The notes beneath the pieces are model-generated. The model was not told the DNA's origin. It searched no databases and saw nothing but the letters and a program-made list of their open reading frames with translations. The position numbers and the translations under genes were made by a program. DNA of 64,000 nt from assembly GCF_003008425.1 (NCBI RefSeq), contig NZ_PXOQ01000007.1:954419-1018418 (forward strand). Direction: 5' to 3'. Below, one piece after another: positions 1 to 64,000 of this stretch. Position 1 is the stretch's first letter, and the number at the start of each line of letters is the position of its first letter. The stretch is from Aurantibacter aestuarii (GTDB taxonomy: Bacteria; Bacteroidota; Bacteroidia; Flavobacteriales; Flavobacteriaceae).

Positions 1-1
1 A

Positions 2-55
2 GCTTTAAAAGATGCTGCAGAAATTGAAGATTACAGAGCGACTACAGTTCAGTAA
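2..55 (+). CDS. C-terminal end of an unidentified protein (partial)
   Basis: The window opens inside a gene. One frame is open from base 2 to a TAA at 53-55 and gives a 17-residue acidic tail beginning ALKDAAEIEDYR. It is followed 20 nt later by a good rho-independent terminator, which supports a real gene end. The tail is too short for me to assign a family. Confidence 0.55.
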   Translation, partial: ALKDAAEIEDYRATTVQ

Positions 56-74
56 ATTAAATATTTAATTTTAT

Positions 75-106
75 AAAAGGGCTGGCAATTTGTTAGCCCT
101 TTTTTT
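75..106 (+). terminator. Rho-independent terminator
   Basis: AAAAGGGCT (75-83) pairs with AGCCCTTTT (95-103) around an 11-nt loop, followed by a run of T. It closes the upstream partial gene and isolates it from the S74 gene. Confidence 0.85.
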
Positions 107-223
107 GTATTCAATATTTTCGAGTTGTACTTTATCCATTTATAAAAGCACTTAAGCGAATTTATAATTGAAAATTTTCTAACTATTTGATAATTATTTG
201 TTTTTTTTTTTATTTTCAGTACC

Positions 224-1765
224 ATGAAAAACATTATATACACCTTATGCTTGTGTTTTACATCTTTAAATTTTTATGCGCAAGTTGGAATTGGAACTAC
301 TAATCCAAATGCCAAATTAGAAATATTATCTTCAAACCAGGCTTTGCCAGAGAACACAGATGGGGTTTTAATTCCAAAAATTAACGAATTTCCGACTACT
401 GCTCCAACATTACTTCAAGATGGGTTATTAGTTTATGCTTCAGGACTAGGAAGTATTGCAAAAGGGTTTTATTATTGGAATAATACCACAACTACTTGGG
501 TAGCTTTAGCTGGTGGTTTTGGCTCTGTAAATAACGGGTTAAATATTGCGGGTTCTGGAGATGTTCATTTAGGAGGTAACTTAATAGAAAACACGACCAT
601 TGGCCAAGGAATATATGGATTAACTTATAATTTAAATGGTACAGGAGATTTTTCTGTTCAAGATAATGGAGTGGGTAAGTTTCAAGTTTTAGACAATGGT
701 AGTACCCGTTTTGGTGGAGATGTAGAGTGGAGAGATAATGATACTAATGGTATAATTTTAGCTACATTGATAAATGATGGAAATGATGGTCGATTTAGAA
801 TTTATGAAAATGGTGGAGTAAGTATAGATTTAGATGCAAATACACAATCGGTATTTAACGAGCAGGGCTTAAATAGAAACTTTAGAGTAGAATCTTCTGG
901 CAATGCTAATATGTTATTTGTAAATGCTACAAATAATCGAGTTGGTGTAGGAACAAATAATCCTCAAGAAACAATTCAAGTACAAGGAGGGGCTAGAATT
1001 ACTACAGGTTTAAGTATTGGTAACACAACATTTGGCACTTACAAATTATCCATAGTAGATGCAACAATCCCTTCTGTTGTAATTGGAAACACCGCATTTA
1101 ACAATGTAGAATCTGGACGTTTAACTTTCGATGAAAACGTACCTAATTTCACAAACGCTGGGGATACTTATTGTGGTTTTCAACTATATTACGACGGTGC
1201 TCAAGACAAATTTTTTATAACCTCAGGTTGTACAGGTAGAGTAAATAGAATGACTTTTGAAAGAACTGGAAATATTGGAATAGCAACAGATAATCCTACT
1301 GCAAACCTGTCGGTTAACGGAACAGCTAATAAAACAGGTGGTGGTGCTTGGGCAGTGTTTTCAGATAAGCGTTTAAAAAAAGATATTAGTAGTTATAGCG
1401 AAGGTTTAGACTTAATATTAAAAGTTAAGCCTGTAAACTACACTTACAATAGTAAATTTACAGAGCTATTTGGTGAAGGCAATGGAAATGCTACAACAAA
1501 AGTTTTTCAAGGTGTAATAGCACAAGATTTACAAAAAATAGCACCAGATATGGTTACAACTGTGAATACCGATGTCGATAATAGTAATGATGCCGATGGT
1601 GGATCTGCAAAATCTAATGGTGGTCAATTTTTGCAAGTAGATTCTAGTAAGTTTACCTATGCTCTTATAAATTCAGTTCAAGAACAGCAAAAACAATTAG
1701 ATGCTCAACAAAAAGAAATTGATGAGTTGAAACAATTAGTTAAGAAGCTTATTAATAAAAATTAA
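224..1765 (+). CDS. Secreted protein with C-terminal S74 intramolecular chaperone
   Basis: 513 residues. A signal peptide (about residues 1-20, ending NFYAQ) is followed by VGIGTTNPNAKLEI, a motif typical of secreted flavobacterial repeat proteins, and by a long Asn/Gly-rich beta-type region. The C-terminus is a peptidase S74 / endosialidase-type intramolecular chaperone. It has SDKRLKKDI at about residue 380 (the Ser at the expected self-cleavage point) and then GVIAQDLQKIAPDMV. A coiled-coil tail rich in Gln/Lys/Glu ends the protein. In this family the chaperone trimerises the passenger and then cuts itself off. The upstream part may therefore be a trimeric surface fibre or adhesin; its ligand is unknown. 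No phage genes adjoin it, so it looks like a cellular surface protein. Confidence 0.85.
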   Translation: MKNIIYTLCLCFTSLNFYAQVGIGTTNPNAKLEILSSNQALPENTDGVLIPKINEFPTTAPTLLQDGLLVYASGLGSIAKGFYYWNNTTTTWVALAGGFGSVNNGLNIAGSGDVHLGGNLIENTTIGQGIYGLTYNLNGTGDFSVQDNGVGKFQVLDNGSTRFGGDVEWRDNDTNGIILATLINDGNDGRFRIYENGGVSIDLDANTQSVFNEQGLNRNFRVESSGNANMLFVNATNNRVGVGTNNPQETIQVQGGARITTGLSIGNTTFGTYKLSIVDATIPSVVIGNTAFNNVESGRLTFDENVPNFTNAGDTYCGFQLYYDGAQDKFFITSGCTGRVNRMTFERTGNIGIATDNPTANLSVNGTANKTGGGAWAVFSDKRLKKDISSYSEGLDLILKVKPVNYTYNSKFTELFGEGNGNATTKVFQGVIAQDLQKIAPDMVTTVNTDVDNSNDADGGSAKSNGGQFLQVDSSKFTYALINSVQEQQKQLDAQQKEIDELKQLVKKLINKN

Positions 1766-1797
1766 ATGGATTTAAGAAAAATCAGTGTTTTGGTTTT

Positions 1798-2934
1798 TTA
1801 TTCTTGTACCTCAAATATTTCATTTAAGAGCCAAAGATAATCGCTACGGTTTTCTATAAAATCTCGGTTTGAAATATCTATGATTTTTACATTAAAATTC
1901 TGTTGTGTTTTTAAAAACTCCAAATAACCAATATTAATTTTATCCAGATATTCTGGGTCTATGTTCTGTTCATAATCTCTACCACGTTTTTTAATGTTTT
2001 CCTGTAAACGTTCTGTATTTTGGTATAAGTAAACATACAAATCGGGCTTCGGGATGTCTTTATACATTAAATAAAAGAGTTTTTTGTATAAGTTAAACTC
2101 ATCTTCAGGTAAAGTAATTTTAGAAAAAATTAATGACTTGAAAATGTCATAATCACTAATCATAAAGTCACTAAATAAATCTAGCTGTGCTAAATCATCA
2201 GTAATTTGTTGATAGCGATCTGCTAAAAAAGACATTTCTAGGGTAAATGCAAAACGTGCTGCATCTTCATAAAATTTTGGTAAAAAAGGATTGTCGGCAA
2301 AACGTTCTAAAATTAGTTTTGCATTAAATTCTTCAGAGATTAAACTGGCTAAACTGGTTTTTCCAGCTCCAATATTACCTTCAATAGCAATGTAATTGTG
2401 TTTAGAGGTGTTAAACTGTTGTTTTGGGTTTTTTAACCAAATATTTTGTGGCTCTGGTTGCTCTTTATCTTCACAAAGGGCTATTAATTCTGTTACTGTT
2501 TTATTCAGTTTTGGGTGATTTGTCTTTGCAGCAATATCATTTAGCGGTACTAATACAAATAAGCGTTTATGGAGTTCTTTATGAGGCACAGTAAGAAGAG
2601 AATGAGAAACAATATCTTTTGCATAAAAAATAATATCTAAATCTATTTCTCGAGCTTCATAAACGTTAGGATCAATTTTTTTACGACCTAATTTGGTTTC
2701 AATCTCTTGTAAAACAATAAGTAATTCTTGAGCAGATAACACAGTTTGAAGCGAGATACAGCAGTTTAAAAAATCGTCTCCGTCAAATCCATAGGCTTTG
2801 GTTCTGTAAATTTTAGAAATTTGTAAAACCGTCCCTGCTTTTTCATAAATGGCATAAATGGCTTCTTGTAAATGTTTAAATTTATCTCCTTTATTGCTTC
2901 CAAGAGCGATGTATACCAATTGTTGTTCTCTCAT
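1798..2934 (-). CDS. folK: Bifunctional HPPK (FolK) - deoxynucleoside kinase fusion
   Basis: 378 residues from the ATG at 2934. An in-frame TTG at 2946 would add MLKI but has no support. Residues 1-160 are 6-hydroxymethyl-7,8-dihydropterin pyrophosphokinase (folate synthesis), with ALGSN at 10-14 and the metal-binding REIDLDIIFY at 95-104. Residues about 180-378 are a deoxynucleoside kinase, with P-loop GNIGAGKT at 186-193, an ERFADNPF motif and the lid segment IKKRGRDYEQ. A Pro/Gln-rich linker joins the two. The fusion couples folate synthesis to nucleoside salvage in one polypeptide. I recall such fusions as common in flavobacteria. It lies convergent to the S74 gene and divergent from the transporter gene. 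Confidence 0.92.
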   Translation of the reverse strand: MREQQLVYIALGSNKGDKFKHLQEAIYAIYEKAGTVLQISKIYRTKAYGFDGDDFLNCCISLQTVLSAQELLIVLQEIETKLGRKKIDPNVYEAREIDLDIIFYAKDIVSHSLLTVPHKELHKRLFVLVPLNDIAAKTNHPKLNKTVTELIALCEDKEQPEPQNIWLKNPKQQFNTSKHNYIAIEGNIGAGKTSLASLISEEFNAKLILERFADNPFLPKFYEDAARFAFTLEMSFLADRYQQITDDLAQLDLFSDFMISDYDIFKSLIFSKITLPEDEFNLYKKLFYLMYKDIPKPDLYVYLYQNTERLQENIKKRGRDYEQNIDPEYLDKINIGYLEFLKTQQNFNVKIIDISNRDFIENRSDYLWLLNEIFEVQE

Positions 2935-3004
2935 AATTTTAAGCAAAATAAGTAAAACAATTTAAGTAATTAGTATATTTAAGCTTTCTGTTAATAACTT
3001 ATTT

Positions 3005-3709
3005 GTGACCTTAAAAGACCGTTTACTTGCTCAAAAACTATATTTAATTCTTGCTTCGCTGTTTATCACTTCGTTAGTAGTTTCAAATTTAATTTTTCAA
3101 AAGTTTTTTTACTGGTATCCATTCGATATTGAATTGTTTGATTCAAAACTTTTTGAAATATCTGTCGGGATATTACCTTACCCAATAACATTTTTAATAA
3201 CAGATCTCATCAGTGAAATTTACGGTAAGAAAAAAGCCAATCAAGTAGTTTTTGTGGGTGTTTTTGCTTCATTTTTTTCATTGCTTATTGTTTATACTGC
3301 TAATAACGTAAGTGCCACTAGTTGGAGTCCTGTAAACGATGCCTTGTTTGACAAGGTTTTTGGTAATACTATTTTAGCAGTTTTTGCAAGTATGATGGCT
3401 TATTTGTTTGCGCAATTTGTAGATATTCAAATCTATCATTTCTGGAAAAAGTTAACGCATGGGAAGTATTTGTGGTTAAGAAATAATTTTTCCACCTTTT
3501 TTTCTCAGTTTATAGACACAAGTTGCGTATTAATTTTGTTATGCTCTTTTGGTGAAATTTCATGGTCAAAATTTTATGGATTGCTATTAAGTGGTTTTAT
3601 ATTTAAGCTGCTTATTGCTCTTTTAGACACGCCTTTCTTATATTTAGGTGTCTATTTGTTTAAGAAGAGATTTAAATTAAAAAAGTATGAGGAGCTTAGC
3701 TTAGATTAA
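3005..3709 (+). CDS. Queuosine precursor transporter (YhhQ/VUT family)
   Basis: 234 residues with about six hydrophobic segments. The family signature is seen in LPYPITFLITDLISEIYG (about residues 57-74). Members carry 7-deazaguanine precursors (preQ0/preQ1) across the inner membrane for queuosine tRNA modification. The start is GTG at 3005, because no in-frame ATG precedes the conserved hydrophobic start. It is monocistronic, divergent from folK and followed by the AsmA-like gene after 77 nt. Family assignment is firm; the exact substrate is inferred. Confidence 0.88.
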   Translation: MTLKDRLLAQKLYLILASLFITSLVVSNLIFQKFFYWYPFDIELFDSKLFEISVGILPYPITFLITDLISEIYGKKKANQVVFVGVFASFFSLLIVYTANNVSATSWSPVNDALFDKVFGNTILAVFASMMAYLFAQFVDIQIYHFWKKLTHGKYLWLRNNFSTFFSQFIDTSCVLILLCSFGEISWSKFYGLLLSGFIFKLLIALLDTPFLYLGVYLFKKRFKLKKYEELSLD

Positions 3710-3786
3710 ATAACTATTAAACTTATATTAAATAGTTACAGGTGTCGAAACATTTTAATTAATTTGTAATCTAATTCAAATTAATA

Positions 3787-6483
3787 ATGAAAAAAGCATT
3801 AAAGATAATAGGTGTTACAGTTCTTGTAATTGTAGTGTTTTTATTAGCAAGTCCTTTTATTTTTCAAAATAAAATTAAAGGACTAGTTAAAGAGTTTATA
3901 AATGAAAATTTAAATGCTAAGGTGGACTTTAAAGACGCTAGTTTAAGTTTCTTAAGTAGTTTTCCTAAGGCAAATGTGACTATAGATGAATTAACTATTA
4001 CTAATTTTGCGCCCTTTGAAAATGAAAAATTAGCAGATATAAAGAGTATCTCGTTTGATTTTGATATAAAAGAGCTGTTTAAAAAGGCGGAAGAAGATCC
4101 TATTCAGGTTAAAGAAATATATATTAATGAAGCTTTAATTACCCTTAAAACAAATAAAAACGGACAAGTTAATTGGGATATTGCTAAGGAAAAAGCTACT
4201 ACAATTAATGAAGAAAATTCCGATCAAAATTTTATTTTCCAATTAGACAAATACGCCATTAATAATAGTGCATTAACCTATTTAGATGAAGCAGGTGATG
4301 TTAGCTTTTATGTGACAGACTTAAATCATTCGGGAAGTGGTACTTTCTCAGAAAAATTGTCCGACTTGACAACAACTTCTAAAGCTAAATTAAGTTTGAA
4401 GGTAGGTGGCACAGAATATTTAACCCAAAACACTTTGGATTTAGAAGCTGTTATTGGTCTAGATTTAGAAAATAACAAGTATACATTTAAAGAGAACGAA
4501 GCTATTATTAACCAATTGCCAGTAACTTTTTCAGGGTATTTTCAACAGTTAGAGAACAGTCAACAAATGGATATCTCTTTTAAAAACAAAGGAGCGACAT
4601 TTAAAGATTTTTTAGCGGTTTTACCAGCAGCATATTCTAAAGACTTAAACCAAGTAAATACCACAGGTAATTTTGATGTTACTGGTGAAATTAAAGGTGA
4701 ATTAAGCGAAACAACTATTCCTAATTTAGATATTAATATTATGTCTAATAATGCGTCTTTTAAATATAACACCTTACCAAAAGGTGTAAAAGACATTGTT
4801 ATTAATGCAACTATAAAAAATACAACAGGAAACCCTGAAGATACGTACGTTGACTTAAAAACTCTAAATTTTAAAATAGATCAAGATCAATTTAAATCTT
4901 CAGCTTTAATTAAAAATTTAACTTCAAATATTGCAGTAAATGCAAATATTGATGGTGTTTTAAATCTAGCAAATTTAACCAAAGCTTATCCAATAGATTT
5001 AGAAAACGAATTAACAGGTATTTTAAGAGCGCGACTAAATACCAGTTTTGATATGGATGCAATAGAGAAAAACGCTTATCAACGCATCAAAAATAATGGT
5101 AATTTAAGTTTAGAAGGATTTAATTTTAAATCTGAAGAATTATTAAACCCAGTACAGATTTCTATGGCTAAAATAGCTTTTACACCAACTGTGGTTAATT
5201 TAGAGCAGTTTACTGCTAAAACTGGAAAGTCGGATATTCAAGCTACAGGAACATTAAATAATTTGTTAGGTTTTATTTTAAGTGATAAAAATTTACAAGG
5301 TAATTTCAATTTAAACTCTAATGTATTTTCTTTAAATGATTTTATGAGTAAAGAAAGTACGGTAAATTCTGAAACAGATTTGAAAACTGACATGAATAAA
5401 AAAGCAGGATCAAATCAAGCCTCAATTAAAATTCCAGCTTTTCTTGATGCTACTGTAAATGCAAAAGCAAATACGGTTTATTACGATAATATTTTATTAA
5501 AAGAAGTTAAAGGACAGTTGGTCATTAAAGATCAAGAGGCTAAAGTTACCAATCTAACTTCTAATTTATTTGGTGGTAATTTAAGTTTTAATGGTTTGGT
5601 AAATACAAAAAATGATGTGCCAACTTTTAGTATGAATTTAAATGCTAATCAATTTAATATAGCAGAATCATTTAATAACTTAGAGCTATTACAAGCTCTG
5701 GCGCCGTTAGCAAAACTTATAGAAGGCAAATTAACAAGTGATATTAGTTTGTCTGGAAGTTTAAACAACGATTTTACACCAAACTTGGCAACATTAACAG
5801 GAAATGCCTTAGCAGAATTAATTTCTACGGAGTTCAAGCCTAAAAATGAGAAAGTTTTGGCGGCATTAGAAAATAAATTAAGCTTTTTAGATTTTAGTAA
5901 ATTAAACTTAAACAATTTAAAAACTAATATTGCTTTTAATGATGGTACTATTGCTGTAGCACCATTTACCGTAAATTATAATGATATTACAGTTGAAATT
6001 GGTGGTACTCATAATTTACAAAACCAGTTAAATTATGAGGCTGTGTTGCAAGTGCCTGCAAAATATTTAGGTAGTGATATTAACCGACTGATAGGTAGGA
6101 TAAACGATAACGAGGTTAATAACTTAACAATTCCTGTAACGGCTAATATTTCTGGTAATTTAACAAGTCCAACAGTTAATACAGATCTAACCAGCGGAGT
6201 TAAGAACTTAACAGCACAGTTAATAGAAATTGAAAAGCAAAAATTAATAGGAAAAGGAAAAGATAAAATTAAGGATTTATTGTCGAATACTTCAGGAGGA
6301 AATGGAGCTACAAAAGATTCTACAAAGACCTCTACAGGTGGCGCTATTAAAGATGTCTTTAGTAATGTTCTTAATGGTGGAAACTCTACGCCTAAAGATA
6401 GTACTAAATCTACCAGTAATACAGTTAAAGATGTATTAAGTATTTTTGGTAAAAAGAAGAAGGCAAAAGATACCTTAAACTAA
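3787..6483 (+). CDS. AsmA-like envelope protein
   Basis: 898 residues. One N-terminal membrane anchor (about residues 5-27) is followed by the AsmA-type start (VKEFINENLNAKVDFKDASLS) and long beta-rich repeats of alternating hydrophobic residues. The C-terminal AsmA_2-type region ends near residue 830. The last 60-70 residues are a low-complexity Ser/Thr/Lys tail with repeated KD(S/V) units. AsmA/TamB/YhdP relatives form bridge-like grooves spanning the periplasm and are implicated in lipid transport or outer membrane homeostasis. No partner gene is adjacent. The precise role is unknown. Confidence 0.82.
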   Translation: MKKALKIIGVTVLVIVVFLLASPFIFQNKIKGLVKEFINENLNAKVDFKDASLSFLSSFPKANVTIDELTITNFAPFENEKLADIKSISFDFDIKELFKKAEEDPIQVKEIYINEALITLKTNKNGQVNWDIAKEKATTINEENSDQNFIFQLDKYAINNSALTYLDEAGDVSFYVTDLNHSGSGTFSEKLSDLTTTSKAKLSLKVGGTEYLTQNTLDLEAVIGLDLENNKYTFKENEAIINQLPVTFSGYFQQLENSQQMDISFKNKGATFKDFLAVLPAAYSKDLNQVNTTGNFDVTGEIKGELSETTIPNLDINIMSNNASFKYNTLPKGVKDIVINATIKNTTGNPEDTYVDLKTLNFKIDQDQFKSSALIKNLTSNIAVNANIDGVLNLANLTKAYPIDLENELTGILRARLNTSFDMDAIEKNAYQRIKNNGNLSLEGFNFKSEELLNPVQISMAKIAFTPTVVNLEQFTAKTGKSDIQATGTLNNLLGFILSDKNLQGNFNLNSNVFSLNDFMSKESTVNSETDLKTDMNKKAGSNQASIKIPAFLDATVNAKANTVYYDNILLKEVKGQLVIKDQEAKVTNLTSNLFGGNLSFNGLVNTKNDVPTFSMNLNANQFNIAESFNNLELLQALAPLAKLIEGKLTSDISLSGSLNNDFTPNLATLTGNALAELISTEFKPKNEKVLAALENKLSFLDFSKLNLNNLKTNIAFNDGTIAVAPFTVNYNDITVEIGGTHNLQNQLNYEAVLQVPAKYLGSDINRLIGRINDNEVNNLTIPVTANISGNLTSPTVNTDLTSGVKNLTAQLIEIEKQKLIGKGKDKIKDLLSNTSGGNGATKDSTKTSTGGAIKDVFSNVLNGGNSTPKDSTKSTSNTVKDVLSIFGKKKKAKDTLN

Positions 6484-6530
6484 TGCTTATTTTTTTTACT
6501 AAAAGTTTTAAAAATTAATTATAATTGTAT

Positions 6531-6538
6531 TACATTTG
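6531..6538 (+). promoter_or_regulatory. Predicted -7 box of the rpsU promoter
   Basis: TACATTTG matches the Bacteroidota -7 consensus TAnnTTTG and is followed by CA. No clear TTTG lies at the usual upstream spacing. Transcription would start near 6545 and produce a leader of about 60 nt. Confidence 0.55.
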
Positions 6539-6546
6539 CAGACCAT

Positions 6547-6572
6547 TATAACAAGTCGTTTTGCTTGTTGTA
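6547..6572 (+). promoter_or_regulatory. Hairpin in the rpsU 5' leader
   Basis: TATAACAAG (6547-6555) pairs with CTTGTTGTA (6564-6572; nine pairs including one G-U) around an 8-nt loop. It sits at the predicted transcription start, about 35 nt before the rpsU ATG. It could stabilise the mRNA or take part in regulation. No function is established here. Confidence 0.4.
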
Positions 6573-6607
6573 ATTCAATAAGTTACAAACACATTTAAAT
6601 TACTATA

Positions 6608-6802
6608 ATGTTAAGAATCGAAATCAAAGAAGGAGAAAACATCGAGAGAGCTTTAAAACGTTACAAGCGTAAGCACAGAAACGTAAAAGTTATGCAAACG
6701 TTACGTAGCAAACAATACTTTACTAAGCCTTCTGTTTTAAACAGAGCGCAAGTACAGAAAGCTTCTTATATCCAAAGATTAAGAGACGCAGAAAACGTTT
6801 AA
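6608..6802 (+). CDS. rpsU: 30S ribosomal protein bS21
   Basis: 64 residues, the usual length for flavobacterial bS21. It starts MLRIEIKEGENIERALKRYKRK and is strongly basic. bS21 binds the small subunit near the 3' end of 16S rRNA. In Bacteroidota it is known to help hide the anti-Shine-Dalgarno, which explains weak SD use in the phylum. No SD-like purine tract precedes this start. An AAGGAG lies inside the gene at codons 7-9. It is a single-gene unit with its own promoter-like box and terminator. Confidence 0.97.
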   Translation: MLRIEIKEGENIERALKRYKRKHRNVKVMQTLRSKQYFTKPSVLNRAQVQKASYIQRLRDAENV

Positions 6803-6831
6803 TAACTTTTTTGCCCCAATACTATATAAAC

Positions 6832-6860
6832 ACCACGTTAATTTATTAGCGTGGTTTTTT
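6832..6860 (+). terminator. Terminator after rpsU
   Basis: CCACG (6833-6837) pairs with CGTGG (6850-6854), extended inward by TTAA/TTAG, and is followed by six T. The T-run reaches the stop codon of the convergent DUF2797 gene. Confidence 0.8.
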
Positions 6861-7653
6861 AGTTTATGGTTAATTGTATGACATAGCCCTCATTGCTTCT
6901 TATGTTACAAACGGTATCGTCTTCAAAAATTAAATATTGTCCTTTTATACCTTTAAGAACCCCTTCATAGTGTTGTGTTTTTCCAAAATTAAGAGATTTA
7001 GGTTTTTTTGGATAATGAAGTACAGGAAACTGTATTTCAGTTTCTTTCTTATTGGTAATAATATAGTCTCTAGCTTCTTCTGGAATGGCAGGGATTAATT
7101 TTTCTCTCCAAACACACAAATCTTCATCCTTAATATCATTTTTAAGCATTGTACGCCAATTGGTTTTATCGGCTACAAAATCTTTTAACGCCACTTCAGT
7201 AATCCCAGCAAGGTATCTGTTTGGAGCTTCTAAAATTTCTAAAGCCTCATGAGCTCCTTGGTCTATCCATCGTGTTGGTACTTGAGTTTTTCGGGTTACA
7301 CCAACCTTAACATTACTAGAATTGGCCAGATAAACGATATGCGGTTGTAGCTGGACGCGTTTTTCATAGTCTAAATCGCGCTCTTCTTCGTCTAAGTGTG
7401 CTTTACTAAGTTCTGGTTTCATTATCCAGTCTGCTGCTTGCGGGATATCAAAAAAACAACTCTTACAAAACCCTTGTCTAAAAATAGGCTTATCCAAATG
7501 GCAGTTTAAACATTCATATTTTACAAATGAAAAACGTATAGTTTTATCCAAAAGTTGATTCATATGGATAAAATTGTCATTAAAAATTAAGTAATAATTT
7601 ACAGGAGAAGTAAATTCGGTAGTCATTTTAGTTAATACGCCTTCAAATGTCAT
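6859..7653 (-). CDS. DUF2797 family protein with zinc-ribbon
   Basis: 264 residues from the ATG at 7653. An upstream in-frame extension to 7749 would run into the neighbouring GH3 gene and carries no recognisable sequence. Features are two CxxC pairs (YECLNCH and FCKSCFF, about residues 66-87), which look like a zinc ribbon, then VYLANSSNVKVGVTR and RWIDQGAHEALEI. The latter resembles GIY-YIG-like/DUF2797 sequences in which a protein is marked by a conserved V-G-V-T-R stretch. The biochemical function is unknown. It is divergent from the GH3-like gene with 76 nt between the start codons. Confidence 0.75.
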   Translation of the reverse strand: MTFEGVLTKMTTEFTSPVNYYLIFNDNFIHMNQLLDKTIRFSFVKYECLNCHLDKPIFRQGFCKSCFFDIPQAADWIMKPELSKAHLDEEERDLDYEKRVQLQPHIVYLANSSNVKVGVTRKTQVPTRWIDQGAHEALEILEAPNRYLAGITEVALKDFVADKTNWRTMLKNDIKDEDLCVWREKLIPAIPEEARDYIITNKKETEIQFPVLHYPKKPKSLNFGKTQHYEGVLKGIKGQYLIFEDDTVCNIRSNEGYVIQLTIN

Positions 7654-7729
7654 TTTAATATTTTTTGTGAATAGTGTTTCCTCTATACAAATTATTAGCT
7701 TATTTTTAAACTTTAAAGATAAAACAAAA

Positions 7730-9238
7730 ATGCCAATTCCTTTAGTCAATTCAATTGCTTCGTGGTTTTTAAAAAAGCGCTTTCATCAAATTGAATTGTT
7801 TTTAAAATACCCAAATGAAGTACAGCAGGAGTTATTATTTGATTTGCTAGAAACTGCTAAAGACACTGAAATTGGAAAGTCATACGATTTTAACAGCATT
7901 AAATCATACAGGGAATTTGCCAATCGCGTTCCTATTTCGTCTTATGAAGAAATAGAACCCAATATAGAACGTTCTCGGTTAGGAGAGTCTAATATATTTT
8001 GGCCAAAACCTATAAAGTGGTTTGCAAAGTCTAGTGGAACTACAAATGCTAAGAGCAAATTTATACCAGTTAGTCTAGATGCTTTAGAGGACTGCCATTA
8101 TGCAGCAAGTAAAGATTTGCTTTGCATGTATTTAAATAACAATCCAGAATCCCAATTATTTACTGGAAAGAGTTTACGTCTAGGTGGTAGTAAAGAATTA
8201 TATAGAGAAAACGGTACAGCATTTGGAGACTTAAGTGCAATACTTATAGATAATATGCCTTTTTGGGCAGAGTTTAGTAGTACGCCAAGTAGTAGAGTGT
8301 CCTTAATGAGCGATTGGGAAACCAAAATGGATGCTATTGTAGCAGAAACCATCCAAGAAAATGTAACAAGTTTGGCAGGAGTGCCTTCTTGGATGTTGGT
8401 TTTACTAAATAGTGTTTTGGAAAAAACAGGAAAAGAAAGCTTATTAGACATTTGGCCACAATTAGAAGTGTACTTTCATGGAGGTGTTAGCTTTAACCCT
8501 TATATAGAGCAATACAGAGCAATTTTGCCTAAAAAAGATTTTAAGTTTTACGAAATTTATAATGCTTCTGAAGGGTTTTTTGCCATTCAAGATCAAAATT
8601 TCTCTGGAGATTTACTGTTGATGTTAGATTATGGTATTTTCTATGAGTTTATACCAATGGATCATTATGGCACACCTAAAGAAAAGGTTATACCGCTTTC
8701 GGAAGTTGAATTAAATAAGAATTATGCCGTTATTATTACCACTAATGCTGGTTTATGGCGTTATAAAATAGGAGATACGATTCGTTTTGTATCCCTATCG
8801 CCTTACCGTATAAAAGTGTCTGGTCGTACCAAACATCATATTAATGTATTTGGAGAAGAGCTTATAATAGAAAATGCTGAAGAAGCATTAAAAATAGTAT
8901 GCAAACAAACGCAAACTGAAATTATAGATTATACTGCAGCTCCAGTTTTTATGAAAGGTAAAGAAAAAGGTGCTCATGAGTGGCTTATAGAATTTAAAAC
9001 ACCACCTCAGGATATTAATGAGTTTAATAGACTGTTTGACAAAGCACTTCAATCGCTTAATTCCGATTATGAAGCCAAGCGCTTTAATAATATGACCTTA
9101 AACCAACCAACCATACACATTGCGCGCTCAGGCTTGTTTTACGATTGGTTAAAAAAAGAAGGTAAGCTTGGTGGTCAACACAAAGTGCCAAGATTATCTA
9201 ATTCTCGAGATTATGTAGAATCATTATTGAAATTATAG
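7730..9238 (+). CDS. GH3-like acyl-adenylating enzyme family protein
   Basis: 502 residues from the ATG at 7730. A longer GTG reading from 7667 is rejected because MPIPLVNSIASWFLKKR matches the family start. Visible motifs are SSGTTNAKSKFIP (about 98-110, the ATP/AMP-binding loop), YNASEGFFA (about 280-288) and LWRYKIGDTIRFV (about 344-356), all diagnostic of the GH3 superfamily. Plant GH3 enzymes adenylate auxin or jasmonate and join them to amino acids. The bacterial substrates are not known. It is a stand-alone gene with no biosynthetic neighbours. Confidence 0.85.
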   Translation: MPIPLVNSIASWFLKKRFHQIELFLKYPNEVQQELLFDLLETAKDTEIGKSYDFNSIKSYREFANRVPISSYEEIEPNIERSRLGESNIFWPKPIKWFAKSSGTTNAKSKFIPVSLDALEDCHYAASKDLLCMYLNNNPESQLFTGKSLRLGGSKELYRENGTAFGDLSAILIDNMPFWAEFSSTPSSRVSLMSDWETKMDAIVAETIQENVTSLAGVPSWMLVLLNSVLEKTGKESLLDIWPQLEVYFHGGVSFNPYIEQYRAILPKKDFKFYEIYNASEGFFAIQDQNFSGDLLLMLDYGIFYEFIPMDHYGTPKEKVIPLSEVELNKNYAVIITTNAGLWRYKIGDTIRFVSLSPYRIKVSGRTKHHINVFGEELIIENAEEALKIVCKQTQTEIIDYTAAPVFMKGKEKGAHEWLIEFKTPPQDINEFNRLFDKALQSLNSDYEAKRFNNMTLNQPTIHIARSGLFYDWLKKEGKLGGQHKVPRLSNSRDYVESLLKL

Positions 9239-9453
9239 ATTTATAAAAATCAACATTCACCTTGCGAGTTTAAAGTGTTGAAATTCAATTATTTATAGAT
9301 TTGCTTATTATATTTCAATTCAATAAAGTGTATTAAACGATTTATTTTGTAATTCAACTATTAAATATAAATTTTTTCAATAAAAATTACTGAGATATAA
9401 CTTCTTGCTCTAGCTTTATATGAATTATTTTTTAATTCATTAAATCGCTTAGT

Positions 9454-11043
9454 ATGAAAAATCTCGTTAATATCTTAGTTTTAATTGTTGGATTAAATGT
9501 TTTTCCGCAAAGTTCAAATTTATTAGATGATAATTTATATGAAGAGTATTCTAAAACCACTTCTTTAGATGACAATGGTTTTAGGTTTGACGTTTTAGAT
9601 TCAGGAATCAATACGAAGTTTTTTGAATATGGTTCAGGGTTTTTTATGAATAAGTTTATTGTGGTCACGTCTAGAAAAATTGGTGGTTTAGATAAAACAA
9701 ATAATGAAACAGGAGAATCGGATAAAAATTTATTTTGTTTTGATTATGATAAAAAAGGTAATTTAAGCTTGCCGCTTTTATTTTCTCACTTTATAAATTC
9801 ATTGGATCATGAAGATACAGGAACCTTTTCGACTAATGAAAATACTATGTTTTTTACACGAAGTTCTAAAAAAAATCCGATGATTTATGAACTATATAAA
9901 GCAGATTTAAAGCCAGAATCTAATGGTGTTTGGGAAAATATAAAGAAGGTGGATTTAGGGTTTAAAAATTGTTCAATCGAAAACCCAACAATGTCACCAG
10001 ATGGCAAGACACTTTATTTTACATCAAACGTAGACGGAGGATTTGGGGGTTTTGATATATACCGTGTTAGCGTTTTAGAAAACGGACAATTAGATGTTCC
10101 TGTTAACTTAGGAGCAGAGATAAATACAACAGTGGATGATAAGTTTCCTAGTTTTTCTAAAGATGGATCTTATTTGTATTTTGCATCTAAAGGGCATCAA
10201 AATTTAGGTGGTTTTGATATGTTCCGTTCCAAAATTGGTAATCAAAATTATTCCATGCCCGTAAATTTAGGATCAAGTATTAATACAAAGTATGATGAAA
10301 TTGCTATGTATTTCGCCTCAAATACTAAAGGTTACATATCTTCAAATAAATCTTATGGTAAAGGAGGATTTGATATTTATAAATTTGAGTTAGATCTTGT
10401 TGTACAAAAAATTGAAGGAAAAATTCTAGATAAAAAGTCTTTAGTAGCACTTCCAAATGCCACAATTATTTTAAAAGATTTTGATAACGCAATTATTGAA
10501 ACCGTAAAAAGTGACAAAGAAGGTACTTATATTTTTAGTGTAATGCCTTTTGAGAAATATGCAATTGAGGTTGAAAAAAAAGGGTTTGAGCCCTCTTTAT
10601 TTAAATTTGTTTCTAATAAAGGCGATAATAGGACTTATATGAAAAATATACTCATGGAGTCTACTGAAGCAGAAATTATTAAGTTAGAAGACAAAGAAAT
10701 AATTCAGGTTGAAAATATTTTGTTTGAATTTGATAGGTTTGTTCTTAAAGAAGAATCTAAAGTTACACTAGATAAAGTCTACGTGTTTTTGATAAAGCAT
10801 CCTGAAATGAGTATAAAATTAAACGCTCATACAGATCAAAATGGACCGGATTCTTATAATCTGAAACTATCAGAACAAAGAGCAGCTTCTGCTAAAAAAT
10901 ATCTTTTGGATAAAGGAATTGAGGCTTCTCGAATACAAAGTAAAGGTTATGGAGCCTCCAGTCCTCTAATAAATTGTAAAGGAGAATGTACCGATGAAGA
11001 AAATGCTAAAAATAGGAGGATAGAATTTATAATTATTGATTAA
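9454..11043 (+). CDS. OmpA-family envelope protein with PD40 repeats
   Basis: 529 residues. Signal peptide about 1-19. Then a beta-propeller-like region with PD40/WD40-like repeats (MSPDGKTLYFTSN...GGFDIYR, FSKDGSYLYFAS...GGFDMFR, SSNKSYGKGGFDIYKFE). A carboxypeptidase-regulatory-like beta-sandwich follows (about 320-390: IEGKILDKKSL...SDKEGTYIF). The C-terminal OmpA peptidoglycan-binding domain holds ILFEFDRF, HTDQNGPDSYNLKLSEQRA and NRRIEFIII. It probably tethers the outer membrane to peptidoglycan. This architecture resembles PorE of the type IX secretion system but lacks a TPR part, so I do not assign porE. Confidence 0.85.
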   Translation: MKNLVNILVLIVGLNVFPQSSNLLDDNLYEEYSKTTSLDDNGFRFDVLDSGINTKFFEYGSGFFMNKFIVVTSRKIGGLDKTNNETGESDKNLFCFDYDKKGNLSLPLLFSHFINSLDHEDTGTFSTNENTMFFTRSSKKNPMIYELYKADLKPESNGVWENIKKVDLGFKNCSIENPTMSPDGKTLYFTSNVDGGFGGFDIYRVSVLENGQLDVPVNLGAEINTTVDDKFPSFSKDGSYLYFASKGHQNLGGFDMFRSKIGNQNYSMPVNLGSSINTKYDEIAMYFASNTKGYISSNKSYGKGGFDIYKFELDLVVQKIEGKILDKKSLVALPNATIILKDFDNAIIETVKSDKEGTYIFSVMPFEKYAIEVEKKGFEPSLFKFVSNKGDNRTYMKNILMESTEAEIIKLEDKEIIQVENILFEFDRFVLKEESKVTLDKVYVFLIKHPEMSIKLNAHTDQNGPDSYNLKLSEQRAASAKKYLLDKGIEASRIQSKGYGASSPLINCKGECTDEENAKNRRIEFIIID

Positions 11044-11046
11044 AAC

Positions 11047-11075
11047 AAAAGGCACTTCAAAATGAAGTGCCTTTT
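11047..11075. terminator. Bidirectional terminator between the OmpA gene and clpX
   Basis: AAAAGGCACTTCA (11047-11059) pairs perfectly with TGAAGTGCCTTTT (11063-11075) around a 3-nt loop. A and T runs on both sides let it serve the two convergent genes. Confidence 0.88.
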
Positions 11076-11096
11076 ATATTTTTTAATATAATCTTT

Positions 11097-12329
11097 TTAA
11101 GAAACTGCTTTAAGTTTTTTAAGCGTAAGTTTACTTAGTTTTTCTTCAGCATATTCTTTGTCTATAGTTATTTCTTTGGTTTCGCTTCCTGGTAACTCAA
11201 ACATTGCATCGGTTAAGATTTCTTCGCATAATGAGCGCAGACCTCTAGCACCTAATTTGTACTCGACTGCTTTTTCTACAATATATTCTAAAGCATCTTC
11301 TGTAATATCTAAACTAATTTCATCCATATCAAACAGCTTTTTATACTGTTTAATTATGGCATTTTTAGGCTCTGTTAATATCGCACGTAGGGTTTTAGTA
11401 TCTAACGGATTCATATGAGATAATACTGGTAAACGACCAATTATTTCTGGAATTAAACCGAAATCCTTTAAGTCTTTAGGCGTAATGTATTGTAATAAAT
11501 TGGTTTGGTCTAAGTTGTCTTCACTTATAGAAGCAGCATAGCCAACCGCTTGCATATTTAAACGTTTAGAAATAACTCTTTCTATACCGTCAAAAGCACC
11601 ACCAGCAATAAATAAAATATTTTCGGTATTCACCTCAATAAATTTTTGGTCTGGATGCTTTCTTCCACCTTTTGGTGGAACATTAACTACAGTACCTTCT
11701 AATAGCTTTAAAAGTCCTTGTTGCACACCTTCACCAGAAACGTCTCTGGTAATAGATGGATTATCACTTTTACGAGCAATTTTATCAATTTCATCTATAA
11801 AAACAATCCCTTTCTCAGCTTTAGATAGATCATAATCTGCTGCTTGTAGTAATCGGGTTAAAATACTTTCCACATCTTCACCTACATATCCTGCTTCTGT
11901 TAAAACAGTAGCATCTACAATAGCTAAAGGAACGTTAAGCATTTTTGCTATAGTTTTAGCAATTAAAGTCTTACCTGTTCCTGTTTGTCCAACCATTATA
12001 ATGTTAGACTTCTGGATTTCTATATCGTCATCACTTACAGGTTGTAATAGTCGTTTATAGTGGTTATAAACCGCAACCGACATCACTTTTTTGGTAAATT
12101 CTTGACCAATAATATATTGATCCAAAAATTCTTTAATTTTTTGTGGCTTCTTCAGCATTAATTCTGCCGAAAGTTCGCTTTTGTCGTCTTGTTTAGATTC
12201 TTCTAAAACAATACCATGGGCTTGTTCGATACATCTGTCGCAAATATGTGCGTCAAATCCTGCAATTAACAAATTGGTTTCTGGTTTTTTACGACCACAA
12301 AATGAACATTCTAATTCTTCTTTTGCCAT
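11097..12329 (-). CDS. clpX: ATP-dependent Clp protease ATP-binding subunit ClpX
   Basis: 410 residues. An N-terminal zinc-binding domain (Cys8, Cys11, Cys30, Cys33) recognises adaptors and substrates. The AAA+ module has Walker A GQTGTGKT at 114-121, Walker [11 protein letters not shown] and the [11 protein letters not shown] pore segment. ClpX hexamers unfold tagged proteins and feed them to ClpP. The gene follows clpP by 71 nt on the same strand, and that gap holds a strong hairpin. Confidence 0.98.
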
Positions 12330-12346
12330 TATAATTTCATGTTATA

Positions 12347-12383
12347 GACTGAAAACTATGTGATAAACACATTGTTTTCAGCC
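12347..12383 (-). promoter_or_regulatory. Intercistronic hairpin between clpP and clpX
   Basis: On the minus strand GGCTGAAAAC...ATGTG pairs with CACAT...GTTTTCAGTC, about 14 pairs with one bulged position and a short loop. No U-run follows in the direction of transcription. It is therefore better read as an mRNA processing or stability element, or a partial attenuator, than as a terminator. Confidence 0.5.
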
Positions 12384-12400
12384 TAAAAATTTAATAAGTT

Positions 12401-13078
12401 TTATGAGTTACGAGCTAAAATTTCGTCAATCATACCGTATTCTTTTGCTTTATCGGCTTTCATCCAGTAATCACGATCGGAATCCTGATACACTTTGTCG
12501 TAAGATTGACCAGAGTGTTTACTAATAATGTTGTAAAGCTCTTCTTTTAAGATAAGAATCTCACGAGCAGTAATTTCAATATCACTTGCCTGACCTTGTG
12601 CGCCACCTAATGGTTGGTGTATCATAACACGAGAATGTGTTAATCCGCTACGTTTTCCTGGAGCACCAGCACATAATAATACCGCGCCCATAGAGGCAGC
12701 CATACCTGTACAAATAGTTGCTACATCTGGTTTAATAAATTGCATGGTGTCATAAATTCCTAAACCAGCATAAACACTTCCTCCTGGAGAATTAATGTAG
12801 ATTTGTATGTCTTTAGAAGCATCTGCGCTTTCTAAAAATAATAATTGAGCCTGGATAATATTAGCAACTTGGTCGTTAATTCCTGTTCCTAAAAAGATGA
12901 TACGATCCATCATTAAACGAGAGAATACGTCCATTGCAAGCACATTCATTTGGCGCTCTTCAATAATATTTGGGGTAAGATTAGTAGGGTACATACTACT
13001 AATAATTTTGTTGTAGTAGTTACTGTTGATCCCTTGATCCTTTATTGCAAATTTTTCAAATTCTTTTCCGAAATCCAT
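12401..13078 (-). CDS. clpP: ATP-dependent Clp protease proteolytic subunit ClpP
   Basis: 225 residues. The catalytic triad is readable: Ser129 in GMAASMGA, His154 in MIHQPLGG and Asp203 in DRDYWM, with the spacing of characterised ClpP. The N-terminal 40 residues before the NIIEERQM segment are a propeptide-like extension usual in flavobacteria. ClpP tetradecamers degrade proteins delivered by ClpX. It is transcribed toward clpX and is separated from tig by a terminator. Confidence 0.98.
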
Positions 13079-13186
13079 AGTATAATTTTACGTTGTTATT
13101 TGTTATCATTTCTAGTAGTTACACCAGAAGTTTAAAGTTATTATTCTGAAAGCGTTTTATGAAATTTTTGTAATGATTTTAACGCT

Positions 13187-13225
13187 AAAAAAATAGACCT
13201 TGAATTAAAGTAAATTCAAGGTCTA
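13187..13225 (-). terminator. Terminator after tig
   Basis: TAGACCTTGAATT (13194-13206) and AATTCAAGGTCTA (13213-13225) form a perfect 13-bp stem. On the minus strand it is followed by a run of seven T (13187-13193). It separates tig from clpP although the order tig-clpP-clpX is kept. Confidence 0.88.
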
Positions 13226-13281
13226 AAGATAATAATTATTTGTTTAAAACGATTATGCCGTTTTAAGTTGAATAGCTCTAA

Positions 13282-14610
13282 TTATTTTTGCTTACCGTAA
13301 ACTTCGGTTACAAAATCTTCGTAGCTTAATTCTTTAGTTTTCGTGTTTGCTTTTTCTTTATAAAGATCTAGTAATTTTTTACTTACAACCTGCTCAGAAA
13401 TTTTACGAACTTCATCTTGGTTAGACAGCACACGCGCAGCGATATCATCTAATTCTTTATCTGAAGGATTCATTTGACCAAATTGTGCCATCTGCATTCT
13501 AATCATATCCTTTGCAGAAGCTTTAACGTCTTCAAAGTCAACTTTTAAATCGTTGTCTTTCATTAATTTTCCTTCAATTAACTGGTAACGTAAGCTCTTT
13601 TCAGATTTTTCGTATTCTTCTTTAGCTTCTTCTAAGGTTAATTGCTTTTCGCCTGCAGTTTGCATCCACTTAGTTAAAAATTCGCTTGGTAAGTCAAATT
13701 TTGTGTTTTCAACTAAATGTTCTGTTACATCATTTAAAAACTTTTGATCAGCTTGTTGTACAAACTGTTTTTCAGCGTCTTCTTTAATTTTAGATTTTAA
13801 TTCAGTTACAGACTTAACTACATCTTTCCCAAATAACTTATCGAATAATTCTTGATCAAGCTCTGCTGCTTCACGTTTGTTAATTTCATTAATTTCAAAA
13901 TTAACTTCAATATCTAAACCGTGAACTTTATCATGCTCTACTTTTAAAGCATTCTGTAATTCATGCTCGTCATTAAAAAGTCCTTTAGTTTTTAAATTTA
14001 ATTGGTCTCCAGCTATAGCGCCAATAAATTTTTTCTCGTTGGTTTTACCTTTAATTTGCTCTAAAGTAAAAGTGAATTTATTTTCAATTCCTTCCGCTTC
14101 ATTTGTAAAAGTTCCTGTTATTTCAGAATCTTTTTCAACTTCATTTTGAGAAATAAGTTTTCCGTATTGTTTTTGGATACGTTCTACTTGCTCATCAATC
14201 ATTTTATCGTCTGCTACAATATTGTAACGTGTAATGGCTTTTTTAGCATTTAAGTCCACATCAAATTCTGGAGATAAACCTAATTCAAACTCAAAAGAAT
14301 AATCGTCATCTTCCCATTCAATATCTTTTACTTTTGGTAAAGGATTACCTAAGATATCTAATTTTTCTTCAGATAAATATTTGTTTAAGTTTTCTTGTAA
14401 AAGTTTGTTTACTTCTTCCGCTAAAACTGCTTTACCATATTGTTTTTTTACCATTCCCATTGGGACATGACCTTTTCTAAAACCAGGGATGTTAGCTGTT
14501 TTACGGTAATCTGTAAGTATTTTTTCTACTTTAGCGCTATAATCTTCTTTAGCGATATCTACTTTAACGACTGCATTTAATGCATCAATATTTTCTCTTG
14601 TTATTTTCAT
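13282..14610 (-). CDS. tig: Trigger factor
   Basis: 442 residues from the ATG at 14610 (MKITRENIDALNAVVKV). An extension to 14652 is rejected because the predicted promoter lies at 14640-14670, inside it. The N-terminal ribosome-binding domain has the family loop as GFRKGHVPMGMV (about 43-54). A central PPIase-like segment and a long helical C-terminal chaperone domain follow. The middle domain is degenerate compared with the proteobacterial one, as is usual for Bacteroidota. It binds the ribosome exit tunnel and shields nascent chains. Neighbour genes clpP and clpX handle failed proteins. Confidence 0.95.
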   Translation of the reverse strand: MKITRENIDALNAVVKVDIAKEDYSAKVEKILTDYRKTANIPGFRKGHVPMGMVKKQYGKAVLAEEVNKLLQENLNKYLSEEKLDILGNPLPKVKDIEWEDDDYSFEFELGLSPEFDVDLNAKKAITRYNIVADDKMIDEQVERIQKQYGKLISQNEVEKDSEITGTFTNEAEGIENKFTFTLEQIKGKTNEKKFIGAIAGDQLNLKTKGLFNDEHELQNALKVEHDKVHGLDIEVNFEINEINKREAAELDQELFDKLFGKDVVKSVTELKSKIKEDAEKQFVQQADQKFLNDVTEHLVENTKFDLPSEFLTKWMQTAGEKQLTLEEAKEEYEKSEKSLRYQLIEGKLMKDNDLKVDFEDVKASAKDMIRMQMAQFGQMNPSDKELDDIAARVLSNQDEVRKISEQVVSKKLLDLYKEKANTKTKELSYEDFVTEVYGKQK

Positions 14611-14639
14611 TATGTAAAAATGATATAAAAATTGGAGTG

Positions 14640-14670
14640 CAAAAATACTCATTTTTTACACGTTTCCAAA
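14640..14670 (-). promoter_or_regulatory. Promoter of tig
   Basis: On the minus strand TTTG (14670-14667), a 19-nt spacer and TATTTTTG (14647-14640) match the Bacteroidota -33/-7 pattern exactly. The start of transcription falls about 20 nt before the tig ATG. Confidence 0.75.
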
Positions 14671-14694
14671 GTTTTTAAGTGGTTGAATTTCAGC

Positions 14695-15048
14695 TTAGTT
14701 TTTTGGTTCTTTAAATATGGAATGAAGTATAGATTGCAAAACAGAAAGAAGGATGCTAAAAAGTAATGCAATCCAGATGCTGCTTACGGCAAAACCATCT
14801 ATTAAATAGTCTGCCAGCATAATAATTAATGCGTTTATAATTAACAGGAATAAGCCTAAAGTAAATATAGTAATTGGTAAGGTGAAAATAATTAAAATGG
14901 GTCTTACAAATAAATTTAAAAGGGCTAAAACTATGGCTACAATTAATGCAGAAACTATGGTATTACCGCCTAAAGTTACTCCAGGTAGGAGATAAGCTAA
15001 TAGTATAACGGCTATTGTATTTATTAAAAGTTTAAGTATGATATTCAT
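14695..15048 (-). CDS. Phage holin family 4-like small membrane protein
   Basis: 117 residues, almost all hydrophobic, with about four membrane segments. FVRPILIIFTLPITIFTLGLF is typical of the Phage_holin_4_2/YvlD-like family. Despite the family name these are usually chromosomal membrane proteins with no lysis role. It lies 15 nt after the hydrolase gene, so it is probably co-transcribed with it. Function unknown. Confidence 0.82.
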   Translation of the reverse strand: MNIILKLLINTIAVILLAYLLPGVTLGGNTIVSALIVAIVLALLNLFVRPILIIFTLPITIFTLGLFLLIINALIIMLADYLIDGFAVSSIWIALLFSILLSVLQSILHSIFKEPKN

Positions 15049-15063
15049 GATGTTTGTTTTTAA

Positions 15064-15831
15064 TTATGAATTAATAAAATCCATAGTGTAGTTATAAAAT
15101 TCCTGAGGATTCTCGGCGTGCAACCAGTGTCCTGCGTTAGAAACAGTGTTTATATGTGCTTCTGGAAAATGGGTTTTAATAAGTGTTTCGTCTGAGCTTG
15201 GAATATATTCACTTTTATCGCCTCTTAAAAAAAGCGTGTCTTTATTAAATTGGGCATGTATAGGTAATGCTTCTCCAACTTCCGAGACATTTTCTGTTAA
15301 TGCTTCCAAATTCATCCGTAAGCCTAAAGTTCCTTTTTTTACCCAATAAAGATTTTTTAATAAAAACATGCGTGTGCCGGCATCTGGAACATAATTGGAT
15401 AAAGCGTCGTCTGCATCGCCACGCGACTCTAATTTATCGAAATCTAATGCACTTAGCCCTTTTAAAATACTATCGTGATGGATTGGGTAAAAACGAGGTG
15501 ATATGTCTGCAATTATTAATTTTGATACCAATTCTGAGTAAAGTGAAGCAAATAACATGGCTGTTTTGCCTCCCATAGAATGTCCTAAAAGTATAATATC
15601 TTCCAGATTATGTTCTGTGCAATAAGTTTTTAAATCTTCTGCTAATACGTAATAATTAAAATAATCGCTATGCGGACTTCGGCCATGATTTCTTTGGTCT
15701 ACTAAATGCACTTCTAAATTCTGTTCGGCAAACTGTTTGCCTAGAGTTTTCCAGTTATCGCCAGTACCTAAAAATCCGTGAAGTATAATAAATGGTTTTC
15801 CAGAGCCTATAATATTGGAGTGTAATTGCAT
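15064..15831 (-). CDS. Alpha/beta hydrolase (YbfF-like esterase)
   Basis: 255 residues. It has the oxyanion HGFLGTGDNW (18-27), DQRNHGRSP, the nucleophile elbow GHSMGG, and a C-terminal GHWLHAENPQEF with the catalytic His. This resembles the YbfF acyl-CoA/esterase group. The substrate is unknown. Upstream (minus strand) is pdxJ, and the 8-copy heptamer repeat lies in the gap between them. Confidence 0.85.
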   Translation of the reverse strand: MQLHSNIIGSGKPFIILHGFLGTGDNWKTLGKQFAEQNLEVHLVDQRNHGRSPHSDYFNYYVLAEDLKTYCTEHNLEDIILLGHSMGGKTAMLFASLYSELVSKLIIADISPRFYPIHHDSILKGLSALDFDKLESRGDADDALSNYVPDAGTRMFLLKNLYWVKKGTLGLRMNLEALTENVSEVGEALPIHAQFNKDTLFLRGDKSEYIPSSDETLIKTHFPEAHINTVSNAGHWLHAENPQEFYNYTMDFINS

Positions 15832-15931
15832 ATTGAGCTTTTTGGTTTGTGAGTTTAAAAGTTTATTTAGTAAAACGTTTATTAATCTTTGGTAATAAAA
15901 AGCAGAGGTGTAGATAACGATTTTTTAATTT

Positions 15932-16698
<767 letters not shown>

Positions 16699-16788
16699 GG
16701 TTTTTGTGTTAAATAAAGCAAAAATACAAAGTGTAAGAACTTTATTGAGTTAAAAATTGATTAATTTGCAGTAAATATAAACGATACT

Positions 16789-17448
16789 ATGCCCTTATCT
16801 AATTATATCATAAACGATGTGAAACCTTTATTGGTTACCGATAAAATAAGTGATTTACAACTCTTGTTTAATCAGTTGACCTATTCTCATATTCCCATTC
16901 AAAATGAAGATGGGATATATTTAGGTTGTGTGTCTGAAAATGATGCTTATTGTTTTGAAAGCGATAAAGTCTTAAAAGAGTGTTCTTACGCTACAGAAGG
17001 TTTCTTTGTAAGACCTCAGGCTACTTGGTTAAATGTACTAGAAGTTTTTGCTCAAAATAACACCAATATCATGCCTGTTCTGGGAGATCAGAATGAGTAT
17101 TTAGGTTATTATGAGTTAAATGATATTATTAGCCTATTTAATGAAACGCCATTTTTTGCAGAACCTGGTGGTATTTTAATTGTTGAAAAAGGATTGCAGG
17201 ATTTTTCCATGAGCGAAATTGCTCAAGTTGTAGAAACAAATAACGGTAAGATGCTTGGAGCATTTGTGTCTAAAATTGAAAATGATTTAGCGCAAATTAC
17301 TTTAAAAATAGGTAATGCCAGTTTAAATGATGTGATACAGAGTTTTAGAAGATATAGTTATAATATTATTTCTGAAATAGAGGATGATGTGTATTTGGAA
17401 AGTTTGAAAGATCGCTCGGATTACCTTAATAAGTATCTAAGTATATAA
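16789..17448 (+). CDS. CBS-domain protein with C-terminal ACT-like region
   Basis: 219 residues, cytoplasmic. Two CBS motifs (about 15-60 and 78-125: HIPIQNEDGIYLGCVSEND and NIMPVLGDQNEYLGYYEL) form a Bateman nucleotide-sensing pair. The last 80 residues (GGILIVEKGLQDFSMSEIAQVVETNNGKML) look like an ACT-type ligand fold. It is followed by nadK after 16 nt on the same strand, which hints at a common role in nucleotide or cofactor sensing. No enzyme domain is present. Confidence 0.82.
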   Translation: MPLSNYIINDVKPLLVTDKISDLQLLFNQLTYSHIPIQNEDGIYLGCVSENDAYCFESDKVLKECSYATEGFFVRPQATWLNVLEVFAQNNTNIMPVLGDQNEYLGYYELNDIISLFNETPFFAEPGGILIVEKGLQDFSMSEIAQVVETNNGKMLGAFVSKIENDLAQITLKIGNASLNDVIQSFRRYSYNIISEIEDDVYLESLKDRSDYLNKYLSI

Positions 17449-17464
17449 TTTTAATTTACTTATC

Positions 17465-18334
17465 ATGAAAATCGCCATATACAGTCAGTTTCAAAAAAAT
17501 AAATCTTTAGATTCTTTTGTGAAACTCTTAGAGGTTTTAAACAAAAAGGCGTTTAAGGTTTATATTGAAGAAGAGTTTTACACTAAGATCAATAGAAACT
17601 CTTTTCTAGAACTAGAGACGTTTACAGAGCTCGATAACTCTTACGATTTGTTAATAAGTGTTGGCGGTGATGGAACTATTTTAAGAGCAGTAACCTTTTT
17701 AAGAAATTTAGATATTCCATTAATAGGAGTAAACACAGGTAGATTAGGTTTTTTAGCGACGATTCAAACCAATGAAATTCAAGATGCTATAGAAGCTATT
17801 TTAAACAAGGATTATAATATTTCTGAGCGAAGTCTATTAGAAATTTTGTCTACAGAAGCTACAAAAGGAATTGGGTCTCTTAATTTTGCTTTAAATGAAA
17901 TTGCAGTTAGTCGAAAGGACACCACTTCTATGATTACAGTAGAAACCAAGTTGAATGGCGAATATTTAACTTCTTATTGGAGTGATGGATTAATTGTATC
18001 AACACCTACGGGTTCCACAGGATATTCACTTAGTTGTGGTGGTCCGGTAATTACTCCAAACACATCCAGTTTAATTTTAACACCTATAGCGCCACATAAC
18101 TTAAGTGCAAGACCACTAGTTATAAAGGACGATACCGAAATTACTTTGAAAGTAAGTGGTCGCGAGAAAAACTATTTAGTTTCATTAGATTCCCGAATTG
18201 CTACACTGAAAAATAACACCGAAATAACTATTAGAAAAGCGCCTTTTAAAATTAAGATGATAGAGCTTAATCATGAGAGTTTTTTACAAACACTTCGTAA
18301 AAAATTACTTTGGGGAGAAGATAAACGCAATTAA
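17465..18334 (+). CDS. nadK: NAD kinase
   Basis: 289 residues. The ATP-binding GGDGT is at 67-71. It is followed by GVNTGRLGFLA, and later by SDGLIVSTPTGSTGYSLSCGGP and APHNLSARPLV, which are the usual NAD/ATP sites. It phosphorylates NAD to NADP. The gene is 16 nt after the CBS protein gene and probably shares its transcript. Confidence 0.97.
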   Translation: MKIAIYSQFQKNKSLDSFVKLLEVLNKKAFKVYIEEEFYTKINRNSFLELETFTELDNSYDLLISVGGDGTILRAVTFLRNLDIPLIGVNTGRLGFLATIQTNEIQDAIEAILNKDYNISERSLLEILSTEATKGIGSLNFALNEIAVSRKDTTSMITVETKLNGEYLTSYWSDGLIVSTPTGSTGYSLSCGGPVITPNTSSLILTPIAPHNLSARPLVIKDDTEITLKVSGREKNYLVSLDSRIATLKNNTEITIRKAPFKIKMIELNHESFLQTLRKKLLWGEDKRN

Positions 18335-18385
18335 CTACAATAATAAGTCTGGATTTTAGTTTTTATGGTAACTATTTAAATCCTA

Positions 18386-18417
18386 TTGTTATAGGCAATT
18401 CTTATTTATTATATTTG
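18386..18417 (+). promoter_or_regulatory. Promoter of the DUF6089-uppS-bamA cluster
   Basis: TTG (18386-18388), a 21-nt spacer and TATATTTG (18410-18417) match the phylum promoter pattern. The start would be about 12 nt before the first ATG at 18435. Confidence 0.7.
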
Positions 18418-18434
18418 CAACCCTTAAAAATAAT

Positions 18435-19127
18435 ATGAATCGTTTTTTCCTACTTATTAGTGCCTTAATAATTACTCAGTGGAGTTATAGCCAAATTCAT
18501 GAATTTGGCGTAATGGTTGGCGGAAGTAATTTTATTGGAGATGTTGGTTCTACACGTTATATCGCTCCAAAAAACACAGCATTTGGAGGTGTTTACAAAT
18601 GGAATAGAAGTCCTAGACATTCCTTTCGTTTTTCAGCATTATTTACAGAATTAGAAGGAATAGATAATGACTCAGACGATCCAAGTAGAAAACTACGTGG
18701 CTACGAATTTACAAACGATATTTTAGAATTGTCCTTAGGGATGGAATTTACATTTTTCGATTTTGACTTACACAGACCTGGAAATAAATCGACTCCATAC
18801 TTGTATACAGGAGTTACCGTGGCATTTCATGATAACTATTTTTTTGATTCCAGAGGTGTGTATACACCAGAGAACACAAAAAGCCAAGCCTGGGGTATAC
18901 CTGCTGTTGTAGGTTATAAAACTACCCTTACAGATAATCTTATTTTAGCTTTTGAAATTGGCGCCCGATATACGTTTTCAGATGAATTAGATGGTAGTGT
19001 TCCAGATACTAAAGAAAATATACCCGATTTAAGTTTTGGAAATATTAATAATAATGATTGGTATATGTTTACTGGTATTACTTTATCTTATACCTTTGGC
19101 CGAAATCCTTGTTACTGTAATTTTTAA
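18435..19127 (+). CDS. DUF6089 outer-membrane beta-barrel protein
   Basis: 230 residues. Signal peptide about 1-19 (ending SYSQ), then IHEFGVMVGGSNFIGDVG, beta-barrel-like alternation and a C-terminus ending in aromatic-rich strands (GITLSYTFGRNPCYCNF). DUF6089 genes are repeatedly found before uppS and bamA in flavobacteria, to my knowledge. That suggests a link to outer membrane assembly, but no function is proven. Its stop codon touches the uppS start. Confidence 0.82.
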   Translation: MNRFFLLISALIITQWSYSQIHEFGVMVGGSNFIGDVGSTRYIAPKNTAFGGVYKWNRSPRHSFRFSALFTELEGIDNDSDDPSRKLRGYEFTNDILELSLGMEFTFFDFDLHRPGNKSTPYLYTGVTVAFHDNYFFDSRGVYTPENTKSQAWGIPAVVGYKTTLTDNLILAFEIGARYTFSDELDGSVPDTKENIPDLSFGNINNNDWYMFTGITLSYTFGRNPCYCNF

Positions 19128-19868
19128 ATGAATTTATTAGAACAGATACATAAAGACCGTTTGCCCAAACATATTGCCATTATTATGGATGGTAATGGGC
19201 GCTGGGCAAAAAATAAAGGATTACTACGAGTAGTAGGACACGAAAATGGAACGAAATCGGTTAGGGAAACTGTAGAGACTTGTGCTAAGTTAGGTGTAGA
19301 TCATCTTACACTATATGCATTTTCAACTGAAAATTGGAATCGTCCAAAACTGGAAGTAGACTCTTTAATGAAGCTTTTAGTGTCGTCTCTAAAAAAAGAA
19401 ATCAACACACTTCAGGATAATAACATACAGCTTAATGCTATTGGGAATTTAAACGCATTACCAAAAAAAGTGCATAAGGAACTTTTAGATGTTATAGGAA
19501 AAACAGCACAAAATACTCGAATGAAGCTTTCTTTGGCTTTAAGTTATGGCTCTAGAGAAGAGTTAATTAATGCCGTTAAAGAAATAAGCGATAAAGTTAA
19601 AAATAATATAATTTCATGTGAAAAAATAGATGAATCAACTATAAATGAGCATCTTTACACGCGAAACTTACCAGATGTAGACCTGCTTATTAGAACAAGT
19701 GGTGAGCAACGTATTAGCAATTTTTTACTATGGCAAATTGCCTATGCAGAATTGTGTTTTGAAGATGTCCTGTGGCCAGATTTTACACAGGAGCATTTAT
19801 TAAAAGCCATTATAGATTATCAAAAAAGAGAACGTAGGTTCGGGAAAACAAGTGAACAACTTAGCTAA
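19128..19868 (+). CDS. uppS: Isoprenyl transferase (undecaprenyl diphosphate synthase)
   Basis: 246 residues. The catalytic Asp21 lies in IIMDGNGRWAK. Substrate-binding FSTENWNRP and the C-terminal RTSGEQRISNFLLWQ are present. It makes the polyprenyl carrier lipid for peptidoglycan and O-antigen. The ATG follows the DUF6089 stop directly and the 3' end overlaps bamA by 17 nt, so the three genes are translationally linked. Confidence 0.97.
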   Translation: MNLLEQIHKDRLPKHIAIIMDGNGRWAKNKGLLRVVGHENGTKSVRETVETCAKLGVDHLTLYAFSTENWNRPKLEVDSLMKLLVSSLKKEINTLQDNNIQLNAIGNLNALPKKVHKELLDVIGKTAQNTRMKLSLALSYGSREELINAVKEISDKVKNNIISCEKIDESTINEHLYTRNLPDVDLLIRTSGEQRISNFLLWQIAYAELCFEDVLWPDFTQEHLLKAIIDYQKRERRFGKTSEQLS

Positions 19869-22479
19869 ATTATTACCATTGAAACATATTTTAAAATACA
19901 TTTTAGTATTACTTATCACATTAACGAGTCCGTTAATTATTGCTCAGGAATTAGACTACGCCAACAGTAAAAAATATACCATAGCAGAAATTACTGTAAA
20001 TGGTAATACCACATTTAGCGAACAAACCATTATTACTTATTCAGGGTTACGTAAAGGCTCGGAAGTTAAAATTCCAGGAGAAGAAATTAGTGACGCTATA
20101 ACCAAATTGTGGAAATCTAATTTGTTTTCGGATATAGAAGTTTATTTACTACGTACAGAAGGCAATTTAGCTTATTTAGAAATCCGTCTTTCGGATCTTC
20201 CAGAATTAAATGAAGTCGTTATAAATGGAGTAAGAAAAAGCAAAAAAGAAACAATTATAAAAGAAAATAATTTAAAGCAAGGGGTTAAAGTTACCGAAAA
20301 CTTGATAACTACTACCAGAAACTATCTTCAAAATAAATACAAAAAGGATGGATACCTAGCAGCCAAAGTTAAAATAACAACTACACCTGTAACTAGCGAT
20401 TCTATTAATAAGTCTCGTGTAAATATGTTTGTAGGAATAGATAAAGGAAGTAAAGTTAAAGTATCTTCTATAGAATTTGAAGGTAACGAAGTTTTAAAAG
20501 ATAAAAAACTTCGTAAAGCAATGAAAAATACAAAAAAAGTAAATCCATTAAGGGTTTACAAACGTTCAAAATATATAAAAGAAGATTATAAAGCGGATTT
20601 AGTAAGTGTTGTAGATAAGTATAAAGAAAACGGTTATAGGGACGCTAGAATTATTTCAGACACCTTAATTGTTAAAAGTGAAGATCGTGTAGACTTAAAA
20701 ATTAAAGTTGAAGAAGGAGAAAAATATTATTTTGGTGAAATCACTTTTGTTGGAAATACAGTTTATTCAGATGAATTTTTAAGACGCTATTTAGGAGTTG
20801 AAAAAGGTGATGTTTATAATGGTATCGAGTTACAAAAACGTATATCAGATAATACAAAACCAGATGCACAAGACATTACCAACTTATATCAAAATAACGG
20901 GTATTTATTCTCATCTGTAAATCCTGTTGAAATTAACGCTAACGGTCAGGTAATTGATTTAGAAATCCGAATTTCTGAAGGAAAACCAGTTTATTTTGAC
21001 AAAGTTTCAGTAGTAGGAAATGATCGTACAAACGACCATGTTATTTACAGAGAGTTAAGAACCAGACCAGGAGAGCTTTACAGTAAACAGAATGTTGTAA
21101 GAACGGTTAGAGAACTAAGTCAATTAGGATTTTTTGATGCAGAACAGCTTTCTCCAAACTTTAAAAATCCAAACCCAGAGGAAGGTAAAATTGATATTGA
21201 GTATGCTGTTGTGGAAGCAGGTTCAAGTCAAATAGAACTTCAAGGAGGTTATGGTGGTGGAGGTTTTATAGGAACTCTAGGATTATCTTTTAATAACTTT
21301 TCCTTAAAAGATATCTTTAAAAAAGAAGCCTATCAGCCGTTACCAACTGGTGATGGTCAGAAATTAGCATTACGTTTACAAGCTAGTCGTTTTTTTAGGA
21401 CTTATAGTTTTTCTTTTACAGAACCATGGTTAGGAGGGAAAAAACCAGTACAGTTTTCTACTTCATTATCTCAAACGCAACAGTTTCTTTACGATCCTGT
21501 ATCTAGGAGTGCTGATAAGGATAGACGTTTTAATATTACAGGAATAACTTTTGGTTTAGCGAAACGATTATCTGTTCCTGATGATTACTTTACATTATCT
21601 CAGGCGATTAGTTTTCAGCATTATAATTTAAAAAATTATAATACAGGATTGTTTACTTTCGGGAATGGTTACTCTAATAACTTAGCTTACACGATAGGTT
21701 TAAGCCGAAACAGTACTTTTAATGATCCTATATTTCCTGTAGGAGGATCAAATTTTTCTGTGACAGCAAAATTGTCATTACCTTACTCTGCTTTTAATGG
21801 TGTGGATTATGAGAGTTTAGCTGACGAGAGAGAAACAAATGTAGATATTATAAGTAACACAAATAATACTACAGCAGAGCGTACTGCAGCATCCGAGAGA
21901 ATTAGTGAAATTGACCAAGAGCGTTTTAAATGGTTGGAATTTTATAAAATTAAATTTAAGGCAGATTGGTACACACCAACCATAGGTAAATTTGTTTTAA
22001 AACCTAGCTTAGAATTTGGGTTTTTAGGGGCATATAATCAAGATCGTGGTGTTATACCGTTTGAAAGATTTTTTGTTGGTGGTGATGGTTTAGGTAGTTT
22101 TAGCCTTGATGGAAGAGAAGCTATTGCATTAAGAGGTTATCCTAACCAGTCTATACAGCCAGTAGATGATTTAGGTGTGGTATCTCAAGATGGAGGAACT
22201 ATTTACAATAAATTTTCTTTAGAATTACGTTATCCAATAACACTTAAACAAAGTGCTAAGATATATATGTTAAGTTTCCTTGAAGCTGGTTCTGCTGTTA
22301 ATGATTTTAAAAACTTCAATCCGTTTCAATTAAAACGATCTGCAGGATTAGGTGTTAGAATTTTCATGCCTGCATTTGGATTATTAGGAATCGATTTTGG
22401 ACATGGATTCGATCCTCTACCTGGACAGCAAATTAAAAATGGTTGGGAAACGCACTTTATTATTGGTCAACAATTCTAA
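19852..22479 (+). CDS. bamA: Outer membrane protein assembly factor BamA
   Basis: 875 residues. The GTG start at 19852 lies inside uppS. An N-terminal signal (about 10-31, ending IIAQE) is followed by five POTRA-like repeats (about 40-440: ITVNGNTTFSEQ, VVINGVRKSKKE, IEFEGNEVLKDKK, ITFVGNTVYSDEF, VSVVGNDRTNDHV). The 16-strand barrel carries the conserved loop-6 motif in ALRGYPNQ and ends in an aromatic residue (IIGQQF). BamA inserts beta-barrel proteins into the outer membrane. The downstream OmpH/Skp-like chaperones fit the same job. Confidence 0.96.
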   Translation: MNNLAKLLPLKHILKYILVLLITLTSPLIIAQELDYANSKKYTIAEITVNGNTTFSEQTIITYSGLRKGSEVKIPGEEISDAITKLWKSNLFSDIEVYLLRTEGNLAYLEIRLSDLPELNEVVINGVRKSKKETIIKENNLKQGVKVTENLITTTRNYLQNKYKKDGYLAAKVKITTTPVTSDSINKSRVNMFVGIDKGSKVKVSSIEFEGNEVLKDKKLRKAMKNTKKVNPLRVYKRSKYIKEDYKADLVSVVDKYKENGYRDARIISDTLIVKSEDRVDLKIKVEEGEKYYFGEITFVGNTVYSDEFLRRYLGVEKGDVYNGIELQKRISDNTKPDAQDITNLYQNNGYLFSSVNPVEINANGQVIDLEIRISEGKPVYFDKVSVVGNDRTNDHVIYRELRTRPGELYSKQNVVRTVRELSQLGFFDAEQLSPNFKNPNPEEGKIDIEYAVVEAGSSQIELQGGYGGGGFIGTLGLSFNNFSLKDIFKKEAYQPLPTGDGQKLALRLQASRFFRTYSFSFTEPWLGGKKPVQFSTSLSQTQQFLYDPVSRSADKDRRFNITGITFGLAKRLSVPDDYFTLSQAISFQHYNLKNYNTGLFTFGNGYSNNLAYTIGLSRNSTFNDPIFPVGGSNFSVTAKLSLPYSAFNGVDYESLADERETNVDIISNTNNTTAERTAASERISEIDQERFKWLEFYKIKFKADWYTPTIGKFVLKPSLEFGFLGAYNQDRGVIPFERFFVGGDGLGSFSLDGREAIALRGYPNQSIQPVDDLGVVSQDGGTIYNKFSLELRYPITLKQSAKIYMLSFLEAGSAVNDFKNFNPFQLKRSAGLGVRIFMPAFGLLGIDFGHGFDPLPGQQIKNGWETHFIIGQQF

Positions 22480-22632
22480 TTAAATAAAATACAACTACTA
22501 ATTTTAATTTTGGCACGGTATTTTCTTTATGCATAATGTCATTTTATCTAAGAGTTTATAATTTTTAAAATTAAAATTCGTTATTTTGAAAATAATCAGG
22601 TATGATTCATTTAAATTTTAAATTGTAAAAAG

Positions 22633-23616
22633 ATGAAATTGAAAGTTCTTTTTTTAATATGTTTTGCCTTTTTTTCACTGCAAAATACTTTTAGTCAGCG
22701 TGCAGGTGCAAAGATTGCTTATATAGATACGGAATACATTTTGAAAAATGTGCCAGAATATCAGCAAGCTACAAGCCAATTAGCAACTAAAGTACAAAAG
22801 TGGAAAATTGAAGTAGACGCTAAATTAAATGATATTAAACAACGTCGAGAAGCGCTGAATAATGAAAAAGCTCTTTTAACAAAAGAACTTTATGAAGAGC
22901 GATTAGAAGATTTATCTTTTGAAGAAAAAGAAATAATAGAATATCAGCAAAAACGTTTTGGACCGGATGGCGATTTAGTTATCCAGAGAAAGCAATTAAT
23001 GCAGCCAGTTCAAGACCAGATATTTCAGGCGGTACAGGATTTAGCAGAAACAAGAAATTACGATTTTGTATTCGATAAATCTGCAGATGTCGTGATGTTG
23101 TATTCTGCTGAAAAATATGATATTAGCGATGCTGTTTTAAGAACCATTACAAGAGCTTCAAAAAGAAAGCAAGCTACAGACAGAAAAGAACGTTTGGAGG
23201 CTGAAAAGGAAGATATTGTAGAGGAAGAAGTATCGGAATCTCAACAAGAACGTCAAAGAATTTTAGACGAAAAGAAGGCAAAGCGAGATTCAATTTATGC
23301 AGCTAAACGTGAAGCTTTAAAGGCAGAACGTGAGGCTCAAATTGAAGCGAAACGTAAAGAACGGGAAGAGCAATTAAAAGAGCGTGAAGCGGCAAGAAAT
23401 AAAGTAGACAGCGAGTCTAATGATAATGAAGATGAAGAAAAAGCTTCTGAAGAACCAAAAACAAGAGAAGAAATTTTAGAAGAAAAACGTCAGGCTCGAG
23501 AAGCAGATAGAATCAAACGTCAGGAAGCTTTAGATGAAAAAAGACGATTAAGAGAAGAAGAATTAAAAAAAGCTCGCGAAGAGCAAGAATCAAACGAGGA
23601 TGAGGATCCTAACTAA
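22633..23616 (+). CDS. OmpH/Skp-like periplasmic chaperone, long form
   Basis: 327 residues. Signal peptide about 1-21. The Skp core begins KIAYIDTEYILKNVPEYQQA and continues to about residue 175. The remaining 150 residues are a highly charged Glu/Lys/Arg coiled-coil tail, which is not found in classical Skp (about 160 residues). Skp holds unfolded outer membrane proteins on the way to BamA. The tail may extend the tentacles of the trimer. This is the first of two tandem paralogues after bamA. Confidence 0.88.
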   Translation: MKLKVLFLICFAFFSLQNTFSQRAGAKIAYIDTEYILKNVPEYQQATSQLATKVQKWKIEVDAKLNDIKQRREALNNEKALLTKELYEERLEDLSFEEKEIIEYQQKRFGPDGDLVIQRKQLMQPVQDQIFQAVQDLAETRNYDFVFDKSADVVMLYSAEKYDISDAVLRTITRASKRKQATDRKERLEAEKEDIVEEEVSESQQERQRILDEKKAKRDSIYAAKREALKAEREAQIEAKRKEREEQLKEREAARNKVDSESNDNEDEEKASEEPKTREEILEEKRQAREADRIKRQEALDEKRRLREEELKKAREEQESNEDEDPN

Positions 23617-23649
23617 TTATTAAAACAATAAAAATTAAAATAATCTAAA

Positions 23650-24159
23650 ATGAAACACTTTAAAACTTTATTTATCGCAGCGATATTATTTATGTCTGCA
23701 ACCACTTTGTCAATAGCACAATCTAAAATTGCACATATTAATACTACAGACTTAGTGACTAGTATGCCAGATATGAAAACTGCTCAGGCTCAAATTGAAG
23801 AAATTGGGAAAAATTATGAGAAAGAAATTCAGGGCATGGTAAATGAATACAAAAAGAAAATAGAGCAGTACGAAAAAGAAGCTCCAACTAAGACAGATGA
23901 AGAAAACCAGACACGTTCTGTAGAGGTTCAAACAATGCAACAGAAGATACAACAGTATCAAGCAAACGCACAACAAGAATTACAGAAAAAAGAAGGTGAG
24001 TTGTTAAAGCCAATTACAGAGAAAGCTAAAGCTGCTATTTTAAAGGTAGCTAAAGCACAAGGATTTAATTATGTATTAGATTCTTCTCAAGGTGGAGGCG
24101 TTATTATGGCTGAAGGAAAAGATCTTTTAAAAGACGTTCAAAAAGAATTAGGATTTTAA
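23650..24159 (+). CDS. OmpH/Skp-like periplasmic chaperone, standard form
   Basis: 169 residues. A signal peptide (about 1-23) and SKIAHINTTDLVTSMPDMKTAQ begin the Skp fold. A central helical region rich in Gln and Glu and a compact C-terminal strand (FNYVLDSSQGGGVIMAEGKDL) follow. It starts 33 nt after the long paralogue and ends before a strong terminator, so the bamA-region transcript probably ends here. Confidence 0.93.
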   Translation: MKHFKTLFIAAILFMSATTLSIAQSKIAHINTTDLVTSMPDMKTAQAQIEEIGKNYEKEIQGMVNEYKKKIEQYEKEAPTKTDEENQTRSVEVQTMQQKIQQYQANAQQELQKKEGELLKPITEKAKAAILKVAKAQGFNYVLDSSQGGGVIMAEGKDLLKDVQKELGF

Positions 24160-24183
24160 TCCTGTGATTACTTTATAATTTAA

Positions 24184-24213
24184 AAAAAGCTGACTATTTT
24201 TAGTCAGCTTTTT
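24184..24213 (+). terminator. Terminator after the ompH pair
   Basis: AAAAAGCTGACTA (24184-24196) pairs perfectly with TAGTCAGCTTTTT (24201-24213) around a TTTT loop. Confidence 0.88.
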
Positions 24214-24227
24214 GTTTTATAACACTT

Positions 24228-25007
24228 ATGAAAGAAAACCCTATTGGTCTATTCGATTCTGGAATTGGAGGTACGTCTATTTACAAAGCTGTAAATAAAT
24301 TACTTCCTAATGAGTCTACTATTTATTTAGCAGATAGTGCCAATGCGCCTTATGGTCCAAAAGGACGTGAGTGGATTATTGAGCGCTCAATTATTAATAC
24401 AGAATTATTACTTGAGCACAATTGTAAACTCATTGTGGTGGCTTGTAACACTGCAACAACCAATGCTATAAGTATTTTAAGGGAAAAATATAAAGTGCCT
24501 TTTATAGGTATAGAACCGGCCATAAAACCCGCAAGCCTTAAAACAAAAACTCGGGCTATAGGGATTTTGGCAACTAAAGGGACGTTTAGTAGCGAGTTAT
24601 TTATGCAAACTTCTAAACTGTATTGTAGTGATGTTTTTCGGGTGGAGCAAATAGGAGAAGGTCTTGTAGATTTAATAGAGTCGGGTAAGCTTAACTCAAC
24701 AGAGATGACCAGATTGCTTCAAAAGTATTTAAAACCTATGCTTAAAGCTAATATTGATTATTTGGTGTTGGGTTGCACACATTATCCATACTTAATTCCA
24801 CAATTAAAACAATTACTGCCAAAATCTGTAAAAATTATAGATTCCGGTAAAGCAGTAGCTAAACAAACCAGTGTAGTTTTAAACTCTCATGGTTTACTTT
24901 GCGAGAATGACCAGAATGTTTATCATCAATTTTATACCAACGGGTCATTAGATGTCTTAAAAAGTGTATTGCCACAGCATCAACAAGTTGATTTTTTAAA
25001 CTTTTAA
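24228..25007 (+). CDS. murI: Glutamate racemase
   Basis: 259 residues. FDSGIGG carries Asp10-Ser11. The two catalytic cysteines are Cys73 (VACNTAT) and Cys183 (LGCTHYPYL). It supplies D-glutamate for peptidoglycan. It lies just after the terminator of the ompH genes and ends 5 nt from the convergent SPOUT methyltransferase. Confidence 0.97.
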   Translation: MKENPIGLFDSGIGGTSIYKAVNKLLPNESTIYLADSANAPYGPKGREWIIERSIINTELLLEHNCKLIVVACNTATTNAISILREKYKVPFIGIEPAIKPASLKTKTRAIGILATKGTFSSELFMQTSKLYCSDVFRVEQIGEGLVDLIESGKLNSTEMTRLLQKYLKPMLKANIDYLVLGCTHYPYLIPQLKQLLPKSVKIIDSGKAVAKQTSVVLNSHGLLCENDQNVYHQFYTNGSLDVLKSVLPQHQQVDFLNF

Positions 25008-25012
25008 TAAAA

Positions 25013-25546
25013 TTAATGCTGTTTTAGCTTAGAGAAAAAATCCCAAATTACAACCCCACAACTTACCGAGATGTTTAAGGAGTGTTTGGTGCCAAACTGA
25101 GGGATTTCAATAACAACATCACTTTGGCTTACCACTGTTTGTTGCACACCTTTAACCTCATTACCAAAAACCAGAGCGTAAGTGGTGTTAGTTTCCACTT
25201 TAAAGTCATCTAACATAACTGCCTGTTCCGCTTGTTCTATACTACAAATTTTCACTTTCTTGGCTTGTAAGTCTTTAATTAAAGTAAGTGTATCTTCAAC
25301 ATATTCCCAATCAACAGCATCTGTACTACCTAATGCGGTTTTGGTAATATCCTTATGCGGAGGTTGAGCGGTTATACCGCACAAATAAATTTTTTCAATT
25401 AAAAAAGCATCGCTGGTTCTAAAAACAGAGCCAATATTATTTAAACTTCTAATATTATCTAAAATAATTATTATAGGTGTTTTTTTAACGTCTTTAAATT
25501 CTTTAACACTTAAGCGTTCTAATTCGCTATTTTTTAATTTTCTCAT
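25013..25546 (-). CDS. TrmH/SpoU-family RNA 2'-O-methyltransferase
   Basis: 177 residues, the catalytic SPOUT domain only. Motif 1 is DNIRSLNNIGSVFRT, motif 2 GNEVKGV and motif 3 IPQFGTKHSLNISVSCGVVIWDF. It methylates a ribose in tRNA or rRNA using SAM from a trefoil-knot fold. Which nucleotide is modified cannot be told. A second, longer SPOUT enzyme is at 38657-39379. Confidence 0.9.
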   Translation of the reverse strand: MRKLKNSELERLSVKEFKDVKKTPIIIILDNIRSLNNIGSVFRTSDAFLIEKIYLCGITAQPPHKDITKTALGSTDAVDWEYVEDTLTLIKDLQAKKVKICSIEQAEQAVMLDDFKVETNTTYALVFGNEVKGVQQTVVSQSDVVIEIPQFGTKHSLNISVSCGVVIWDFFSKLKQH

Positions 25547-25695
25547 GGAAAGACTTTCAAATCATTTATAAAAAAGAGATTAAAGTTGTGAATAAATCAC
25601 TATAACTTCAATAAAATTCCTTGTTTATAAGTTTAAATATTAATTAACTTGCGGTATGCAATTAGTTACAAAAATAACATATAATACTTAACAGC

Positions 25696-28311
25696 TTGGC
25701 AAAGAAAACGAAAAAAGAAACGCCTTTAATGAAGCAGTATAATGCTATAAAAGCAAAATATCCAGACGCTTTGTTATTATTTCGTGTGGGCGATTTTTAT
25801 GAGACTTTTGGAGAAGACGCCATAAAAACAGCAGGAATTTTAGGTATTATTTTAACTAAAAGAGGCGCGGGTAGCGAAAGTGAGATTGAATTAGCGGGAT
25901 TCCCACACCATTCTTTAAATACCTATTTACCAAAACTGGTTAAAGCTGGAGAACGTGTAGCAATTTGTGATCAGCTGGAAGATCCTAAGCAGACAAAAAA
26001 TATTGTAAAGCGTGGAGTTACAGAGTTAGTTACACCAGGTGTGGCTTTAAATGATGAGGTGCTTCACTCTAAAAGTAATAATTTTCTTTGTGCACTATAT
26101 TTTGGCAAATTAACTATTGGTGTATCTTTTTTAGATATTTCGACTGGTGAATTTTTAACGTCACAAGGAAACGAGGATTATATCGATAAATTATTGCAAA
26201 ATTTTAATCCCAGTGAGGTTATTGTAGCTAAACAAAAGCGACAACAATTTAATGAGGTGTTTGGTAAAGATTATCATACATTTAATCTGGAAGATTGGGT
26301 TTTTAAAACCGATTATGCCAATGAAACACTATTAAAACATTTTGAAACAAAATCTCTTAAAGGTTTTGGGATAGAAGACTTAGATGAAGGTATTATTGCA
26401 TCGGGTTCTATTTTACATTATTTAGCCGAAACACAACATCATAAATTACAGCATATTTCTTCCATAGCACGAATTGCTGAAGATGATTATGTTTGGATGG
26501 ATCGTTTTACCATTAGAAATCTTGAGCTATATCATTCAACAAATAATAATGCGGTAACGCTTTTAAATGTAATAGATAAAACCATCTCGCCTATGGGCGG
26601 ACGTTTATTAAAACGTTTGTTAGCCTTGCCTTTAAAGGATATTTCTAAAATTAGACAACGTCATGATGTGGTGTCTCATTTGAAAAATGAAACATCGCAT
26701 TTACAGCAGCTTCAAACACAAATTAAACAGATTGGAGATTTAGAGCGTTTAATTTCTAAAATAGCGACTCAAAAAGTGTGTCCGCGTGAAGTGGTTCAAC
26801 TTAAAAATTCATTAGAAGCCATTATTCCTATTAAATCACTTGCGAGTCAATCTAAAAATGAAGCGTTAAAAGTGATAGGCGAACATCTTCAGGCATGCGA
26901 TTTACTAAGAGAAAAAATTAAAGAAACTATAGCTGAAGAAGCTCCGGTAAATATTTTAAAAGGACAAACCATAGCTGAAGGATTTTCGGAAGAATTGGAT
27001 GAGCTTCGGGATTTATCGAAATCAGGTAAAAATTATTTAGACCAGATGCTGGTTAGAGAAAGCGAGCGAACTGGAATTACATCACTTAAAATTGCTTCCA
27101 ATAATGTCTTTGGTTATTATATTGAAGTCCGTAATACGCATAAAGATAAAGTTCCGGCAGAATGGATTAGGAAACAAACTTTAGTTAATGCAGAGCGATA
27201 CATTACTGAAGAATTAAAAGAATACGAATCTAAAATTTTAGGAGCTGAAGAACGCATTTCCGAAATAGAACAGCGTTTGTTTTTAGATCTAGTCCTTTGG
27301 ATGAATCAATATATTAAAGCTGTACAACAAAACGCCTATTTAATTGCAAAAATAGATGTGCTTTGTGGTTTTGCTCAGTTAGCTACTGAAAACAATTATG
27401 TCTTACCCGAAATAAATGACTCCTATGCTCTGGAGATAGAAGATGGACGTCATCCGGTAATTGAAAAACAACTACCTATAGACGAACCTTATATTACAAA
27501 TAGTGTGTCTTTAGATACAGAAACCCAACAATTTATCATGATTACTGGGCCAAATATGTCTGGAAAATCGGCTATTTTAAGGCAAACTGCATTAATCGTG
27601 CTATTAGCACAAATAGGATGTTTTGTTCCTGCAAAAGCGGCTCATATTGGTGTGGTAGATAAAATATTTACAAGAGTAGGCGCAAGCGATAATATCTCTA
27701 TGGGAGAATCGACCTTTATGGTAGAAATGAATGAAACCGCCTCTATTTTAAATAATATAAGTAAACGCAGTTTGGTGCTTTTGGATGAAATAGGAAGAGG
27801 TACTAGTACTTATGATGGTATTTCAATAGCTTGGGCGATAAGTGAGTATTTACATGAACATCCACAACGTCCAAAGACTCTATTTGCAACGCATTACCAT
27901 GAGTTAAATGAGATGACGGAAACCTTTAAAAGAATAAAGAACTTTAATGTTTCGGTTAAAGAAATTAAAAATAACGTGCTTTTTCTAAGAAAATTAGTAG
28001 AAGGTGGCAGTGAGCATAGTTTTGGAATTCATGTGGCTAAAATGGCAGGAATGCCTCAAATAGTAATACAACGTGCAAACAAAATTTTAAAAAAACTAGA
28101 GAAGTCTCATTCCAGCGAAGAACTTACCGATAAAATGGCATCTCTTAAAGATGACGATTTGCAATTAAGCTTTTTTAATTTAGACGATCCTTTACTTGAA
28201 AAAGTCAAAGAAGAAATTACGTCGCTAGATATCAACACCTTAACGCCAGTTGAAGCCTTAATGAAATTAGATGTGATTAAGCGAATGCTTACTAGCACAA
28301 AAAAAGTGTAA
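25696..28311 (+). CDS. mutS: DNA mismatch repair protein MutS
   Basis: 871 residues. The start is TTG at 25696: [29 protein letters not shown] is the usual flavobacterial N-terminus and no ATG precedes it. The mismatch-reading FYETFGEDA (Phe-x-Glu) is present. The ATPase has GPNMSGKS (Walker A), [14 protein letters not shown] (Walker B/D-loop) and FATHYHEL. It recognises mismatches in post-replicative repair. It is a single gene, and mutL is not in the window. Confidence 0.97.
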
Positions 28312-28329
28312 TTTTTTTTTAAAAAAGGC

Positions 28330-28359
28330 TTTGCAGATTTAATAAATAGTTTAAATTTG
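28330..28359 (+). promoter_or_regulatory. Promoter of the tRNA-Gly/tRNA-Leu pair
   Basis: TTTG (28330-28333), an 18-nt spacer and TAAATTTG (28352-28359) fit the phylum promoter pattern exactly, 37 nt before the first tRNA. Confidence 0.78.
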
Positions 28360-28395
28360 CACTCGCAACACTAAGTTGCACGTTCATTTAAAACT

Positions 28396-28467
28396 GCGAA
28401 AGTAGCTCAGGGGTAGAGCATCACCTTGCCAAGGTGAGGGTCGCGGGTTCAAATCCCGTCTTTCGCT
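28396..28467 (+). tRNA. tRNA-Gly (anticodon GCC)
   Basis: 72 nt cloverleaf without encoded CCA. The acceptor is GCGAAAG/CTTTCGC with a T discriminator. The anticodon arm TCACC-TTGCCAA-GGTGA gives GCC. The T arm is CGGG-TTCAAAT-CCCG. It is followed 29 nt later by tRNA-Leu. Confidence 0.97.
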
Positions 28468-28496
28468 CTGAGACTTTCTTAAAAATAAATTCCAAT

Positions 28497-28581
28497 GCTG
28501 AAGTGGTGGAATTGGTAGACACGTTGGACTTAAAATCCAATGTCCGTTTAGGACGTACGGGTTCAAGTCCCGTCTTCAGTA
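28497..28581 (+). tRNA. tRNA-Leu (anticodon TAA)
   Basis: 85 nt with a long variable arm (TGTCCGTTTAGGACGT), typical of class II tRNA. The anticodon arm TTGGA-CTTAAAA-TCCAA gives TAA. The T arm is ACGGG-TTCAAGT-CCCGT. The acceptor is GCTGAAG/CTTCAGT with one G-U pair. No CCA is encoded. Confidence 0.97.
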
Positions 28582-28582
28582 C

Positions 28583-28619
28583 AAAGCCTTGTTAATCAAT
28601 AGATTAGCAAGGCTTTTTT
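28583..28619 (+). terminator. Terminator of the tRNA operon
   Basis: AAAGCCTTG (28583-28591) pairs with CAAGGCTTT, extended inward by TTAATC/GATTAG around an AATA loop and followed by six T. Confidence 0.85.
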
Positions 28620-28801
28620 GTTTTATAATGAATTGTTAAATCAAGCTCGTATTATCCTAAATTTTGTTGTTAAAGTGAGAGTTGATTTTTAATTAAATAT
28701 GGCAAAGTTAAATCAGGTATCTACTATGAAAGATGACTTTTGTCAGCTTATATAAATTTCTTTCAATAGTTTACTATAGTTTATTTCTGTATTTTTAAAC
28801 T

Positions 28802-29641
28802 ATGATTCTTAAAAACCAAGTATTAAACAGGCATCATAAAAAACCTATCGTTTATGATGTGTTTTATAATGACAATAAACAGAAGAGACCATTGGTTTTG
28901 TTTTGTCATGGCTATAAAGGGTTTAAAGACTGGGGTGCATGGCATTTGGTGGCTGAAACTTTTATGAAAGCCAACTGCGTGTTCTTAAAATTTAATTTCT
29001 CTCATAATGGAGGCACTGTTAAACAGCCTATAGATTTTCCAGACCTAGAAGCTTTTGGACATAATAATTATAGCAAAGAGCTTGAAGATTTAAACGATAT
29101 GATTGGTTTTGTTTTAAGTGATAAAAATGAATTTTCCCAAGAAATAGATTTAGGTCAAATCATTCTTATTGGTCATTCCAGAGGTGGAGGTATAGCAACG
29201 TTAAAAGCTAGTGAAGATTCTAGAATTAGTAAGTTAATAACTTGGGCATCTGTATCAGATTTTAAAAGTCGATTTGGTTCGGAAGATGAGATTGAAATAT
29301 GGCGAAAAACGGGAGTTAAAACGGTTTTAAATGGCAGGACTAAGCAAGAAATGCCTCATTATTACCAGTTTTATGAAGATTTTAAAGCTAATGAAACACG
29401 TTTAGATATTGAAAGAGCTGTAAAATTATTAAAAATACCACATTTAATAATTCACGCTAAAGACGACTTATCGGTTTTATATGAAGAGGCTTTAAACTTA
29501 CACGAATGGAATCCCGACAGCAAATTATTAGCTCTAAAGGATTCTAACCATGTGTTTGGCTCAAGTCATCCTTGGGAAGAAGATATGCTTCCAGAAGTTT
29601 TAAACCAAGTTGTAGAAGCTTCTATTGAGTTTATAAATTAA
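28802..29641 (+). CDS. Alpha/beta hydrolase
   Basis: 279 residues with no signal peptide. The oxyanion segment is LFCHGYKGFKDWGAW (33-47). The nucleophile elbow is LIGHSRGGG, the acid is in HAKDDLSVLYEEA, and a late His lies in SNHVFGSSHPW. It resembles the dienelactone hydrolase/prolyl-oligopeptidase-like group. The substrate is unknown. The last 11 nt overlap the end of the convergent orphan gene. Confidence 0.85.
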   Translation: MILKNQVLNRHHKKPIVYDVFYNDNKQKRPLVLFCHGYKGFKDWGAWHLVAETFMKANCVFLKFNFSHNGGTVKQPIDFPDLEAFGHNNYSKELEDLNDMIGFVLSDKNEFSQEIDLGQIILIGHSRGGGIATLKASEDSRISKLITWASVSDFKSRFGSEDEIEIWRKTGVKTVLNGRTKQEMPHYYQFYEDFKANETRLDIERAVKLLKIPHLIIHAKDDLSVLYEEALNLHEWNPDSKLLALKDSNHVFGSSHPWEEDMLPEVLNQVVEASIEFIN

Positions 29642-30143
29642 AAGTTTTATTGCTTATATTTTGTTGTTGTACTGCGTTTTTTAATTCAGTTGACATATAC
29701 TTTTTTATTTTTCCAAAAAGCGACTTTTCTTGTAATCTGTATATGAACCAAAACCATAAAACAATAAATGGAAATAATAAAATACTCCATATTGGAATTT
29801 CTTTTCCTGTTAGGTAAGCGACCGTTATCGTGAGAATTGGAATAATAGATACGATATACAATTCAATTCGTAATTTAGTTCTTAATTCAATTTTGGTTTT
29901 TCTGTTATTTAATTCAGTCAGTTTTCCGTATGCTTTAATTCCATCGGCTGCTCCATGAAATCCATCTATAATTAAAGTTCCCAATGAGAATTTAGATAAA
30001 GCTTTAAATTCATTTTCCGAAATCCAATCGAGATTAAATTTTCTTTCTTTTTTAAAACGAATTTGTTCTTTCAATTCAGATATTGATCCATTGAATTCGG
30101 TTGATTCTTTCAAAAGTGCTTTCTCGATAATTTCTTTCATCAT
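29631..30143 (-). CDS. Hypothetical membrane protein
   Basis: 170 residues from the ATG at 30143 (a second ATG follows at once). Upstream in-frame sequence to 30245 would be translated from a structured intergenic element and is rejected. The first 100 residues are charged and soluble. Two membrane segments follow (about 115-155: YIVSIIPILTITVAYL and IWSILLFPFIVLWFWFIY), then a basic tail. I recognise no family. Its 3' end overlaps the hydrolase gene by 11 nt, and together with the next gene it sits in a stretch bounded by GTGCACAA motifs. It may be a cassette-like acquisition. Confidence 0.6.
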   Translation of the reverse strand: MMKEIIEKALLKESTEFNGSISELKEQIRFKKERKFNLDWISENEFKALSKFSLGTLIIDGFHGAADGIKAYGKLTELNNRKTKIELRTKLRIELYIVSIIPILTITVAYLTGKEIPIWSILLFPFIVLWFWFIYRLQEKSLFGKIKKYMSTELKNAVQQQNISNKTFNL

Positions 30144-30167
30144 TTTTTTTTGAATACTTTGCTTAAA

Positions 30168-30312
30168 TGCAGTACAACTGTTTTGGCTATGGTTTCGTTG
30201 CGTGAAAATCCGCGAAGATTTTCCGCCGTAAACCGAAGATAGCAAATTTGCGAGGACTTATCGAGAGGAAAGTCTGAAGCAATGGACTATAGTCGTTGTT
30301 GTGCACTATTTT
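30168..30312. repeat. Structured intergenic element with imperfect inverted ends
   Basis: On the minus strand the element begins GTGCACAACAACGACTATAG and ends with CCATAGCCAAAACAGTTGTAC, which are imperfect inverted copies of each other over about 30 nt. Inside lie an exact palindrome GCAAATTTGC and a GAAAATC/GATTTTC hairpin. It separates two orphan genes and does not code. I recall similar sequences between orphan genes in flavobacterial genomes, but a database search is needed to show this. Confidence 0.55.
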
Positions 30313-30846
30313 TTATTTTAAATATTTTTCTATTTCAGAAAGTTCCAAAATGATTGAACTTGAACTTATATTAAAGCAAGCACTTCCAATTCCGTAATCA
30401 ACGCTAAATTCCACTTGATTTTTGTCGGTAAATGAAATTCCAAATTCGTTTAGTTCATAATATCTAAAGTCAATCCATTTCATACAGTCGCTGATTTCAG
30501 GAATTTTGGAATTTGATTCGTATCCAGTTTTGAGTTTCTGGTTTATTAATTTTTCCAATCTGATAGCCTTTTGATTAAAAAAGTCAGAGTTTTTTACTTT
30601 TATAGTATCCTTTTTGTCAATCTGAAACAGCTCATACTTATAAGAGTATCGACCTTTATAATCAGCAATTCCAGTTGATTTGAATAAGTGATTTTTAAAT
30701 TCACAAGTTTTTATAATAATGTCATCTGAATATTCAGGGTCTTTTTTAGTCGATTCGTTACAGACTATTTTTAAGTCCGTTTCTTGAGCTTTGACTTTAA
30801 ATGAAAAAGTCAAAAGAAGAGTCAAAATTATTAATGTATATTTCAT
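30313..30846 (-). CDS. Hypothetical secreted protein
   Basis: 177 residues. It has a clear signal peptide (about 1-20, ending KVKAQ) and a small mature domain with several Cys (positions about 29, 48, 120 and 156) and many charged residues. No family recognised. It is flanked by GTGCACAA at both ends in the same orientation: one copy just before the start codon region (30850-30870), one after the stop (30299-30308). The unit therefore has the layout of a mobile gene cassette. Confidence 0.65.
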   Translation of the reverse strand: MKYTLIILTLLLTFSFKVKAQETDLKIVCNESTKKDPEYSDDIIIKTCEFKNHLFKSTGIADYKGRYSYKYELFQIDKKDTIKVKNSDFFNQKAIRLEKLINQKLKTGYESNSKIPEISDCMKWIDFRYYELNEFGISFTDKNQVEFSVDYGIGSACFNISSSSIILELSEIEKYLK

Positions 30847-30849
30847 TTT

Positions 30850-30907
30850 CTCAACTTGTGCACAACTTGTTATATCATAACTTTTATTAACGATATCCCG
30901 TTAATAA
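30850..30907. repeat. Palindrome cluster upstream of the orphan secreted-protein gene
   Basis: Three elements lie side by side. TTGTGCACAA (inside CAACTTGTGCACAACTTG) is a 10-bp palindrome. GTTAT-ATC-ATAAC (30869-30881) is a small hairpin. TTATTAACG (30884-30892) pairs perfectly with CGTTAATAA (30899-30907). The first motif is shared with the element at 30168-30312. They form the 5' boundary of the orphan gene unit. The remaining gap up to the pnp terminator (30908-31035) shows nothing I can assign. Confidence 0.55.
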
Positions 30908-31035
30908 GTAGGATGTAGTAATATTTGAGTTACTGTTATTCCGTAAAGATAATTTTTTTAAAGCATTATCCAACGGACTATTAATTTGTTGCAAATCTTC
31001 TCTGATACTGTGTGGCGAATTTAGGAATACAGTAT

Positions 31036-31065
31036 AAAAAAGCCCAACATTGCTGTTGGGCTTTT
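31036..31065 (-). terminator. Terminator after pnp
   Basis: AAGCCCAACA (31040-31049) pairs with TGTTGGGCTT (31054-31063). On the minus strand it is followed by a T-run (complement of 31036-31041). Confidence 0.85.
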
Positions 31066-31087
31066 AAGATTTATAAAAGAGATGTTC

Positions 31088-33325
31088 TTAATCTTCTTTT
31101 CTGTCTTGTCTTGGTTTACGGTCGTCACGTCGGTTATCTTTACCTCTGTTATCGCGTCCGCTACTACGTTTATCGTCTCTTGGTGGTCTTTCAACAAAAC
31201 CTTCTGGTTTTGGCAAAATAGCTTTACGAGACACTTTTTCTTTACGTGTTCTTGGGTCTACACCAAAGTACTTCACATCAAACACGTCACCCATGTTCAC
31301 CACATCGGCTACATTTTCTGTACGTTCCCATGCTAATTCACTTACGTGTAATAACACTTCGTTTCCTGGTGCTTCTGTATATTCTACAACTGCTCCAAAG
31401 TCTAGCATTTTAATAACTTTTACTTCGTAAACACTACCTTTTTCTGGTTTGAATAATAATGCATCAATTTTAGCAGTCACGGCTTTAATACCTTCTTGTC
31501 CTACACCTAAAATTTCTACAATACCTTCTTCGGTTACTGGATCTTCATTTATAACAATTGTCGTTCCAGTTTCTTTTTGCATTTCTTGGATTACTTTTCC
31601 ACCTGGTCCAATTAAAGCTCCAATAAATTCATTTGGAATTCTTCTTGTTATCATAGTTGGTGCGTGTTCCTTAACGCTTTCTGCAGGTGCAGCAATAGTA
31701 TCGGTAATTTTACCTAATATATGTAAACGACCTTCACGTGCTTGCTTTAAAGCATTCACTAAAATCTCGTAGCTTAATCCTTTAACTTTAATGTCCATTT
31801 GGCAAGCTGTAATACCTTCAGACGTACCTGTAACTTTAAAGTCCATATCACCTAAGTGATCTTCATCTCCTAAAATATCCGATAATACTGCATATTTTCC
31901 AGATTCTGCATCAGAAATTAATCCCATTGCAATACCAGATACTGGTCTAGTCATTTTAACTCCGGCGTCCATTAAAGCCATAGTTCCTGCACATACGGTT
32001 GCCATAGACGATGAACCGTTAGACTCTAAAACCTCAGACACTACACGTACTGTGTAAGGGCAGTCTTCAGGAATCATACCTTTTAAACCACGTTGTGCTA
32101 AGTTACCATGTCCAACTTCTCTACGAGAGGTTCCTCTAATTGGTCGAGCTTCTCCAGTACAAAAAGGAGGGAAGTTATAGTGTAAATAGAAATTTTCTTC
32201 ACCTTCAAAAGATGGCATATCAATTTGATTAGCATCTCTAGAGGTTCCTAAAGTAACTGTAGCTAATGCTTGAGTTTCTCCACGTGTAAATATAGACGAT
32301 CCGTGTGTAGATGGTAAATAGTCTACCTCACACCAGATTGGTCTAATTTCGTCTGTTTTACGTCCATCTAAACGTAAACCTTCATCTAAGGTTAAATTTC
32401 TTATGGCTGCTTTTTCAGCTTTAGCGTAGTACTTAGATACTAAGTCTCCGTAATCTTCTAATTCTTCTTCTGTAAAAGTTGCTTTTACGTCTTCTTTAAT
32501 AGCAGCAAATGCTTCACCACGCTCTTTTTTAGAAGATCCGTTTCTAGCAATTTCATAAACTTTATCGTAAGCTAAATCTTTAATTTTTTTAGCTAACTCT
32601 TCGTCTTCACGTTCTGGTGTGTACTCACGAGTTTCTTTTTTACCAAATGCTTCGGCTAATTTAACCTGAGCAGCACATTGTACTTTAATAGCTTCATGAG
32701 CAAATTTAATAGCGTCTGCCATTTCTTCCTCAGAAATTTCATTCATCTCACCTTCTACCATCATTACAGAATCTGCAGAAGCACCAATCATCATGTCGAT
32801 ATCCGATTCTGCTAACTGAGCTCTAGTAGGGTTAATAATGAATTCTCCATTAACACGACCAACTCTAGCTTCTGAAATTGGACATTCAAAAGGGAAATCT
32901 GATAATTGAATAGCGGCAGAAGCAGCTAATCCAGCCATAGCGTCTGGCATAACGTTTTCGTCATGAGACATTAACTGTATCATAACCTGAGTTTCTGCGT
33001 GATAATCCTTTGGGAATAACGGACGTAACACACGGTCTACAAGACGCATGGTTAATACCTCACCATCACTTGGTCTTGCTTCTCTTTTAAAGAAACCACC
33101 TGGGTAACGACCTGCAGCAGCAAATTTTTCACGGTAGTCTACCGTTAAAGGTAAAAAATCTACATCACTTTGCTTGTAGTTAGATACTACAGTACATAAT
33201 AACATACATTTTCCAGATTGAACAACAACAGAACCATGCGCCTGTTTTGCTAACTTTCCTGTTTCGATAGAAATTTCTCTTCCATCTCCAAGGTCAATGA
33301 CCTCTTTAAATACTTTTGGAATCAT
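31088..33325 (-). CDS. pnp: Polyribonucleotide nucleotidyltransferase (PNPase)
   Basis: 745 residues. Two RNase PH-like domains (the second with [16 protein letters not shown] and a [12 protein letters not shown] catalytic segment) are followed by a KH domain ([20 protein letters not shown]) and an S1 domain ([18 protein letters not shown]). An Arg/Asp/Lys-rich tail of about 45 residues ends the protein and may bind RNA. It degrades RNA 3' to 5' phosphorolytically. It lies downstream of rpsO, the conserved rpsO-pnp order, but a terminator separates them. Confidence 0.97.
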
Positions 33326-33478
33326 AAAAGTTTTTTAATTTTAATTAAACAATGGTCGTTGTGTTGTTGTTGTAGTTGTTGTGTGTGTGTCTTAGTTAGA
33401 GACGGTGACCAATGAAAAACTATAATTTAGCTTCTTCTTTACGAGTGTTATACTCTTACGTTTGAGTAGTTTTATATC
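33326..33478 (-). promoter_or_regulatory. pnp leader region with CA-rich unstructured tract
   Basis: Between the rpsO terminator and the pnp ATG, the minus strand carries a GAGT/ACTC hairpin, a GTCT/AGAC hairpin and then a run of CAC/CAA repeats (about 33358-33390). PNPase leaders in enterobacteria are targets of autoregulation. Whether this leader acts likewise is unproven. No exact TAnnTTTG box was found. Confidence 0.35.
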
Positions 33479-33508
33479 AAAAAACCACGCTATAAAGCGT
33501 GGTTTTTT
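33479..33508 (-). terminator. Terminator after rpsO
   Basis: AAAACCACGCT (33481-33491) pairs with AGCGTGGTTTT (33496-33506), with A/T runs on both sides. Confidence 0.87.
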
Positions 33509-33516
33509 TAGTAAGA

Positions 33517-33786
33517 TTATTTTCTTAATCCTAACTCTTTAACAATAGCACGATATCTTAAGATATCTTTCTTAGTTAAATAATCTAGTAAAGCACGACG
33601 CTTACCTACCAATTTAACAAGAGAACGCTCTGTGTTATAATCTTTATGATTTTTCTTTAAATGCTCTGTTAAATGGTTAATTCTGTGAGTAAATAAAGCA
33701 ATTTGTCCTTCTGCAGAACCTGTGTTTGTAGCTTTCTCTCCGTGTTTTTCGAAAAGTTTAGCTTTTTCTTCTTTAGATAAATACAT
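33517..33786 (-). CDS. rpsO: 30S ribosomal protein uS15
   Basis: 89 residues from the ATG at 33786 (MYLSKEEKAKLF), the usual length. An extension to 33843 is rejected because the predicted promoter at 33841-33848 lies at its 5' edge. The family motif GSAEGQIALFTHRINHLTEHLKKNHKDY is followed by LVGKRRALLDYL. It binds 16S rRNA early in 30S assembly. Confidence 0.98.
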   Translation of the reverse strand: MYLSKEEKAKLFEKHGEKATNTGSAEGQIALFTHRINHLTEHLKKNHKDYNTERSLVKLVGKRRALLDYLTKKDILRYRAIVKELGLRK

Positions 33787-33840
33787 TCTAATATTATTGT
33801 AAATGATTGTTATGTACACGAAAGTGTTTCTTTCGAGCTG

Positions 33841-33848
33841 CAAATATA
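33841..33848 (-). promoter_or_regulatory. Predicted -7 box of the rpsO promoter
   Basis: On the minus strand TATATTTG matches TAnnTTTG. A near-match TTTC lies 17 nt upstream. The leader would be about 50 nt. Confidence 0.6.
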
Positions 33849-33882
33849 GACAATTATCTGATATGGAAACTGTTTATTGTAT

Positions 33883-33924
33883 AAAAAAGGTCTATCAAAA
33901 TTATATTTTTTTTTGATAGACCTT
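33883..33924 (-). terminator. Terminator after accD
   Basis: AAGGTCTATCAAAA (33887-33900) and TTTTGATAGACCTT (33911-33924) form a perfect 14-bp stem. On the minus strand six T follow. Confidence 0.85.
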
Positions 33925-33955
33925 AGTCAATAAATATCTAATAGCAATTAATTAC

Positions 33956-34813
33956 CTATGCTCTTAAAGGCGCATTTGTAATTAAATCTATATATTGATT
34001 TACTTTGTCTTTAAGCTCACTTCTTAGTGTGATAAAATCCAAGAAACCATGTTCTAATAAAAACTCCGACGTTTGGAAGCCTTCCGGTAATTCCTGACCT
34101 GTAGTATCTCTTACCACTCGTGGTCCTGCAAAACCAATTAAAGCGCCAGGCTCTGCAATATTAATGTCGCCTAACATCGCAAAAGAGGCTGTGGTACCAC
34201 CTGTTGTTGGATCTGTACACAAAGAGATGTAAGGGATTTGAGCGTCTGCTAACTGCGCTAATTTAGCACTGGTTTTAGCTAATTGCATTAAAGATAATGC
34301 TGCTTCCATCATACGGGCACCTCCAGATTTAGAGATAATCATAAATGGGACATTGTTTTTTAATGAATAGTTGGCTGCACGAGCAATTTTTTCTCCTACA
34401 ACAGAACCCATAGAACCTCCAATAAATGAGAAATCCATAGCTGCAACCACTAAATCTTTACCTTTAGATTTACCAACAGCAGTTCTTACTGCATCTTTAA
34501 GCTTTGTTTTGTCTTGAGCGGCTTTTAAACGATCTGGATACTTTTTAGTGTCTTCAAAACTTAAAGGATCTTTAGAAGTTAAATTTTCGTCTAACTCTTT
34601 AAACTTATTATCATCAAAAAGGATTTCAAAATATTCTTTACTTCCTATTCTAACATGATATCCGTCTTCTGGACTTATATAAAAGTTTTTTTCTAACTCT
34701 TTAGTATCTACTATTTTACCAGTAGGCGATTTATACCAAAGTCCTTTTGGAGTGTCTTTTTTATCTTCAGTAGAGGTATGAATACCCTTTTCTTTTCTTT
34801 TAAACCAAGCCAT
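33956..34813 (-). CDS. accD: Acetyl-CoA carboxylase carboxyltransferase subunit beta, zinc-ribbon degenerate
   Basis: 285 residues. The carboxyltransferase core is well kept ([60 protein letters not shown]). It transfers carboxyl from biotin to acetyl-CoA to give malonyl-CoA for fatty acid synthesis. The N-terminal C4 zinc ribbon of the E. coli protein is aligned here by [20 protein letters not shown] and ISPEDGYH. All four cysteines are replaced, so it should not bind zinc there. It follows fbaA by 63 nt on the same strand. Confidence 0.96.
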
Positions 34814-34847
34814 ATAAAATCCTAATTAAATAGTTTTATTGTTGCAG

Positions 34848-34855
34848 CAAAAATA
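34848..34855 (-). promoter_or_regulatory. Possible -7 box for accD
   Basis: On the minus strand TATTTTTG (34855-34848) matches TAnnTTTG in the fbaA-accD gap, but no good -33 element is present. Confidence 0.4.
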
Positions 34856-34876
34856 CAAAATAGATTTTTGAAGTTT

Positions 34877-35944
34877 TTATAATGTGTTTACATTATTTAA
34901 GTCTTCAAACGCTTTTTCTAATCTTGCTACAAAAGTTTCTTCTCCTTTACGAATCCAAACTCTTGGATCGTAGTATTTTTTATTTGGTACTTCTTCGCCT
35001 TCAGGGTTACCTATTTGCGATTGTAAGTAATCTGTTTTGTCTGCAAAATAATCTCTAACACCAGTCATAAATGCATATTGCATATCGGTATCAATATTCA
35101 TTTTAACTACGCCATAACCAATAGATTCTCTAATTTCTTCAACTGAAGAACCAGATCCACCATGGAATACAAAATCGATATGATTGTGTTTCACACCATA
35201 TTTTTCTGAAATAAATTCCTGAGAATTTTTTAAGATTTTTGGTGTTAGTTTTACGTTTCCTGGTTTATAAACCCCATGAACGTTTCCAAATGCCGCAGCA
35301 ATGGTAAATTTATCACTTACTTTGCTTAATTCTTCATAAGCGTAAGCAACTTCTTCTGGTTGTGTGTATAATTTAGACTCGTCTACATCGCTGTTGTCTA
35401 CACCATCTTCTTCACCACCGGTAATACCTAATTCAATTTCTAAAGTCATGCCCATTTTAGACATACGCTTTAAATACTCTTTACAAATTTCTATGTTTTC
35501 TTCTAAAGGCTCTTCACTTAAATCTATCATATGAGAAGAGAATAACGATTTTCCAGTTTCTTTGTAAAATGCTTCACTAGCATCTAATAAACCATCAATC
35601 CATGGAAGTAGTTTTTTTGCAGCATGATCGGTATGTAAAATAACCGGTACGCCATAAGCTTCTGCCATAATATGTACGTGACGTGCACCTGCAACAGAAC
35701 CTGCAATTGCAGCTTTTTGGTTCTCGTTACTTAAACCTTTACCTGCATTAAATACACCACCACCATTTGAAAATTGGATAATTACTGGAGCATTTAATTT
35801 TGCAGCCGTTTCTAGAACGCCGTTAATAGAGCTAGATCCAGTTACGTTTACCGCTGGTAAAGCAAAACCTTTTTCCTTTGCTAATTTGAAAATTTCTTGA
35901 ACTTGATCTCCAGTTGCAACGCCTGGTTTGATGTTGTGAGCCAT
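34877..35944 (-). CDS. fbaA: Class II fructose-bisphosphate aldolase
   Basis: 355 residues, the class IIA long form. Zinc and substrate residues lie in VPVILHTDHAAKKLLPW, MTLEIELGITGGEEDG, FVFHGGSGSS and VKMNIDTDMQYAF. It splits or forms fructose 1,6-bisphosphate in glycolysis and gluconeogenesis. A TACATTTG -7-like box lies at 35971-35978 on the minus strand. accD follows 63 nt downstream. Confidence 0.97.
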   Translation of the reverse strand: MAHNIKPGVATGDQVQEIFKLAKEKGFALPAVNVTGSSSINGVLETAAKLNAPVIIQFSNGGGVFNAGKGLSNENQKAAIAGSVAGARHVHIMAEAYGVPVILHTDHAAKKLLPWIDGLLDASEAFYKETGKSLFSSHMIDLSEEPLEENIEICKEYLKRMSKMGMTLEIELGITGGEEDGVDNSDVDESKLYTQPEEVAYAYEELSKVSDKFTIAAAFGNVHGVYKPGNVKLTPKILKNSQEFISEKYGVKHNHIDFVFHGGSGSSVEEIRESIGYGVVKMNIDTDMQYAFMTGVRDYFADKTDYLQSQIGNPEGEEVPNKKYYDPRVWIRKGEETFVARLEKAFEDLNNVNTL

Positions 35945-35970
35945 GTTAGTTTTGGGTTTTAATTAAGCCT

Positions 35971-35978
35971 CAAATGTA
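35971..35978 (-). promoter_or_regulatory. Predicted -7 box of the fbaA promoter
   Basis: On the minus strand TACATTTG (35978-35971) matches TAnnTTTG, about 27 nt before the ATG. The -33 element is not clear. Confidence 0.55.
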
Positions 35979-36013
35979 ATGATTTTTTAATAAAACCCTA
36001 AATCGTAAACTAA

Positions 36014-38536
36014 TTAAAACGGATAGTTGATACCAATGTTATAGACGGCATTTGAAAAATTATAGTCATTAAACCATCTATTTTGTTCTTGGTAAGAGGG
36101 ATCATAGGTTTTAAAACCAATGTCAAATCTTAACAAGAAGAAATTAAAATCGTATCTAAATCCAAAACCAGAACCTATGGCTATATCTTTTAAATCGTTA
36201 AGATTTGTAAAAGTTGCTTCTTCCTGATCTACGTCGTCTAAAACATTCCAGATATTTCCAACATCTACAAACAAAGCACCATTTAAAGGTCCTACTATGT
36301 TAAAGCGTTGCTCGGCGCTTAAGGTAATTTTTAAATTGGCTTCATTAAACTCGTTGTTACTTTGTAGGCTTCCAGGTCCTAAATTATAAGCGGTCCATGC
36401 TCTGTTATCGTTTGCACCACCAGCAAAAAAACTTTTAGAAAATGGAATGCTTGAGGAGTTTCCAAAAGGAACGGCAATACCTAAAAAACTACGTATGGCA
36501 AAGACATTCTTTTCTCCTAAATCCCAGTACTTAACATAGTCAAACTCTGTTTTTACATATTGCGAATAGGCTACATTTAAAATTTCATAATTGTTTTCGC
36601 TATTGCTATTTAAACCTGCACTATTTGCTAATAATGAGATAAGATTACCTGCAGCTTCTACTTTAAACCTGAAGATTGAAAAATCATTATCAAATAAATT
36701 ATCTCTTTTATCTTTAGTATAACTAAAATTTGAAGCTATAATTAAGTTGTCTTCGGTTAAACGGTCTTTACGTTCGTCTATACTATTAACCGTTGAGAAA
36801 GTTTCTCCAGTTAACGGGAAAGCCCCGCTAGTGACGTCATCTAAAAACTGATCGGCTTGATTAGGAATACTCAATTCACTATCGGCAGGAATGTAGTTGG
36901 TGTTAATAGCAATTTGATTTAGTACATCATAGGAGTTTTCATAGACGTTAAAATAATTAGAGGTATTAAGGTTTTTTACATATTGTATATTAAAAAGGTC
37001 TACCCTGTTTGTAACAGATTTATTCGGAAACCAAGTATAATTAAAACGACCGTTAAAAGTCTGTTTGTCTAAACCAATATTGGTTTGGCTAGATGTTGAA
37101 ATACTAATTAATGTATTTGGGAACATCTCTTTAGGAATAATTTTATCTGCTTTAAATGGGAAAAAAAATCGTGGGATGTTTAGTCTTAAATTGGCACCAA
37201 CTTCGTTAATATCGAAAAAACTGTCGCTATTATCTGCTGCGTCTTTTGACGCACCAATAGAGGTGAAGCCGGAAAGCTCTAAAGTTTCTGCGCCTTTAAA
37301 AACATTACGCATGGTTAAACTGGGGTTAATTGTAAATCCAACAGTTTGTATGTTACTTTGAAAGACTTCGCCGCTAAAACCCAACGTAAATTTTTTATAA
37401 GGATTTAAATAAATATTTGTAGTAAGTGTGGTATCTGGATTTTCAATATATTCTATCCTTGGGTATTTAAAGGTTTTTAAATCACTAATTTTCCTCGAAG
37501 TTAGTGGTCTGTTTTTATCTTTAAAAATACTGTTTGGGGTAATAAATACAGGATCTGTAATGGCTTTTGGATAATATTTTAATTTCCCTTTACTATAGAT
37601 ATTAAAACCGTTATAGATAGTCGTATCTGTGTATATAGTGTTTCTGTCTTCAAAAGAACTATTTGTGTAGATATTTACATCTTTAATTTTATAAATTTTA
37701 AAAGGCTCTTTTAATGTGCTGTCTCCGTTTTTAATAGATCTATTGGCAATTTGAAGCTCAACATTAATTTTATTGTTTGTGCCAATGGTATCCATTTCAA
37801 AGTAGAAGTAATCTTGAGAGAAGTGGTATACGCCGTTATTTCTCATAACATCTGTAACACGCTTTTTCTCGTTAAGAGTGTTATTAGTTTTGTACTGTTC
37901 TCCTTTTTTTAAATATGAATCAGCTTTAGTCTTTTCATATAGTGAGTCTACTATTGGTGAAGCAATTTTTGTAGAAATAGAGTCTATAATAAAAGGTGAT
38001 CCTGAATTTATTTTATATATTACTTTAGCGCGTTGAGTGCTATCTTTATCTGTTTCCACATCTGTTTTTACGTTAAACCAGCCATTATTCCAATAATAAC
38101 TTTCTAGTCGCTTTAATGATCGTTTTGTTAAAGAATCATTTACAATTTGCGGGGCTTCTCCGACACTTTTTAACCAGGCATTAAAGTTTAATTTAGATTC
38201 TACTAATTTATCAACTTGTTTTCTGGAATATAAATTTGTTTTTTTTCTTAACTTTTCAGGGTTTTCATAAATACGTTCGTTTAAGATGGAGTCTAAATTT
38301 GGTCTTGCCAAATTGTAGATGTGCAATCTTAAAGGAAACCCTAAAAGGTTTTTATTTGGTTGCTGGTAAAGTAAATTTTTTAGGACAACTGTTTTGTTCT
38401 CTTCTCCATTTACTTCAATACGATTTTCGTCCAGTAAATGTTCATCATCTCCCACACGTTTTAGGGCATCGCAAGAGGTGACAGAAATCAGAATAATTCC
38501 TAAAATAAGAAGGTAAAAGTTTTTATTTAACAACAT
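36014..38536 (-). CDS. TamL-type lipoprotein of the BamA/TamA superfamily
   Basis: 840 residues. The N-terminal lipoprotein signal ends SVTSC, then DALKRVGDDEHLLDENRIEVNG. POTRA-like repeats fill the first half. The second half is an Omp85 barrel with the loop-6-like motif FAGGANDNRAWTAYNLGPG and terminal strand AVYNIGINYPF. A lipidated TamA relative is characteristic of Bacteroidota (TamL) and is thought to work with TamB in exporting outer membrane proteins. No tamB-like gene adjoins it. The AsmA-like gene at 3787 is far away. Confidence 0.88.
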   Translation of the reverse strand: MLLNKNFYLLILGIILISVTSCDALKRVGDDEHLLDENRIEVNGEENKTVVLKNLLYQQPNKNLLGFPLRLHIYNLARPNLDSILNERIYENPEKLRKKTNLYSRKQVDKLVESKLNFNAWLKSVGEAPQIVNDSLTKRSLKRLESYYWNNGWFNVKTDVETDKDSTQRAKVIYKINSGSPFIIDSISTKIASPIVDSLYEKTKADSYLKKGEQYKTNNTLNEKKRVTDVMRNNGVYHFSQDYFYFEMDTIGTNNKINVELQIANRSIKNGDSTLKEPFKIYKIKDVNIYTNSSFEDRNTIYTDTTIYNGFNIYSKGKLKYYPKAITDPVFITPNSIFKDKNRPLTSRKISDLKTFKYPRIEYIENPDTTLTTNIYLNPYKKFTLGFSGEVFQSNIQTVGFTINPSLTMRNVFKGAETLELSGFTSIGASKDAADNSDSFFDINEVGANLRLNIPRFFFPFKADKIIPKEMFPNTLISISTSSQTNIGLDKQTFNGRFNYTWFPNKSVTNRVDLFNIQYVKNLNTSNYFNVYENSYDVLNQIAINTNYIPADSELSIPNQADQFLDDVTSGAFPLTGETFSTVNSIDERKDRLTEDNLIIASNFSYTKDKRDNLFDNDFSIFRFKVEAAGNLISLLANSAGLNSNSENNYEILNVAYSQYVKTEFDYVKYWDLGEKNVFAIRSFLGIAVPFGNSSSIPFSKSFFAGGANDNRAWTAYNLGPGSLQSNNEFNEANLKITLSAEQRFNIVGPLNGALFVDVGNIWNVLDDVDQEEATFTNLNDLKDIAIGSGFGFRYDFNFFLLRFDIGFKTYDPSYQEQNRWFNDYNFSNAVYNIGINYPF

Positions 38537-38656
38537 AGTTGGCTAAAAAATTTCCGCTCAAAAATACATATATTATTTGCGTTTTTATCTTTTTTAAACG
38601 ATAAGCTACTTATTTTATTGACTTTTTTCTTTTCTTTATCAAAAAAATGAAACTTA

Positions 38657-39379
38657 ATGCTTTCTAAAAACGATATAAAAAGTATAACTCGTTTAAAACA
38701 AAAAAAGTATCGTCAGCTAGATGGTGTTTTTGTAGTTGAAGGTATTAAAACGATAAATGAATTTTTAAACTCTTCATATTCTTTAAAACATTTATATACT
38801 ACGTCATCATTTCATTTATCTGAAAAAGAAGAAACTATTATTAGTGAATCAGAATTAAAAAAAATTAGTTTTTTATCTAATCCTAATACAGCTTTAGCTT
38901 TATTTCATATTGAGAAAAAAGAACTAAGCTTTACCGATAATTTTACTCTAGCTTTAGATGATGTTAACGATCCTGGTAATTTAGGAACCATTATAAGATT
39001 GTGCGATTGGTTTGGAATATCTCGATTGGTTTGTAGTGAACATACAGTAGATTGTTATAACCCAAAAGTAATTCAGGCTACTATGGGGTCTTTAACACGT
39101 GTACATGTTAGTTATTGTAATTTACCTGAGTTTTTAAAATCCACTAATTTACCTGTATATGGTGCATTTATGGACGGAGAAAACGTTTATAAATCTACCT
39201 TAACAAAGTCTGCTGTTTTAGTTATGGGAAATGAAGCTAATGGCATTTCTAGAGAAGTTGAAAATTTAATATCAAATCGTACAAGCATACCACGTTTTGG
39301 AGACTTAAAAGCAACTGAAAGTTTAAATGTGGCAACCGCAACATCTATTCTATTAAGCGAATTTTTTAGAACGTCTTAA
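38657..39379 (+). CDS. SpoU/TrmH-family RNA 2'-O-methyltransferase with substrate-binding domain
   Basis: 240 residues. The N-terminal substrate-binding domain (about 1-90: KQKKYRQLDGVFVVEGIKTINEF) is followed by a SPOUT catalytic domain with LDDVNDPGNLGTIIRLCDWF, MGNEANGIS and IPRFGDLKATESLNVATATSILLSEF. It is like RlmB/TsnR-type rRNA methyltransferases. It is divergent from tamL and its stop lies 2 nt from the end of convergent porT. Confidence 0.92.
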   Translation: MLSKNDIKSITRLKQKKYRQLDGVFVVEGIKTINEFLNSSYSLKHLYTTSSFHLSEKEETIISESELKKISFLSNPNTALALFHIEKKELSFTDNFTLALDDVNDPGNLGTIIRLCDWFGISRLVCSEHTVDCYNPKVIQATMGSLTRVHVSYCNLPEFLKSTNLPVYGAFMDGENVYKSTLTKSAVLVMGNEANGISREVENLISNRTSIPRFGDLKATESLNVATATSILLSEFFRTS

Positions 39380-39381
39380 AA

Positions 39382-40104
39382 TTACTGAAAGGTAAAATTA
39401 ATAAAAATACCTCGGGTCTGCTGGCTTTCAATATTTCCTGTCCATGGACTATTTGGGTCTATGTCCGGAACTAGTTCGTTTGTGGTTGCAAATACACCAC
39501 GAATACTTGGTGTAAATTTAAAATAAGACAGATAGAAATCTATTCCAAAACCTACTTCATAAAACGATACGTTTTTTTTGGTTCTGTAATTTCCGCTACT
39601 ATTATCTTCTGGGTTATCTTGATTACTGGATAGGTTTAAAGCGGTACTTAATCCGGCTAAAATGAAAGGTCTGAAGTTATTGATTCTTGTAGTAGATAGT
39701 TTTAAAAGTAATGGTATATAAACGTAAGTGGATTTTACTTCACGCATAAAATCGCTATTCTTTATATCTTCTTCGGGAATACCGTCAAAATAAGATTCGT
39801 CAAAAAATAAAGTTCTGGTAGAAATGACTAGTCCAGGCTCTAGACGAACATCTATATGGTCTGTAATTCTGGCATTACCAATTAAACCAACGTTAAAACC
39901 TGCAGATTTTTCTGTAATTATATCTTTAACAGGTGTTTTATAATCAAACTTAAAATCTAAATTATTAAAACCTATATAGTAACCCCAGCTTAATGGTTTT
40001 TTATCTACAGATTGGTGGTTTTGCACCGCTTCTTTTGTAAACCATTGTGCGTTAGCGGTTAAACCAGAAATTAATATAACAAATAGGAGAATCTGTTTTT
40101 TCAT
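39382..40104 (-). CDS. porT: Type IX secretion system protein PorT
   Basis: 240 residues. Signal peptide about 1-19 (ending TANAQ), then an outer membrane barrel (SWGYYIGFNNLDFKFDYK, VGLIGNARITDHIDVRLEPGL, FYEVGFGIDFYLSYFKFTPSIRG). PorT is needed for the type IX system that exports proteins across the outer membrane and in many flavobacteria for gliding. The placement 5 nt after ubiE on the same strand is the arrangement I know for porT in this group. I infer the organism has a type IX system. The other por genes are outside the window. Confidence 0.85.
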   Translation of the reverse strand: MKKQILLFVILISGLTANAQWFTKEAVQNHQSVDKKPLSWGYYIGFNNLDFKFDYKTPVKDIITEKSAGFNVGLIGNARITDHIDVRLEPGLVISTRTLFFDESYFDGIPEEDIKNSDFMREVKSTYVYIPLLLKLSTTRINNFRPFILAGLSTALNLSSNQDNPEDNSSGNYRTKKNVSFYEVGFGIDFYLSYFKFTPSIRGVFATTNELVPDIDPNSPWTGNIESQQTRGIFINFTFQ

Positions 40105-40109
40105 AAAAA

Positions 40110-40835
40110 TTATTTCGATGCTTTATAAATGGTGGCAACACCAAATGTTTGTGGTAAGTCTTCCACATTTATAAACCCAACTTTTCGTAATATATTGTTT
40201 AACTGCTCACCAAAAGGGAAAACATTAGCAGAGTCACTTAAATAAGTGTAGGCTGTTTTATCTTTAGAAAACAGTTTCCCTACCATAGGTAAAATGACCT
40301 TAGAGTGAAATGCATAACCTTGTTTGTATGGTGTTTTAGTAGGGACAGAAGTTTCTAAAATTACAAACGTTCCTCCAGGTTTTAAAACACGTAAAATGTC
40401 TGCCAGCCCTTTTTCTAAGTGTTCAAAGTTTCGAATACCGAAAGCTACAGTAATGGCATCAAAAGTATTATCGTCGAAAGGTAAGTTTTCTGAATCGCCA
40501 ATAATCATTTCAATTTTATCGTCTAATTTTTTAGACTTAATTTTGACTTTGCCTACTTCAAGCATTCCAGCACTTATGTCTAAACCAATAATTTTTGTAG
40601 CTGAAGTTTTAGCCAAACTAATAGCTAGATCTCCTGTCCCTGTAGCAATATCTAAAATATTTTCTGGCTGGGCATCTTCAACAATTTTAACCACTTTATC
40701 GCGCCATTTAATATCTATTCCAAAAGAAATAACCCGATTTAAATTATCGTATTCTCCAGAAATGGTGTCGAACATCTTGGTGACTTGTTCCTTTTTGCTA
40801 AGATCGCTGTCTTTGTAAGGTTTAATTTTACTCAA
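40110..40835 (-). CDS. menG: Demethylmenaquinone methyltransferase
   Basis: 241 residues. The class I SAM-dependent fold has [15 protein letters not shown] (about 63-77), [32 protein letters not shown] and [13 protein letters not shown], which is the UbiE/MenG signature. It methylates demethylmenaquinone; Bacteroidota use menaquinone, so menG (often called ubiE) is the likelier role. A TAATTTTG -7-like box is at 40850-40857 (minus). Confidence 0.95.
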
Positions 40836-40949
40836 AACAATTTTTTTTACAAAATTAGAGGTTTTTTTTATATCATCGTAGGATAAGACTAATAATTAAA
40901 AATGAAAGAATACCTTTTATTTGCTCAAGCTCAAAATATTAAAATTTAG

Positions 40950-40957
40950 TATCTTTG
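40950..40957 (+). promoter_or_regulatory. Predicted -7 box of the trkA-trkH promoter
   Basis: TATCTTTG matches TAnnTTTG 23 nt before the trkA ATG. A TTTG at 40920-40923 is 26 nt upstream, which is longer than usual. Confidence 0.55.
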
Positions 40958-40978
40958 TAGCCTTATCTCAAAACTACT

Positions 40979-42328
40979 ATGAAAATAATAATTGCAGGCG
41001 CTGGTGAAGTTGGATTTCATTTGGCTAAATTATTATCTTACGAATCTCAAGAAATCACTTTAATCGATACAGATCGGGAAAGTTTAACTTACGCAGATAC
41101 ACACTTAGACATTAAAGTTTTAAAAGGAGACGCAACTTCTATAGCTATTTTAAAAGATGCTAGAGTAGAGGATAGTGATCTGGTTATAGGTGTTACCGCT
41201 GCCGAAACTACTAATATCACCTTTTGTGCTATTGCAAAACAATTAGGTGCCAAGCGTACCATTGCACGAATTAGTAATACAGAGTTTATTACCAATAAAG
41301 ATGAGGTGGGATTTACCCGTTTTGGTATTGATGAATTAATTTCCCCTGAAAGTCTGGCAGCTTCAGAAATTGAATTATTATTAAACCAATCCGCTTTTAA
41401 GGATAGTTATGAATTTGAAAATGGAGCACTAACTATGGTAAGCTTAAGCTTATCTCGTACAGCTTCATTTGTAGGAAAAACGGTAAAAGAAGCTGCACAG
41501 TTGTTTTCAGAATTTCATTTTGTTCCTATTGCAATTCAACGTTTTGGTACACAGTACACTATTATTCCTCGAGGTGATACAGAGTTTCGAGAAGGCGATA
41601 ATGTCGTATTCATAACCAGTAAAGGTGGCGGGAATGAGTTATGTAAAATGACAGGTAGAACTAATGATCCTATAAAGGATGTTATGATTTTAGGCGGTAG
41701 TAAAATTGGTTACAAAACATCTCGAGATTTAAGCAAAAACCATTTTAATGTTAAGCTTATTGAAAAAAATAAAGACGTGGCTTTTGATTTGGCAGACCGC
41801 TTAGATAAAGTACTCGTGATTAATGGAGATGGACGAAATGTAGAGCTTTTAGATGAAGAAAACGTGAACCACATGGATGCTTTTATTGCGGTTACAGGTA
41901 ATTCTGAAACCAATATCATGTCTTGTTTGGTTGCAAAATCTAAAGGGGTTAAAAAAACCATTGCTCTTGTAGAGAATATGGATTATTTTGAATTATCTCA
42001 GTCTATTGGAATTGACACGTTAATTAATAAGAAACTTTTAGCAGCTAACAATATATTTAGATACATCCGTCGTGGTGAGGTTATCGCGATGACTAAGTTA
42101 AACAACATGAATGCAGAGTTGTTAGAATTTAAGGTGAAGCGAAGCTCCTTAGTTTGTAACAAAAAAATTAAGGATATCGATTTTCCGCGTTCTGCAATTA
42201 TTGGAGGTGTTATTAGAGGAACTGAAGGTTTTATTGCATTAGGAGATTTTAAAATTCAGGAAGGCGATTATATGGTAGTTTGCTGTTTGCCAAAATCTAT
42301 AAAAGAAGTAGAAAAACTATTCTTATAG
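40979..42328 (+). CDS. trkA: Trk potassium uptake regulator TrkA
   Basis: 449 residues with two RCK units. Each has a Rossmann NAD-binding start (IIAGAGEVGFHLAKLL at 3-18 and ILGGSKIGYKTSRDL about 237-251) and a C-terminal RCK_C lobe. It gates the potassium channel TrkH in answer to nucleotides. trkH begins 3 nt after the stop. Confidence 0.96.
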   Translation: MKIIIAGAGEVGFHLAKLLSYESQEITLIDTDRESLTYADTHLDIKVLKGDATSIAILKDARVEDSDLVIGVTAAETTNITFCAIAKQLGAKRTIARISNTEFITNKDEVGFTRFGIDELISPESLAASEIELLLNQSAFKDSYEFENGALTMVSLSLSRTASFVGKTVKEAAQLFSEFHFVPIAIQRFGTQYTIIPRGDTEFREGDNVVFITSKGGGNELCKMTGRTNDPIKDVMILGGSKIGYKTSRDLSKNHFNVKLIEKNKDVAFDLADRLDKVLVINGDGRNVELLDEENVNHMDAFIAVTGNSETNIMSCLVAKSKGVKKTIALVENMDYFELSQSIGIDTLINKKLLAANNIFRYIRRGEVIAMTKLNNMNAELLEFKVKRSSLVCNKKIKDIDFPRSAIIGGVIRGTEGFIALGDFKIQEGDYMVVCCLPKSIKEVEKLFL

Positions 42329-42331
42329 AGC

Positions 42332-43837
42332 ATGAGAAAATCCCTGAAACTTAATTATAAAATTATCTTCCATTTTTTCGGACTGCTGTTATTGTTTAAT
42401 GGTGGTTTCATGTTATTATCTTCGCTCATAAGCCTTATTTATTGTGATGGAGTAACTCTTAATTTGTTTCTATCTGGTTTTGTAACGCTCTTGGTTGGTG
42501 GCATTTGTATGTTTTTTACAAAAGACCATCAAAAAGTCATGAATAAGCGGGAAGGTTATATTGTTGTAACTTTTGGGTGGATTGTTATGACGCTTTCAGG
42601 AACTTTACCCTATTTGTTTACAGGAAGTATTCCCGATTTTACCAACGCATTTTTTGAAACCATGTCTGGTTACACCACAACTGGAGCTTCTATTTTAGAT
42701 GATATTGAAGCGGTGCCTTATGGTGTGTTATTTTGGCGTAGTTTAACGCATTGGATTGGTGGTATGGGAATTATTGTATTAGCAGTTGCCATTTTACCTT
42801 TACTAGGAATTGGTGGGATGCAGTTGTTTGCTGCTGAAGCTCCTGGTCCTAGTGCCGATAAATTACATCCTAGAATTACAGATACAGCCAAGCGTTTATG
42901 GTTAATCTACTTTGCTTATACTGTAGCGGAAACGCTATTGCTAAAGCTAGCAGGGATGAGTTTTTTCGATGCTATAAACCATGCGCTCTGTACCTTATCT
43001 ACAGGGGGTTTTTCCACTAAAAATGCCAGTGTAGCGTTTTGGAATGATAATCCGCTAATTCAATACATCATTATCTTTTTTATGTTTTTGGCGGGAACCA
43101 ATTTTGTATTAAGTTACTACTTGTTTAAAGGGAAGTTCTCAAACATTATAAAGGATGATGAGTTTAAGCTGTATGTAAAATTTATAGCAGTGTTTACTTT
43201 AATAGCTGCAGTTATCATCTATTTCAGAGCAGATGTGTCTTTGTCCAGTATTAAGCATCCAATGGTTTTTGGTGAGGCGGAAAGTGCTTTTAGACATGCG
43301 TTGTTTCAAGTAATTTCTGTTATTACCACTACAGGTTTTGTTACTGCAGATTTTACCTTATGGACGCCATTTTTAGTGGTATTCTTTTTTGGGTTGATGT
43401 TTTTAGGAGGTTCTGCTGGTAGTACCTCTGGAGGTATTAAAGTGGTTAGACATTTAATTACCATTAAAAACGGTTTTTTAGAGTTTAAGCGCGCGCTCCA
43501 TCCTAATGCTATTTTACCAGTACGTTATAATAAGCGGTCGGTTTCGGGAGAAATTGTTTTTAACATCTTAGGCTTTTTTATTCTTTACTTTATCTCGTTT
43601 ATTATTGGTGCATTAGGTTTTTCCATGATGGAGATTGACTTTGAGTCTTCTATAGGTATTGCTGCATCAAGTTTAGGTAACGTTGGTCCTGCTTTGGGTG
43701 ATTTTAGCCCGGTAAACAATTATAATTCTTTACCTGCCATAGGGAAATGGTGGTCTGCTTTTTTAATGTTTATTGGTCGTTTAGAATTGTTTACGGTTCT
43801 GGTTATTATGACGCCATTCTTCTGGAGAAATAGGTAA
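42332..43837 (+). CDS. trkH: Trk potassium uptake channel TrkH
   Basis: 501 residues, polytopic. Four pore-loop filters are visible: SGYTTTGASI, TLSTGGFSTK, VITTTGFVTA and SSLGNVGPALG. It takes up potassium with TrkA. The gene is full length and ends TPFFWRNR. The last 27 coding bases plus 2 nt are repeated at 47027-47055, which marks the 3' end of trkH as an integration site. Confidence 0.96.
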   Translation: MRKSLKLNYKIIFHFFGLLLLFNGGFMLLSSLISLIYCDGVTLNLFLSGFVTLLVGGICMFFTKDHQKVMNKREGYIVVTFGWIVMTLSGTLPYLFTGSIPDFTNAFFETMSGYTTTGASILDDIEAVPYGVLFWRSLTHWIGGMGIIVLAVAILPLLGIGGMQLFAAEAPGPSADKLHPRITDTAKRLWLIYFAYTVAETLLLKLAGMSFFDAINHALCTLSTGGFSTKNASVAFWNDNPLIQYIIIFFMFLAGTNFVLSYYLFKGKFSNIIKDDEFKLYVKFIAVFTLIAAVIIYFRADVSLSSIKHPMVFGEAESAFRHALFQVISVITTTGFVTADFTLWTPFLVVFFFGLMFLGGSAGSTSGGIKVVRHLITIKNGFLEFKRALHPNAILPVRYNKRSVSGEIVFNILGFFILYFISFIIGALGFSMMEIDFESSIGIAASSLGNVGPALGDFSPVNNYNSLPAIGKWWSAFLMFIGRLELFTVLVIMTPFFWRNR

Positions 43838-43839
43838 TT
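43811..43839 (+). repeat. Left attachment-type direct repeat (trkH 3' end)
   Basis: 29 bases beginning ACGCCATTCTTCTGG and ending GAAATAGGTAATT include the trkH stop codon. They match 47027-47055 at 28 of 29 positions (T to G at the seventh base). Direct repeats of a gene's 3' end on both sides of foreign DNA are the hallmark of tyrosine-recombinase integration. Confidence 0.88.
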
Positions 43840-43840
43840 T

Positions 43841-44005
43841 ATGAGAAATGATTACTATCCTTTTGGTTTAGACCATAATTATGCCATAAGTAGCCCTATG
43901 AGTATAGTAAATGGGGCTCGTCTGTTTTCGATAAATAGTGTTTTAAGTGGACAAGAATCTATTATTTCTCATGCAAAAAGTATATTTAATAGTGTAAACC
44001 AATAA
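43841..44005 (+). pseudogene. Rhs C-terminal remnant 1
   Basis: A 54-residue frame starting MRNDYYPFGLDHNYAISSP at the left end of the island. NDYYPFGL-H is the sequence that precedes the core domain of Bacteroidota Rhs/YD-repeat proteins. The rest (NGARLFSINSVLSGQESIIS) has no core domain, so this is a cut-down Rhs tail rather than a working gene. It begins 4 nt after the trkH stop, and its own stop lies 3 nt before the next lipoprotein gene, as in toxin-immunity pairs. Confidence 0.6.
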
Positions 44006-44008
44006 ATT

Positions 44009-44614
44009 ATGACTAAAAATATTTTACTCTTATTATTTCTTATATTGCTTTTTTCTACTTCTTGTAAATCTTATTATTTAAGTAATCGTGAAGTTAATAA
44101 GTTAGAATTAAAACAGATTTCAAATATTAAAATTCTTAATAGTGTAAAAGATTATAGATCTCATTACAAATCGAAAAGCGTCTTGTTTATTTTTTTAGGA
44201 AAAAATGAAGACGTATATATTAGAAGAATAGTTAATTTATCCCATGTATATAATTATTTAATTTCTTATTACTCTATTATAGATGAAGTCCCAGTTATTA
44301 TTTTTTCTAAAAAAGAGGGTTATGTTGCTCCAAAAAACTATAGTAGTAACTTCATAAAATTATTATCTAATTTTTTAAATGATGATATGCTAATGAAGGA
44401 AATAAAAAAAGATAAAGCATCTAATCAATATCTAATGATACCAAACTCTCAAAAAGATTTAATTAATCACTCAAAAATTATTTCTTACACCTCTGAAAAA
44501 AATGAAATTAATTATAATTCTTTTTATAAGAAAATGGTTTATGAAAATCCAAATAGAGGTTTGTTTTCTTATTATAGGATAATTGAAGGAGGAATTGACG
44601 AACGAAAACCCTGA
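44009..44614 (+). CDS. Hypothetical lipoprotein, candidate immunity protein
   Basis: 201 residues. A lipoprotein signal with lipobox FSTSC (about 15-19) is followed by a Lys/Asn/Ile-rich mature part without a family I know. The base composition is even more AT-rich than the neighbours. It starts 3 nt after Rhs remnant 1 inside the trkH island. Lipoproteins directly behind Rhs C-termini often act as immunity proteins, so that is the best guess. No direct evidence. Confidence 0.6.
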   Translation: MTKNILLLLFLILLFSTSCKSYYLSNREVNKLELKQISNIKILNSVKDYRSHYKSKSVLFIFLGKNEDVYIRRIVNLSHVYNYLISYYSIIDEVPVIIFSKKEGYVAPKNYSSNFIKLLSNFLNDDMLMKEIKKDKASNQYLMIPNSQKDLINHSKIISYTSEKNEINYNSFYKKMVYENPNRGLFSYYRIIEGGIDERKP

Positions 44615-44617
44615 TAG

Positions 44618-44636
44618 CACGGACTTGTAGTCCGTG
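44618..44636. repeat. REP-like palindrome
   Basis: CACGGACT-TGT-AGTCCGTG is a perfect 8-bp stem with a 3-nt loop lying just after the lipoprotein stop. It is unlike the GAGCATCATGCTC REPs nearby, so it belongs to a different palindrome family. There is no T-run, so it is not a terminator. Confidence 0.6.
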
Positions 44637-44647
44637 AAATAGAATAA

Positions 44648-44837
44648 CAAATACATTCATACAAATACAACGGTAAAGAGCAAGAAAAAGCATTAGGTCT
44701 AAACATTACCGAAATGGACTGGAGGCAATACGACATGGCTTTAGGACGTTTTCATGGTATAGATAAACTAGCCGCTACAGAGCCATACAGAACACCTTAT
44801 CATTTTGTAGGAATAATCCTATTTTATTTAGTAATCG
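44648..44837 (+). pseudogene. Rhs core-domain remnant 2, frameshifted and interrupted
   Basis: In frame from 44648 it reads SYKYNGKEQEKALGLN, then MDWRQYDMALGRFHGIDKLA and PYRTPYHFVG, the conserved Rhs-associated core. At 44812-44813 one A is missing: restoring it gives the usual NNPILFSN continuation. Right after that the sequence runs into REP palindromes and the transposase gene. The upstream part of the Rhs protein is absent. It belonged to the toxin tip at 45544-45861. Confidence 0.82.
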
Positions 44838-44838
44838 C

Positions 44839-44892
44839 CCACGCTGGCGCGAGCATCATGCTCCCCACGCTGGCGCGAGCATCATGCTCGTG
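44839..44892. repeat. Two tandem REP palindromes left of the transposase gene
   Basis: CCACGCTGGCGCGAGCATCA followed by TGCTC occurs at 44839-44863 and again at 44865-44889, period 26, the second ending in GTG. Each holds the palindrome GAGCATCATGCTC. An inverted copy lies at 45514-45543 on the far side of the transposase gene. Confidence 0.9.
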
Positions 44893-44939
44893 CTTTTATA
44901 TATTTTTTAAGATTAAATAATTTCAGCTAACTTTATTGT

Positions 44940-45488
44940 ATGTGTAGAAAATATAAATTTCATAATGAGCTCGGCGCATATTTTATCTCGTTCGCTACAG
45001 TAAATTGGGTAGATGTTTTTACCAGAATAAATTATTTCGACATAGTTATAGAATCTCTAAACTATTGTAGGAAATATAAAGGCATGGAAATTTATGGGTA
45101 TTGTTTAATGACTAATCATGTACATTTAATTTTTAGAGCGTCAAATTCTAATCCTTCAGATTTAATAAGAGATTTTAAAGGCTTTGCTTCCAGAAAAATA
45201 CTAAAAACCATTAAAGAAAACCCTCAAGAAAGCAGAAAAGAGTGGCTGTTGAATTTGTTTTTTAATGCTGGACAATCAAAAAGCAACGTTTCTAACATGC
45301 AGTTTTGGCAACAAAACAATAAGCCTATAGAAGTTTGGAGTTTAAAAGTTTTTGAGCAAAAATTAACTTATATACACGAAAATCCTGTTAAATCTGGATT
45401 TGTTACAAATCCAACAGATTGGAAATATTCGAGTGCTAGAAATTATGCAAATAATGACCAAACTGTTATAGAAATTGATATAAATTAA
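44940..45488 (+). CDS. REP-associated tyrosine transposase (RAYT, Y1 family)
   Basis: 182 residues. HUH motif in YCLMTNHVHLIF (about 56-67). The C-terminal catalytic-Tyr helix region includes LTYIHENPVKSGFV and DWKYSSARNY, all typical of the TnpA_REP/Y1 transposase group. These enzymes cut single-stranded DNA at REP palindromes, which are present on both sides here in inverted orientation. The unit has landed in an Rhs gene. The frame is intact, so it may still be active. Confidence 0.92.
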   Translation: MCRKYKFHNELGAYFISFATVNWVDVFTRINYFDIVIESLNYCRKYKGMEIYGYCLMTNHVHLIFRASNSNPSDLIRDFKGFASRKILKTIKENPQESRKEWLLNLFFNAGQSKSNVSNMQFWQQNNKPIEVWSLKVFEQKLTYIHENPVKSGFVTNPTDWKYSSARNYANNDQTVIEIDIN

Positions 45489-45513
45489 TATTTTTGAAAT
45501 TAGAAATCTGAGA

Positions 45514-45543
45514 CACGAGCATGATGCTCGCGCCAGCGTTGGG
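45514..45543. repeat. Inverted REP palindrome right of the transposase gene
   Basis: CACGAGCATGATGCTCGCGC followed by CAGCGTTGGG is the reverse complement of the left REP with one inserted base. Confidence 0.9.
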
Positions 45544-45861
45544 GAAATAGATAATACTAGTTATTATTCACCAGATAGGCATGCGGTAATAATAGTTCAT
45601 ACTATAGATGAATATAGTGTTTATAAAAACATATATCAAGTTGTCTCTACTTTATGGCATGAAATTAATCATGCATTTCAACATAAATCAGGTTGGTATG
45701 AAACTCTATCTGAAAAATATAATCAAACAATAGTTGAATACATTTTACAAAGAGATTCATATCAATTACAGATAGATTTAGGGGATAAGGATTATGAAAG
45801 AGTAGTCAAATATTACAATTACCTTAATAACCAATTAAAATCTTATAATTATGATGAATAA
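45544..45861 (+). pseudogene. Rhs toxin tip with HExxH zincin motif (5' truncated)
   Basis: 105 codons open to a TAA at 45859-45861: EIDNTSYYSPDRHAVIIVHT, then VVSTLWHEINHAFQHKSGWY and EYILQRDSYQLQIDLGD. HEINH (45658-45672) is a zinc metallopeptidase signature inside a hydrophobic helix, and the later Glu residues could give a third ligand. Position behind an Rhs core and in front of an overlapping lipoprotein gene fits a polymorphic toxin C-terminus. It has lost its connection to the Rhs delivery part through the RAYT insertion. I do not know a named family for it. Confidence 0.65.
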
Positions 45862-46651
45862 GTGTTTTATTTTATTTATTTTATTTTTTTCTTGTAAAAA
45901 TAGAATACAAGAAGAAAGTATTCAAATAAGCATCTTAAATGATGAATTATATTCATTGTGCTCAAGTAATGAGTGTAAAATTCCTTACAGGGACTATTAT
46001 AGAGACGATTACATTTCAATTTCAACAAATAGGGTTATATTTAAAATAGAGAATTTAACTGATAATAACTTGTTATTATACTCTAAAAACTTTGATGGAT
46101 TTAAGATTTTTTTGCCGAGCTTTAATACTTTTTCAAATCAGTTAAATGTTAGTTTAAAAAATTTCTTAATTTTTAATTCTGAAAATAAAGTATTGAAGCC
46201 TGAGATAATTATGGGTGAACCTAGATCGAAGTATATTGATAGACAAGAATATATTAAAAATGAAGTTTTAAAGTTTTATAACACTTCTGATTATTCAGAT
46301 AAAAATGATTTATGGAAATTTGAAAATAATAGAATAAGTAATGGTACTCTAAAAATTTATTCAAAACAAACATTATATTTTGAAGCTTTAATATGTTTTC
46401 CATTTTCATCGCATAACGAATTAGGATTTGAGACATCTTACATATTAGATAAAGACGAAAATTATTATACTTCTTTGTATTTTAAATTTATAAAACCAGA
46501 AGGAGTATTAAGAAAATCACAAAAATTAGAAATTGAAAATAATAAATTTGATTTTTTTGAAGGTGAAATCCGTTCTGTTAATACTGTCCCATTGAAAATC
46601 ATTAAAGATGGTTCAGATAATAATAGTACAGAAGTTAATGGTAAAGAATAG
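45851..46651 (+). CDS. Hypothetical lipoprotein, candidate immunity to the zincin toxin
   Basis: 266 residues from the ATG at 45851 (an ATG follows at 45854). The lipobox is LFFSC at about residues 12-16. The mature part is rich in Asn, Lys, Ser and Phe, with a predicted beta character, and has no known family. The start overlaps the stop of the toxin tip by 11 nt. Such overlap suggests translational coupling, as expected for a toxin and its immunity protein. A terminator follows at 46718-46748. Confidence 0.68.
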   Translation: MMNKCFILFILFFSCKNRIQEESIQISILNDELYSLCSSNECKIPYRDYYRDDYISISTNRVIFKIENLTDNNLLLYSKNFDGFKIFLPSFNTFSNQLNVSLKNFLIFNSENKVLKPEIIMGEPRSKYIDRQEYIKNEVLKFYNTSDYSDKNDLWKFENNRISNGTLKIYSKQTLYFEALICFPFSSHNELGFETSYILDKDENYYTSLYFKFIKPEGVLRKSQKLEIENNKFDFFEGEIRSVNTVPLKIIKDGSDNNSTEVNGKE

Positions 46652-46717
46652 TTGATAGCCTATTTGTAAGAGTTAAAGTTTTGAAATACAATTACTTAAA
46701 AAAAAATTACTAACAAT

Positions 46718-46748
46718 AAAAAGGATGAGCTTCATGTTCATCCTTTAT
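46718..46748 (+). terminator. Terminator after the candidate immunity gene
   Basis: AAAGGATGA (46720-46728) pairs with TCATCCTTT (46738-46746) around a 9-nt loop, with an A-run before and T's after. Confidence 0.75.
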
Positions 46749-46779
46749 TTCTTAATGCACCTTAAGTATAGTGTCATTT

Positions 46780-47028
46780 TTATATAGGATGACACTGTAT
46801 TACACTTGTTTTTAGTTGTTGTAAGTCTTTAACAACATAACGTTCTGTGCTACTAATGTATTTATGTCCTGCAAGATATTGTACTTGTCTTAAATTGTGT
46901 TGTTTTAACCAATTTACTATAACACTTTTTCTAATAGTGTTTGTACTTATGTTAACAGATTTACTTAGTCTGCTAAAAGCGTTTTTACAACATTTTCCAA
47001 TTGTAGGACATACAAACTCATTATCAAC
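46780..47028 (-). pseudogene. Tyrosine recombinase, C-terminal fragment
   Basis: 82 codons read on the minus strand to a TAA at 46782-46780. They include NTIRKSVIVNWLKQHNLRQV, YLAGHKYISSTERY and VVKDLQQL. This is the end of a phage-type integrase: the box II Arg, the GHK histidine and the catalytic Tyr of STERY are present. The N-terminal half, with the first catalytic Arg, is missing. The fragment stops exactly where the trkH-derived repeat begins, so truncation happened at the island boundary. Confidence 0.82.
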
Positions 47029-47055
47029 GCCAGTCTTCTGGAGAAATAGGTAATT
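47027..47055 (+). repeat. Right attachment-type direct repeat
   Basis: It begins ACGCCAGTCTTCTGG and ends GAAATAGGTAATT, 28 of 29 identical to the 3' end of trkH at 43811-43839. It would read TPVFWRNR-stop. It marks the right edge of the island. After it comes ordinary chromosome. Confidence 0.88.
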
Positions 47056-47110
47056 CTTTGTAACATTTTTAATTGTTTGACTACAAATAGTTAACTATAA
47101 TGATTTGTTT

Positions 47111-47374
47111 ATGAGCTTTGGAGCAGTGCAGCATGCTATTTCTGTAATGAAAAGTAATAGAAATTTGATTAAAAAACATCGTAAAAAAGGTGGTTTAAAA
47201 GGTCATTTTGGATTAGAAAAAACAGAGTATAATTTACCTAAAGCATCTCCAAAACAATTAAGTGAATTACGTAACAAATTAAAGTCTGAAAAACGTTTAC
47301 GAAACTTAAAGATTTATTTGTTTGTAGGTGTAATAACAAGTGCTATAATTGGTGTACTTGTTTATTATGCATAA
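47111..47374 (+). CDS. Small hypothetical membrane protein
   Basis: 87 residues from the ATG at 47111 (a TTG two codons earlier is not needed). The N-terminal 60 residues are basic (NLIKKHRKKGGLKGHFGLEK). One membrane segment near the C-terminus (IYLFVGVITSAIIGVLVYY) suggests a tail-anchored protein. No known function. It lies 55 nt right of the island and was probably next to trkH before integration. Confidence 0.75.
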   Translation: MSFGAVQHAISVMKSNRNLIKKHRKKGGLKGHFGLEKTEYNLPKASPKQLSELRNKLKSEKRLRNLKIYLFVGVITSAIIGVLVYYA

Positions 47375-47375
47375 A

Positions 47376-47408
47376 AAAAGCGATTCCCTTTAAAAGAAAA
47401 TCGCTTTT
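47376..47408. terminator. Bidirectional terminator
   Basis: AAAAGCGATT (47376-47385) pairs with AATCGCTTTT (47399-47408) between two convergent genes. Confidence 0.8.
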
Positions 47409-47430
47409 AATATTTATGGGTTTTAGTTAT

Positions 47431-48624
47431 TTATGAAACTGCTTCAGCAATTCGCTTAATAGCTTCTTTAATTTGGTCTTGACTAGCTGCATAACTAATT
47501 CTTATGCAATTAGGGTTTCCAAAAGATTCTCCAGAAACGGTTGCAACTAGAGCTTCTTCCAATAGAAATAATGATAAGTCACTTGCTGAATTTATGGTTT
47601 TTCCTTTTAAGGTTTTTCCGAAGAAAAAAGACACGTCTGGAAATACATAAAATGCACCTTCAGGGATATTGGTTTTAAAACCTTCAATTTTACCTAATAA
47701 ATTTAAAATTAAGTCGCGTCTTACTTTAAATTCATCAATCATAAATTGCACTTTGCTAGGCGATTCGTTTAAAGCAGTAATGGTGGCACGTTGCGCAATA
47801 CAATTGGCACCACTAGTAATTTGTCCCTGCATTTTATTACAAGCACGTGCAATCCAGTCTGGAGCACCAATGTAACCTATACGCCAACCGGTCATGGCAA
47901 ATGCTTTACTTACGCCATTTACAGTAATGGTATTGTTAAACATCCCGTCAATTTCTGCCATACTAATATGACCTTTTGTGGTATAGTTAATATGCTCATA
48001 AATTTCATCAGACAGCACATAAATATCTGGGTAATTTCTTAATACCTTAGCCAAGCCTTCTAATTCCTCTTTACTGTAAAGTGAACCACTTGGGTTACAT
48101 GGAGAACTAAACCAAATCATTTTTGTTTTTGGAGTAATTGCAGCCTCTAATTGCGCAGGAGTCATTTTAAAATCGGTATCGATAGAAGTTTTAACTTCAA
48201 CAGGAACACCTTCGGCTAATTTTACAATATCTGCATAGCTTACCCAATATGGGCAAGGAATAATGACTTCATCTCCCTGGTTAAGCATAACCAAAGCTAC
48301 GTTTGCTAGCGACTGTTTTGCTCCCGTAGATACTACTATTTGTGGTAACGTATAAGTTAAATTATTATCACGTTTAAATTTAGTAATAACAGCCTGTTTT
48401 AACTCGGTATATCCATCTACAGGTGTGTAGGAGTTATAATTTTCATTAATCGCTTCTATAGCCGCGTCTTTAATATAATCGGGCGTGTTAAAGTCAGGTT
48501 CACCTAAACTAAGTCCTATAATGTCTTTGCCTTCTTCTTTAAGTTCTCTGGCTTTTGCTGCCATAGCTAAAGTGGCAGAAGTTGACATGTTTAAAATACG
48601 TTCAGATAATTGATTTGTGCTCAT
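47431..48624 (-). CDS. Class I aminotransferase (aspartate aminotransferase-like)
   Basis: 397 residues. The PLP lysine is in TVNGVSKAFAMTGWRIGY (about 232-249). NPSGSLY, the N-terminal GLSLGEPDFNTP and the C-terminal RISYAAS arginine complete the fold type I site. It matches the Ib subgroup of aspartate/prephenate aminotransferases. It is followed upstream (minus strand, 10 nt) by the desaturase gene. Confidence 0.92.
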   Translation of the reverse strand: MSTNQLSERILNMSTSATLAMAAKARELKEEGKDIIGLSLGEPDFNTPDYIKDAAIEAINENYNSYTPVDGYTELKQAVITKFKRDNNLTYTLPQIVVSTGAKQSLANVALVMLNQGDEVIIPCPYWVSYADIVKLAEGVPVEVKTSIDTDFKMTPAQLEAAITPKTKMIWFSSPCNPSGSLYSKEELEGLAKVLRNYPDIYVLSDEIYEHINYTTKGHISMAEIDGMFNNTITVNGVSKAFAMTGWRIGYIGAPDWIARACNKMQGQITSGANCIAQRATITALNESPSKVQFMIDEFKVRRDLILNLLGKIEGFKTNIPEGAFYVFPDVSFFFGKTLKGKTINSASDLSLFLLEEALVATVSGESFGNPNCIRISYAASQDQIKEAIKRIAEAVS

Positions 48625-48634
48625 TAAATTTGGG

Positions 48635-49735
48635 TTAGGCTTGTAAAGCAGGATTCATTCCCATTTCTTTTAAATATCTAAAATGAGCAATAATAGCTTT
48701 ACGTGTGGTTTTATATTCGTTATAGGGTAAATTAAATTCGTTTGCTGTGTTTTTTACAATTTCAGCTATTTTAGTGTAGTGCACATGACTAATGTTTGGA
48801 AAAATATGGTGTTCTACTTGGTGGTTTAATCCGCCAGTATACCAGTTAATAATTTTACTTTTTGCACCAAAATTAACTGTAGTTTTTAATTGGTGAATTG
48901 CCCAAGTGTTTTTCATGGTTCCGTTTTCTTCAGGTAAAGGCATTTCAGCTTCATCCATCACATGTGCTAATTGAAACACCACACTAAGAATTAATCCAGC
49001 CGTATAATGCATAACGAAAAATCCTATTAAAATTTTCCACCAAGCGACGTCCATAAAAACCATAGGGATAACAATCCATATTGAAACATAAACAATTTTA
49101 GAAATTACTAGCTTACTCCAGTTCCATACAGGATTTGGAAATTTACCGTAAGATAATTTACGGCTCATATAGCGTTTCATTTGTTGCCAATCGGTTGTAA
49201 TAGCCCAGTTTATAGTTAATAATCCGTATAAAAGTACTGAGTAATAGTGTTGAAATTTGTGGTGTTTATGCCATTTTGCATGCTTAGAAAAACGTAAAAT
49301 ACGTCCAGCTTCTAGATCTTCATCATGACCATGAATGTTTGTGTATGTATGGTGTAATACATTGTGTTGAACTTTCCAATTGTAAACATTTCCAGCAAGA
49401 ATATAAATACTACTTCCCATTAAATTGTTTACCCAATCTTTGTTAGAGAAAGAACCGTGATTTCCGTCATGCATCACATTCATCCCAATACCAGCCATTC
49501 CAATTCCCATAACTACGGTTAACAGGAGCTGGATCCACTCATTAATATTTAAGGTTAACATTAAAAAATAGGGTGCTAAAAATAGCGTAAACATTACGAT
49601 GGTTTTTAACCAAATACGCCAGTCGCCTGTACGTTTTATTTTGTTTTCTTTAAAGTAGGAATTAACGCGTTTATTTAAGGTTCTAAAAAAATTTGCAGAA
49701 TCCGTTCTTGAAAATGAAAGGGTTTTATTTGTCAT
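48635..49735 (-). CDS. Membrane fatty acid desaturase
   Basis: 366 residues from the ATG at 49735; a TTG at 49744 would add three residues and is not needed. The three His boxes are MHDGNHGSF (about 88-96), HNVLHHTYTN and HQVEHHIFPN, and there are several membrane segments. The Q-x-x-HH third box is the front-end/acyl-CoA desaturase type that binds two irons. It probably tunes membrane fluidity, useful in cold or marine settings. No cytochrome b5 domain is fused. Confidence 0.93.
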   Translation of the reverse strand: MTNKTLSFSRTDSANFFRTLNKRVNSYFKENKIKRTGDWRIWLKTIVMFTLFLAPYFLMLTLNINEWIQLLLTVVMGIGMAGIGMNVMHDGNHGSFSNKDWVNNLMGSSIYILAGNVYNWKVQHNVLHHTYTNIHGHDEDLEAGRILRFSKHAKWHKHHKFQHYYSVLLYGLLTINWAITTDWQQMKRYMSRKLSYGKFPNPVWNWSKLVISKIVYVSIWIVIPMVFMDVAWWKILIGFFVMHYTAGLILSVVFQLAHVMDEAEMPLPEENGTMKNTWAIHQLKTTVNFGAKSKIINWYTGGLNHQVEHHIFPNISHVHYTKIAEIVKNTANEFNLPYNEYKTTRKAIIAHFRYLKEMGMNPALQA

Positions 49736-49832
49736 AATAATCAATATTTATAAACGCTATAGCCGTTTAAATATTTGCGGTAAAGATAAATAATAAACGC
49801 CTGTTTTAAATTATTATTTGATGTTAAAATGA

Positions 49833-49840
49833 TATTTTTG
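49833..49840 (+). promoter_or_regulatory. Predicted -7 box of the rsmG promoter
   Basis: TATTTTTG matches TAnnTTTG. Its position, 24 nt before the ATG at 49864, rules out the earlier GTG at 49840 as the start. The -33 element is unclear. Confidence 0.55.
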
Positions 49841-49863
49841 TGGAAATTAACATATTTGTACTC

Positions 49864-50496
49864 ATGGAGCTCATTTTAAAATATTTTCCGGATTTAACTC
49901 AAGATCAAATTGATAAATTCTCAAAACTAGAAGCATTATATCAGGACTGGAATTTGAAAATTAATGTTGTTTCCAGAAAGGATATAGATGAGTTGTATTT
50001 GCGCCATGTGTTGCACTCTCTGGCAATAGCGAAGGTTATACAATTTAAGGATGGAGCTAAGCTAATGGATGTTGGTACAGGTGGCGGATTTCCAGGAATT
50101 CCCCTAGCTATTTTGTTTCCAGAGTGTCAGTTTCATTTGGTAGATAGTATTAATAAGAAATTAAATGTGGTACGAGAAGTAGTTGCTGGATGCGATTTAC
50201 AAAATGTTAAAGTAACACATACACGTGTAGAAGAAATCAAAGAAACTTACGATTTTATAATAAGCCGTGCTGTTGCAGCTATGCCAACATTTGTTCATTG
50301 GGTAAAAGGAAGAATCGCAAAAGACAATAATCATGAGTTGCGAAATGGGATTTTATACTTAAAAGGTGGCGACTTGACTGAAGAATTAAAAGATTACATA
50401 ACCACTACTATTTATAATATTCCAGACTTTTTTGAAGAAGATTTTTTTGAAACTAAAAAAATAGTGCATTTACCAATGAAGTATAAGGTGAAGTAG
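49864..50496 (+). CDS. rsmG: 16S rRNA (guanine(527)-N(7))-methyltransferase
   Basis: 210 residues from the ATG at 49864 (MELILKYFPDLTQDQ), the family start. SAM-binding motif MDVGTGGGFPGIPLAI (about 69-84). NVVSRKDIDELYLRHVLHSL is the usual N-terminal signature. It makes m7G in the 530 loop of 16S rRNA; loss gives low-level streptomycin resistance in other bacteria. Monocistronic. Confidence 0.96.
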   Translation: MELILKYFPDLTQDQIDKFSKLEALYQDWNLKINVVSRKDIDELYLRHVLHSLAIAKVIQFKDGAKLMDVGTGGGFPGIPLAILFPECQFHLVDSINKKLNVVREVVAGCDLQNVKVTHTRVEEIKETYDFIISRAVAAMPTFVHWVKGRIAKDNNHELRNGILYLKGGDLTEELKDYITTTIYNIPDFFEEDFFETKKIVHLPMKYKVK

Positions 50497-50530
50497 AATG
50501 CAGATAGATCAAAAGAGAATTGAAAGCGGT

Positions 50531-50719
50531 TTAAAAAAGCTTTGTGTTCTTAAAAAGTATTGATATAAAAACAATTAAAGTGGTAACTAAAAATATAATA
50601 TTAATTATTCTGGCAAAAGGTGGAGCACCTTCTGGCCAGATTTGACCTAATAATACCGTACAATTTGTAATAAGTAAAATGCTTAAGAAGGGTTTACTGA
50701 TTTTTTTATTTGTGTTCAT
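50531..50719 (-). CDS. Small two-TM membrane protein
   Basis: 62 residues. The first segment is about 10-27 (LSILLITNCTVLLGQIW). A conserved-looking PEGAPPFARIINIIF loop follows, then a second segment (about 40-57). Function unknown. The distinctive loop and clean hydrophobicity suggest a real gene rather than chance. Confidence 0.5.
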   Translation of the reverse strand: MNTNKKISKPFLSILLITNCTVLLGQIWPEGAPPFARIINIIFLVTTLIVFISILFKNTKLF

Positions 50720-50841
50720 CCCAAAATATTTTACAAAATAAAATATTAAAAAAATAAATACTAAAATGATTTTCTTTCCGTTTTAGAGAAAAACCAAACC
50801 GCCATAAAACACCTCTACTTTTTAATTTTAAATTATTTTGT

Positions 50842-51498
50842 ATGAAATCTTTAGTGTTTTATGTGTCTCTTTTATTTGTTTTTGTGGCCTGTTCAGAATC
50901 AAATTCAGAAGATTTGGAGCATCAGGTTGTTAATTTAGAAAACCCCAATAATTTTTATGCCTTAACTGTTGGTAATTCTTGGGTTTATAAAAATTACAAA
51001 TACAACAATTTTACACAAGACTACGATGAAACCACTGTAATTGATTCGGTTAGTATTGTTGGTACAGAACTTATTTCAGGTGTTAAGTATTTTAAATTTA
51101 GACGGTTTACCACTGGTAATGATAACAATATAACTTTTTGTAATCAAAATGGAGAGTATTTTGAATATTTACGGGAAAATGATGGTAATTTGGTTAATGA
51201 TGCCGGAAAAGTTAAATTTTCCAATAGCGATTTTAGTCAGCGTTTAATTTTAGATGCCGATTGGGGTACTATCTATGAAAATTTAATCTCTGGAACCAGT
51301 CAATTAAATGTTGAAGCAGGAACTTTTACTTGTATTAATTCCGAACGTTATGCTATTACAGAAAATGGAGATCAACTCGCAGGTCTAGATAAATTTTATT
51401 ATTCTGATGGGTTTGGTCTGATTTACGATACTCAATCTTTTGTTGTTTCAGCTTATCCTTACATCATAAGACGTTTAGATTCATATGACATTCAATAA
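50842..51498 (+). CDS. Hypothetical lipoprotein
   Basis: 218 residues. The lipobox is FVFVAC (Cys17), followed by SESNSEDLEH. The mature domain has YALTVGNSWVYKNYKY and later GTFTCINSERYAITENG. Both resemble secreted flavobacterial lipoproteins of unknown role. It is a single gene closed by a strong terminator. Confidence 0.78.
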   Translation: MKSLVFYVSLLFVFVACSESNSEDLEHQVVNLENPNNFYALTVGNSWVYKNYKYNNFTQDYDETTVIDSVSIVGTELISGVKYFKFRRFTTGNDNNITFCNQNGEYFEYLRENDGNLVNDAGKVKFSNSDFSQRLILDADWGTIYENLISGTSQLNVEAGTFTCINSERYAITENGDQLAGLDKFYYSDGFGLIYDTQSFVVSAYPYIIRRLDSYDIQ

Positions 51499-51500
51499 AA

Positions 51501-51534
51501 AAAAAAGACCTTTCAATTGGGAAAGGTCTTTTTT
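51501..51534. terminator. Bidirectional terminator
   Basis: AAAAAAGACCTTTC (51501-51514) and GAAAGGTCTTTTTT (51521-51534) form a perfect 14-bp stem with a 6-nt loop. It serves the lipoprotein gene and convergent metK. Confidence 0.9.
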
Positions 51535-51551
51535 AAATTATAAGTAATTAA

Positions 51552-52841
51552 TTATAAGCCAAAAGCAGATTTAACCTGCTCTACATAATCTAATTTTTCC
51601 CATGTAAAGGTCTCTACAGTTTCGGTAACTGTTTGTCCCATTGGGTTAGAAAATGTAACTTCTTTAGTTTCTGGTGTGCGTCCCATGTGTCCATAGGCTG
51701 CGGTGTCAGAATATATTGGCGTTCTTAGTTTTAAACGTTGTTCTATAAAGTAAGGACGCATATCAAATATAGATTCTACAATTTTACTTATTTCACCATC
51801 TGTTTTATTAACGGTAGCAGTACCATAAGTTTCTACATTAATACTGGTTGGTTTTGCAACACCAATTGCGTAACTTACCTGCACTAATACTTCTTTACAT
51901 AAGCCTGCTGCTACTAAATTTTTTGCAATATGTCTTGTTGCATATGCACCAGAGCGGTCTACTTTACTTGGATCTTTACCAGAAAATGCACCACCTCCAT
52001 GGGCACCTTTACCACCATAAGTGTCTACTATAATTTTTCGACCCGTTAAACCAGTATCGCCGTGTGGTCCACCAATAACAAAAACACCTGTTGGATTAAT
52101 GTGGTAGGTAATTTGGTCTGTAAATAATTTTTGAATATGCGCTGGTAAATTCTCTACAACACGAGGAATTAAAATGTTTTTAATGTCAAAATTAATTTTT
52201 TCTAACATTAACTCATTGGCTTCCTCTCGATCTTCTTTAGAATTAGATTTTGGCTTTATAAAGTCATCATGTTGGGTAGATAATACAATTGCATCAATAC
52301 GTTGTGGTACATTATCATCACTATACTCAATAGTAACCTGAGACTTAGCATCTGGACGTAAATACTTTATCTCATTATTTTCTCGTCTAATTGCTGCCAA
52401 TTCCTTTAAAAGTCTATGAGATAACTCTAAGGCTAAAGGCATATAGTTTTCGGTTTCATCAGTAGCATAACCAAACATCATACCTTGGTCTCCAGCACCT
52501 TGATCTTCTGGGTTACCTCGGTCTACACCTTGATTAATATCTGGAGACTGCTCATGAATGGCAGAAAGCACACCACAAGAGCTTCCATCAAACATATAGG
52601 CTCCTTTGGTGTAGCCAATTTTATTAATAACGTCACGTGCAATTTGCTGTACGTCTAAATAGGTGTCCGATTTTACTTCACCAGCAAGTACGACCTGTCC
52701 GGTTGTTACTAAAGTTTCGCAAGCAACTTTAGAGTTTTTATCGAATGCTAAAAAATGGTCAATTAAAGCATCACTAATTTGATCGGCTATTTTATCTGGA
52801 TGACCTTCAGAAACACTTTCGGATGTAAATAAATATGACAT
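51552..52841 (-). CDS. metK: S-adenosylmethionine synthetase
   Basis: 429 residues. The ATP site is [31 protein letters not shown], the P-loop [18 protein letters not shown] and a C-terminal [10 protein letters not shown] follow. It forms SAM from methionine and ATP. It is a single gene under its own promoter and a SAM-II-like riboswitch in a leader of about 120 nt, so its product should repress it. Confidence 0.97.
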
Positions 52842-52907
52842 AATTGTAAACTTAATATTGTTTGTAATTAAAAAAATTAAGATTGCAATTGCTAGAGGAG
52901 TAGTTTA

Positions 52908-52958
52908 CTGCTTTAGCATTTTTTTAAAGAGGTTGCAATCAGATCAAATCATTCCTCT
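52908..52958 (-). ncRNA. SAM-II-like riboswitch in the metK leader
   Basis: On the minus strand: P1 5' AGAGG (52958-52954), loop TGATTTGATCTGATTGCAA, P1 3' CCTCT (52932-52928), an A-rich linker, then ATGCTAAAGCAG. TGATTT...TTGCAA in the loop and GCTAAA after P1 are the conserved SAM-II (metA motif) positions. CTG in the loop can pair with CAG after GCTAAA to close the pseudoknot. The predicted transcript starts about 5 nt before P1, so the aptamer is at the very 5' end. Confidence 0.75.
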
Positions 52959-52969
52959 GTAATAGATTG

Positions 52970-53001
52970 CAAATATAGAAGCTTTAAAATACATAACCAA
53001 A
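52970..53001 (-). promoter_or_regulatory. Promoter of metK
   Basis: On the minus strand TTTG (53001-52998), a 20-nt spacer and TATATTTG (52977-52970) match the phylum consensus exactly. The start falls near 52963, just before the riboswitch. Confidence 0.8.
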
Positions 53002-53081
53002 AGATTCAATCTTAAAGAAATCAAAAAAAAGTATATGTAAAATTATCATATTCGTAAAAGTTTGCGTTTTATTAAAAATAA

Positions 53082-53113
53082 TTTGGTCAGGTAATGCTAT
53101 TGTTACACTTTTG
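53082..53113 (+). promoter_or_regulatory. Predicted promoter of the ilv operon
   Basis: TTTG (53082-53085), a 20-nt spacer and CACTTTTG (53106-53113) fit with one mismatch. The leader peptide ATG lies 11 nt after the -7 box. Confidence 0.45.
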
Positions 53114-53123
53114 TCTAACACAT

Positions 53124-53180
53124 ATGAAAAACAACAACATCATTTTTATCATTTCTATTATTGCTTTTGCAAGGCGATAA
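53124..53180 (+). CDS. ilv leader peptide (attenuator)
   Basis: The peptide is MKNNNIIFIISIIAFARR: 18 residues, six of them Ile, arranged as three pairs. It ends 25 nt before a strong terminator and 76 nt before ilvE, the first gene of the isoleucine/valine operon. This is the layout of transcription attenuation by ribosome stalling. AAGGAA at 53179-53184, directly at the stop codon, can pair with TTCCTT at 53211-53216 in the terminator. A ribosome stalled at Ile codons leaves it free (read-through); a ribosome at the stop covers it (termination). Confidence 0.82.
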   Translation: MKNNNIIFIISIIAFARR

Positions 53181-53205
53181 GGAATGGTATATATAACATT
53201 AAGTT

Positions 53206-53236
53206 AAGCCTTCCTTTTTTGGAAGGCTTTTTTTTT
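53206..53236 (+). terminator. Attenuator terminator before ilvE
   Basis: AAGCCTTCC (53206-53214) pairs perfectly with GGAAGGCTT (53221-53229) around six T and is followed by a long T-run. It lies in the leader, between the leader peptide and the first structural gene. Confidence 0.9.
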
Positions 53237-53256
53237 GAATTTAATTAAGGTAAATT

Positions 53257-54147
53257 ATGTATTACAACGAGAGCAGTGTCGTATTCCATAACGGAGCATT
53301 TAAAAACCCAAAAGAGGTTTTGTTAGAAACTTACGGACAAACATTACATTATGGTAATGGTGTTTTTGAAGGAGTTAGAGCTTATAAAACAAAAAACGGA
53401 ACTCGAATTTTTAAGGCAGAAGACCATTATAAGCGCTTAAAATATGGTGCAGAGGTCATGGGTATTCCTTTTAATTATTCAGTAGAAGAACTGGTAACTT
53501 TAACCTACCAATTATTAGTAAAAAATAATCTGGAAGACGCTTATATCAGACCATTAATTACAGCTGGAGCCGATATGAGTTTGCGGACTTCTACAGAAGC
53601 CAATCTAACCATTCAATGTTGGGCTTGGGGAAAATATATGGGCGATAAATTACTACGTGTAAAAACCTCTTCTTTTGAAAGACCAAACCCTAAATCTTGT
53701 TTTGTTGATGCTAAAATTACAGGTCACTATACCAATTCAATCTTAGCTACTAACGAAGCTAAATCTGCTGGGTTTGATGAAGCTTTACTTTTAGACATGC
53801 ATGGAAACGTAGCAGAATGTTCTGGTGCTAATGTATTTATGGAAAAAGATGGGAAACTATATACACCTAAAAAAGGAAATATAATGCCTGGTATTACGCG
53901 TCAAGTCATTATGCAAATTTGTAAAGACGAAGGTATTCCGGTAGAAGAAAAACTATTTACCATAGATGAATTTAAAAATGCAGACGCTGCCTTTTTTACT
54001 GGAACTGCGGCAGAAGTAGTTGGGTTAGAATCTATAGACAATTATAAATTCCCTAAAGATTTTGAAACCACTTTCGGTGCAAAATTAATGAAGCTTTATC
54101 AGGATGAGGTTTTAGAACAACGCCAAAAACAACCACAACATGCTTAA
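53257..54147 (+). CDS. ilvE: Branched-chain amino acid aminotransferase
   Basis: 296 residues, fold type IV PLP enzyme. [14 protein letters not shown] is near the N-terminus. The PLP lysine is in [15 protein letters not shown], and [20 protein letters not shown] and [13 protein letters not shown] follow. It does the last step of Ile, Val and Leu synthesis. First gene of ilvE-D-B-N-C-A, overlapping ilvD by 8 nt. Confidence 0.96.
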
Positions 54148-55813
54148 TAAATATAGCAAAACAGTAACACAAGACGATACGCAACCTGCAGCTCAAGCCA
54201 TGTTGCACGCTATTGGTTTAACTAAAGAAGATTTTAAGAAACCCATTATTGGCATTGCAAGCACAGGTTACGAAGGTAATCCGTGTAATATGCACTTAAA
54301 TGATTTAGCTAAACTGGTTAAACAAGGCACCAAAAAAAAGGATATTGTAGGTCTTATATTTAATACTATTGGCGTTAGCGATGGAATTTCTATGGGAACA
54401 CCAGGAATGCGGTATTCATTACCTTCAAGAGATGTTATTGCAGATTCCATGGAGACTGTAGTGCAGGCGATGAGTTACGATGGTTTAGTTACTGTAGTAG
54501 GTTGCGATAAAAATATGCCAGGTGCGTTAATTGCAATGATTCGTCTAAATAGACCTAGTATTTTGGTGTATGGTGGAACAATTGATTCTGGTTGTCATAA
54601 CGGACAAAAACTAGATGTAGTTTCTGCTTTTGAGGCTTGGGGAAGCAAAGTTGCTGGAACCATGAAAGAAGACGAATATCAAAGCATTGTAGAAAAGGCA
54701 TGTCCTGGAGCTGGAGCTTGTGGTGGTATGTATACTGCGAATACTATGGCGTCTTCTATAGAGGCTTTAGGAATGGCTTTACCATTTAACTCTTCTAATC
54801 CTGCTTTAAGTAATGCTAAACAAGAAGAAAGTGTTAGAGCTGGAGAAGCATTACGTTTATTGTTAGAAAAAGACATAAAGCCATCAGATATTATTACACG
54901 AAAATCTCTTGAAAATGCTGTTAGGTTAGTAACAATTCTTGGCGGATCAACAAATGCAGTATTACATTTTTTGGCTATAGCTAGAGCTGCTAATATAGAT
55001 TTTACATTAAAGGATTTTCAAAAGATTAGCGATACAACTCCATTTTTAGCAGATTTAAAACCTAGCGGTAAATATTTAATGGAAGATGTTCATGCGGTTG
55101 GCGGGATTCCTGCAGTAATGAAATACCTTTTAAGTAAAGGGTTATTACACGGAGATTGTTTAACCGTAACAGGTAAAACCGTAGCCGAAAATTTAGCTGA
55201 AGTCAATGATTTAACTTCTGGTCAAGATGTTATTAAGCCTGTAGAAAAACCAATTAAAATCTCTGGACATTTAAGAATGTTATATGGTAATTTAGCTCAA
55301 GAAGGTAGCGTAGCTAAAATAACAGGAAAAGAAGGATTAAAATTTTCTGGAAAAGCAAAAGTTTTTGAAGGTGAATATGCTGCAAATGATGGTATTCGTG
55401 ACGGAAAGGTAACTAAAGGTGATGTTGTAGTTATTCGTTACGAAGGTCCAAAAGGCGGACCCGGAATGCCAGAAATGTTAAAGCCTACTGCTGCTATTAT
55501 GGGAGCAGGTTTAGGTAAAGATGTCGCTTTAATTACAGACGGAAGATTTTCAGGTGGAACGCACGGTTTTGTTGTTGGACATATCACACCAGAAGCTCAA
55601 GAAGGAGGAACCATTGCTTTAGTAAAAGATGGCGATGTTATTACTATAGATGCCGAAACAAATTCTATTATTCTTGAAGTTTCGGAGGAAGAATTAAATA
55701 AAAGAAAAGCGTCTTGGAAAGCTCCAGAACTAAAGTTTAAGCGTGGTGTTTTGTACAAATATGCAAAAACAGTTTCGTCTGCGTCTAAAGGTTGTGTAAC
55801 TGATGAATTTTAA
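54140..55813 (+). CDS. ilvD: Dihydroxy-acid dehydratase
   Basis: 557 residues. Iron-sulfur cysteines are in [19 protein letters not shown] and [16 protein letters not shown]. The C-terminal [22 protein letters not shown] signature is present. It dehydrates dihydroxy acids to the 2-oxo acids of Val and Ile. It overlaps ilvE by 8 nt and is followed by ilvB after 27 nt. Confidence 0.97.
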
Positions 55814-55840
55814 AAATGAAAGCCTTTTAAAATATAAAAT

Positions 55841-57553
55841 ATGGCAAATCAAAAAAACATAAAAACACAAAGATTATCTGGAGCAGAAGCTATTATTAAA
55901 TGTCTTTTAGCTGAAGGTGTAGATACCATTTTTGGTTATCCTGGTGGCGCAATTATGCCACTTTACGATAAATTATACGGTTATCAAAATGAGCTTAAAC
56001 ACGTTTTAACGCGTCACGAGCAAGGAGCAACTCATGCAGCACAAGGTTATGCACGTATTTCAAATAAAGTTGGAGTGGTTACAGCAACATCTGGTCCAGG
56101 AGCTACTAATTTAGTAACAGGTTTAGCAGATGCGCAAATAGATTCTACTCCAATGGTATGTATTACAGGTCAAGTAGCATCCCATTTGTTAGGGACAGAT
56201 GCATTTCAAGAAACCGATATTGTTGGTATTTCTACTCCAGTAACTAAATGGAATCACCAAATAACAAAAGCAGAAGATATTCCTTCGGTTTTAGCTAAAG
56301 CATTTTATATCGCCAAAAGTGGTCGTCCAGGTCCTGTTTTAATAGATATAACTAAAGATGCTCAGTTTGAAGAATTTGATTTTTTATATAAAAAATGTAA
56401 TCACATTAGAAGTTATGTGCCAGTTCCAGAAACCAAATCTGGCTCGGTAAAAGCTGCTGCAGAGCTAATAAATAACGCAAAAAAACCATTAATAGTTTGG
56501 GGACAAGGTGTTATTTTAGGAGAAGCTGAAGCAGAATTTAAAGCCGTAATCGAAAAAGCAGGAATTCCTTCGGCTTGGACTATTTTAGGTGCTTCGGCAT
56601 TAGAAACATCTCATAATCTAAATGTTGGAATGGTTGGTATGCATGGTAATTATGCACCAAACAAATTAACTAACGAGTGCGATGTTTTAATTGCTGTGGG
56701 TATGCGTTTTGACGATAGAGTGACGGGCGATTTAAGCCGATATGCTAAACAGGCTAAAGTTATTCATTTTGAAATTGATTCTGCAGAAGTGAATAAAAAC
56801 GTAAAGGCAGATGTGGCAGTTTTAGGTAATGTAAAAGATACTCTAACTCAATTATTACCAGAATTAAGGGCAACAAATCATGACGCTTGGTTACAAGAAT
56901 TTAAAGATTTATATCAAATTGAATTAGAGAAAGTCATTAACGACGACTTAAAGCCAAAAGTAGCTGAAATTACCATGGCGGAAGTTATTGAGCAAATCAA
57001 TATACAAACCAATGCTAAAGCGGCTATTGTGAGCGATGTTGGTCAACACCAAATGGTGGCTTGTCGTTATGCTAAGTTTAAAGAAACCAAAAGTAATATT
57101 ACTTCTGGCGGATTAGGTACTATGGGTTTTGCATTGCCAGCAGCAATTGGTGCTAAAATAGCAGAACCAAATCGAGAAGTCGTAGCTATTATTGGAGATG
57201 GTGGTTACCAAATGACCATTCAGGAGTTAGGAACCATTTTTCAAACTAAAACGCCAGTTAAAATTGTGGTGTTAAATAACGAGTTTTTAGGAATGGTAAG
57301 ACAGTGGCAGCAATTGTTTTTTGACAAACGCTATGCTTCAACAGAAATGGTAAATCCAAACTTTGTTAAAATTGCCGAAGGTTATTCCATTGAAGCTAAA
57401 AAAGTAGTTAAGCGAGAAGATTTAGCACAAGCTGTAGAAGATATGATAAAAAGTAAAAACGCTTACTTTCTAGAAGTTATGGTAGGTAAAGAGAATAATG
57501 TTTTCCCAATGATTCCTACAGGAGCAAGTGTTTCAGAAATCCGTTTAGAGTAA
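55841..57553 (+). CDS. ilvB: Acetolactate synthase large subunit
   Basis: 570 residues. The thiamine-diphosphate enzyme has GYPGGAIMPLYD with the catalytic Glu in TRHEQGATHAAQGYAR. The cofactor site is IIGDGGYQMTIQELGT. It forms acetolactate and acetohydroxybutyrate. Its regulatory subunit follows after 53 nt, a gap that carries a small inverted repeat. Confidence 0.97.
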   Translation: MANQKNIKTQRLSGAEAIIKCLLAEGVDTIFGYPGGAIMPLYDKLYGYQNELKHVLTRHEQGATHAAQGYARISNKVGVVTATSGPGATNLVTGLADAQIDSTPMVCITGQVASHLLGTDAFQETDIVGISTPVTKWNHQITKAEDIPSVLAKAFYIAKSGRPGPVLIDITKDAQFEEFDFLYKKCNHIRSYVPVPETKSGSVKAAAELINNAKKPLIVWGQGVILGEAEAEFKAVIEKAGIPSAWTILGASALETSHNLNVGMVGMHGNYAPNKLTNECDVLIAVGMRFDDRVTGDLSRYAKQAKVIHFEIDSAEVNKNVKADVAVLGNVKDTLTQLLPELRATNHDAWLQEFKDLYQIELEKVINDDLKPKVAEITMAEVIEQINIQTNAKAAIVSDVGQHQMVACRYAKFKETKSNITSGGLGTMGFALPAAIGAKIAEPNREVVAIIGDGGYQMTIQELGTIFQTKTPVKIVVLNNEFLGMVRQWQQLFFDKRYASTEMVNPNFVKIAEGYSIEAKKVVKREDLAQAVEDMIKSKNAYFLEVMVGKENNVFPMIPTGASVSEIRLE

Positions 57554-57564
57554 ATGATAAAGCT

Positions 57565-57590
57565 GTCTGGTCGAGTGCAGTCGAGGAGAC
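57565..57590. repeat. Imperfect palindrome between ilvB and ilvN
   Basis: GTCT-GG-TCGA (57565-57574) and TCGA-GG-AGAC (57581-57590) pair around GTGCAG with a GG/GG internal mismatch. There is no T-run. It resembles dispersed GTCGAG-type palindromes and has no assigned function. Confidence 0.5.
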
Positions 57591-57606
57591 ATAGATACAT
57601 AAAACA

Positions 57607-58134
57607 ATGAGTAAAGAAATAACATATACAGTATCAATTTATACCGAAAATAACATTGGATTATTAAACCGAGTTTCGGCTATTTTTCAAAGAAGACATA
57701 TTAATATTGAGAGTATAAATTCTTCAATTTCTGAAATAGAAAACGTCACCAAGTGGACTATTTTAGTTATAGTGACCGAAGAGCAAATGAAAAAGGTTAT
57801 TGGTCAAATTGAAAAACAAGTAGAGGTGATTAGAGCCTATTATCATACCGATGATGAAATTATTTATCAGGAATCATGCTTGTTTAAAATGAAATCTGAT
57901 TTATTGTTCGAAGCACCTCAAATTCAAAATCTTATAAAAGACCATAATGCCCGGTTAGTCACTGTAAATAAAGACTTTTTTGTCATTGAAAAATCGGGTA
58001 GAACAGAAGAAATAGAAACATTATACCAAACATTAAAAACCTACGGAATTTCTCAATTTACACGTGCAGGACGCATTGCAGTATCTAAAGAACGTATGGA
58101 AATTTCAAAACTGTTGAGTTTATTCAACGCCTAA
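57607..58134 (+). CDS. ilvN: Acetolactate synthase small subunit
   Basis: 175 residues. An N-terminal ACT domain ([21 protein letters not shown] and [15 protein letters not shown]) is followed by a C-terminal ALS_ss_C domain ending [16 protein letters not shown]. It binds valine and controls ilvB activity. It is 53 nt after ilvB and 11 nt before ilvC. Confidence 0.95.
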
Positions 58135-58145
58135 AAAATATAATC

Positions 58146-59621
58146 ATGGCAAATTATTTTAATACATTATCCTTAAGTCAAAAATTAGAGCAATTATCTA
58201 AATGTCGTTTTATGGGACAAGACGAGTTTAAAGATGGTGTATCAGTTTTAAAAGACAAAAAAATCGTAATTATTGGTTGTGGAGCGCAAGGTTTAAACCA
58301 AGGTTTAAATATGCGTGATTCTGGTTTAGATATTTCTTATGCTTTAAGAGATGCAGCTATTTCAGAAAAACGTCAGTCATACAAAAATGCAACCGAAAAT
58401 AACTTCAACGTAGGTAATTACGAAACTTTAATTCCAACAGCAGATTTGGTATTAAACCTAACGCCAGATAAGCAACATGGTAATGTGGTTAAAACCATTA
58501 TGCCACTAATGAAAAAAGGAGCAACCTTATCGTACTCTCACGGTTTTAATATTGTTGAAGAAGGCGAAGAAATTCGTGAAGATTTAACGGTAATCATGGT
58601 AGCGCCTAAGTGTCCTGGAAGTGAAGTTCGAGAAGAATATAAGCGAGGATTTGGAGTGCCAACATTAATTGCAGTTCATCCAGAAAATGATCCAGAACAA
58701 AAAGGTTGGGAACAAGCTAAGGCTTATGCTGTTGCAACTGGTGGACATAAAGCTGGGGTTTTAGAATCGTCTTTTGTTGCTGAGGTAAAAAGTGATTTAA
58801 TGGGCGAACAAACCATTTTATGTGGTGTGTTACAAACAGCTTCTATTTTATTATTCGATAAAATGGTAGAGAAAGGAGCAGACCAAGCGTATGCGTCTAA
58901 ATTAATACAATACGGTTGGGAAACTATTACCGAAGCATTAAAGCATGGTGGAATTACAACCATGATGGATCGATTAAATAACCCTTCAAAAATTAAAGCA
59001 TTTCAGTTAGCCGAAGAATTAAAGGATTTATTAAAACCTTTATTTAATAAGCATATGGATGATATCATGTCTGGTCATTTCTCTAAAACTATGATGGAAG
59101 ACTGGGCTAATGACGATAAGAATCTATTAACTTGGAGAGCTTTAACCGAAAATACAGCTTTTGAAAAATCTACAGCGACAGAAGAAACAATAAATGAACA
59201 AGAGTATTTTAATCATGGTGTTATTATGATTGCTTTTGTAAAAGCTGGTGTAGAATTAGCGTTCGATACCATGGTGGCTTCTGGTATTGTTGAAGAATCT
59301 GCGTATTACGAATCACTTCACGAATTACCATTAATAGCAAATACCGTAGCACGTAAAAAGTTATACGAAATGAACCGCGTTATTTCTGATACCGCTGAAT
59401 ATGGTTGCTATCTATTTGATCATGCCTGTAAACCATTATTAGAAGATTTTATGGATTCTGTAGAATTAAATGTTATTGGCGAATCATTTTCGACATCAAA
59501 TGATGTGGATAATTTAGAACTAATTGCTGTAAACGATGCTATAAGAAATCATCCTATTGAGAAAATAGGAAAAATCTTACGTGCTGCTATGACAGCTATG
59601 AAAGCAATAAAAACAGCATAA
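58146..59621 (+). CDS. ilvC: Ketol-acid reductoisomerase, class II
   Basis: 491 residues, the long class II form with a duplicated knotted domain (class I is about 330). NADPH site: [20 protein letters not shown] (about 38-57). Acidic metal-binding residues lie in [13 protein letters not shown] and later in the duplicated C-terminal domain. It isomerises and reduces acetolactate to dihydroxyisovalerate. Confidence 0.96.
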
Positions 59622-59630
59622 GAATTTATT

Positions 59631-60896
59631 ATGAGTTTAAAACAAACTTACTTACCTCAATTAAAAGATGTAGAAACTGCAGCACAACGTTTAAATGGCA
59701 TTGCAGTTTTAACACCTTTAATGGAAAACCACTTATACTCTAAAACTTTTGAGGCTTCCATTTATTTTAAACGTGAAGATTTACAACCTGTAAGATCGTA
59801 TAAAATTCGTGGCGCTTATAATAAAATGGCGTCTTTAGATACTCATTTAAGTCAAAATGGAATTGTTTGTGCAAGTGCAGGAAATCATGCGCAAGGTGTG
59901 GCTTTATCATGTAAGTTGTTAAAAATTCATGGCACTATTTATATGCCAACACCAACACCAAATCAAAAAATAAATCAGGTTAAAATGTTTGGTGAAGACT
60001 TTGTAGATGTGGTTTTGGTGGGCGATACTTATGATGATGCTTACGATGCTGCCATTATAGAATGTGAGCGTTTAAAGAAGGCGTTTATCCACCCGTTTGA
60101 TGATAAAAAAGTTATTGAAGGTCAGGCAACCGTAGGATTAGAGATAATTGACCAAGCAACAATACATCCCATTCATTATGTAATTGTTCCAGTTGGTGGT
60201 GGCGGATTATCTTCTGGATTAGCATCGGTGTTTCATTTGTTATCTCCAAATACAAAAATTATTGGTGTAGAACCCCAAGGTGCGCCATCTATGTCTACAT
60301 CAATTCAAAATAATAAAAACACAACAATTGAGGATATAGATAGTTTTGTAGATGGTGCTGCGGTTAAACGTGTAGGCGATTTAAATTTTGAAATTTGCAA
60401 GTCTTTTCTAGATCAAGTTATAACCGTTCCAGAAGGCGAAATTTGTCAAACTATTTTAGATCTATATAACAACGAAGCAATAGTAGTAGAGCCAGCAGGT
60501 GCATTAAGTATTACCGCTTTAAATCATTTAAAAGATGAAATTAAAAGTAAAAATGTAGTTTGCGTGGTTAGTGGAAGTAATAACGATATCGTTAGAACTG
60601 CCGAAATTAAGGAACGGGCTTTATTACAATCTAATCTTAAGCATTATTTTATTGTGAAATTTCCTCAACGTGCAGGTGCTTTAAAAGAATTTGTGGTTAA
60701 TATTTTAGGTCCAAATGATGATATCACACACTTTGAGTACACTAAGAAAACAAATCGGATTAATGGTTCTGCAGTAGTTGGTATTGAATTAAAATTTGCT
60801 GAAGATTTTGAGCCATTAGTGCAAAAAATGAAATTACGTAAGTTTTATGGCGATTACTTAAATAACAAACCCGACTTGTTTGATTTTTTAGTGTGA
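59631..60896 (+). CDS. ilvA: Threonine dehydratase, biosynthetic-type
   Basis: 421 residues. The PLP lysine is in YFKREDLQPVRSYKIRGA (about 46-63). VCASAGNHAQGVALSC, the phosphate loop VPVGGGGLSSGLASV and a single C-terminal ACT-like segment (HYFIVKFPQRAGALKEFV) follow. It makes 2-oxobutanoate, the entry to isoleucine. It lacks the second ACT repeat of the long enterobacterial form. Last gene of the ilv operon. Confidence 0.93.
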   Translation: MSLKQTYLPQLKDVETAAQRLNGIAVLTPLMENHLYSKTFEASIYFKREDLQPVRSYKIRGAYNKMASLDTHLSQNGIVCASAGNHAQGVALSCKLLKIHGTIYMPTPTPNQKINQVKMFGEDFVDVVLVGDTYDDAYDAAIIECERLKKAFIHPFDDKKVIEGQATVGLEIIDQATIHPIHYVIVPVGGGGLSSGLASVFHLLSPNTKIIGVEPQGAPSMSTSIQNNKNTTIEDIDSFVDGAAVKRVGDLNFEICKSFLDQVITVPEGEICQTILDLYNNEAIVVEPAGALSITALNHLKDEIKSKNVVCVVSGSNNDIVRTAEIKERALLQSNLKHYFIVKFPQRAGALKEFVVNILGPNDDITHFEYTKKTNRINGSAVVGIELKFAEDFEPLVQKMKLRKFYGDYLNNKPDLFDFLV

Positions 60897-60992
60897 TTTA
60901 GAAAATAAATCTTTTAAATTTTATTATTTTAGATATAATATCTATAAAAATTGCTCAGAATGTATGGCTTTAGAAAAATTATCTAAAATAAA

Positions 60993-61025
60993 TTTGGATA
61001 CTACATTTTAAAATTGCAATATTTG
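60993..61025 (+). promoter_or_regulatory. Promoter of the metY-metX-thrA operon
   Basis: TTTG (60993-60996), a 21-nt spacer and AATATTTG (61018-61025) match the phylum pattern with one mismatch in the -7 box. Transcription would start about 25 nt before the riboswitch. Confidence 0.6.
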
Positions 61026-61056
61026 CACTCAATAAAGTTCAAAAACTTACTGAAAT

Positions 61057-61177
61057 GTTATCAAGAAAGGCTGAGGGAATAGACCCGGTGAAGCCTTAGC
61101 AACCCTTTACACATTGTAATGAAGGTGCTAAATTCTACTTAAACTTTTATTCATTAATACTGGTTTGGATAGATAAC
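61057..61177 (+). ncRNA. SAM-I riboswitch (S-box)
   Basis: P1 is GTTATC (61057-61062) with GATAAC (61172-61177). Between them are the conserved segments AAGAAAGGCTGAGGGAATAG, CCGGTGAAGCCTTAGCAACC and AAGGTGCTAAATTC in the right order. It binds SAM and would shut off metY, metX and thrA. A downstream stem GTAATTGT (61183-61190) with ACAATTAC (61197-61204) follows at once and is the likely expression platform, though its T-run is weak. No gene lies between 60897 and 61304. Confidence 0.95.
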
Positions 61178-61304
61178 TTAATGTAATTGTTCATCTACAA
61201 TTACTCATTTTCTTATAACATTTTTCTAAAAGGTACGCTTCAGCATTGAGGCTTATTTGACTTTTTGTTTTAATTTTTTATTTAACTCAAAAAAACTTAG
61301 AAAA

Positions 61305-62597
61305 ATGAGTACACAAAATTTTGCAACCAAAGCGTTGCACGCAGGACACGATGTAAATGCTAACGGCGGTACAAGAGCAGTGCCAATCTATCAAACCACA
61401 TCTTATGTGTTTGACGATTCAGACAATGCAGCAGGTCGTTTTAATTTAACAGAGCCTGGTTACATTTACACTAGACTTAACAACCCAACAACCGATTTTT
61501 TAGAACAACGTATCGCCGCTTTAGAAGGTGGTATTGCTGCGGTAGCTACAGCTTCTGGGACTTCAGCAATTGCTACAACATTATTAACCTTACTTAGAGC
61601 AGGAGATCATATTGTGGCGTCAAGCAGTTTGTATGGTGGTACCTTTAATTTATTAAATGTGACTTTACCAAGACACGGTATTACAACCACTTTTGTAGAT
61701 GCCTCAAATCCGGAAAACTTCAAAAACGCTTTTCAGGAAAACACTAGAGTGGTGTTTGTAGAGTCTTTAGGAAATCCAAAGTTAGATGTCTTGGATCTTG
61801 AAGCAATTTCTAAAGAAGCTAAAGCTTACAATGTACCACTAATTGTAGATAATACAGTAGCTACGCCATATTTGTTAAATCCTATTGAATATGGTGCCAA
61901 TATTGTGATTCATTCTTTAACCAAATACATTAATGGAAACGGAACGGCTTTAGGAGGAATTATTGTAGATGCAGGAACATTTGATTGGACCAATGGTAAA
62001 TTTCCTGAATTTACCGAACCATCTGCTGGTTACCACGGTTTAATATATAGTGAGGTTTTAAAAGAAGCCGCCTTTATTGCCAAAGTTAGAATTGAAGGCT
62101 TACGTGATTATGGTGGAGCTTTAAGTCCGTTTAACGCCTTTCAAATTATACAAGGTTTAGAAACCTTAGAATTACGTATTAAAAAACATAGTCAGAATGC
62201 ACTTGAATTGGCTAAATGGTTACAAGAACAACCAGAAGTAAATTGGGTGAATTATCCTGGCTTAGAAACTAGTCCATATAAAGCTTTAGCTAAAAAATAT
62301 TTGCCTAAAGGTCAAAGTGGTATAGTCACTTTTGGTGTCGATGGTGGTTATGACTCTGCTAAAGTCATAGCAGATAAAACCAAGTTGTTTTCATTATTAG
62401 CAAATATTGGGGACACTAAATCTTTAATTATTCACCCTGCAAGTACAACGCATCAACAATTAAGTGATGCCGACAAAGAGCGTACAGGCGTGACTAAAGA
62501 TTTAATTAGATTATCTGTTGGGATTGAAAATATAGAAGATTTAAAAGCGGACTTAAAAAAAGTTTTTGCTTTAATAAATAAACCAGTAAGAGTTTAA
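61305..62597 (+). CDS. metY: O-acetylhomoserine sulfhydrylase
   Basis: 430 residues from the ATG at 61305 (MSTQNFATKALHAGHDV). An extension to a TTG at 61257 is not supported. Cys/Met-metabolism PLP enzyme: YTRLNNPTTDFLEQRIAALEGG, the PLP lysine in IHSLTKYINGNGTALGG, and FSLLANIGDTKSLIIHPA. It makes homocysteine directly from O-acetylhomoserine and sulfide. It lies under the SAM-I riboswitch. Confidence 0.95.
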   Translation: MSTQNFATKALHAGHDVNANGGTRAVPIYQTTSYVFDDSDNAAGRFNLTEPGYIYTRLNNPTTDFLEQRIAALEGGIAAVATASGTSAIATTLLTLLRAGDHIVASSSLYGGTFNLLNVTLPRHGITTTFVDASNPENFKNAFQENTRVVFVESLGNPKLDVLDLEAISKEAKAYNVPLIVDNTVATPYLLNPIEYGANIVIHSLTKYINGNGTALGGIIVDAGTFDWTNGKFPEFTEPSAGYHGLIYSEVLKEAAFIAKVRIEGLRDYGGALSPFNAFQIIQGLETLELRIKKHSQNALELAKWLQEQPEVNWVNYPGLETSPYKALAKKYLPKGQSGIVTFGVDGGYDSAKVIADKTKLFSLLANIGDTKSLIIHPASTTHQQLSDADKERTGVTKDLIRLSVGIENIEDLKADLKKVFALINKPVRV

Positions 62598-62604
62598 TGT
62601 TTTA

Positions 62605-62641
62605 TAGATCTACAAGGTGTTCAGCATCTTGTAGATTTTTA
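62605..62641 (+). terminator. Terminator-like hairpin between metY and metX
   Basis: ATCTACAAG (62608-62616) pairs with CTTGTAGAT (62628-62636), extended inward by GTG/CAT with one G-U pair, and is followed by five T. It lies in the 65-nt gap before the metX GTG and could lower downstream expression relative to metY. Confidence 0.65.
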
Positions 62642-62662
62642 ATTATAATCACAAAAAAAGAA

Positions 62663-63589
62663 GTGAAACCATTACATCACATATCTGTAAATCATAACAA
62701 TAAAACATTTCAATTGTCTTACGAGACTTTTGGTAAAGCGTTATATACTGCTCCAATTGTGTTGGTTAATCATGCCTTAACAGGAAATTCTACGGTTTGC
62801 GGAGAACAAGGTTGGTGGAATGATTTAATAGGAAACGGTAAAGCTATCGATACTAACAAGTATACGGTTTTAGCTTTTAACATTCCCGGAAATGGATTTG
62901 ATGGTGTTTTAGTTGAAGATTATAAAAACACAACTGTTACGCAGGTAGCAAATCTATTTTTGTTGGGACTAAAAGCCTTAAAAATAGATAGGTTATTTGC
63001 AATTATTGGCGGTTCTTTAGGTGGCGGGATTGCTTGGCAAATGGCAACGCTTCAACCGGAACTTACAACACATTTAATTCCTGTGGCATCGCACCACATA
63101 TCATCAGACTGGATTATAGCAAATACTTTAATACAGGAACAAATACTATTAAATTCAACCAATCCGGTTCACGATGCACGGCTTCATGCTATGTTGTGTT
63201 ACAGAACACCAAAATCGTTTCAGGCACGCTTCAACAGAACAGTAAATCAGGATTTAAAAATTTATAATGTAGAAAGCTGGTTGTTACATCATGGTAAAAA
63301 ATTGCAAGACCGTTTTCAGAAATCGGCTTACTTGCTAATGAATCATTTACTAAAAACAATAGCAGTAGAAAATTTAGAAGCTATTCAGGCTCAAATCACT
63401 TTAATTAGTGTAGATACAGATTTATTTTTCACGGCAGACGATATTAAAGACAGCTACCAAACACTTAACAAGCTAAATAAAAAAGTAAGCTACCACGAAA
63501 TCACATCTATACATGGGCACGATGCTTTTTTAATTGAATACGAACAACTTAAAACCATAATCGCGCCTATTTTTAATGGGAGCAACTAA
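62663..63589 (+). CDS. metX: Homoserine O-acetyltransferase-type alpha/beta hydrolase
   Basis: 308 residues from the GTG at 62663. An ATG at 62597 overlapping the metY stop would add 22 residues translated from the terminator-like hairpin, so I prefer the GTG. Family motifs: VLVNHALTGNS, AFNIPGNGFDG, the nucleophile elbow IIGGSLGGGIAWQ, and a late Asp (SVDTDLFF) and His (IHGHDAFL). It would acetylate homoserine for metY. It is shorter than the about 370-residue enterococcal or Haemophilus forms. Confidence 0.82.
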   Translation: MKPLHHISVNHNNKTFQLSYETFGKALYTAPIVLVNHALTGNSTVCGEQGWWNDLIGNGKAIDTNKYTVLAFNIPGNGFDGVLVEDYKNTTVTQVANLFLLGLKALKIDRLFAIIGGSLGGGIAWQMATLQPELTTHLIPVASHHISSDWIIANTLIQEQILLNSTNPVHDARLHAMLCYRTPKSFQARFNRTVNQDLKIYNVESWLLHHGKKLQDRFQKSAYLLMNHLLKTIAVENLEAIQAQITLISVDTDLFFTADDIKDSYQTLNKLNKKVSYHEITSIHGHDAFLIEYEQLKTIIAPIFNGSN

Positions 63590-63592
63590 GAT

Positions 63593-64000
63593 ATGAAAGT
63601 ACTTAAATTTGGAGGTAAATCTCTAGCAAACGGAAAAGGATTAGATAGCGTAATTGCTATTATTGAAGATAAAGTAAAAGCAAAAGAACAAATTGCAGTC
63701 GTGGTTTCGGCGCGTGGTGGAGCTACCGATGAGTTAGAAGTTATTCTTGAAAAGGCAGTAAATAATCAGCATTATTTAGATGATTTTGAAAGCTTTAAAA
63801 ATTATCAGGAAGCTGCAAATGCAGTTGTAGATTTAACTGAAGAATTTAAAACACTTTTAAAAATTTTTGAAGGTGTAAAATTGTTGGGCGATTACAGTAA
63901 AAAAATTAAAGATGAAGTTTTAGCACAAGGCGAATTAATTTCGGTTAAAACAGTCGCTTCTTTATTAATTGAAAAAGGAATAAAAGCCAATGCAACCGAT
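63593..64000 (+). CDS. thrA: Aspartate kinase (probably bifunctional with homoserine dehydrogenase), 5' part
   Basis: The first 136 codons only; the gene runs off the window. MKVLKFGGKSLANGKGLDSV is the aspartate kinase phosphate-binding start and VVVSARGGATDELEVIL follows. It starts 3 nt after the metX stop. In flavobacteria this position beside metX is usually held by the ThrA-type fusion that makes homoserine. The fusion cannot be seen here and is inferred. Confidence 0.85.
   Translation, partial: MKVLKFGGKSLANGKGLDSVIAIIEDKVKAKEQIAVVVSARGGATDELEVILEKAVNNQHYLDDFESFKNYQEAANAVVDLTEEFKTLLKIFEGVKLLGDYSKKIKDEVLAQGELISVKTVASLLIEKGIKANATD

Follow-up and report, generated by a model that had tools for sequence, protein, structure and literature searches.

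An isoleucine-rich leader peptide with the anatomy of a ribosome-mediated attenuator precedes the ilvEDBNCA operon of Aurantibacter aestuarii, and related leaders occur in other Bacteroidia

The ilv operon of Aurantibacter aestuarii is preceded by a short, isoleucine-rich open reading frame (ORF) and a hairpin, which raises the question whether transcription of the operon is controlled through translation of a leader peptide. The locus was analyzed within a stretch of 64,000 nucleotides, referred to as the window (Table 1). The original prediction for this DNA held that an Ile-codon leader controls termination before the ilv operon, and the anatomy of the locus, comparative data and covariation all agree with such control. 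We consider it very probable that the MKNNNIIFIISIIAFARR region is a classic ribosome-mediated transcription attenuator of ilvEDBNCA.

Table 1. Positions of the leader elements, the ilv genes and neighboring features in the window.
Feature	Position	Strand	Basis and remarks
Window	contig positions 954419-1018418
S15-Flavobacteria ribosomal protein leader, RF03161	33784-33848	-	Rfam match
SAM-II riboswitch (RF01726)	52903-52963	-	before metK (named from ORF sequence), divergent from the ilv promoter
Predicted Bacteroidota-type promoter	53082-53113	+	TTTG 53082-53085 (-33, by eye) and CACTTTTG 53106-53113 (-7 box; box scan)
Leader ORF MKNNNIIFIISIIAFARR	53124-53180	+	sequence and ORF read; translation inferred
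Helix 1:2, protector	53147-53189	+	5' arm spans Ile codons 53148-53162, 3' arm at 53171-53189; folds and covariation
Helix 2:3, antiterminator	53179-53216	+	AAGGAA (53179-53184) and GGU (53186-53188) with UUCCUU (53211-53216) and GCC (53208-53210); truncated folds, conservation
Helix 3:4, intrinsic terminator	53206-53229	+	T tract 53230-53236; scan, folds, covariation
ilvE, branched-chain aminotransferase, first operon gene	53257-54147	+	NCBIfam TIGR01122 above cut-off
ilvD, ilvB, ilvN, ilvC, ilvA	54140-60896	+	same orientation as ilvE; ORF list and NCBIfam
SAM (S box) riboswitch	61055-61179	+	before metY-metX-like operon (genes named by eye)

The leader ORF contains six Ile codons among 18 residues, arranged as three Ile-Ile pairs, and neither Leu nor Val codons; its UAA stop codon (53178-53180) is overlapped by the motif AAGGAA. 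In all these respects sequence, reading frame and coordinates were as originally described. Translation initiation in Bacteroidota proceeds largely without Shine-Dalgarno sequences. The putative -7 box upstream of the leader, CACTTTTG, has one mismatch to TAnnTTTG. Because this box lies at positions -12 to -5 in Flavobacterium psychrophilum, according to parts of a published report (PMC9723704), transcription of the ilv leader is predicted to start near 53118, so that the leader ATG would follow a 5' UTR of only some 6 nt. The predicted arrangement recurs in relatives: in 66 of 77 loci with leaders the first leader has a TAnnTTTG box (at most one mismatch) ending 3-14 nt 5' of the ATG, compared to 20% of shuffled upstream sequences. 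Such a near-leaderless start is not the norm, since leaderless mRNAs amount to just 5.5% in F. psychrophilum as given in the same parts of that report (PMC9723704). An in-frame upstream ATG giving a peptide that begins with MLLLHFCLTHMKNNN was dropped because it lies 5' of the predicted -7 box and hence outside the transcript expected from it. At the other end of the window, coordinate arithmetic places the beginning of a thrA frame directly behind metX, apparently in the SAM-riboswitch-led operon.

The leader was said to be followed by a terminator, and a scan of 52500-53900 detected a single terminator-like site (shuffles average 0.5), the hairpin 3:4, with nine pairs of which five are G-C, a loop of six and the T tract next to it. 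The leader RNA (53120-53240) folds with a z score of -5.1, none of 200 shuffles being equally stable, and the free RNA adopts helix 1:2 together with the terminator. AAGGAA can pair with UUCCUU, extended by GGU with GCC, and AAGGC (53171-53175) can pair with GCCUU (53208-53212), which excludes AAGGAA:UUCCUU. Both pairings had been put forward and both are possible, each with -8.1 kcal/mol in one truncated fold (starts 53175 and 53170, respectively), but they are alternatives and not one helix. Folds beginning at 53150-53165 or at 53175 contain the helix from AAGGAA to GGU, and this is the one that relatives conserve. Unlike this helix, AAGGC:GCCUU is the best fold from start 53170 alone and is not the conserved helix of the relatives, and it was demoted to an alternative.

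RNA folded up to position 53219 switches from helix 1:2 to helix 2:3 once the 5' part, corresponding to the footprint of a stalled ribosome, is removed. With the 3' arm of the terminator present, all ten truncated folds keep the terminator, which has -14.6 kcal/mol alone versus -8.1 for the fold with helix 2:3; a switch governed by timing would behave in this way. As is typical of classic attenuators operated by ribosomes, the stop codon lies partly in region 2, and a ribosome finishing the peptide would therefore cover region 2. With translation of the leader and coverage by the ribosome presumed, the locus has a leader ORF with codons for the product of the pathway, a terminator before the first gene, a helix 2:3 that excludes the terminator and a helix 1:2 over the control codons.

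The three mutually exclusive helices, the conservation of the leader and the compensatory changes in helices 1:2 and 3:4 are all computed, whereas the start site, ribosome stalling, read-through and the direction of the response are inferred, as follows. Transcription would start about 6 nt 5' of the leader AUG, and a ribosome could load at once without a Shine-Dalgarno sequence. When charged tRNA-Ile is plentiful, the ribosome would reach the UAA codon and cover region 2, helix 3:4 would form and transcription would stop before ilvE. With little charged tRNA-Ile at hand, it would instead stall on the Ile pairs, chiefly at 53148-53162, covering strand 1 and leaving region 2 free; helix 2:3 would then form, the terminator would be blocked and ilvEDBNCA would be transcribed. 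If the leader is not translated, helix 1:2 would hold region 2 and the terminator would form.

Relatives were collected through IlvD, for which matches at E up to 1e-180 were present in 151 of 199 genomes of the same family. Upstream DNA came from 130 of these 151 genomes, as 30 loci (the window's own included) and 100 stretches, and was complemented with G014 and other added loci; L047 was left out as too short. After removal of duplicates, 137 loci were usable, the class throughout being Bacteroidia. A leader was defined as an ATG-initiated ORF no shorter than 14 residues that has three or more Ile and in which Ile, Leu and Val together make up at least five residues and 30%, and it was paired with a terminator of at most -10 kcal/mol near its end, within 500 nt upstream of ilvD or ilvE. 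By this leader and terminator rule, which was fixed only after the data of the relatives had been viewed, 85 pairs of an Ile-rich leader and a terminator were found in 70 of 137 loci, in the position matching that of MKNNNIIFIISIIAFARR, compared to four pairs on the reverse strand and one in 411 dinucleotide shuffles, indicating that the presence of Ile leaders is not due to chance. Among 128 same-family loci (leaving out L003, L004, L006, and L007), the device is by the strict rule present in 64 and absent from the other 64. On reading, no clear leader was evident in ten same-family loci without the device, in an ilvE locus of the same family or in two loci of Hymenobacter. Fulvivirga marina has a variant of the ilv leader.

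The leaders fall into two main types according to the terminator. Type A, to which the window belongs, has GCCTTCC..GGAAGGC (for example MKKQILNIISIIVIVIISQG), and type B has GCCTGTATC..GATACAGGC (for example MKLRNLTIIICVIINSV); in 18 of 34 type B leaders a GATAC-like antiterminator motif begins within the stop codon. The sets of 54 type A and 34 type B leaders were picked by terminator motif and an Ile, Leu and Val content of at least 30%. The type A leaders contain a median of six Ile each, in a set chosen partly by composition, and composition alone therefore cannot prove enrichment; the rule applied to the 137 loci, with reverse strand and shuffles, serves as the control. Conversely, 140 loci (including two duplicates) contain 115 terminators with energies of -10 kcal/mol or lower in the 500 nt upstream of ilvD or ilvE, and 92 of them accompany an ATG-initiated leader rich in Ile, Val or Leu. 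Inspection by eye of the remaining 23 identified as ilv-type only the duplicate entry of the window, L050 and L059, and the latter two have Ile/Val/Leu-rich leaders with a TTG or GTG start. This search was directed at the refutation named originally, leaders without Ile runs beside a retained terminator, and among the 115 no terminator of the two ilv types stood without a leader rich in Ile, Val or Leu.

To assess pairing, type A was aligned as the window with 49 of 54 candidate relatives (alignment A1; L072, L082, L111, L135, and L141 were left out by eye), and alignment A2 comprised 34 of 36 sequences, two L141 copies being left out. In type A helix 1:2, 83.9% of cells are paired and 17 two-sided changes occur versus a shuffled mean of 6.8 (a count reached by 0 of 500 shuffles); all slid versions fall behind in paired cells and in covariation score, although some match the count of two-sided changes. 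Type A helix 3:4 is paired in 96.9% of cells, with 15 two-sided changes versus 2.7 in shuffles (0 of 500) and at most nine when slid. For type B helix 1:2, 39 two-sided changes compare to 17.4 in shuffles (0 of 500) and at most 12 when slid. Helix 2:3 behaves differently: in type A it is conserved, with 87.3% of cells paired, but covariation does not rise above that of shuffles and is slightly exceeded after a slide by -1, and in type B 88.8% are paired and the covariation score is matched by nine of 500 shuffles. All covariation and swap statistics are inflated by kinship among the sequences.

Swapping regions between elements gave a corresponding picture. For helix 1:2, the 95 elements score -1529 with their own regions versus -1087 with swapped ones (sd 28), a sum that 0 of 5000 permutations attain; permuting inside each type, the own pairing is equalled 0 times for A, 0 times for B and 4 times for the other elements, again out of 5000. 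For helix 2:3, own regions score -805.7 versus -631.5 (sd 19.6). When permutation is confined to one type, the own 2:3 pairing is equalled 17 times for A, 60 times for B and 56 times for the other elements, out of 5000 each. Set against the average swap inside the type, own pairing is better in only 24 type A elements of 54 and 16 type B elements of 34, and region 2 of type A pairs with type B arms nearly as well as with type A arms. Because these within-type tests are weak and region 2 of type A accepts type B arms, the pooled 2:3 figure largely reflects differences between types, and the case for helix 2:3 is one of conservation and geometry more than of covariation. In the comparison with relatives that had been proposed as a check, Ile-rich leaders are present in 70 of 137 loci, helices 1:2 and 3:4 covary, and helix 2:3 is conserved but covaries weakly.

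These comparisons bear directly on one alternative, in which the terminator is constitutive or marks where another transcript ends, and the Ile-rich ORF beside it arose by chance and takes no part in switching. AT-rich DNA does yield many Ile codons, intrinsic terminators are common and half of the same-family loci (64 of 128) have no such leader by the strict rule. The excess of 85 pairs over the reverse strand and shuffles, the covariation of helices 1:2 and 3:4, and the leaders with Trp, His and Phe/Tyr codons before trpE, hisG and pheA of the same genome (see below) all argue against it, and we regard it as very improbable. Still a little less probable is a metabolite- or tRNA-binding riboswitch (T-box-like) in place of a translated leader. 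The conserved feature is the Ile/Val codons, and a scan of 53000-53300 gave no Rfam family at or above its gathering score; what likeness there is to some RNA families is weak and below cut-off, the best being that to the leader of the Phe operon, with 33.9 bits against a gathering score of 55, itself a translated leader. The scan of 20 ilv loci likewise revealed no Rfam leader family.

The leader might also act on translation or through a DNA-binding regulator (for example of the Lrp type), with the hairpins only stabilizing the mRNA or tuning basal expression. The separate conserved stretch between attenuator and ilvD in relatives in which ilvD comes first, present with or without an attenuator, fits such control. 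In the window, the T tract lies directly 3' of the hairpin, region 2 shares bases with the stop codon and is able to pair with the 5' arm of the terminator, and just 27 nt separate the terminator stem from ilvE, features that make this explanation highly unlikely compared to ribosome-mediated attenuation. Among the matches listed (L014-L142; e.g., L028, L029, L039, and L045), the conserved stretch covers approximately -200 to -1 before ilvD in many loci and consists, in order, of TTGAACATCATA, CTGATAATCAG between T/A-rich arms, GAATTTAA and TAATTTCGAA; it is absent from the window, and no Rfam match overlaps it in the 20 loci scanned. It is possibly a regulator site or a second promoter, and a second layer of control may therefore exist in those relatives.

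The ilv leaders are also found in series. In 17 of 77 loci with leaders, two or three ilv leaders follow each other, in 16 of them as type A then type B, and under the stricter leader and terminator rule at least two elements are present in 14 of 137 loci. Gelidibacter maritimus and G. gilvus have A and B in series before ilvE. In the remaining locus, L141, three leaders stand before ilvE: one of type A and then a third kind in two nearly identical copies, as though recently duplicated. In the class-wide scans described below, an R1 match lies upstream of a neighboring R2 match in five further genomes (G489, G320, G464, G550, and G384), and the leader peptides of both steps could be read in three of the five (L193, L197, and L200). 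Serial ilv leaders occur in several lineages, with a type A-like leader upstream in each case seen. A TAnnTTTG-type box lies within 40 nt of 7 of 18 second or third leaders at scattered distances, compared to 49% of shuffled upstream sequences of first leaders. Because boxes before later leaders are no commoner than in shuffled sequences, serial leaders are apparently read from the first promoter. A second attenuator that seemingly lacks its own promoter would be read only after the first is passed, and the two may then act as a multiplicative gate. The serial ilv arrangement is a naturally occurring system in which to ask whether a response becomes sharper when similar sensors are stacked.

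Control was originally predicted to be specific for isoleucine. The codons in the window are indeed for Ile only, but 52 of 54 type A leaders carry Val and/or Leu; three of 54 lack Val and two, the window's included, lack both. Judged from these codons, Ile-only sensing is plausible here but unusual, most relatives mixing Ile and Val, and it would be a local trait since just two of 54 type A leaders are without Val and Leu. The leuA family TIGR00973 has no match in the A. aestuarii genome at E up to 0.001, and a Leu leader before leuA was accordingly dropped as a candidate. The missing match fits the absence of Leu codons in MKNNNIIFIISIIAFARR and proves nothing. With ilvEDBNCA present and TIGR00973 absent, leucine auxotrophy of A. 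aestuarii is possible.

Leaders of this kind are not confined to ilv genes. Searched with the type A model, the A. aestuarii genome returns the window element with 81.6 bits (it is a training sequence) and a second match, MNTIKNTYFNYYYFFSPLKEEDVCV and a terminator directly before pheA (L144; Pfam PDT), whose E value of 0.027 is alone not significant. This pheA locus was one of nine inspected; the other eight looked, by eye, like terminators at gene ends and were rejected. Family searches located trpE (L160) and hisG (L159), which are preceded by MKNIFLNNWWWNFRN and MYNNNLHHHHFLTGYQAR, respectively, each followed by a terminator. All three leaders have codons that match the amino acid of their operon, Phe/Tyr for pheA, Trp for trpE and His for hisG. 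No Rfam family reached its gathering score in the trpE, pheA and hisG loci of A. aestuarii and four others.

Class-wide scans with the models R1 (E up to 0.001) and R2 (E up to 1e-4), both under strict filters, matched 31 and 11 of 395 genomes, respectively, the A. aestuarii genome included in each. A leader ORF is present at the R1 match in 24 of 29 loci of relatives. Of these 24, 12 precede ilvE or ilvD, one ilvN and one ilvA, and the others comprise six Thr/Ile leaders before aspartokinase genes, two Phe/Tyr leaders before pheA, one His leader before hisG and one leader of Met/Cys type. Ile-rich matches are favored in this count because the model was built from Ile-rich leaders. R1 matches without a leader ORF by the rule are L169, L172, L176, L178, and L181, of which L172, L176, and L178 still precede ilv genes; L182 is the same element as the training sequence L049. 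Genes were assigned by Pfam (L164, L165, L173, L174, L185, L187, L190, L191, and pheA and trpE of A. aestuarii) and NCBIfam (the six genes in the window, L174 and L187), and the remaining aspartokinases were named by sequence likeness. At L187, a gene for nitrite/sulfite reductase is preceded by a terminator and by MKTNFFHTTTMMNSMMCCALS, which has Met-Met and Cys-Cys pairs and may be a Met/Cys leader.

Since the ilv-only model finds thrA-type, pheA, hisG and nitrite/sulfite reductase leaders, a single scaffold with codons swapped between operons may be in use. The broader reading is that near-leaderless ribosome-mediated attenuation operates class-wide in Bacteroidia (for Ile/Val, Thr/Ile, Phe/Tyr, Trp, His and perhaps Met/Cys), partly on one RNA scaffold with exchanged control codons, and with serial ilv attenuators as a multiplicative gate; we give this an even chance of being correct. 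The control of amino acid synthesis in Bacteroidota is little studied, and leader peptides, one per amino acid, across families provide directly testable switches in this phylum.

Attenuators of branched-chain amino acid operons are well known from the enterobacterial ilvGMEDA and ilvBN operons, with the leaders ilvL and ivbL. These, like the Rfam families Phe_leader and Thr_leader, share with the A. aestuarii leader an ORF with codons for the product, three competing hairpins and an intrinsic terminator before the first gene. The A. aestuarii leader differs in scoring below the gathering score, in a predicted start that leaves no room for a Shine-Dalgarno sequence and in having Ile codons only. 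The survey of attenuation across bacteria by Lopatovskaya et al. of 2010 is said to include, perhaps, cases from Bacteroidetes. An article of the same year stated that Proteobacteria and Actinobacteria were the only groups with known leader peptides, to which it then added Firmicutes (PMC2965389). Actinobacterial amino acid leaders and the uORF of Corynebacterium ilvBNC, as covered in parts of two articles (PMC1262725, PMC10272879), share the leader ORF before ilv genes but belong to another phylum.

The view that such switches are little described in Bacteroidota holds in part. Bacteroid-trp (RF01692, Weinberg et al., 2010) is presented in sections of its description as a likely cis-regulatory motif of Bacteroidetes (PMC2864571), and a structure likened to that of the E. 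coli trp leader is mentioned in part of another source (PMC6414381). It resembles the A. aestuarii ilv leader in being a Bacteroidetes cis-regulatory leader of an amino acid operon and differs in belonging to the trp operon; at gathering score it matches neither the A. aestuarii ilv element nor the leader locus of trpE. Parts of a 2020 transcriptome map of Bacteroides thetaiotaomicron report small ORFs resembling leader peptides in 5' UTRs (PMC7366714), but the example concerns a hypothetical gene, and ilv and isoleucine are absent from its main text. The sections considered of the 2021 study of F. psychrophilum give strong indications that operons for amino acids are attenuated through leader peptides encoded upstream of them, and describe 5' elements of pheA and hisG that are conserved (PMC9723704); ilv does not occur in its main text (0 occurrences) and a tandem arrangement does not appear in these sections. 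Titles and abstract openings of open-licence articles on leader peptides of Bacteroidetes or flavobacteria contained no ilv leader of Bacteroidota. The serial ilv arrangement is the newest part of the finding. The two signals of the tandem attenuators of Salmonella mgtCBR reportedly differ, whereas the tandem ilv leaders of the relatives are both Ile/Val-rich. By its title, the mgtCBR report describes tandem attenuators, two short ORFs in one leader, and these concern other genes (PMC3641672). By computation the A. aestuarii ilv attenuator is genuine, its type of mechanism is already known, and attenuation in general terms has been reported for F. psychrophilum.
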